A stretch of DNA of 23,365 nt from a virus. The stretch spans positions 1-23,365 of the IMG/VR virus record IMGVR_UViG_3300022699_000162; one strand, 5' to 3'. The translations under genes were made by a program, and so were the position numbers. The notes under the pieces are model-generated. The model worked only from the letters and a program-made list of their open reading frames with translations, was not told the DNA's origin and searched no databases. This document shows, one piece after another, positions 1 to 23,365 of the stretch (its first letter is position 1; every line of letters begins with the position of its first letter).

Positions 1-203
1 AGGAAAGAAAAAAAGCAATATTTAAGATTAATCTCCGAAAAAAAACCAAAGAATCATTATATGATTATTTAACAAAAAACGATAAAGAGGATCTAATAAC
101 CTATTATTCTAATAAATCTGTTGTTGCATTTACAATTTCAAGCTTTCCATCAATGATAGAACGTTCGGAAGAATATACAGACATCATTTTATCACGCTCT
201 TGA
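1..203 (+). CDS. Possible 3' end of a rightward ORF entering from outside the window
   Basis: Frame 1 is open from the first base to a TGA at 201-203 and gives about 67 residues without a start. The first 35 or so are Lys/Glu-rich with a plausible helical pattern (for example KEKKQYLRLISEKK). From base 104 on it runs antisense to the leftward DIP1984-like gene, so that part may be only a shadow. If real, it is a gene converging on the leftward operon with a 100-base overlap, which is unusual in this compact genome. No family recognised. Confidence 0.2.
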   Translation, partial: ERKKAIFKINLRKKTKESLYDYLTKNDKEDLITYYSNKSVVAFTISSFPSMIERSEEYTDIILSRS

Positions 204-616
204 GGATCGAAATAGATCCTAACTTTATAATATTTAGGTTCTGAAGTATTGCTAGATCTAGTCGCTTGTGTCTGTAAGCCTCTATCTGTAAGCCTAGACC
301 AAGCATATTTTTCTTTTTCAGCAAAGCTTTGTCGTCTAAGAATCCATTGAGAAATAGACTTGGTTATTTGTTTGTTTCCAAGCTCAATTGTCACTTCAGT
401 TAATACGTTAGTTTTTTGAATACGATATTTAAGTCTTTCAATCTCTAGTAATAGGTCATGAATCGCTTGCATCCATTCAGCTACTTTCGCTTTTTGATCC
501 GGATAAAGCGGAGTGTCAAGCTCTGTATCTGCAGAAGCTAATTCAACTTTAGCTATCAAGTCATTAATCTTCTTTTCTAGTTCTTTAACTTTTTTTAAAC
601 CTTCAATGATTTTCAT
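104..616 (-). CDS. DIP1984-like protein (DUF6847-type), function unknown
   Basis: 170 aa. The start is supported by an AGAGGG ribosome binding site just upstream. The N-terminal 70 residues form a helical, coiled-coil-like segment (KKVKELEKKINDLIAKVE, then LLLEIERLKYRIQKTNVLT). The C-terminus ends in a helix closing with VNATTDLLE. This order resembles the DIP1984 family of small bacterial proteins: an LxxRxxLQxxI-type first helix, a central IxxTN motif and a terminal IxxxNxTTxL. The match is from memory of the family pattern, not a search. It is the last gene of the leftward HTH-rusA operon, with a 16-base gap after rusA. The biochemical role of the family is not established. A virion or regulatory coiled-coil protein is an alternative. 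Confidence 0.5.
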   Translation of the reverse strand: MKIIEGLKKVKELEKKINDLIAKVELASADTELDTPLYPDQKAKVAEWMQAIHDLLLEIERLKYRIQKTNVLTEVTIELGNKQITKSISQWILRRQSFAEKEKYAWSRLTDRGLQTQATRSSNTSEPKYYKVRIYFDPQERDKMMSVYSSERSIIDGKLEIVNATTDLLE

Positions 617-632
617 ATCGCCCTCTAAATTG

Positions 633-1040
633 TTACCAAATAAGTGTTATTTCCGTTCTTGGATCTTCTGAATAGATCTTTTCCATTTCAGCACGCCAAA
701 TCTGCGAATCGTCTTTATATATTAACTCATTCATAGAATCGGTAATTTTCTTGTATAAATTATCCAGGTCACCTGTCTTCTTAACATGCTTTATTTCACC
801 GTTTAACATAGCTGTTTTGCGTTTGTTTGACGTGCTGGCAGGAATGGGCATATGAAATAAGATAATCAATTCTACAGGCTCAAGAATCATTTTAAAGTCT
901 TTGCCTTCAAGATCCATTTGCATTTGTGTCTTTATCCATAGTTTAGAATTTTTAGAAGGGTCATAAGAACCCCATTTCGTAATACGAGCACGTTGTTGTG
1001 GTTCCGGCTTTCCCTTCAAGATAAGCGTTAATTCATTCAT
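633..1040 (-). CDS. rusA: RusA-family Holliday junction resolvase
   Basis: 135 aa, near the usual 120-140 aa of RusA. The diagnostic block lies at about residues 87-115: KKTGDLDNLYKK, then MNELIYKDDSQI. It supplies aspartates D91 and D93, lysines K97 and K98, and D110/D111. These correspond to the metal-binding aspartates and essential lysine of E. coli RusA (D70, D72, K76, D91). The enzyme cuts four-way DNA junctions symmetrically as a homodimer. In a phage this would resolve recombination or replication intermediates before packaging, downstream of the Bet/exonuclease pair encoded across the divergent promoter. Its start overlaps the end of the HTH gene by 8 bases, so the two are probably translationally coupled. 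Identity is confident; resolution in vivo is inferred. Confidence 0.9.
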   Translation of the reverse strand: MNELTLILKGKPEPQQRARITKWGSYDPSKNSKLWIKTQMQMDLEGKDFKMILEPVELIILFHMPIPASTSNKRKTAMLNGEIKHVKKTGDLDNLYKKITDSMNELIYKDDSQIWRAEMEKIYSEDPRTEITLIW

Positions 1041-1227
1041 GATTGTTCTTTAACAGTTCTTCGGCCTTCACCACTCCTGCAGTATAGACCTCAATTAATG
1101 TAGCGCCCATTTTTGATATGGGCTTTCCGTTTACCCAATTATAAACAGTCATTCTAGTGACGCCTAATTCTTTGGCAAGTTGTAAAACGGTTAGACCGCT
1201 TGATTGCAACCAAGTCTTTAGATCCAT
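1033..1227 (-). CDS. Cro/CI-like HTH transcriptional regulator
   Basis: 64 aa. The frame is open for a further 49 codons upstream, but the ATG at 1227 is chosen because AGAAGG lies a few bases before it and the upstream residues look non-coding and overlap the promoters. A helix-turn-helix is visible at residues 11-35: LTVLQLAKELGVTRMTVYNWVNGKP, in two stretches LTVLQLAKELG and VTRMTVYNWVNG. This is the Cro/C1/XRE pattern with Ala at the second-helix position and Val-Thr-Xxx-Xxx-Thr-Val-Tyr-Xxx-Trp in the recognition helix. There is no dimerisation or peptidase domain, so it is Cro-sized. It lies between its own leftward operon and the rightward recombination operon, where palindromes overlap both promoters. 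It therefore probably regulates that switch and itself. Its operator is not proven. Confidence 0.85.
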   Translation of the reverse strand: MDLKTWLQSSGLTVLQLAKELGVTRMTVYNWVNGKPISKMGATLIEVYTAGVVKAEELLKNNHE

Positions 1228-1248
1228 AGTCCTTCTTTTGTTGGTCGA

Positions 1249-1278
1249 AGTATAAGTACTATACAAAATAATGAGCAA
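1249..1278 (-). promoter_or_regulatory. Leftward promoter of the HTH-rusA operon with overlapping palindrome
   Basis: On the minus strand a TTGCTC box (1278-1273), an 18-base spacer and TATACT (1254-1249) fit a sigma70-type promoter about 20 bases upstream of the HTH start. The imperfect palindrome GTATAAGTACTATAC (1250-1264) covers the -10 box and would be a natural operator for autorepression. A near copy, GTATAATCATTATAC, occurs at 12252-12266. Inference from consensus only. Confidence 0.5.
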
Positions 1279-1292
1279 GAAAATATCTGTCT

Positions 1293-1320
1293 TTGACTTA
1301 AAATGTAAAGTCGCTATACA
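1293..1320 (+). promoter_or_regulatory. Rightward early promoter of the bet operon
   Basis: TTGACT (1293-1298), a 16-base spacer, then TATACA (1315-1320). This is a good sigma70-like promoter facing the recombination operon. The spacer contains the inverted repeat GACTT...AAGTC (1295-1313), a second candidate operator. Transcription would start near 1327, about ten bases before the hairpin at 1337-1361. Confidence 0.6.
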
Positions 1321-1336
1321 CTCAAGTTTAATAAAA

Positions 1337-1361
1337 AGACCCACAAGGCGTAAGTGGGTCT
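1337..1361 (-). terminator. Leader hairpin, terminator in the leftward sense
   Basis: AGACCCAC (1337-1344) pairs with GTGGGTCT (1354-1361) around a 9-base loop. Read leftward the stem is followed by TTTTATT, giving a Rho-independent terminator. Read rightward it is a stable hairpin close to the 5' end of the bet mRNA. It could stop antisense transcripts from entering the promoter region, protect the mRNA end, or both. Confidence 0.6.
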
Positions 1362-1393
1362 CAAGTAACAACAATTCTTAAAGGAGATTAAGA

Positions 1394-1540
1394 ATGAATT
1401 TAAAGACACTTTTTGAAAAGTATCTTCAATTGGATCCTAATACAAGCTCATATTTTGAAGATACACAAAATTTTCTAGAAATATCAAAGGCTTATATGGA
1501 ACAACAAGAAAAGGAGGAAAAAAATGAACAAACAGAATAA
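1394..1540 (+). CDS. 48-aa leader protein upstream of bet, unknown
   Basis: The ATG at 1394 is preceded by AAAGGAG (1380-1386) and the frame runs 48 codons to TAA at 1538-1540, overlapping the bet start by 17 bases. The product begins MNLKTLFEKYLQLDP and ends in a Glu/Lys/Gln-rich tail (EQQEKEEKNEQTE). It has no membrane segment or known motif. Its strong ribosome site and the overlap suggest it is translated and coupled to bet. It could act in its own right or merely load ribosomes on bet. It is the first gene after the early promoter. Confidence 0.6.
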   Translation: MNLKTLFEKYLQLDPNTSSYFEDTQNFLEISKAYMEQQEKEEKNEQTE

Positions 1541-2261
1541 TTACTTTTCTGAAGATCAAATAGCACTATTGAAGAATCATATATGCCCCGGATTTTCTGA
1601 AGAAGAACTTCAGATATTCATGCATGCATGTAAAAGAACGGAATTAGATCCATTTATGAGACAAATATATGCAGTTAAGATCTGGAATAGCAAGCTTAAG
1701 AAATACACCATGAGCATACAAACCGGAATTGATGGATATAGATTAATAGCAGACAGGACGGGAAAATACAGTCCGGGAAGGGATACTGTATTTAACTATA
1801 CAAAAGAAAATAAACTGCTAAGCGCTTCAGCTTATGTCAAGAAAATGACGCCTGATGGTTCATGGCATGAAATCGGATCTGAGGCTTTTTGGGAGGAATA
1901 TGCTCAACGAAAGAAAGATGGTGAATTAGTGCATTTTTGGGCAACAAAACCTCATATTATGCTAGGTAAATGCGCAGAAGCCCTTGCTCTAAGAAAAGCG
2001 TTTCCTGCAGAGTTATCCGGTATTTATACAAAAGAAGAGATGCCAATAGAAGAAGAATTGCCAATAAACCAAGAAGAAGAAAAACCAATTTCAGACGATC
2101 AAGTTTTCACGCTTTCCGAGTACTTCGGAAGATTAGAAGAAAAGCGACAGAAAGACTTTCTAAAGCATTACAAGATATCAAGCCTGACCAACATAAAGGC
2201 AGGGCAATTTAAAGCTATTCTAACCACCTTAAAACGAGCAAGCGAGGTAAACAATGCCTAA
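1524..2261 (+). CDS. bet: Bet/RecT-type single-strand annealing protein
   Basis: 245 aa with a strong AAGGAGG site before the ATG. The Red-beta/RecT family signature is clear: CKRTELDPFMRQIYAV (36-51), GIDGYRLIADRTG (68-80), then MLGKCAEALALRKAFP (146-161) and GIYTKEEM (166-173). The protein coats single-stranded DNA left by a 5'-3' exonuclease and anneals it to complementary strands, in double-strand break repair and concatemer formation. The acidic segment after residue 173 (EEELPINQEEEKP) leads to a small helical C-terminal domain, the region used by this family to contact partner proteins. The stop overlaps the start of the exonuclease gene by 8 bases, so the two are translationally coupled. 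This is the usual gene order for Bet-exonuclease pairs. Confidence 0.95.
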   Translation: MNKQNNYFSEDQIALLKNHICPGFSEEELQIFMHACKRTELDPFMRQIYAVKIWNSKLKKYTMSIQTGIDGYRLIADRTGKYSPGRDTVFNYTKENKLLSASAYVKKMTPDGSWHEIGSEAFWEEYAQRKKDGELVHFWATKPHIMLGKCAEALALRKAFPAELSGIYTKEEMPIEEELPINQEEEKPISDDQVFTLSEYFGRLEEKRQKDFLKHYKISSLTNIKAGQFKAILTTLKRASEVNNA

Positions 2262-3123
2262 ATTAATCGACGTAAAACAAAACACTCCGGAATGGCACGA
2301 GTTCCGATCCATGCATATCGGCGCTTCGGAAGCTGCAACTATCTTAGGAAAGAATCCATGGGAATCCCCTTATGGCCTTTGGTATCGAAGAGTGAATGAT
2401 ATTAATATCAAAGAAAACGAAGCTATGAGAAGGGGTAAAGAACAAGAACCGTTGGCCTTAGCGCTTTATAACCTTCAGTTTGAATTGGCTTGTGAGTCTA
2501 AGGTCTTTGAACATGATAAGATTCCATTCATGAGCTGTTCTTTGGACGGTTGGGACGAACACAATAAAGTAGCCATTGAGATCAAGTGTTCGGAAAAGCT
2601 TTTCTCTCAAGCCTTAGATGGAAAGATACCCGAATATTATAACATACAAATGCAACACCAAATGGAAGTTATGGGAATTCAGTCAATGGACTATGTTGCA
2701 TTCTTCAAAGATCAAATCCAAGTGATCTACGTTGAAAGGGATCAAGATCTTATCGATAAGATCATTCTTGCCAACACAGATTTCTGGCATAAGTTAGTTT
2801 ATCTTGAAGAACCTGAAATGACAGAATCCGATTATGTGGAGATCTTGGATCCAAGGCTTCAAGTATATGTTGAAGAATACAAAACAATGAAGGCTAAGAT
2901 AGACCTTGATAACGCAAGACTAAAAGACCTGAAAGCTAAAATGATTGATCTTACGGACGGTCTTTCCTCTCAAGGCTTTGGAGCTAAGATCAGAAAGACA
3001 AAGCCAATCTATAAGACAGATTACAAGAAATATGTTGAGTCTTTAGGCGTTCAAGAAGAAGAACTTAAACCTTTCCAGAAATACCAAGACGGTCATTGGA
3101 TGATTATCTTGGAGAAGGAGTAA
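2254..3123 (+). CDS. YqaJ/lambda-type alkaline exonuclease
   Basis: 289 aa. Motifs of the YqaJ viral recombinase family appear in order: TPEWHEFR (11-18), GASEAATILGKNPW (23-36), RRGKEQEP (59-66), SLDGW (96-100, Asp98), AIEIKCS (107-113, Glu109 and Lys111) and YYNIQMQHQMEV (128-139). Together these form a PD-(D/E)XK nuclease core. Such enzymes digest the 5' strand of double-stranded DNA ends and hand the 3' overhang to the annealing protein encoded just upstream. A Lys-rich coiled region (about 210-240, KAKIDLDNARLKDLKAKM) precedes a C-terminal extension typical of the phage versions. Overlap with bet and identical orientation support a working pair. Confidence 0.95.
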   Translation: MPKLIDVKQNTPEWHEFRSMHIGASEAATILGKNPWESPYGLWYRRVNDINIKENEAMRRGKEQEPLALALYNLQFELACESKVFEHDKIPFMSCSLDGWDEHNKVAIEIKCSEKLFSQALDGKIPEYYNIQMQHQMEVMGIQSMDYVAFFKDQIQVIYVERDQDLIDKIILANTDFWHKLVYLEEPEMTESDYVEILDPRLQVYVEEYKTMKAKIDLDNARLKDLKAKMIDLTDGLSSQGFGAKIRKTKPIYKTDYKKYVESLGVQEEELKPFQKYQDGHWMIILEKE

Positions 3124-3125
3124 CA

Positions 3126-3500
3126 GTGAAACAAAACATAGATAAAACAGATGAAATCATATCAATAATAGCTAATGAATTGTCCAATAGCTATGGAGAT
3201 GTTAACTATCACTCAGCCAGATTATTACAGGCAATTGTTGGCAAAGAAGCCAGAAGGGTATTAACTGAATGTAATGGAGAATTAGACGCCTCACCAATTC
3301 TTAATTCCATTATTTCTCATATGTATTCAGTCATGATGAAAATCGAAAAAGAATATCCATTCGAACAATTAATCCACGAAGTATTTCAGTCGATTATGTC
3401 CGTAAGAGGTCGCGTTATCGTAGACAAAGTAAGAGCAATTTTTGAGGAAGATTGTATAAGGTTTATGGATCTGTACTCAGATAAGGATTCAAAGGAGTAA
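3126..3500 (+). CDS. Unknown early protein, 124 aa
   Basis: The frame is open from 3096, but GTG at 3126 is preferred because GAGAAGGAG sits directly upstream and avoids a 28-base overlap with the exonuclease. The product is largely helical by pattern, mixed charge, without transmembrane segments: an N-terminal amphipathic region (DKTDEIISIIANEL), a central SPILNSIISHMYSVMMKIEKEY and a C-terminal IFEEDCIRFMDLYSDKD. No family recognised. Position right after the exonuclease in the same transcript suggests an accessory role in early DNA metabolism, but nothing in the sequence shows it. Confidence 0.75.
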   Translation: MKQNIDKTDEIISIIANELSNSYGDVNYHSARLLQAIVGKEARRVLTECNGELDASPILNSIISHMYSVMMKIEKEYPFEQLIHEVFQSIMSVRGRVIVDKVRAIFEEDCIRFMDLYSDKDSKE

Positions 3501-3503
3501 CCA

Positions 3504-3578
3504 ATGATCAAGTTGATATTTATCTTTATCGGAACATTTATCTTGGGATATTTGTTCAGAAAGTGGGAGAAGAATTAG
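3504..3578 (+). CDS. 24-aa single-span membrane peptide
   Basis: The ATG at 3504 is preceded by AAAGGAG at 3491-3497 and the frame is closed by TAG at 3576-3578. The peptide MIKLIFIFIGTFILGYLF followed by RKWEKN is one hydrophobic helix with a positively charged tail, expected inside the cytoplasm. It fills the gap between two genes and overlaps the next by 16 bases. Such micro-proteins are common in phage early operons and may modulate a host membrane protein. Function unknown. Confidence 0.55.
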   Translation: MIKLIFIFIGTFILGYLFRKWEKN

Positions 3579-3805
3579 ATTTGGGTTTAACCAAGCGTTT
3601 AGCCGAATATCGTCAATATTTAATTAGGAAAGTAAAGTCTATGAGATATACGCCTTTGCAATACATAGTAATAAAGATGCTGACAATTATTGATCATATA
3701 TTACTTGATTTCAGCGAGACCTTTTATAATGTCGGTAACCTCTTCTTTCGAATCGCCAAAAGACTTTTGTTGTTTATTGAAAAGTTAGACAGGAGAATAA
3801 AATGA
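3563..3805 (+). CDS. Small basic helical protein, possibly membrane-associated
   Basis: Up to 80 aa. Two starts are possible: GTG at 3563 with a weak site, or TTG at 3581, which has GGGAGAAG about 8 bases upstream and fits better. The product has an amphipathic/hydrophobic stretch, PLQYIVIKMLTIIDHILLDF, then FFRIAKRLLLFIEKLDRRIK. It is rich in Lys/Arg and Ile/Leu, suggesting a peripheral membrane or helical-bundle protein. It ends four bases into the next gene (ATGA overlap). No family recognised. Confidence 0.55.
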   Translation: MGEELDLGLTKRLAEYRQYLIRKVKSMRYTPLQYIVIKMLTIIDHILLDFSETFYNVGNLFFRIAKRLLLFIEKLDRRIK

Positions 3806-4191
3806 ATATATTTAAGTTTGGAAGCCAAGATATCAATTTACACCCGGAAATAAACGCGATCAATCTTATCGATAGTAAAGCGGGGATAATTAACCTTCCC
3901 AATACGATTGATCTTTGTTTCGTTGAGATTCTGTTTCAATGCAAAGGATTGTTTGCCATTAAAAGTACTTATCCAGTCGTTATAGGAAACAAAAAGGCTA
4001 ACATTATTGTTGTTAACCCCGGGACACCCGGATATGATATGAATACGGCATTCATATTTGATCCGGAACATAATGAATGGTTTATAAGATCTATAGGTCT
4101 TTTCATGTGTTATGATTCTGAAGATTCAAAAAAAGCTATAGAAGAAATTGATAAAATCTATAAGGAAAACTATGGAATGGATATCAGTTAA
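3802..4191 (+). CDS. Unknown early protein, 129 aa
   Basis: ATG overlaps the previous stop (ATGA) and has AGGAG upstream. The product looks like a mixed alpha/beta soluble protein: MNIFKFGSQDINLHPEINAI, a strand-rich centre (LCFVEILFQCKGLFAIKS, ANIIVVNPGTPGYD) and a C-terminal helix (SKKAIEEIDKIYKENYG). Three cysteines are present but not in a metal-binding arrangement. No family is recognised. It overlaps the following DUF551-like gene by 20 bases. Confidence 0.7.
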   Translation: MNIFKFGSQDINLHPEINAINLIDSKAGIINLPNTIDLCFVEILFQCKGLFAIKSTYPVVIGNKKANIIVVNPGTPGYDMNTAFIFDPEHNEWFIRSIGLFMCYDSEDSKKAIEEIDKIYKENYGMDIS

Positions 4192-4456
4192 AGACAAACT
4201 ACCAACCATCAGGGGAATTTCAGACTTTGTTCCTGTTATGGTGATAAACGATGAAACGGCGATCTTTGCTTATTTCCGCTATCGCTACAGATTTGAAGGA
4301 GAAAAGCCCAACACTAAGGCAATTAAAGAACCTGAGTGGTATTCCTTTTGCCATTCATGCCATATTCAAGAGTTGCTTAAACTCGTAACCCATTGGTCAT
4401 ATTTACCAAAACCAAGGATATATCATGGTGACGAAGATTCCTCCTCAAACGAATGA
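4172..4456 (+). CDS. DUF551-like protein
   Basis: 94 aa. The ATG at 4172 is chosen over 4148 because the protein then begins MEWISVKDKLP, the conserved opening of DUF551, with AAGGAAAAC upstream. The matching family end VTHWSYLPKP is at about residues 76-85. DUF551 proteins are small phage and prophage proteins of unknown function. The middle here (YFRYRYRFEGEKPNTKAIKEPEWYSFCHSCHIQELLKL) is longer and more divergent, and includes a CHSCH cluster that might bind a metal. The last residues are acidic (GDEDSSSNE). A second weakly similar protein is encoded at 5240-5473. Confidence 0.75.
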   Translation: MEWISVKDKLPTIRGISDFVPVMVINDETAIFAYFRYRYRFEGEKPNTKAIKEPEWYSFCHSCHIQELLKLVTHWSYLPKPRIYHGDEDSSSNE

Positions 4457-4646
4457 AGTATATGCCGATTACGTACATAAGATAGAAGCCTTGAAAGAAG
4501 AAAACGAAAAGATCGATATGACTCAATTCATAAATGAGACGAATGAAACGGAAATGCTTGATATCCACGAAGCCTTATCCTTAGATCCGAAAGAGGTAAT
4601 AAATGAAAGTATTAATAGCATGCGAAGAAAGCCAAGTTGTTCTTAA
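4425..4646 (+). CDS. Unknown small acidic protein, 73 aa
   Basis: The start lies 32 bases inside the end of the DUF551-like gene (ATGGTGACG) and the stop lies 44 bases inside the methyltransferase-like gene. The product is Glu/Asn-rich and helical (VHKIEALKEENEKIDMTQFINETNETEM, in parts) with LDIHEALSLDPKEVINE near the end. The last eight residues come from the overlap and are Arg/Ser/Cys-rich. It is the only open frame covering 4457-4602, which supports it. No family recognised. The ribosome site (ATATATC) is poor, so translation may depend on coupling. Confidence 0.55.
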   Translation: MVTKIPPQTNEVYADYVHKIEALKEENEKIDMTQFINETNETEMLDIHEALSLDPKEVINESINSMRRKPSCS

Positions 4647-5238
4647 GGAATTTCTTTCTTTAGGCTCCGATGTTTATTCTTGTGATCTTGAGCCATGTTC
4701 CGGAGAATTCCCCGAAAGACATTTACGACAAGATGTTATTCCGTTGCTTAATGATGATTGGGATTTGATTATTGCTCATCCCCCTTGCACATATTTAACA
4801 ATATGCGGCAATAAATGGATGAATCCTAAATTTAAAGATCGTTTTCCGGATAGACAAGGACGCCGTGAGGAAGCGATAGAATTTTTCATGAAGTTTGCAT
4901 TATGCAAATGTAATCATATAGCGATCGAAAATCCTGTCGGAATAATTAGTACTACATGGAGAAAGCCTGATCAGTATGTAGAACCGTTCTGGTTTGGTGA
5001 TCCGCAAAGAAAGAAAACAGGATTATGGCTCAAGAATCTTCCGAAGCTTGAACCTACGAATATCGTTAAGCCAAAGTTGTATAAATATAAGAACGGCAAG
5101 ACCGATCCGGCATGGCATTGGGAAACAAAGGCATTAAGTCAAAAAGAAAGATCAAGAATTAGAAGTAGAACATTTACCGGATTTGCCAAAGCAATGGCCG
5201 AACAATGGTTCGAATACGTCAAAAACAAAGGAGTTTAA
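4603..5238 (+). CDS. Phage DNA cytosine methyltransferase-like protein
   Basis: 211 aa with GAGG 5-9 bases before the ATG. The start LIACEESQ (4-11) matches the S-adenosylmethionine-binding motif I region of this phage family, followed by CDLEP (27-31). HPPCTYLT (59-66) carries the Pro-Cys catalytic motif IV of C5-cytosine methylases, and ENPVG (109-113) is the motif VI-like ENV equivalent. The C-terminal RSRTFTGFAKAMAEQW is typical. It is much shorter than classical Dcm enzymes and lacks an obvious target-recognition domain, so its specificity cannot be read. The likely role is self-modification against restriction, since no partner endonuclease is visible. Whether it is active is an inference. 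Confidence 0.75.
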   Translation: MKVLIACEESQVVLKEFLSLGSDVYSCDLEPCSGEFPERHLRQDVIPLLNDDWDLIIAHPPCTYLTICGNKWMNPKFKDRFPDRQGRREEAIEFFMKFALCKCNHIAIENPVGIISTTWRKPDQYVEPFWFGDPQRKKTGLWLKNLPKLEPTNIVKPKLYKYKNGKTDPAWHWETKALSQKERSRIRSRTFTGFAKAMAEQWFEYVKNKGV

Positions 5239-5239
5239 G

Positions 5240-5473
5240 ATGATTGAATGGCATATATTTGATAAAGAAGAGCCTTCAAAAGAAGGTAAATTATTAATTT
5301 TAATTAACGGAGAGATGTTTTTCGGAGAAAGTAAAACAAGATATTTCTCTGCCGAATTAGATCTACGAGATATAATTAAATTTTACATTCATCCTCAAAG
5401 CAAATGGTTATTACCTGTTCATTATGCAAAGCCATCACATTGGGCATATTTAAACAATCCTGAAGACTCCTAG
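5240..5473 (+). CDS. Small DUF551-resembling protein, 77 aa
   Basis: The ATG at 5240 has AAAGGAG 6 bases upstream. The longer frame from 5183 lies inside the methyltransferase gene and is rejected. The sequence opens MIEWHIFDKEEPSKEGKLL and ends near PSHWAYLNNPE. This echoes the EW...P...THW.YLP layout of the DUF551-like protein at 4172-4456, with a WLLPV motif between. The similarity is weak and could be convergent. It is the last tightly packed gene before a 90-base gap. Function unknown. Confidence 0.65.
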   Translation: MIEWHIFDKEEPSKEGKLLILINGEMFFGESKTRYFSAELDLRDIIKFYIHPQSKWLLPVHYAKPSHWAYLNNPEDS

Positions 5474-5563
5474 AATCAACGATCTTCCGTTAAAGGTCAT
5501 ATCATACAGCCCAAGCATAGATAATCAATTTAAGAACAATTAAACACCAAAATAAGGAGATTT

Positions 5564-5809
5564 ATGTTCATAGAATTAACAACAAATTCAAGCTACGACA
5601 TTGAAGGCGGAATTTTATCAATCTTTCCGAACAAAACAGATTGTATTCATTTCACGATAGATTCGGTCGCTTCAATCCATGAGTTTAGGTCTGAATGCGA
5701 AATCGTGACATTCGCGGAAAATTATAAGCTTTTCAACATGGAAGGGCCGGTGATGGGATATATCATCAAAGCTTTGTTAGACAGTTTAAAAGAATACGAT
5801 AAAGATTAA
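5564..5809 (+). CDS. Unknown small protein closing the early operon, 81 aa
   Basis: ATG preceded by AAGGAG. The product is acidic, mixed alpha/beta by pattern: MFIELTTNSSYDIEGGILSI, CIHFTIDSVASIHEFRSECE, then a C-terminal helix MGYIIKALLDSLKEYDKD. No membrane segment or known motif. It is separated from the previous gene by 90 bases that contain no recognised signal, and is followed at once by the convergent terminator zone. Confidence 0.7.
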   Translation: MFIELTTNSSYDIEGGILSIFPNKTDCIHFTIDSVASIHEFRSECEIVTFAENYKLFNMEGPVMGYIIKALLDSLKEYDKD

Positions 5810-5811
5810 AA

Positions 5812-5837
5812 AAGAAGGGGCTATTTTTGGTAGCCCC
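5812..5837 (-). terminator. Terminator of the leftward primase operon
   Basis: GGGGCTA (5817-5823) and TAGCCCC (5831-5837) form a 7-bp GC-rich stem with a 7-base loop. Reading leftward it is followed by TTCTTTTTTAA, the standard Rho-independent layout. It lies past the end of the leftward gene ending at 5927. Confidence 0.75.
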
Positions 5838-5907
5838 GCATGAAGAATAATCATGATTTGACTTTTTTACAGGCAAGTCTAAACTGATCTAGTTGGTCTT
5901 ACGAACG

Positions 5908-5940
5908 AGATAGTCGAATTCTATCTTTATCCTTTTTTTA
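5908..5940 (+). terminator. Probable terminator of the rightward early operon
   Basis: AGATAG (5908-5913) pairs with CTATCT (5921-5926), loop TCGAATT, then a long T-rich tract to 5940. The stem is short and AT-rich, so it is weaker than its convergent partner at 5812-5837. It reaches the last codons of the leftward gene ending at 5927. Confidence 0.5.
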
Positions 5941-6289
5941 TTTTCAAGTCAGATTCCGGCAACAAAAACACCCATCCGGATAAGTGACACAATAGAAAGC
6001 CTTTATCGATTCTTTTTTTGGCCTCTTCTACCCATGTTTTATCTTCCACAATCTTTAACGCTTCCATATTTAAAAGCCCCCCGGGAGTTCCTTTAGGAAT
6101 ATGTAAATAGCGAGAGACTATCTTTCTTTTAAGTATTATGTTTTGTTCGTGATAGGCAAGAACAATTTTCTTTTGCCAAGCCATCCTTTTCTTTACTTTT
6201 TCGTTTTCCATATTTATGGAAACGATAATCTCTTTTGAAGCTTTCTTCTTTTTCTTCGATTCTTTTTTTAGTAAATCTCCAAGCTTCAT
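5927..6289 (-). CDS. Small basic protein in the primase operon, 120 aa
   Basis: The ATG at 6289 overlaps the primase stop (ATGA) and is preceded by GGTGAAGG. The frame is open nine codons further but that part lies in the primase gene. The N-terminus is very basic (MKLGDLLKKESKKKKKASKE), followed by a helical region (ENEKVKKRMAWQKKIVLAYHEQ) and a compact C-terminal part with IPKGTPGGLLN and LSGWVFLLPESDLKI. The Lys-rich N-terminus suggests nucleic-acid binding. Being coupled to the primase-helicase, it may be a replication accessory protein such as a loader. No family recognised. Confidence 0.7.
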   Translation of the reverse strand: MKLGDLLKKESKKKKKASKEIIVSINMENEKVKKRMAWQKKIVLAYHEQNIILKRKIVSRYLHIPKGTPGGLLNMEALKIVEDKTWVEEAKKRIDKGFLLCHLSGWVFLLPESDLKIKKG

Positions 6290-8025
6290 GCCTTCACCAA
6301 TTCCTTGACATTCCAATCAAATTGATTTGGTAATGTTTGTCTATATTGAATCCTTTTAGGGAGAGCGGACTTACCCCAAAAATGCCTGTGTTTTGAGAAC
6401 TCCATAACTAAATCAATGGAAGAATCATTCGAGGTTTCTTCTTGATATATAGCATTTCTCCCAACAGAAAGATCTTCATATGGAGTAAGTTTAATAATGG
6501 TAGACATAGGAATTATCATTTTTTGAGAACCGACGATCTCATTTGATCTATTGGCATGATGGATCAATATTAAAGTTTTGTTCTTTGAAATTTGATCTTT
6601 ATAAAAGTGTTGTATCTTTTCCCATGATTTTACAAGACTTTGTTGGTAATCGTTTCCGTCTGATTGGTGTAAATTGTAATAGTTATCCATTATGATAACG
6701 TCGTAATTCATCATGGCATCTTCCACCATCTTAAGGTGTCCTTCATTCAATAAATTGAATTCCAGTATGTCTAACTTATGAATAGATGATGTGGTTAACA
6801 ATCCAAAATGGTCTTCCTCTAATTCGTCGTTTTTATGTGCAAAAACCATTTGCTTTAATCGGGTTTGGCATTCGAGATCGTTCATTTCCGAATCAATGTA
6901 TAAGACTTTTCTTTTATTTGTTTTATATCCAAGGAAGTCACAGCCAATAGCAATCGATAAACCAAGCTCATAGGAAAAAAAGGATTTTCCAATCCCACTC
7001 TTTCCGATAATTATATTCATAGTATTGGTAGCTAAAAAAGGTTCAACGACAAAAGACCTGGTGGGTATTTCTAAAGATAGATACTCCGTAAGACCATAGA
7101 CAGGCAAGAAAGTTGATCGTAAACATTTTAAACAATGTTCTTTCCCATGTTTTATGTATAAGTCATTAAAATCGTTGCACTCCAAATTGTCGGGAAAAAC
7201 CAGATAAGGGCTTACAAGCTCTTGCCATTTATCCTTTTCTTTAAAAGAAGCTTCGTCATTTTCTCCACAGAAAATAAACTTTGCTCCCGTAAAGCATGAT
7301 CTCAATTCAATTCCACATGGAACAACATTAGAAGCGCTCAAAGCACAAACCACCGGTTTTTGCGTTATAGCATAAATACTTGCCCCTGTTGCATATCCCT
7401 CGCAAAAATAGATTTCTCCCTTGTAATCAGATTCCATATGAGGAAACATAAAGAATCTTCTTTTTGTTAGAGCCCCATATAACATTTTCTTAGATCCATC
7501 CGGCGATATGAACTGTAAAGATCTGATATTGAACTTTGAGTCATAGATCGGAATGACTAATGTGTCTACGTTAACCTTTACTCCTCCAAGAGCAGACACT
7601 TGTTTGGTTTCTAAATAAGAATGCTCGCTAACATTTTCCGAATTTGAAATAATCGCTTTTGCTTTCTCACAGGCAAGATCGTCTTCTTTTTGCAATTCAA
7701 GTTGCAGCTTTTTAAGATGTAAAGTTTTCTCTCTTTCAATCTCCTCAATCTCATCTTTGTTAAATCTTTTGGATCCCTTATTGTTCCATGATTTAGAAAT
7801 ATGTAACGAAAAAGAACCAAAGCAAACGTGTATATATCCATTTGGTAAAACAATTCCCGAGTACCATTCGCTTTTATTTGAAGAGCCATGAGAATCAAAT
7901 TTATGGATCTTGTTATCCAAGACCAAAACATCTTCATGAAAAAAGATCCCTTTTTCTTGCATGAAGTGGATTAAAGAAATTAATTTATTTGAAGGTACGA
8001 CGTTTTCTTGATATAATTCAGACAT
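6286..8025 (-). CDS. TOPRIM primase fused to RepA-type replicative ATPase/helicase
   Basis: 579 aa, three parts. Residues 1-95 are a DUF3987/TraC-like N-terminal region with YSGIVLPNGYIHVCFGS, preceding a Glu/Lys helical linker (92-130). Residues 150-300 hold a TOPRIM fold: PIYDSKFNIRSLQFISPDG, EIYFCEGYATGASI (Glu209 catalytic), CGENDEAS (Asp257) and CNDFNDL (283-289). Residues 325-530 are a RecA/RepA-like ATPase with Walker A GKSGIGKS (341-348), LYIDSEM (375-381), Walker B DVIIMDNYY (442-450) and LILIHHANRS (485-494). The fusion makes RNA primers and probably unwinds DNA at the fork. It has no zinc-binding domain. No DNA polymerase is visible in the window, so a host or distant phage polymerase would be used. 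Confidence 0.85.
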   Translation of the reverse strand: MSELYQENVVPSNKLISLIHFMQEKGIFFHEDVLVLDNKIHKFDSHGSSNKSEWYSGIVLPNGYIHVCFGSFSLHISKSWNNKGSKRFNKDEIEEIEREKTLHLKKLQLELQKEDDLACEKAKAIISNSENVSEHSYLETKQVSALGGVKVNVDTLVIPIYDSKFNIRSLQFISPDGSKKMLYGALTKRRFFMFPHMESDYKGEIYFCEGYATGASIYAITQKPVVCALSASNVVPCGIELRSCFTGAKFIFCGENDEASFKEKDKWQELVSPYLVFPDNLECNDFNDLYIKHGKEHCLKCLRSTFLPVYGLTEYLSLEIPTRSFVVEPFLATNTMNIIIGKSGIGKSFFSYELGLSIAIGCDFLGYKTNKRKVLYIDSEMNDLECQTRLKQMVFAHKNDELEEDHFGLLTTSSIHKLDILEFNLLNEGHLKMVEDAMMNYDVIIMDNYYNLHQSDGNDYQQSLVKSWEKIQHFYKDQISKNKTLILIHHANRSNEIVGSQKMIIPMSTIIKLTPYEDLSVGRNAIYQEETSNDSSIDLVMEFSKHRHFWGKSALPKRIQYRQTLPNQFDWNVKELVKA

Positions 8026-8054
8026 ATAAAAACCTAGATTCTATGTTTCAATTT

Positions 8055-8085
8055 AAGGAGCTCCCAGCCAAACGAGCTCCTTTTT
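8055..8085 (+). terminator. Primase leader hairpin, terminator in the rightward sense
   Basis: AAGGAGCTC (8055-8063) pairs with GAGCTCCTT (8074-8082) around a 10-base loop, followed rightward by TTTC. Rightward it is a good Rho-independent terminator, although no rightward gene precedes it. Leftward it is a 9-bp hairpin at the very start of the primase mRNA. The layout mirrors that at 1337-1361. Confidence 0.6.
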
Positions 8086-8094
8086 CATTTCCGA

Positions 8095-8123
8095 ATTCTA
8101 GCCTCATAAATTCTTAAGATCAA
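8095..8123 (-). promoter_or_regulatory. Leftward promoter of the primase operon
   Basis: On the minus strand TTGATC (8123-8118), a 17-base spacer and TAGAAT (8100-8095) give a sigma70-like promoter. Predicted start near 8088, a few bases before the leader hairpin and about 65 bases upstream of the primase ATG. Confidence 0.55.
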
Positions 8124-8259
8124 CTTCAAATAATTTCTTAGGTCATAGAATTCGATAAAATAAGATCCAATGTAAACAAATATTTGAAGGTTCTCCCTGA
8201 AAAGTCAATAACTTTTTTCAAGTCATTTAATCTCAAGCATATAAATTCGCAAAAAACTT

Positions 8260-8397
8260 TTATTTTTTCTTCTTGACTTTATATGTTCCCCCCCTTAATA
8301 ATCCCCCTTGCATGCTTGCTCCTTGCAAGACTTCAAGCTTCCCTAATCTCAGCCGAACTCCTGAGAACGGAGAGAAAGGAGGAGGAAAGCGAAGCAT
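8260..8397 (-). CDS. Candidate 45-aa basic Gly-rich peptide
   Basis: A leftward frame from ATG at 8397 to TAA at 8260-8262 gives 45 aa: MLRFPPPFSPFSGVRLR, LGKLEVLQGASMQGG, LLRGGTYKVKKKK. An internal ATG (at SMQGG) has AAGGAG five bases upstream and would give a 17-residue version, MQGGLLRGGTYKVKKKK, which looks like a typical short basic phage peptide. Codon and base use differ from the neighbours (locally GC-richer), and the same segment can fold on the other strand. It may therefore be a structured RNA or DNA element rather than a gene. No family recognised. Confidence 0.35.
   Translation of the reverse strand: MLRFPPPFSPFSGVRLRLGKLEVLQGASMQGGLLRGGTYKVKKKK
8273..8301 (+). promoter_or_regulatory. 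Possible rightward promoter into the non-coding region
   Basis: TTGACT (8273-8278), 17-base spacer, TAATAA (8296-8301). It points at the structured stretch 8303-8466, which has no convincing rightward gene. If used, it would make a non-coding RNA. The spacer contains a run of C, so activity is uncertain. Confidence 0.35.
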
Positions 8398-8466
8398 GCT
8401 AGAGATGGTGAGGAAGCGGCTTCGAAAGCGGTCAGTCTTTCAGAATGCAAGAAGGCATGCTAAAGG
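8303..8466 (+). ncRNA. Possible structured non-coding RNA
   Basis: The segment is purine-rich and less AT-rich than its surroundings. Its ends can pair: CCTTGCATGC (8306-8315) with GCATGC...AAGG (8455-8466, two-base bulge), continued by TTGC (8316-8319) with GCAA (8447-8450). Inside are CTTGC/GCAAG (8315-8319 with 8325-8329, an alternative pairing), CTCC/GGAG (8358-8361, 8369-8372) and CGAAGC/GCTTCG (8390-8395, 8419-8424). A candidate promoter precedes it. No terminator follows and no known RNA family is recognised. The alternative is the leftward mini-gene at 8260-8397. Confidence 0.25.
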
Positions 8467-8563
8467 AATAAATAACTTATAACAATATGGAATTTTTCTT
8501 GGATAAGACTTAAGGCGTACTATGTCTAAATGACTTTAAGCTTAAATATTCATGGATTTCTAT

Positions 8564-8693
8564 TAGTGAGTTCGACTCTATAATATCGTCTCACTATCCA
8601 AATATGATTCGCTTCTAAAGGAAGCTCATATTTCCAAATAAATATATCTTGGTATTTCTTTAGTGAGTTCGCTCTATCTTCGATCGCTCACTA
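8564..8693. repeat. Pair of 33-bp palindromic repeats flanking a third hairpin
   Basis: Copy A (8564-8596) and copy B (8661-8693) both begin TAGTGAGTTCG and end CTCACTA, the arms pairing with each other. Copy B extends to 9 bp (TTTAGTGAG/CTCACTAAA). They are preceded by a similar GGATTTCT/GGTATTTCT. Between them AAATATGA (8600-8607) pairs with TCATATTT (8626-8633) and GCTTC with GAAGC (8611-8625). Three successive hairpins in 130 bases could be RNA structure, protein-binding sites or cruciform DNA. Confidence 0.65.
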
Positions 8694-8762
8694 AAAACAA
8701 AGAAGAAAGGATAAAGACAAGAAACCAAACAACTGTTCTTGGATTTAAAAAGATAAGTAAGT

Positions 8763-8894
8763 CTTGGATCCAAAGAAACATGGGACTAAAGATCTATAAG
8801 ACAGAACTTGGATTCCAAGAAACATTGGTCTATAGCTATAAAGAATAGATATTAGATATTAAAAAACATGGGTCTAAGGCGTTAAAGCTTTACA
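8763..8894 (+). repeat. Three tandem 44-bp imperfect repeats (iteron-like)
   Basis: Units start at 8763, 8807 and 8851. The first two share CTTGGAT at +1 and AAGAAACAT at +11; all three share AACATGGGNCTA-like blocks at 8777, 8821 and 8865, exactly 44 bases apart. The third unit has diverged at its left end. Each block is followed by an AT-rich TATAA or TTAAA segment. The same core recurs inverted at 8929-8957 and 9278-9306. Candidate initiator or regulator binding sites. Confidence 0.6.
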
Positions 8895-8928
8895 GGAATA
8901 AAGATATATAGCCCCCGCGCCGTTCGTC

Positions 8929-8957
8929 GATTCTACGCTGAATTAGACCCATTCTCG
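8929..8957 (-). repeat. Copy 1 of a 29-bp repeat, inverted relative to the tandem units
   Basis: Identical to the copy at 9278-9306 at 24 of 29 positions by eye. The shared right part is ATTAGRCCYATTCTCG. On the minus strand it reads ATGGGTCTAA, the core of the 8777/8821/8865 blocks, and then TAGAAT, a possible -10 box. TGGGTCTAA at 8869 and TTAGACCCA at 8943 form a 9-bp inverted repeat. It lies just past the end of the gene at 8971-9249. Confidence 0.6.
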
Positions 8958-8970
8958 AGCTTTTTGAATA

Positions 8971-9249
8971 TTAATCTAAGAACTGTTTGAGAGGAGCCAG
9001 CTTTTTTAAGCTAAGGCTGGCCTTTGAGATCTTATAATGTTCCAGAAGATCATGAAAATAATCGTCATCTACGGTAACGACTTCGTTTTCTTCAAAGTCG
9101 GCCGTAAAAAACACCAATTGATAAAAATATTTAGGAATATAGACTTTGTTGACATTATCCGAGACTCTTCCTTGAGTCAAGACCATAAAATAATTATTTA
9201 CATCGTTTTTTATTTTCGGTACTTTCTTTTCAAAAATCAATCCTTCCAT
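8971..9249 (-). CDS. Unknown small protein between 29-bp repeats, 92 aa
   Basis: AAAGGAG lies 7 bases before the ATG. The product starts MEGLIFEKKVPKIKNDVNNYF, has a strand-rich centre (VYIPKYFYQLVFFTADFEENEVVTVDDD) and ends in helices (YFHDLLEHYKISKASLSLKKLAPLKQFL, in parts). It looks soluble, about neutral. No family is recognised. A TATAAT box inside the repeat upstream (9284-9279) may drive it alone, separately from the genes to its right. Being enclosed by two copies of the repeat, it may encode the protein that binds them, but no DNA-binding motif is visible. Confidence 0.7.
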   Translation of the reverse strand: MEGLIFEKKVPKIKNDVNNYFMVLTQGRVSDNVNKVYIPKYFYQLVFFTADFEENEVVTVDDDYFHDLLEHYKISKASLSLKKLAPLKQFLD

Positions 9250-9277
9250 GTTATTTCTCCTTTGTAGAAAGATAGAC

Positions 9278-9306
9278 GATTATACGCCAAATTAGGCCTA
9301 TTCTCG
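9278..9306 (-). repeat. Copy 2 of the 29-bp repeat, with a TATAAT box
   Basis: The same repeat as 8929-8957, 349 bases away in direct orientation. On the minus strand it contains TAGGCCTAA and then a perfect TATAAT (9284-9279) at the right distance to drive the gene at 8971-9249. No TTGACA-like -35 is present; the conserved part of the repeat occupies that place, so an activator or repressor site is plausible. Confidence 0.6.
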
Positions 9307-9358
9307 TTGATTCTAGTATGTCTAAAGAATGTAGACTTACGTTACTCAAACAGATCTG

Positions 9359-9856
9359 TTAGCATGAGGTATAAATAATTTCAGGATATATATTGATTTG
9401 TTGATAGTAACCACAAATTTCAATCGCATTATCAACAATTTCAATCGTTCTCTCAAGTTGCTCTTTGTACCATGATTGACAATCAATGTCTTGCCGGGAA
9501 AATTCCTCAATTGTAGGAAAGATACCATTAGCCTGTTTATCCTCAAATAGCAAACATTTACAGACTTTCTTTAAGTTACGCAAAGTATTTTCACATAATA
9601 TGAATTCTACTCCGTCTGAATCGGTAGAATATAAAAAGTTTTTTATCAACTCATCAATTTGATATGCATTTCTCCAGCATCCAATTTCAACAAGTGCATA
9701 CATTTTTATATTATCTTTTTCACGCCTAAATTTATTGTTGGCTAAAATTTTATGTTTTTCATCCTCCAGAAATACATAAAGATATTTTTCATGGTTATAT
9801 TTATTACTCTTGTCTCCAACTTCTACGCGAAGTGAAAGTGTCATGGATAAGCCCAT
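9359..9856 (-). CDS. Phage conserved protein of the GLDM/WRKAN type, function unknown
   Basis: 165 aa. The product opens MGLSMTLSL and has ALVEIGCWRNAYQIDELI (54-71), then CENTLRNLKKVCKCLL, SRQDIDCQSWYKEQLERTIEIVDNAI near the end. I recognise the layout of a widespread phage protein family: a GLDMYL start, an EVxYWRKANxIHxW motif, a V...L..LL..C..VL helix and a final WYxxDLxxTIEIL helix. The function of the family is unknown, and some database labels attached to it are unreliable. The start at 9856 is preferred over the internal Met because GLxM belongs to the family. AGAGGA precedes it. It follows a small gene by 13 bases. Confidence 0.7.
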   Translation of the reverse strand: MGLSMTLSLRVEVGDKSNKYNHEKYLYVFLEDEKHKILANNKFRREKDNIKMYALVEIGCWRNAYQIDELIKNFLYSTDSDGVEFILCENTLRNLKKVCKCLLFEDKQANGIFPTIEEFSRQDIDCQSWYKEQLERTIEIVDNAIEICGYYQQINIYPEIIYTSC

Positions 9857-9869
9857 AAATCCTCTTATT

Positions 9870-10049
9870 TTAAATTACTCTTAAGTGTTGTTGATTCTTT
9901 AACCACCACCGCATTCTTTTATAAACGCCTTCAATCTCCGAATCATTTCCCCCTGCAAACCAATAATCGTAGTATACCATATTAAGCTCCAATAGGTTAC
10001 AGCATTGCTCCAATCTATCTTTCCAAGTGTCAAAATCAAGTTCGTACAT
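9870..10049 (-). CDS. Small unknown protein, 59 aa
   Basis: The ATG at 10049 opens a frame of 59 codons to TAA at 9870: MYELDFDTWKDRLEQCCNLL, then ELNMVYYDYWFAGGNDSE and a C-terminal VYKRMRWWLKNQQHLRVI. It is Trp/Tyr-rich with two adjacent cysteines. The ribosome site is weak (AAAAGAT). It is the first gene after the strong leftward promoter at 10082-10110 and fits snugly against the next gene, which supports it. No family recognised. Confidence 0.6.
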   Translation of the reverse strand: MYELDFDTWKDRLEQCCNLLELNMVYYDYWFAGGNDSEIEGVYKRMRWWLKNQQHLRVI

Positions 10050-10071
10050 AGTAAATCTTTTAGCCTTAGTA

Positions 10072-10110
10072 GTTTGATCTTAAAATATCAAACCATTTTA
10101 CATTTGTCAA
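10072..10110 (-). promoter_or_regulatory. Leftward promoter with palindromic operator
   Basis: On the minus strand a perfect TTGACA (10110-10105), 17-base spacer and TATTTT (10087-10082) give one of the best promoters in the window. GTTTGAT (10072-10078) and ATCAAAC (10087-10093) form a 7-bp inverted repeat across the -10 box and start site, a candidate operator. It re-initiates transcription just past the terminators at 10118-10228, making 10049-8971 a separate unit. Confidence 0.65.
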
Positions 10111-10117
10111 TAAAAGA

Positions 10118-10159
10118 GCCCCGTCATTTAGGTGGCAAGTGGAGACAAGCCGACGGGGC
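10118..10159 (-). terminator. Second leftward terminator, with a large loop
   Basis: GCCCCGTC (10118-10125) and GACGGGGC (10152-10159) form an 8-bp GC-rich stem. Read leftward it is followed by TCTTTTATT, a terminator layout, but the loop is 26 bases. The loop carries, in the leftward RNA, an 11-base sequence complementary to the ribosome sites of two genes upstream in the same transcript (see findings). Confidence 0.6.
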
Positions 10160-10168
10160 ATAAGAAAA

Positions 10169-10228
10169 GCTCAAGATCAAAACCACAAAGTGGGGAACAC
10201 TTTTCGGAAACATAAAACGATCTTGAGC
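10169..10228 (-). terminator. First leftward terminator, nested hairpins
   Basis: GCTCAAGATC (10169-10178) pairs with GATCTTGAGC (10219-10228), enclosing a second hairpin AAAGTG/CACTTT (10187-10203). Leftward it is followed by TTTTC. It stands 15 bases past the gene ending at 10243. The nested form and 40-base loop are unusual for a simple terminator. Confidence 0.55.
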
Positions 10229-10242
10229 ATGTTTTAATCTAT

Positions 10243-10527
10243 TTATGATGGGATAATCTTATCCAAAAGAAATTTTGTGATAAAGTAAAGTGTCGTGTCT
10301 TCAACATCCAATTCATTTAAATTGTCATTTTCAAGGATAATAAATTTTTCTATCTCCGCTCTAATGTATAATGGTATCATTGCCGAAAAACAGCACGATT
10401 CTTCACTGAATTCTCTAAATCTTAGTTTCTCTCTTAAGTATTTATCAATGTAGTCTCTTTGGATTAATCCCATTTTTTTTAAGTTTTCATAAATTAAGGA
10501 AGTCATTTCAAATACGTTATTTCTCAT
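10243..10527 (-). CDS. Unknown small protein, 94 aa
   Basis: The internal ATG at 10527 is chosen because GGAGATTTGGA precedes it. The frame extends to 10596, but that part lies within the previous gene. The product opens MRNNVFEMTSLIYENLKKMG, continues with a charged helix (IQRDYIDKYLREKLRFREFSEE) and ends in ELDVEDTTLYFITKFLLDKI. Soluble and helical by pattern. It overlaps the upstream gene by 11 bases and is the last gene before the paired terminators. It shares a size and style with the gene at 10517-10825 but no clear homology. Confidence 0.65.
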   Translation of the reverse strand: MRNNVFEMTSLIYENLKKMGLIQRDYIDKYLREKLRFREFSEESCCFSAMIPLYIRAEIEKFIILENDNLNELDVEDTTLYFITKFLLDKIIPS

Positions 10528-10825
10528 TCCAAATCTCCAAATTAATAAGTTCGCTGAGAATATTCGAGAAAAATTTGACAAATCCTTGAATATCACAGTT
10601 TATTTTAATATTTATACAATTCTCAAGTGCTTTACCATCAATTAATAAGCAATTAATGATTTCTAGCGTCTTATCTAAATCAATTTTAGACGAAGAAATA
10701 TTACGCTTGGTAATAAAGTCATCGATCAAAGCAATCTTGATATCCTCGAATAGCTCTATGTTAGCCTGTCTGTATTTTTCTATAATGTCATCTCTTAAAA
10801 GATCTCTTAATTTCTTCTCATTCAT
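10517..10825 (-). CDS. Unknown small helical protein, 102 aa
   Basis: AGGAG lies 7 bases before the ATG, which overlaps the upstream stop by 8 bases. The product is helical and rich in Ile, Leu, Asn and Asp: MNEKKLRDLLRDDIIEKYRQ, IALIDDFITKRNISSSKI, DLDKTLEIINCLLIDGKALENC. No membrane segment, no DNA-binding motif, no family recognised. It belongs to the tightly overlapping set running from ardA to 10243. Confidence 0.7.
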   Translation of the reverse strand: MNEKKLRDLLRDDIIEKYRQANIELFEDIKIALIDDFITKRNISSSKIDLDKTLEIINCLLIDGKALENCINIKINCDIQGFVKFFSNILSELINLEIWNEK

Positions 10826-11102
10826 TTTCTAACTCCTGCTTTCGTTGTTGAAACCATGTAACCAACGCATCTTTAGCGCTCCACCCTTCGAAGTAATAGA
10901 AGTCTTCTTCCAAGATGTGCTCAAATGTTTTATCAAAGTAATCTTCTATTGTCTCATCTTCGCAACCATCAAGGTATTGTACGTCTCCAATCAGTCTTCT
11001 AATTACAAAGTCAAAGATCAGTTGAGCCGTGTCTTTATACACGTGCTCAAGATACCATTCATCATAATTCATCTTATCATCAACATAGGGCTCAAGTCTC
11101 AT
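10818..11102 (-). CDS. Unknown very acidic protein, candidate DNA mimic, 94 aa
   Basis: The ATG at 11102 overlaps the previous stop (ATGA) and follows GGTGGAAG. The frame extends seven codons further into the previous gene. The product is strikingly rich in Asp/Glu and aromatic residues: MRLEPYVDDKMNYDEWYLEHVY, YLDGCEDETIEDYFDKTFEHILEEDFYYFEGW in pieces, then LVTWFQQRKQELENE. This composition resembles DNA-mimic anti-restriction proteins, and ardA lies two genes upstream in the operon. This is inference from composition and context. No family is recognised. Confidence 0.7.
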   Translation of the reverse strand: MRLEPYVDDKMNYDEWYLEHVYKDTAQLIFDFVIRRLIGDVQYLDGCEDETIEDYFDKTFEHILEEDFYYFEGWSAKDALVTWFQQRKQELENE

Positions 11103-11293
11103 CTTCCACCCCCGCGAATCCAACCGTTTGCATAGTCCAAAGCAAGTTGATACATTTCATTGTATCTGGCCGTGTATTCAAAGATTGAAGCATACTCCCG
11201 CGCAAAGTCCACGGGGTCAATAACACGATCTAAATCAACTTCACATTGGGCAATGTATTCATCTAAATAATCCGGCAATTCCATATCTTTCAT
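11099..11293 (-). CDS. Unknown small acidic protein, 64 aa
   Basis: The start at 11293 (MKDMELPDYLDEYIAQ) is chosen because GGGGGGAA precedes it. The frame runs on to 11353 but into ardA. The product is acidic: CEVDLDRVIDPVDFAREYAS, YTARYNEMYQLALDYANGWIRGGGR. Helical by pattern. It begins 18 bases past the ardA stop and ends in an ATGA overlap. It may assist or extend the anti-defence function of ArdA, but nothing beyond acidity and position shows this. Confidence 0.65.
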   Translation of the reverse strand: MKDMELPDYLDEYIAQCEVDLDRVIDPVDFAREYASIFEYTARYNEMYQLALDYANGWIRGGGR

Positions 11294-11310
11294 GTTTTCC
11301 CCCCACCCCG

Positions 11311-11838
11311 TTATGAAGCGTAGTAATAAAGATTTACGCGATAATTTAAACATATTTTATCGAATACGCCGTTTAAGCATTGATCATGGTAGTAACTTTC
11401 AAAATCAAAGTAATCAATAACATCGTTTGGTGTGTTTTCAAAAAATCCTGTGTCATCCAAGTATTGTTCGATAAAATCAATGTCACTTTCGTAAACGCCA
11501 ATTACTTTGTCTTTTATGCAACGTAGCGCGGCATCAATTTGTTTTCCGTAGTCGTTATAAAATATCGCAAATGCATAGCGGTCATTATCGTCAGATTGAT
11601 CTTGCAATGCTTCCGCAATATCGGATATTTGTTTAAAGGATTCATCTGTAACATTAATCCCATAAAAGTATTGATAGTCATCAATAGAATATTCATCCTT
11701 ACCACAGATCTCATTAACACGCTCCCAAATATGTTCTTCTCCAAGCGTGCAGTCAATCCACTCACCGCTTAAAAAGCCTTCGTTGTATTTTCTTAAGTTT
11801 GAAACCCAAATCATTGGTTTAAAGTCTTGATCTTTCAT
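11311..11838 (-). CDS. ardA: ArdA-family antirestriction protein
   Basis: 175 aa, close to the usual 165-180. Family features appear in order: MIWVSNLRKYNEGFLSGEWIDC (9-30), matching the IYVASLxxYNxGxLxGxWID opening; EHIWERVNEIC; EYSIDDYQYF (49-58); GVYESDIDFIEQY (114-126); and YFDFESYYHDQCLNGVF (143-159). It is very acidic. ArdA dimers mimic B-form DNA and block type I restriction-modification enzymes, so the phage DNA would survive entry. The leader contains TGGAGACAAGC before the ATG, shared with the gene upstream. A hairpin at 11869-11884 lies between the two genes and may attenuate expression. Confidence 0.85.
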   Translation of the reverse strand: MKDQDFKPMIWVSNLRKYNEGFLSGEWIDCTLGEEHIWERVNEICGKDEYSIDDYQYFYGINVTDESFKQISDIAEALQDQSDDNDRYAFAIFYNDYGKQIDAALRCIKDKVIGVYESDIDFIEQYLDDTGFFENTPNDVIDYFDFESYYHDQCLNGVFDKICLNYRVNLYYYAS

Positions 11839-11859
11839 TGCTTGTCTCCATTTATGTTT
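11839..11859 (-). repeat. Duplicated translation leader, ardA copy
   Basis: The 21 bases before the ardA start are identical to those at 12140-12160 before the next gene upstream. On the mRNA they read AAACATAAATGGAGACAAGCA, the GGAG acting as ribosome binding site. Two adjacent genes with the same leader suggest gene or leader duplication, or joint post-transcriptional control. Confidence 0.8.
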
Positions 11860-11868
11860 GTTGATAAA

Positions 11869-11884
11869 GCCCCCGTTAAGGGGC
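11869..11884 (-). terminator. Hairpin between the 81-aa gene and ardA, possible attenuator
   Basis: GCCCC (11869-11873) and GGGGC (11880-11884) form a 5-bp GC stem with a 6-base loop. Leftward it is followed only by TTTATC, so termination would be partial. It would let the 81-aa protein be made in excess of ArdA. Confidence 0.4.
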
Positions 11885-11892
11885 GTTTAGAT

Positions 11893-12138
11893 CTAATAAC
11901 CAAGTAATTGTTTGTTGTATTCAGTAGCTAAGACAATAGTCTTTGGTTTCTTGGCTCTAGCAGAATAAAACGCAACATATTCCAGGTTATCTTTGTCCAG
12001 TAAAATACACTTTCGGTATGAAACTCTATTTGTGTAACGGTCCAGATATTCCATAGGCTCGCATAGCTCAACAAGATCTTGCCCGTTAATGTTGTGTGTT
12101 GCTTGGCCCTCTGCAATTAAAGAATCATATGTATACAT
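11893..12138 (-). CDS. First gene of the ardA operon, unknown, 81 aa
   Basis: Starts with ATG after TGGAGACAAGCAA. The product is MYTYDSLIAEGQATHNINGQD followed by LVELCEPMEYLDRYTNRVSY and a basic strand-like C-terminus (CILLDKDNLEYVAFYSARAKKPKTIVLATEYN). Mixed alpha/beta, soluble. No family recognised. As the first gene behind the divergent promoter region it would be the earliest expressed of this block, shared leader with ardA suggesting joint control. Small proteins beside ArdA in mobile elements are often anti-defence factors, which is only a contextual hint here. Confidence 0.7.
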   Translation of the reverse strand: MYTYDSLIAEGQATHNINGQDLVELCEPMEYLDRYTNRVSYRKCILLDKDNLEYVAFYSARAKKPKTIVLATEYNKQLLGY

Positions 12139-12139
12139 T

Positions 12140-12160
12140 TGCTTGTCTCCATTTATGTTT
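12140..12160 (-). repeat. Duplicated translation leader, copy of the 81-aa gene
   Basis: Identical over 21 bases to 11839-11859. It is preceded (mRNA sense) by two copies of ACTACAAG (12177-12192), a short tandem repeat in the leader. Confidence 0.8.
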
Positions 12161-12230
12161 TGTGTTTTTTGTCTTGTAGTCTTGTAGTCTCACACTCTTT
12201 AGTAGCTTGTTGCTTGCCGTGGTGCTCGTG

Positions 12231-12266
12231 ACTATATCCATATAGTAGCATGTATAATCATTATAC
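12231..12266. promoter_or_regulatory. Divergent promoter/operator with two palindromes
   Basis: GTATAATCATTATAC (12252-12266) is a perfect 15-bp palindrome carrying an extended -10 box (TGTATAAT) on each strand. The leftward one would drive the ardA operon from about 12253; its -35 (TTTTTA) is weak. ACTATATCCATATAGT (12231-12246) is a second palindrome lying at the start of that leftward transcript. The first palindrome closely resembles that at 1250-1264 beside the HTH gene. Confidence 0.5.
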
Positions 12267-12291
12267 ACAACAAGCTCTAACATAAAAAGAT

Positions 12292-12320
12292 TTGCTTGAT
12301 ATATATACTTGGATTTAATA
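12292..12320 (+). promoter_or_regulatory. Possible late promoter
   Basis: TTGCTT (12292-12297), 17-base spacer, TTAATA (12315-12320), about 30 bases before the terminase small subunit. TTGATA (12296-12301) with TAGCTT (12319-12324) is an alternative. Both are weak, so an activator or host-independent control may be needed. The spacer contains CTTGGATTTAA, also present at 8738 in the repeat region. Confidence 0.35.
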
Positions 12321-12350
12321 GCTTAAAATCAAAAACTTATGAGGTTAATT

Positions 12351-12809
12351 ATGGCTGCTCACAAGGGCAACGGATATGCTAAGATCTGGACTGATGACAA
12401 GCTCAAAGTCTTGATAGATGATCTATTAGATTATGCCGAAAACTCAAGGAGCGCTCACTTTGCTCCTTGGGCTCGTAAGCATGGTAAGACTAAATCCTGG
12501 ATTAATAGGCTTGTTGAGGACTACCCTGTTTTTGCAGCGGCATACGCTGACGCTAAGGACCTTATGGCCGGAAAGTTGGTCAACTCTAGCATCTATCAAG
12601 ACGATCCTAATTTCAACGGGACTCATGCTATGAGCTATCAAGCCCTCTACAATAAGGAGTGGAGAGACTTTTTAAAATTCAAGGCTGAAATTGGTAAGGA
12701 TGCTGAGGCAAAAGCAAGCTTTGAAGACCTTCTCGAAGCGTTTCGAAGCGGGGCGTTAATTAAAAAGCTATCTCAAGATGAGCTTGATGGCGATAATAAC
12801 AATGGCTAA
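12351..12809 (+). CDS. Terminase small subunit
   Basis: 152 aa. The ATG at 12351 follows GAGG and is preferred to that at 12339. The product starts MAAHKGNGYAKIWTDDKLKVLIDDLL, has a DNA-binding-like helical part with SAHFAPWARKHGKTKSWINRLVEDY (in pieces; residues about 35-60), and ends in an acidic Asp/Asn tail after FEDLLEAFRSGALIKKLSQDE. This matches small terminase subunits, which bind the packaging site and load the large subunit. Placement at the head of the packaging module, upstream of the large subunit and portal, supports the call. Eight small genes lie between it and the large subunit, more than usual. Confidence 0.75.
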   Translation: MAAHKGNGYAKIWTDDKLKVLIDDLLDYAENSRSAHFAPWARKHGKTKSWINRLVEDYPVFAAAYADAKDLMAGKLVNSSIYQDDPNFNGTHAMSYQALYNKEWRDFLKFKAEIGKDAEAKASFEDLLEAFRSGALIKKLSQDELDGDNNNG

Positions 12810-13035
12810 CGCTTTTAAGATATGGTTTGATATGTATCAAGATGTTAATGATAAGCAGAAGATAAAGACTATTTTAGCTTGTGTAACAAGTAAGGGGTTC
12901 GATGCTTCGATATCTTGCATTATAAGTCCAAGGGGTAACATATTTAGATTTCGAAAATCAAGTGTTTTTTTAAATAAAACCTTATCTCTCATAGACAAAT
13001 GGCAACAAAAAAAAGTTAAAAAAAATGGAAGCTAA
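12802..13035 (+). CDS. Unknown small basic protein, 77 aa
   Basis: The ATG at 12802 overlaps the small terminase end by 8 bases. A start at 12778 is possible but lies deep in that gene. The product begins MANAFKIWFDMYQDVNDKQKI, has ILACVTSKGFDASISCIISPRGNIFRFRK in its centre and a Lys-rich tail (KWQQKKVKKNGS). No ribosome site stands out, so coupling is likely. No family recognised. Confidence 0.55.
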   Translation: MANAFKIWFDMYQDVNDKQKIKTILACVTSKGFDASISCIISPRGNIFRFRKSSVFLNKTLSLIDKWQQKKVKKNGS

Positions 13036-13055
13036 GCCTAACAACGGGGAATAGT

Positions 13056-13250
13056 ATGAAATACTTTACTATCTTGTTTTTATTCTTCGTGAGTTGTGAG
13101 TCTTTACCTTTTTGGCAAGCTGACAACCCGCTTGAAGAAGCGATCGAAGAAGTGATCTACGATAATACGGGCTATGACATAGATCTAACGCCATCAAGCC
13201 CCGAGGCTCGCAAGGGAGCTAAAGTCTATCATATGGATATCAACTATTGA
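13056..13250 (+). CDS. Small predicted lipoprotein
   Basis: 64 aa with GGGGAA before the ATG. The N-terminus MKYFTILFLFFVSCESLPF is a signal peptide ending in a lipobox-like FVSC, so cleavage and lipid attachment at Cys14 is expected. The mature part contains NPLEEAIEEVIYDNTGYDIDLTPSSPE (in pieces), a pattern I associate with small proteins of podophage packaging modules. It would be anchored in the host membrane, perhaps for superinfection exclusion or lysis help. It does not have the proline-rich character of Rz1. Function unknown. Confidence 0.7.
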   Translation: MKYFTILFLFFVSCESLPFWQADNPLEEAIEEVIYDNTGYDIDLTPSSPEARKGAKVYHMDINY

Positions 13251-13259
13251 GAGGTTTAG

Positions 13260-13652
13260 ATGTCATCTATCACGGATCTATTAACACAAGCACAAGCGCC
13301 TAATCAAAACTCAATAGACAATATCCTTAGAGGTGATCAAGATTGGCTTACTATAGCCGAAACTGACCCTGCTATCCAAATGTGGTGGTCATCACTACAA
13401 GCGGCTCATCCCGATATAAGGGGTGTACCTCTGCGAGATTATCTGCTCCACGAACAAGATCTATTTGCAGGTGGCGAAGGCGTTGGCTATGATACTAAGA
13501 GCGCTATTGAGCATGGACTAAGGCCGCAAATGGTTGATGATTATACTTACCATTGGTTGGGTCGCAATCCTATTACGGGCTATTTTTACAAAGGCAAAGG
13601 ACATCCCACGCGAGCCCTTAGCGAAAGAGATGTGCTTGAAGATAATCAATAA
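13260..13652 (+). CDS. Unknown phage protein, 130 aa
   Basis: GAGAGG precedes the ATG. Sequence is MSSITDLLTQAQAPNQNS, then Trp-rich WLTIAETDPAIQMWWSSLQ, a Gly-rich LFAGGEGVGYDTKSAIEHGLRP and a C-terminal YHWLGRNPITGYFYKGKGHPT. The last part (HW..R.P.TG...KG..HPT) is a conserved-looking block that I have seen in proteins near terminase genes, without known role. Soluble. It could be a minor virion protein, but this is not shown. Confidence 0.7.
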   Translation: MSSITDLLTQAQAPNQNSIDNILRGDQDWLTIAETDPAIQMWWSSLQAAHPDIRGVPLRDYLLHEQDLFAGGEGVGYDTKSAIEHGLRPQMVDDYTYHWLGRNPITGYFYKGKGHPTRALSERDVLEDNQ

Positions 13653-13680
13653 GTTTAACGCCTTTAAATGGAGGTAACAA

Positions 13681-13818
13681 TTGCCTTTAAAACGTGGTAA
13701 AAGCAAAAAGACAATATCATCAAACATACGCAAGCTAAAGCGAGAAGGCTATCCACCTAAACAAAGTGTCGCTATAAGCTTGTCTAAAGCTGGTAAAGCC
13801 AAGAAGAAAAAGAAATGA
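13681..13818 (+). CDS. DUF6496-like small basic phage protein, 45 aa
   Basis: TTG start at 13681 with GGAGG 6 bases upstream. The peptide reads [19 protein letters not shown], then [19 protein letters not shown] and KAKKKKK. The pattern PLKxGxSxKxISxNIxxLxxxGxPxKQAVAIALxxAGK is a well-known small phage protein family (DUF6496) found near terminase and portal genes. Highly basic, so nucleic-acid binding is likely. Overlaps the next gene by ATGA. Confidence 0.8.
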
Positions 13819-14021
13819 AAATAACCTATGAGCTAGATCCGTATGATGATCAATCAGACCTACTCCTTATCCAAATCAGATCTCATATGTATAACGCTTT
13901 ATTTGATCTAGATGAGTTCAGAAGACAACTGACCAAGGGATATATACCTTGCGACATTGATGCGATTCTAGAGCGTTTAAATGATATTATCATGGATTCT
14001 AAGATTCGGGAGATACCTTGA
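13815..14021 (+). CDS. Conserved phage protein, 68 aa, unknown
   Basis: Starts in an ATGA overlap with the preceding gene. The product [20 protein letters not shown] continues [21 protein letters not shown] and ends in the helix [21 protein letters not shown]. The layout (acidic strand, AL/LW.FDxxLR helix, LxxIRxxLxxIL helix) resembles a small protein found in many phages, with no known role. Soluble, acidic. Confidence 0.7.
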
Positions 14022-14146
14022 TAGATATACAAATACAAGAAGAAGATTACATGGAACTTTTGGATATGTACCAAGAAGAAGAAGAGGATTATATTCTTTA
14101 TTGGAGATATCCAATAATCATAGAAGAAAACCAAGAAGATGAATAA
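14018..14146 (+). CDS. Acidic 42-aa peptide
   Basis: TTG at 14018 overlaps the previous stop (TTGA) with GGGAGA upstream. The peptide is strongly acidic: [20 protein letters not shown], then EEEDYILYWRYPIIIEENQEDE. It fills an otherwise empty 135-base gap in the operon. Composition suits a DNA- or protein-mimicking peptide, but function is unknown. Confidence 0.5.
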   Translation: MIDIQIQEEDYMELLDMYQEEEEDYILYWRYPIIIEENQEDE

Positions 14147-14155
14147 AGGTAAGAA

Positions 14156-14455
14156 ATGAGCTTTATTGTTGAACGCCGTGAGAACATAGATCAGATACCT
14201 CAAGAATTGTATCCACAAGTATACAGATTGGAACGAAACACTCTCTTTCTAAAGACTCAATCCCAAGTGCAAAAGATCAAAGAATACGTGCATGCATACA
14301 TGAATAACAAGCATGTAAAGGCAAAGCGGTCTAAGAACTGGTATAAAGTAACGTTATGGAACCATGATAGAAATAACGTATCAAATGTAACTCATTATCA
14401 CTTTAGGCAAAGACACAAACATTTGGAGCATTATTTAAATGAGTTGGATGGTTAG
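14156..14455 (+). CDS. Unknown basic protein, 99 aa
   Basis: AAAGGTAA precedes the ATG. The product MSFIVERRENIDQIPQELY leads into a basic centre (YVHAYMNNKHVKAKRSKNWYKV) and a His-rich end (VTHYHFRQRHKHLEHYLNELDG). The many histidines and lysines suggest nucleic-acid binding or metal contact, but no fold is recognised. Overlaps the next gene by 17 bases. Confidence 0.65.
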   Translation: MSFIVERRENIDQIPQELYPQVYRLERNTLFLKTQSQVQKIKEYVHAYMNNKHVKAKRSKNWYKVTLWNHDRNNVSNVTHYHFRQRHKHLEHYLNELDG

Positions 14456-14684
14456 AACTACTTACAAGCATGTAGATCTCAAAGGCTCATTGCCTCCTCC
14501 TTTGCTTGATGAAATTGATCAATGGTATGAGAACGGTGATATTAGAACCCGATCTATCCGTGTATTTGAAGCCATATCAAAATGGATACATGTAAACACA
14601 AATTGGGATATTCAATTCGATGAAGGTCGTGTATCTGCTTGGGCGCCAAGATTTAAAATGTTTCAACGCAAGGAGGAAACATGA
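14439..14684 (+). CDS. Unknown protein, 81 aa
   Basis: Two ATG codons are possible, 14439 (MSWMVRT) and 14448 (MVRT); neither has a clear ribosome site, and translation is probably coupled to the preceding gene. The sequence has LPPPLLDEIDQWYENGDIRTR, then IRVFEAISKWIHVNTNWDIQF. No family recognised. Ends in an ATGA overlap. Confidence 0.6.
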   Translation: MSWMVRTTYKHVDLKGSLPPPLLDEIDQWYENGDIRTRSIRVFEAISKWIHVNTNWDIQFDEGRVSAWAPRFKMFQRKEET

Positions 14685-15169
14685 GCGCATCAGTCATAGG
14701 CATCACGCCCGAACTAGCCTTACATCCGGAAATCCACCCAGAAATAAGTCCAGAGCTTAAAAACACTTTAAAAGCCCGTGACCTATCATTTAAGTTTTCT
14801 GATCGCATACAACTAAATTGTTGTACGGGTTGTTTTCCTAAGCAATGGGATGATCGGGATATTGTCTATATCAATCGTAATGGCGAGATTGAGCCTTTCA
14901 TGAGACTAAGAAAGAAAGTACTTAGACCACGCCGTGAGTATGAGAAAAGTTATGCAAGAATGAGAAATTACATCACCTGCATTATCAAAGCTCGAGGAGA
15001 TAATACAGATCAAGTATTTCGAGCAATAAAAAAAGAAGCAGGCGTAGACTTCGAACGTGAGATAGCCCGTAAAACACCTTTAAGGCTTCGTACTGTAAGA
15101 AAGATTAATCGTGTATTACGTGAGTACGACATACACTCACCAAGCTCACCAAACTATCAAAGGCAATGA
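14681..15169 (+). CDS. Unknown basic protein before terminase, 162 aa
   Basis: AAGGAGG lies 5 bases before the ATG. The N-terminus is Glu/Pro/His-rich (TPELALHPEIHPEISPELKN), the middle has NCCTGCFPKQWDDRD (three cysteines in CCxxC), and the C-terminal half is very basic (RLRKKVLRPRREYEKSYARM, KTPLRLRTVRKINRVLREYD). The CCxxC may bind a metal and the basic half nucleic acid, as in a packaging accessory factor. This is inference. The stop overlaps the terminase start. Confidence 0.65.
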   Translation: MSASVIGITPELALHPEIHPEISPELKNTLKARDLSFKFSDRIQLNCCTGCFPKQWDDRDIVYINRNGEIEPFMRLRKKVLRPRREYEKSYARMRNYITCIIKARGDNTDQVFRAIKKEAGVDFEREIARKTPLRLRTVRKINRVLREYDIHSPSSPNYQRQ

Positions 15170-16674
15170 TGTCAAGTACCCTGCAAAAGCTTACCGATAA
15201 AACTTGGCGGATGAACAATCTTTATCGTATCGTAAATAAGCAAGGTGACTCAATACCTTTTAGGCTTAATCCTATTCAAGCACAAGTCTTGGATGGGTTA
15301 CACAACCGCAATCTAATTTTGAAGGCTCGCCAAGTTGGGATGAGTACCTTTTCTATCCTATATATGTTGGATGAGACAATCTTCAACCCAAATCTATCTG
15401 CTGGAATTGTAAGTTATTCACTCGAACACGCTCAATATGTATTTAAACGTATTTTGGGTCATGCTTTGGATAACTTAACGCCTGTTGCAAAGCAGCTTGC
15501 TGGGATTGTGCAAAGGTCGGCTCGTGAGATAACCTTTTCCAATGGTTCGTTTCTGCGTGTTGATACGTCATTGCGTGGGGGAGCATATCAAACTGTGTTA
15601 GTATCCGAATTTGGAAAAACCTGTGCTAGAAACCCTCTAAAAGCGGATGAAGTCATATCGGGTACCCTTCAAGCCGTTCCATCCGATGGACAAGTAATCA
15701 TCGAATCAACGGGTGAAGGCAATGAAGGCTTTTATGCTGAAATGGTCAACCAAGCCTATCAGCGGGGAAATGAAGATCTTAATGAATTGGAGTACAAACT
15801 CTTTTTCTTTCCCTGGTATGATGAAAAGTCATATAGAACGAAGCAAGAAATGTCTTATGACTATGAGCTTGAGCAATATTTCAAAAGCTTAGAAGAGAAG
15901 CGCAACATTTCATTAGATAAGGATCAGCGCAATTGGTACTCATATCAAAGAGCCGTTCTTGGTGATAAGCTGAAACAAGAATTCCCTTCCACCGTATCGG
16001 AGGCGTTTCTTTCTAAATCTGATGCTTATTATTTCCAAGAAGGTATTGAGAAAGCATATTCAGAAAATCGTTGCTTGAATACAAGCCTTTATGATGCTTT
16101 GGAACCTGTCTATGTTGCTATGGATATTGGAGTTAACGATTTAACGGTTATGACCTTCTATCAAGTGATTCATGGCGAAATTAGAATCATAGATCATTAT
16201 TCAGACAATAATAAGGGCGTTGATTTCTATGCGAATTTCTTACTCAATAAGCCTTATGTTTATAATAGCATCTTTCTACCACACGATGCAGCCAGGAGAG
16301 ATGGTTTAATTGTAGAAAACACATATGAGAGAGACTTTAAACGGCTCTTTAGTCATACCAATACAAGAATAATTGTATTACCACGTACGGACAAGAATCT
16401 CAATATATCGAATGCTAAGATCAAATTAAGCAGATGTGTATTTGCTTTAAACCGCGTGAAACCTTTTATAGACCAACTTTGTAAATACAGAAAAAAGTGG
16501 TCGGAGCAATACGGTAAATATCTTGATGAGCCATACCATAACATAGCCTCTAACTTTGCGGATTCATTCATTTATTCAATGCAATCGATTTCATTAATTG
16601 AAAGAGTCGGGAATAAAGATAATGCCCTTGAAAAGCATCGTAAAGCCGTTGAAAGCAGGCGTAAAGCAATTTAA
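15166..16674 (+). CDS. Terminase large subunit (packaging ATPase-nuclease)
   Basis: 502 aa. The ATPase half has the adenine-binding FRLNPIQAQVLDGL (32-45), Walker A variant KARQVGMST (53-61), a Walker B region VLVSEFGK (144-151) and coupling motif STGEGNEGFY (181-190). The nuclease half, an RNase H-like fold, has MDIGVNDLT (319-327, Asp320), LPHDAARRD (371-379, Asp374) and NFADSFIYS (463-471, Asp466), which are the three acidic metal ligands. The motor translocates DNA through the portal encoded 64 bases downstream and cuts concatemers made by the replication and recombination genes. A second in-frame ATG three bases later is equally possible. Confidence 0.95.
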   Translation: MMSSTLQKLTDKTWRMNNLYRIVNKQGDSIPFRLNPIQAQVLDGLHNRNLILKARQVGMSTFSILYMLDETIFNPNLSAGIVSYSLEHAQYVFKRILGHALDNLTPVAKQLAGIVQRSAREITFSNGSFLRVDTSLRGGAYQTVLVSEFGKTCARNPLKADEVISGTLQAVPSDGQVIIESTGEGNEGFYAEMVNQAYQRGNEDLNELEYKLFFFPWYDEKSYRTKQEMSYDYELEQYFKSLEEKRNISLDKDQRNWYSYQRAVLGDKLKQEFPSTVSEAFLSKSDAYYFQEGIEKAYSENRCLNTSLYDALEPVYVAMDIGVNDLTVMTFYQVIHGEIRIIDHYSDNNKGVDFYANFLLNKPYVYNSIFLPHDAARRDGLIVENTYERDFKRLFSHTNTRIIVLPRTDKNLNISNAKIKLSRCVFALNRVKPFIDQLCKYRKKWSEQYGKYLDEPYHNIASNFADSFIYSMQSISLIERVGNKDNALEKHRKAVESRRKAI

Positions 16675-16679
16675 TAGAA

Positions 16680-16708
16680 TTGACTTAATTATGGTATATA
16701 CGTAATTT
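16680..16708 (+). promoter_or_regulatory. Possible promoter for the structural genes
   Basis: TTGACT (16680-16685), 17-base spacer, TAATTT (16703-16708) in the 64-base gap between terminase and portal. The spacer has the palindrome GTATATAC. It would let head proteins be made in greater amount than packaging proteins. Confidence 0.45.
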
Positions 16709-16738
16709 AAATTTAAGTTTAACGCTCGAGGGCAAATT

Positions 16739-18829
16739 GTGAATGAACGAAATGTAGAAAATGAGTTTCAAGAAAACTATCGATATGCACATGACTTTTG
16801 GAATTCATACATTCGAAACTCTCAAGTTTACACGCTAGCGGCTAGTGGTCAAACGTGGTCTCAAAGTGAGCTTAAAGAGCTTCAAAAAGAGGGAAGAGAG
16901 CCTCTAGAATTGAATATCATGAGAAGACCCTTGCAATTCTTCTCCGGATATCTTAGAGACAACCTAAACAGCATAGTAATTTCACCGGTTGAAGGCTCCG
17001 ACCAAAAAACAGCCGATCAATTTACGGATCTTGAATATGATATTTGGGAAAGAGGCTTAGGCTATAATACGTTTCTTGATGCTGCCGATGAAGGAATGAA
17101 ATCGGGAATCTCGCTTTGTGGTGTTCGAATGGATTATTCCAAAGACTTTATAAATGGAGATATTAGATTCTTCAAAAGAACGTATAATTCATTCTTCTTG
17201 GATCCTAACTTTGAAAATATCGATCTAACAGATTGTTCTTTTGCAATAACCCGTGATCTCATCAGTAAAGAAGCAGCAAAACAACTACTGCCAAACATAT
17301 CCGCTAAAGAAATAGAAGACATCTATGGAACTTATCGGGATAACAAATTCCTGACCTATCAGCCAAATTTCACAAATCTATCAAAAAACAGAAATCTCCT
17401 TGCATATGATCAATATTACAAACACACTACACGACCACGAGAATTTCTTGTCGATCCAAATAGCGGTTATTATCGTGATATAACCGAAATTGATGCGGAT
17501 CAAAAGAAAGCCCTTAAAATGGGAATAAACAGGCTTAAAAAGCTTCATGAAGAAGCAAATCTATTGGGAATTGATCCGAATGATTTACCCCCTCTTGTAC
17601 GAATTGAAACTCATGAAAGAAACTTTGTCGAATTGAACGTAATGTTAAATGGAATTCTTGTTTTTACGGGAGAAGATCAAACGGGAATTGTTGAAACATA
17701 TCCCTTTGTTCCGATTATTTGTTACATGGAACCTAGCATATGGGAACCATCGCAAAGAATTCAGGGGTTAGCCTCTACGCTATATTCCGCCCAACGCCAA
17801 TTTAACAAGCGTCACATGAAAATTGTTGATATGATGGATAGTACCATCTCAACCGGTTACAAGTACCTAATAGGCGCTGTTCCCGATGTGGAAGATCTAC
17901 AACAATCAGGGCAAAACAAGATAATTGGCGTTGATCCAGAAAACGCTCCCGAGGGGCTGAATTCTGTCCAGGAGCTACAAGGCGGATCAGCTAACCCCGC
18001 TTTAATTGAGTATCAAAACATCTTAGACCAATTGACCTTAACGCTTGCAAATGTGAATGAGTCGGTTCTTGGCATTGATGATAAAGGAAATACTCAGATT
18101 TCGGGAAGATTGGCTCAAGTTCGGATAGGTCAAGGTCTAAGAAGTAATCGTAAAGTGTTTGATAATATAGAATTGTCTCAAAAAATTCTAGCAGGGTTAG
18201 TTCTTAAGACTATTCAAAGCAAATATCCTCCTGAAAAAGTAAAAAGAATCCTTGGCGAAGAACCGACGCAACAATTCTATGATCAAGAATTTGAACAATA
18301 CGATTGTTTAATCAAAGAAGGTGTGAGATCGGCGTCACAAAAAGATGCTTACTACTATGAATTAGTTAATCTAAAACGTGAAGGTATCGTAGACGTTCCG
18401 CAAACGGAAATCATCAAATCTCTTCCGATGTCCAATATAACTGAGTTACAAGAAGCAATCATGCAGCAAGAACAACAACAATCACAAATGGCTCAACTAC
18501 AAGCTCAACAGCAACAAGAGTTCATGCAAGCTTCGACAGACGAAAAAACAGCACTTGCACAAGAAAGACAAACGCGCGCTGATGCAAATGAAGGCTTAAG
18601 AGCCGAAAGGGCTTCTGAGTCCGTTCAGAATATAGCACAAGCAGAGCTAGATAGAGCCAAAGCAACAACGGAAATAGCCAAGCTTAATGAAGACAGAATC
18701 ATACAAGCCTTAAATATCTTAAATACGATACACGATCAAATGAAGCAAGAAAAGGAAATGCAAGATGCAAAGATTGAGGTTGATTCGGAAGAAGAAAGTA
18801 ATCAACAAGAACAAACCCCTCAACAATAA
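16739..18829 (+). CDS. Portal protein, P22 type
   Basis: 696 aa, near the 725 of P22 gp1. GTG start after CGAGGG; no in-frame ATG fits. Family features include the N-terminal ENEFQENYRYAHDFWNSYIRN (in pieces), REPLELNIMRRPLQFFSGYLRDN, then SISLCGVRMDY-like ISLCGVRMDYSKD and FFLDPNFENIDLTDCSFAI (in pieces, about 130-175), and a long central wing domain. From about residue 570 it becomes Gln/Glu/Ala-rich (QQEQQQSQMAQLQAQQQQ), predicting a long coiled coil, as in the P22 barrel. It forms the dodecameric ring for DNA entry and the platform for terminase and connector proteins. Confidence 0.9.
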   Translation: MNERNVENEFQENYRYAHDFWNSYIRNSQVYTLAASGQTWSQSELKELQKEGREPLELNIMRRPLQFFSGYLRDNLNSIVISPVEGSDQKTADQFTDLEYDIWERGLGYNTFLDAADEGMKSGISLCGVRMDYSKDFINGDIRFFKRTYNSFFLDPNFENIDLTDCSFAITRDLISKEAAKQLLPNISAKEIEDIYGTYRDNKFLTYQPNFTNLSKNRNLLAYDQYYKHTTRPREFLVDPNSGYYRDITEIDADQKKALKMGINRLKKLHEEANLLGIDPNDLPPLVRIETHERNFVELNVMLNGILVFTGEDQTGIVETYPFVPIICYMEPSIWEPSQRIQGLASTLYSAQRQFNKRHMKIVDMMDSTISTGYKYLIGAVPDVEDLQQSGQNKIIGVDPENAPEGLNSVQELQGGSANPALIEYQNILDQLTLTLANVNESVLGIDDKGNTQISGRLAQVRIGQGLRSNRKVFDNIELSQKILAGLVLKTIQSKYPPEKVKRILGEEPTQQFYDQEFEQYDCLIKEGVRSASQKDAYYYELVNLKREGIVDVPQTEIIKSLPMSNITELQEAIMQQEQQQSQMAQLQAQQQQEFMQASTDEKTALAQERQTRADANEGLRAERASESVQNIAQAELDRAKATTEIAKLNEDRIIQALNILNTIHDQMKQEKEMQDAKIEVDSEEESNQQEQTPQQ

Positions 18830-18841
18830 TCAGGAGGACAA

Positions 18842-19030
18842 ATGAAAAAAATGTCATCTATGACTAGTCCTAAAGGAATTTACAGCTCTAAGACAAACCC
18901 TGTAAAGGCTCCTAAAATGACAAAGTCTGAAATTGGACCTAGTTCCAATCCGGATGCTCAAAAAGCAAATAGACTGCTTAAAAAAGCGTATATGGAAAAT
19001 GATTCCTTACGCGGAAAAAGCGGAATGTAA
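18842..19030 (+). CDS. Small basic virion-module protein, 62 aa
   Basis: AGGAGG just before the ATG. The product MKKMSSMTSPKGIYSSKTN is followed by PVKAPKMTKSEIGPSSNPDA and QKANRLLKKAYMENDSLRGK. It is Ser/Pro/Lys-rich and disordered at first, with a C-terminal helix ending in LRGKSGM. I associate this ending with small proteins following portal genes in podophages, function unknown. Confidence 0.65.
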   Translation: MKKMSSMTSPKGIYSSKTNPVKAPKMTKSEIGPSSNPDAQKANRLLKKAYMENDSLRGKSGM

Positions 19031-19032
19031 TA

Positions 19033-19416
19033 ATGGCTTTAAGGAAAGATCCGATATCTGGGCTTATATTACCTGAGAAGTTTATCGACGAGAAACAGTC
19101 GTTAAAAAAATCTATAGATGATTTGGTAAATAAAGCAGTTAATGAACACCAGCATTTAGATTTTCCTTATTTCCTAACTTTCCATGCTAAATTTGACAAA
19201 CTTGATCCCACGGTTTTTAAAGTGGATGCTCCTAAGATAACTTCTAAATTACCTGGATTTATGTCTAATACACTTGTGTATTGGGTAGATAATAAGAAAG
19301 GAGTTAAGGAACTTCTTTGGATGGTCCCTCCTAAGAAACCGGGAGAAAAGCTTAAAGTAGAATTTAATAAAGAAGGTGTCGCCTACCGTCAAGCAAAGGG
19401 CGCAATGCCATCGTGA
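19033..19416 (+). CDS. Conserved phage protein between portal and scaffold, 127 aa
   Basis: Starts two bases past the previous stop with GGAATG upstream. The product MALRKDPISGLILPEKFIDE continues with a helical VNKAVNEHQHLDFPYF and a strand-rich FMSNTLVYWVDNKKGVKELLWMVPP. This last block resembles a conserved protein found at the same location in related phages. The function is unknown and a minor head protein is plausible. The stop codon lies within a hairpin (19412-19430). Confidence 0.65.
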   Translation: MALRKDPISGLILPEKFIDEKQSLKKSIDDLVNKAVNEHQHLDFPYFLTFHAKFDKLDPTVFKVDAPKITSKLPGFMSNTLVYWVDNKKGVKELLWMVPPKKPGEKLKVEFNKEGVAYRQAKGAMPS

Positions 19417-19430
19417 CAGGCTGTGTCACG
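19412..19430 (+). other. Hairpin over the stop codon before the scaffold gene
   Basis: CGTGACA (19412-19418) pairs with TGTCACG (19424-19430), loop GGCTG. No T-run follows, so it is not a normal terminator. The TGA stop (19414-19416) is inside the stem. It may be an mRNA processing or stability element that separates scaffold and capsid mRNA. Confidence 0.45.
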
Positions 19431-19449
19431 CAAACTACGGGAGTAAAAA

Positions 19450-20094
19450 ATGAGCACAGATACCGTAACTGTAGCTGAAGACAAACAAGAACCTGTTGAG
19501 AATGTTGAGCAAGAAGCAGTAGCTCAAGAACCTCAAGAGAATGAGGGTGGCCAACAGGAAGAAGCTCAAGAAAAAGAACAGCAAGTTCCTTTAACGGCTC
19601 TTCAAAAGGAGCGTAGAAAGAGGCAAGAGGCTGAACAAGAGCTTAAGGTATATAGAGAGCATCAATTAAAAATGATGCAAGAAAAGCCGCAGGAGGAAGA
19701 CGAAAGCGCCTACGAGCCAGTAACTCGAGGAGAGATGGAACAACAACGTCAAGCAATGATACGTGATGTTGAAGAAAAGTCTTGGATTCGTCAGAACCCG
19801 GAGAAAGCGGAAATTGTTAATGAAAAATTAGCTAACTTTTTAAAAAAGAAACCGCACCTAGCGAGAGCAATAGAAGCAGCTCCGAATCGATATGAAGAAG
19901 CATGGGAGCTTATGGATAAATTAACACCAAAGCAGAAAGCTGCATTATCACAGACTGCACCGCCTAAGAAAGAGGCTCCGAACTCACCTTCGGGAATGCC
20001 TAAGGCCGCAGCTATGAATCAATCAGTGGATGTTATGACCATGACAGATGCCGAATATCGAGAATGGAGGAATTCAAAGCGTCGCCGTAGGTAG
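19450..20094 (+). CDS. Probable scaffolding protein
   Basis: 214 aa, GGGAG before the ATG. The N-terminal 45 residues are highly acidic and Gln-rich (EQEAVAQEPQENEGGQQEEA), then a long helical charged region (LQKERRKRQEAEQELKVYRE, EMEQQRQAMIRDVEEK) and a Pro/Ala linker (TAPPKKEAPNSPSGMPKAAA), ending EYREWRNSKRRRR. The basic C-terminal helix after an acidic coiled body is typical of scaffolding proteins that bind the capsid by their C-terminus. It lies just upstream of the capsid gene, the usual place. No protease domain is visible. Identity rests on composition and position. Confidence 0.75.
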   Translation: MSTDTVTVAEDKQEPVENVEQEAVAQEPQENEGGQQEEAQEKEQQVPLTALQKERRKRQEAEQELKVYREHQLKMMQEKPQEEDESAYEPVTRGEMEQQRQAMIRDVEEKSWIRQNPEKAEIVNEKLANFLKKKPHLARAIEAAPNRYEEAWELMDKLTPKQKAALSQTAPPKKEAPNSPSGMPKAAAMNQSVDVMTMTDAEYREWRNSKRRRR

Positions 20095-20114
20095 GTTTCC
20101 GACAAGGAGACACT

Positions 20115-21047
20115 ATGGGAGTAACTACCACAACTACATATGACTCAATGGGTGATCGTTGGGCTCATAGGGCTTTGCTTCAAAGATCAAAGCGTCATAA
20201 CGTCCACAATCTATTTGGACGATCTTTCATGCTTCCTCAGAAAAATACTGATACAATGGCATTCAGAAGACAAGACAACTTGAATTCTGATCCTGTTGTG
20301 TTATCTGAAGATGCAGATCCTGCACCGGAACAAGTAAACAAATTCGATATTAACGTAACTGTACAAGAGTTTGGTAAAGTCGTTCTTCTATCTCGCAAGG
20401 TTCTTCTTGTCGTAGAAGACGATACAGCAGCTGAAACAGCAGATAACCTTTCTCAATGCATGCATACAATGCTTGATAAAGTTACGCGTGATGTTTGGGA
20501 TTCTTCAGTATCTGAGATCTCATGCTTAAATGGGGTTAACGGAAATGCGATTACTGAGTTGACTCAAACGGACGTTGACCGTGCTATTGCATATCTTGAC
20601 GAAAACAACACTGAAAAGATGACGCCGACTGTTGAAGGAACCTCAAGGTTCGGAACCGGACCTGTTGAAGCGGCTTATTGGGTAACGGCTCACGTTAAAG
20701 TTAAGCCTGATATTCGAGCACTAGATTCTTTCATGCCAACTTCACAATATGGTTCGCAAGAAGCGGTACTACAAGCGGAATTCGGAGCTACTGATGAAGC
20801 TAGATGGGTCACTTCTACTTTAGTTGAAGTTTCTTCAGATGCCACACCTGTTTACAACAATACATTTGTTGGTGCTAATGCTTATGGTTACGTCGGAATC
20901 GACGAAGTTTCTACTGAAATGATCATGAAGCCACTTGGATTCAATGATTATCTAAACCGTTTCCAGTCAATGGGATTCACTGCAAATTTCAATGCTGCAA
21001 TTCTTGATGACTCACACATCGTAACCTTGCTTTCTACAAAAGCTTAA
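20115..21047 (+). CDS. Major capsid protein, N4-gp56 type
   Basis: 310 aa with AAGGAG upstream. The layout follows N4-gp56-family capsids: an N-terminal region with MGDRWAHRALLQRSKRHNVH, LFGRSFMLPQKNTDTMAFRRQDN, FDINVTVQEFGKVVLLSRKV (about 77-97), the spine helix (AAETADNLSQCMHTMLDKVT, about 106-125), and a C-terminal part with WVTAHVKVKPDIRALDSF, AEFGATDEARWVTSTL (about 222-237). It has the HK97-fold order of N-arm, long helix and domain A. This is the most abundant virion protein. Gene order scaffold-capsid and strong ribosome site support high expression. The family match is from memory, so subfamily confidence is lower than the role. Confidence 0.85.
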   Translation: MGVTTTTTYDSMGDRWAHRALLQRSKRHNVHNLFGRSFMLPQKNTDTMAFRRQDNLNSDPVVLSEDADPAPEQVNKFDINVTVQEFGKVVLLSRKVLLVVEDDTAAETADNLSQCMHTMLDKVTRDVWDSSVSEISCLNGVNGNAITELTQTDVDRAIAYLDENNTEKMTPTVEGTSRFGTGPVEAAYWVTAHVKVKPDIRALDSFMPTSQYGSQEAVLQAEFGATDEARWVTSTLVEVSSDATPVYNNTFVGANAYGYVGIDEVSTEMIMKPLGFNDYLNRFQSMGFTANFNAAILDDSHIVTLLSTKA

Positions 21048-21066
21048 TTGAGGAGATGAAATAACT

Positions 21067-21786
21067 ATGACAGATTTAAAAGAAGGTCAAACAATGACCG
21101 AAGGATTTCAGCTTATCTCCGGAGGCGCTGCATACACCTTAACTTTGGGTTTCGATGCCGATATGGTTGAAGTGTACAATCTTACTGATTGGACAAGCAC
21201 AGCTGGTGGAATCCCTTATGCTGTTTGGCTAAAAGATCAAACTACGGCAGCTTATTCTTATAAGATGCAAGTTCTTAAAAGTGATGGTGGAAACGCTTAT
21301 AACTTTGTTCAAGGAACTACAAACGGATTTACTCCTGCTAACACAACTGGTGGAGTAACTTCTTATAGGACAGCAATCACAGGAATCACACAAGCTGATC
21401 CTTGCGTAGTTACTGCAGTTGCTCATGGACTATCAACAGGAATGCAAGTTCGTATTACCGACCTTGGCTCTGAAATGCCAACAGCTCGTGGTATGAATGA
21501 ATTGAATGACAATCGTTATTCAGTAACTGTTCTTACAGCTGATACTTTTTCACTTCAGGACGTATTAACAGGCGAAGATATTGATTCTAGCGCTTATGTT
21601 GCATACGTTGAAGGTGGAAGTGTTATTGGCATTACAAGAACTCAAGATTATAGTTCAGCATTTGAATATGATCCTATTACTTATAAGCTAACCATCGGCA
21701 CAGATTGTATCGGCGGGGACGGCGACGTTCTCTTCGTGAAGGCTACCAAATTTGGCCAAGTCACTAACTTGGGTGATATCGGTTGA
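21067..21786 (+). CDS. Virion protein with FCCH-like domain, possible head decoration
   Basis: 239 aa, with GGAG upstream. Part 1 (1-100) is strand-rich (FQLISGGAAYTLTLGFDADM, AVWLKDQTTAAYSYKMQVL). Part 2 (about 104-188) resembles the beta domain annotated as FCCH in phage virion proteins: ITGITQADPCVVTAVAHGLS, GMQVRITDLGSEMPTARGMNELN (in pieces), NRYSVTVLTADTFSLQDV. This fold is common in phage surface proteins. Part 3 closes with FEYDPITYKLTIGTDCIGGD. It follows the capsid gene by 19 bases, so a decoration or stabilising protein is likely, but tail roles are possible. A terminator follows. Confidence 0.65.
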   Translation: MTDLKEGQTMTEGFQLISGGAAYTLTLGFDADMVEVYNLTDWTSTAGGIPYAVWLKDQTTAAYSYKMQVLKSDGGNAYNFVQGTTNGFTPANTTGGVTSYRTAITGITQADPCVVTAVAHGLSTGMQVRITDLGSEMPTARGMNELNDNRYSVTVLTADTFSLQDVLTGEDIDSSAYVAYVEGGSVIGITRTQDYSSAFEYDPITYKLTIGTDCIGGDGDVLFVKATKFGQVTNLGDIG

Positions 21787-21810
21787 TGGTGATTGACTGC
21801 TAATTAATCT

Positions 21811-21838
21811 AAGGCTCTCTTTATGGGAGCCTTTTTAA
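21811..21838 (+). terminator. Terminator after the capsid genes
   Basis: AAGGCTC (21811-21817) pairs with GAGCCTT (21827-21833), loop of 9, followed by a T-run to 21836. A standard Rho-independent terminator, 25 bases past the FCCH-like gene. Partial readthrough would be needed to express the connector genes, so this sets a high capsid-to-connector ratio. Confidence 0.8.
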
Positions 21839-21852
21839 CAAAAGGAAAAAAG

Positions 21853-22314
21853 ATGGCTAAGACCAGAAGTTTAGAACAGCCCGCTAACGTTGATAAAATA
21901 TTAGAGGAAGCTCCTAAAAAGGAAAAGTTACCAATAGAAGATATGCCTTTAGAAACATTAACCGATTATGTGCGTTATAATCGTGAAGCTAGAGCTATCA
22001 ACAAGAAGCTTGGTGTTTTGAGATATCCTGCTAAACCATGCCCTATCGAACTACATCCTAAAGAAAAGATCGTTTTCAACAGAAAGGATCAACCGACAAA
22101 CCCTCTTCCTGTTAGGCTTTCGAATGATATAATTGATTTTCAGCAAACATTGATTCCCGGCAAGACATATGAACTACCTCGCTGCGTAGTTGAATATCTG
22201 GCAAAAAAGGGAACTCCCAATTGGGATTGGGTAGACCATCCGGATGGTTCAAGGGAAACGAAAAAAGTTTCAATGAATCCGCGGTTTGCTTTAAGAACAA
22301 TATACGAGGATTAA
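21853..22314 (+). CDS. Conserved phage head-module protein, 153 aa
   Basis: The ATG at 21853 with AAAGGAAA upstream is preferred. The frame is open from 21823, but that start lies inside the terminator. The product opens MAKTRSLEQPANVDKILEE, has REARAINKKLGVLRYPAKPC, IELHPKEKIVFNRKDQPTNP, LPVRLSNDIIDFQQTLIPGK, and KKGTPNWDWVDHPDGSRETK near the end. I recognise this as a conserved gene after the capsid in podophage-like genomes. The function is unknown, probably virion or assembly. Ends one base before the next ATG. Confidence 0.7.
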   Translation: MAKTRSLEQPANVDKILEEAPKKEKLPIEDMPLETLTDYVRYNREARAINKKLGVLRYPAKPCPIELHPKEKIVFNRKDQPTNPLPVRLSNDIIDFQQTLIPGKTYELPRCVVEYLAKKGTPNWDWVDHPDGSRETKKVSMNPRFALRTIYED

Positions 22315-22315
22315 A

Positions 22316-22996
22316 ATGGCTCAGTTAGTAAGTGACAGCTTAAATACGATGCGTTTAGCAATAGGAAGGCGTAATAAAAACGATCCTGATTCTTCAGACA
22401 CGACATTGCTTAAATACATAAACAATTTTATGACCTTAACGATGTCTAACGATGTTAGGCTTTTCGAGCAATATGGAACGCTTGAATTTGAGATCACTTC
22501 AGGGACTGATACTTATACCTTCAATGATGTAGGAGCGGACGATGATTTCGTTAATATATCATTGGAGGCTTTTATTACTTTAACGGATCCCCCCGCTGAG
22601 TCTATCTCATGGAATAGATTAAAGGTCTATCAAGACCCCGGGGAATTCTATGCATATTGGGGCGTTAATAACGAAGACGTACTCATAGAAGGCTATCCAA
22701 CTGAAATGCTATTCTACGGCACGGAAATGGTCTTTAGAACGATTCCTGACGATACATATACCGTATATATCTATGGATATAAGTATTTGTCTTCATTAAC
22801 ACAAACAAGCAATCTACCTTTTGATTATTGGATGAGATACATTGCTTATGGAGCAGCGCTTGATTACGCAATGGATTATCGTTTCGAACCTGAATCCGTA
22901 GCACCAATTAAATCTGCTTTCACTCGTGAAAGAAAGCTTTTATTAACAAGAACTCATAACCAAAGAAAATTAAGTAGAGCAAAACCAAGGTTTTAA
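22316..22996 (+). CDS. Probable head-tail connector/adaptor protein (P22 gp4-like)
   Basis: 226 aa. GAGG lies before the ATG. The start VSDSLNTMRLAIGRRNKND is followed by the strand-rich LFEQYGTLEFEITSGTDTYTF and WNRLKVYQDPGEFYAYWG, YTVYIYGYKYLSSLTQTSNLP (in pieces), then LPFDYWMRYIAYGAALDYAM and a basic tail (FTRERKLLLTRTHNQRKLSRAKPRF, in pieces). An N-terminal helical bundle with a YWxRYIxYGAALDYA helix and a basic tail resembles gp4-like adaptor rings that dock under the portal. Position after the capsid supports it. The family match is moderate. Confidence 0.65.
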   Translation: MAQLVSDSLNTMRLAIGRRNKNDPDSSDTTLLKYINNFMTLTMSNDVRLFEQYGTLEFEITSGTDTYTFNDVGADDDFVNISLEAFITLTDPPAESISWNRLKVYQDPGEFYAYWGVNNEDVLIEGYPTEMLFYGTEMVFRTIPDDTYTVYIYGYKYLSSLTQTSNLPFDYWMRYIAYGAALDYAMDYRFEPESVAPIKSAFTRERKLLLTRTHNQRKLSRAKPRF

Positions 22997-23005
22997 GAGG
23001 TTAAA

Positions 23006-23365
23006 ATGGTATGGAATACAACAGCCCCAGACGGCAGCAAATCCGTAAAAGATAATGAGAGTATTTTACAGGATAATACTACTCATTTAGGCACATATCT
23101 TAATCTGGATCATTTCTGGGACGTAGGTGGAACAAGTGATGGCCATCATAGATTTGTTAGTTGTCCCGAAAATGCCACAGCCGGAGGACCTGCATTGGCT
23201 GGCATTGCCAATGGTCTATTCTATGTAGCGAATAACGGTGGAAGATCTCAACCTTATTATAAGAATACTGCTGTTATGGAACTTCTTGGGATACGAGCTA
23301 TGAGTGTATTCACAGGAAATACTCCAACTGAGATTGTTTCGGCCACTCAACAATATAGTCATAAT
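23006..23365 (+). CDS. Start of a probable tail or virion protein, cut off by the window
   Basis: AGAGG before the ATG; 120 codons remain open to the last base. The product begins MVWNTTAPDGSKSVKDNESI, then LQDNTTHLGTYLNLDHFWDV, and GTSDGHHRFVSCPENATAGG. This opening (W...APDG..SVK.N...I..N...) with the Gly/His motif GTSDGHHRFV resembles podophage neck or fibre-associated proteins. The rest is missing, so the role cannot be fixed. Confidence 0.65.
   Translation, partial: MVWNTTAPDGSKSVKDNESILQDNTTHLGTYLNLDHFWDVGGTSDGHHRFVSCPENATAGGPALAGIANGLFYVANNGGRSQPYYKNTAVMELLGIRAMSVFTGNTPTEIVSATQQYSHN

Follow-up and report, generated by a model that had tools for sequence, protein, structure and literature searches.

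The 23,365-nt viral record analyzed here (hereafter the window) carries a gene that, judged by its sequence, belongs to the ArdA family of anti-restriction proteins. We consider it fairly probable that this gene anchors an accessory and likely early operon in which two small acidic proteins, the products of g64 and g94, are candidate inhibitors that would likewise act on host enzymes. The block, a probable accessory operon likely to be expressed early, separates the replication module of a tailed phage from its packaging module. The arrangement of ardA and its small neighbors is nothing unusual in phages; only an RNA feature at the operon end stands out as odd.

Features of the ardA operon and of the distant methyltransferase-like gene (positions within the window)
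Feature	Position	Strand	Description	Basis or context
g81 leader, 22 nt	12139-12160	-	GGAGA 7 nt before ATG	identical to 11838-11859
g81	11893-12138	-	81 aa orphan upstream of ardA, leader same as that of ardA	coding by codon use
Hairpin between g81 and ardA	11869-11884	-		z -2.10; 7/200 shuffles fold equally well
ardA leader, 22 nt	11838-11859	-	GGAGA 6 nt before ATG; last base is the A of ATG	identical to 12139-12160
ardA	11311-11838	-	175 aa, anti-restriction protein, ArdA family	PF07275, phrog_2059, 2w82, conserved positions
g64	11099-11293	-	64 aa acidic orphan	17 nt past ardA; coding by codon use
g94	10818-11102	-	94 aa acidic aromatic orphan	4-nt overlap with g64; coding by codon use
g102	10517-10825	-	102 aa orphan	8-nt overlap with g94; coding by codon use
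g94b	10243-10527	-	94 aa orphan	11-nt overlap with g102; coding by codon use
First stem-loop past g94b	10161-10236	-	terminator-like, U-rich sequence after	inverted repeat I4
Second stem-loop	10118-10159	-	U tail; loop 10137-10150 antisense to g81/ardA leader core	inverted repeats I7, I8
Methyltransferase-like gene	4603-5238	+	apart from operon	phrog_757, 220.7 bits, residues 1-209

The ArdA assignment made in the preliminary description is borne out by several lines of evidence. Pfam family PF07275 matches the protein at 82.1 bits against a cut-off of 27, over profile positions 1–146 of 155; its PHROG match is phrog_2059, and PDB entry 2w82 is matched at E 7.5e-9. Of the 21 positions common to at least 75% of 87 ArdAs, 17 are kept, including the C-terminal YFD, although conservation of the latter is partly built in because the 80 ArdAs taken from contigs were gathered with a YFD pattern. 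The net charge is −23 in 175 residues, or −0.131 per residue, compared to −0.153 on average (sd 0.037) among the 87 ArdAs. The protein therefore resembles the family, represented by Tn916 ORF18 (PDB 2w82), in its whole-length match, conserved positions and acidic charge. It differs in being 24–30% identical to seven phage ArdAs, and a search of viral contigs found no close relative. Like other ArdAs, it would be expected to act as an acidic imitator of DNA that fills the groove in which host Type I restriction enzymes bind DNA. ArdA was absent from all 47 relatives identified by terminase, many of which are fragments. The sole match of the terminase in bacterial genomes was a Gracilibacteria MAG at 33% identity, which is too distant, and therefore no host is named.

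Five small overlapping genes had been thought to share the operon with ardA. All five lie on its strand and are coding by codon use, and four of them do follow ardA: a gap of 17 nt precedes g64, and each later gene overlaps the one before it, by 4, 8 and 11 nt in turn. Gene g81, the fifth, instead lies upstream across 54 nt that contain a hairpin. This hairpin was not listed by the terminator scan and is possibly a weak terminator or attenuator. The packing of g64, g94, g102 and g94b is such that their translation may be coupled. In codon use, with a training set that included ardA, nine genes from 11893–12138 down to 8971–9249 each outscored all 49 wrong-frame control ORFs. An overlapping ORF at 12125–12283, which is probably non-coding, and three ORFs on the opposite strand did not. 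A longer reading of g64 would start at 11353, within ardA. The promoter scan gave 18 sites where 16.3 were expected, and thus no promoter is claimed.

The products of g94 and g64 are acidic and aromatic, as first described: the g94 protein has a net charge of −16 in 94 residues (−0.170 per residue) with 19.1% aromatic residues, and the g64 protein −8 in 64 (−0.125) with 15.6%. Ranked by net charge per residue, they come first and second in acidity among the 39 other ORFs tabulated (ardA apart), a table that includes the probably non-coding ORF 12125–12283; the next are 13056–13250 (−0.109) and 5564–5809 (−0.099). The g81, g102 and g94b proteins are weakly acidic (net −1 in 81, −4 in 102 and −4 in 94 residues, respectively) and carry no acidic mark of candidate inhibitors. 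The strong negative charge expected of DNA mimics is present in g64 and g94, which resemble mimics such as T7 Ocr (PMC7261183) in being small, acidic and phage-encoded, but no matching sequence turned up for either of them in Pfam or PHROGs, nor for g94 in the PDB. Their predicted structures are helical and of low confidence (mean pLDDT 57.3 for g64 and 69.3 for g94), too weak for charge mapping, and Foldseek found nothing in the PDB with the g64 model. These two proteins are the best candidates for additional inhibitors of host enzymes, possibly as small DNA mimics; that at least one of them inhibits a defence system is a tentative proposal, and we think it rather doubtful.

Could g64 or g94, or both, instead be decayed or trimmed pieces of ArdA? 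Published small ArdAs, sArdN and sArdC, are reported to be active despite about 19% identity to ArdA (PMC12548430), and g64 and g94 are compatible with them in size range and acidity. Furthermore, when the non-ArdA proteins of the window were scored against a profile of 87 ArdAs, g94 came highest, its match falling on the conserved YFD stretch, and hhalign gave faint matches. However, the profile scores are not significant, being equalled by 307 of 2000 shuffles for g94 and 354 of 2000 for g64, and the hhalign probabilities are about 2%. Unlike sArdN and sArdC, the two proteins have no significant similarity to ArdA, and on these grounds we rejected a derivation that appears very improbable.

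Searches for relatives of the small proteins were negative wherever they were made. No family was found for g81, g64, g94, g102 or g94b (P0002–P0006, in that order) in Pfam, PHROGs or NCBIfam, and none of the five had a meaningful relative in phage records. Viral contigs yielded no relatives of P0002–P0005, bacterial genomes none of P0004 (the only protein searched there), and plasmids none of P0003 and P0004 (the only two searched), with one match at E 0.6. The PDB sequence search with g94 gave no match, and no relatives of the small proteins occurred in those stretches of the 47 terminase-relatives that were fetched. Jumbo coliphages share a short similarity with P0002 (E at least 0.3), which we discounted because it proved antisense to the annotated gene in the one record opened. 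A further protein, P0008, had no match in phage records and weakly matches L047 (E 0.002) among the stretches of terminase-relatives.

Across other phages, the enrichment of acidic products among small genes downstream of ArdA is modest. Of the small same-strand genes near ArdA, 18/130 downstream genes were acidic compared to 14/237 distant ones (Fisher 0.012), a count in which the acidic cut was the value of g64 itself, loci were non-independent and gene calls were crude; upstream, 5/99 were acidic. In permutations within loci, the downstream acidic fraction was reached in 4/1000 and the mean charge in 65/1000, the latter not significant.

These data bear on the possibility that ArdA is a lone anti-restriction gene within a general accessory cassette, its neighbors being unrelated host-takeover or filler genes with the acidity typical of small early proteins. 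We give this reading appreciable weight while holding it to be the less probable one. Small unknown genes were the usual state around ArdA in the annotated phage loci opened, different small genes occupy the same-position cassettes of relatives (no PHROG match for at least 26 of the 34), and even behind permuted pseudo-anchors 7.8% of small genes were acidic. On the other hand, the top two ORFs of our table in acidity coincide with the two immediately behind ardA, and the acidic excess downstream of ArdA exceeds that in 996 of 1000 permutations. In addition, the same-position cassette of relative L017 contains a DNA methyltransferase gene. On plasmids, ardA has been described to cluster with anti-CRISPRs and methyltransferases (PMC7648647), and the block resembles such anti-defence islands of plasmids and phages in having ardA in an accessory cluster and in the same-position methyltransferase gene of a relative; it differs in that this cluster has no second proven anti-defence gene. 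The preliminary description had proposed an anti-defence block led by ArdA. There is support for this where ArdA itself is concerned, whereas for the other genes it is no more than a suggestion: they are orphans, the two acidic ones are not demonstrably derived from ArdA, and the modest acid enrichment and the L017 methyltransferase speak for them indirectly.

A methyltransferase-like gene elsewhere in the window had been counted as another layer of restriction evasion. Its phrog_757 match makes it, at the level of sequence, a member of a common phage methyltransferase family, with no match in Pfam or NCBIfam, but it lies on the opposite strand about 5 kb from the operon. Matches to phrog_757 occur in 6/50 ArdA records (3 strong) and in 1/47 terminase-relatives (weak); because the two record sets differ in length, an association of such genes with ArdA is suggestive at most.

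The odd RNA feature lies past g94b, where the region spanning both stem-loops (10095–10242) folds with a z of −5.07. Rfam gave no match at gathering score. The loop of the second stem-loop is complementary to the core of the shared ardA and g81 leader at 13 of 14 nt, 11 in a row, and would lie on the same transcript as both leaders. It could pair with their Shine-Dalgarno leader and lower translation, acting either in cis or, once released, as a small RNA. Such an antisense match appeared in 3/300 simulated windows, and there is a reported precedent in the icaR 3′-UTR of Staphylococcus aureus, a pyrimidine-rich 3′ stretch of which is complementary to the Shine-Dalgarno region of its own transcript (PMC3868564). 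The putative case here shares this 3′-terminal complementarity on what is probably one transcript, and differs in being in a phage operon, longer (13/14) and directed at two leaders. However, in duplex energy with the terminal hairpin, 2/31 other leaders (those of the capsid gene and g94) beat the ardA leader and 5/31 equal or beat that of g81, and co-folding yields a net gain of only about 3.7 and 6.0 kcal/mol. At other loci, an 11-nt antisense match occurs in downstream intergenic DNA for 29/2617 genes and anywhere downstream within 4 kb for 131/2617, so chance may explain the match. The pairing was also noticed after the fact, and no homologue was found for covariation. We regard such regulation as unlikely.

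It is about an even prospect that the repeated leader is instead a strong ribosome-binding or protein-binding start element, with the inverted copy in the hairpin arising by chance or serving as a binding site. Both leaders place GGAGA 6–7 nt before the ATG, and the capsid gene has GGAGACA directly before its own. The start-associated sequences (SAS) of Cluster K mycobacteriophages, as reported, are likewise short, asymmetric repeats close upstream of start codons, and are described as rare in the opposite orientation (PMC3203893). The window's leader has another sequence and two copies only, plus one inverted copy in a hairpin; this third copy has no start codon after it and sits centrally in the loop, which argues against a start element. 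A combined scheme would have the terminal loop, made only after the whole operon has been transcribed, pair with the leader shared by ardA and g81 and so limit synthesis of the DNA mimic, with g64 and g94 as two new, unrelated tiny acidic inhibitors; this scheme we consider improbable.

Cassettes led by ArdA, such as the accessory operon that we favor, offer a practical hunting ground for unknown counter-defence genes. Acidity downstream of ArdA, if upheld by better gene calls, would provide a simple filter for candidates, with g64 and g94 as inexpensive ones to begin with. If the terminal loop does regulate ardA, this would amount to RNA control of a DNA-mimic inhibitor.

The ArdA call of the preliminary description is borne out in this virus record of 23,365 bases. 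In a Pfam profile search the protein scored 82.1 bits against PF07275 (cut-off 27), its PHROG match is annotated 'anti-restriction protein', and phmmer aligned it to the structurally solved Tn916 ArdA at E 7.5e-9. It keeps 17 of the 21 positions common to at least 75% of 87 ArdAs, a set whose 80 contig members were gathered using a YFD pattern, and is 24–30% identical to seven phage ArdAs. Searching 50,697 phage records by tblastn found ArdAs in 49, with identity under 60% in every case, and no close relative turned up in viral contigs. Judged by sequence, the assignment is sound and ordinary.

ArdA had been described as sharing an operon with five small, overlapping genes. Small minus-strand genes are indeed present; their gaps and overlaps, however, resolve them into one run of ardA plus four genes and a separate upstream gene, g81, set off by a spacer with a hairpin. 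In codon use, each of the nine genes in the stretch that starts with g81 and ends with 8971-9249 outscored 49 of 49 wrong-frame control ORFs (ardA belonged to the training set); ORF 12125-12283 and three opposite-strand ORFs did not. The fold of 10095-10242, which spans both terminal stem-loops, has a z of −5.07, and a terminator scan restricted to loops of 3–8 lists neither of these stem-loops nor the hairpin before ardA. Elsewhere in the window, an imperfect 44-nt repeat occurs three times in tandem at 8763-8877 (77–81% over 26 nt relative to the first copy), between a primase-like gene and the small-gene block, and 104-616, which adjoins a RusA-like resolvase gene, weakly matches tail-fibre family phrog_1491 (28.1 bits), an odd location for a tail gene.

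Features of the ardA region and the methyltransferase-like gene (g-numbers give protein length in aa)
Feature	Position	Strand	Remarks
g81	11893-12138	minus	54 nt upstream of ardA
ardA	11311-11838	minus	PF07275, phrog_2059, 2w82 match
g64	11099-11293	minus	17 nt behind ardA
g94	10818-11102	minus	4-nt overlap with g64
g102	10517-10825	minus	8-nt overlap with g94
g94b	10243-10527	minus	11-nt overlap with g102
22-nt leader of g81	12139-12160		directly before g81 ATG
22-nt leader of ardA	11838-11859		last base is the A of ardA ATG
Hairpin between g81 and ardA	11869-11884		z −2.10; 7/200 shuffles fold as well
First stem-loop after g94b	10161-10236		U-rich sequence follows
Second stem-loop after g94b	10118-10159		U-rich sequence follows
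Methyltransferase-like gene	4603-5238	plus	phrog_757

For the eight block proteins besides ArdA, comparison with Pfam, PHROG, NCBIfam and PADLOC gave nothing better than E 0.03. Meaningful relatives were absent from phage records for g81, g64, g94, g102 and g94b, from viral contigs for g94, g102, g64 and g81, from plasmids for g94 and g64, and from bacterial genomes for g94, in collections that may omit records very near the window's own. Single-sequence models showed helices only and were of low confidence (mean pLDDT 69.3 for g64, 57.3 for g94), and Foldseek found no PDB match for the g64 model. Both proteins show faint local similarity to the C-terminal part of ArdA. The idea that g94 and g64 are small ArdAs like those treated in PMC12548430 was not supported, since 307 (g94) and 354 (g64) of 2000 shuffled sequences did no worse. 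In Pelagibacter phage Jormungand (39-906 of the fetched locus), an ArdA-annotated gene of 76 codons and a full-length ArdA gene overlap, and the two may be a naturally occurring pair of small and full-length ArdA. The orphan gene at 9359-9856 (161–165 aa) had one weak match in a relative, L047 (E 0.002), and none in phage records.

Net charge per residue is −0.170 for g94, −0.131 for ardA and −0.125 for g64, with the next ORF at −0.109, in a table of 40 window ORFs that includes the apparently non-coding 12125-12283. The two genes directly behind ardA are the two most acidic among the other 39 ORFs, a ranking with a chance of 1 in 741 under random ranks, calculated post hoc; g81, g102 and g94b are near neutral to mildly acidic. 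For comparison, we sampled 88 loci, drawn from viral contigs as well as phage records; an ArdA ORF was present in 87, of which 78 were distinct, and the contig ArdAs were the best 80 of 163 relatives. Among operon-like, same-strand genes of 45–160 aa within four places downstream of ArdA, 18 of 130 had a net charge per residue at or below −0.125, against 14 of 237 for genes at a distance above 3 kb (Mann-Whitney 0.001, Fisher 0.012), using crude gene calls and leaving out genes without a close same-strand neighbor, other lengths and repeated identical proteins. Upstream, 5 of 99 small genes passed this cut, and a looser earlier count pooling both sides gave 27 of 252 near and 22 of 506 far. 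Permutation of pseudo-anchors within the same loci reached the observed acidic fraction in 4 of 1000 trials and the observed mean charge in 65 of 1000, so the signal lies in an acidic tail. With the cut set at g64's own value and the ArdA loci mutually non-independent, the downstream excess is suggestive of a general trend rather than proof of one.

The leaders of ardA and g81, each with a Shine-Dalgarno site, are identical over 22 bases. An inverted copy of their core (13 of 14 bases, 11 in a row) lies at 10137-10150, within the loop of the second of the two terminal stem-loops. In a full-length transcript, the 3' end would therefore include a stretch antisense to the start sites of that transcript. 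Any such match arose in 3 of 300 simulated windows, and the 11-mer with at most one mismatch occurs four times in the window, once inside a gene, versus 0.36 expected. In 136 other loci, 11-base antisense matches were found in downstream intergenic DNA for 29 of 2617 genes and anywhere downstream within 4 kb for 131. The longest exact run is 11 bases for ardA and g81, 7 for the capsid gene and at most 6 for the other 14 leaders compared. Duplex energy with the hairpin was not specific to ardA, the capsid-gene and g94 leaders being better among 31 others, and the net co-folding gain was only about 3.7 (ardA) and 6.0 (g81) kcal/mol. No exact copy of the 21-nt leader was found in the viral contigs searched. 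The repeat resembles start-associated sequences as outlined in PMC3203893, and icaR (PMC3868564) is a precedent for pairing between the 3' end of a transcript and its own leader.

The terminase gene has 47 relatives, 35 at 60–73% identity and 12 at 33–38%. ArdA was detected in none of their records, many of them short fragments, by a search that does detect the window ArdA, and by tblastn their fetched stretches lacked g81, ardA, g64, g94, g102, g94b and 9870-10049. Other small genes form a run on the minus strand right before the plus-strand packaging genes in at least 7 of 16 such loci by crude ORF calls (L003, L005, L006, L011, L013, L017, L033), and at least 26 of 34 proteins from eight loci had no PHROG match at E 0.001. 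In L017 the cassette at the corresponding position (4449-9117, minus strand) encodes, at 6929-7903, a DNA methyltransferase (phrog_363, 209.5 bits), adjoined by a ParB-like protein; one of the 34 scanned proteins, presumably this methyltransferase, matched the C-5 cytosine methylase family PF00145 at 2.6e-36. Given these other runs and the L017 methyltransferase, the site is a variable accessory spot, with a restriction-related gene there in two phages.

The gene at 4603-5238, which had been tied to restriction evasion, is methyltransferase-like as described but lies outside the operon on the opposite strand. By tblastn its relatives occur in 555 phage records out of 50,697, and in 200 the similarity extends across 80% or more of the gene length. 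Matches to phrog_757 were present in 6 of 50 ArdA records (3 strong), versus one weak match in the 47 terminase-relatives. The phage may evade restriction in several layers. In the ArdA locus L075, two relatives of this protein (6889-7653 and 9113-9763; E 1.2e-61 and 1.3e-44) are encoded just downstream of the ArdA gene.

On plasmids, ardA clusters with anti-CRISPRs and methyltransferases, according to PMC7648647. Among the matches listed from titles and abstract openings of the open-licence literature, no paper concerned acidic genes downstream of phage ardA. A candidate ArdA-led anti-defence block is plausible, with position and charge pointing weakly to it. Its ArdA belongs to a known kind, and the genes beside it are orphans.
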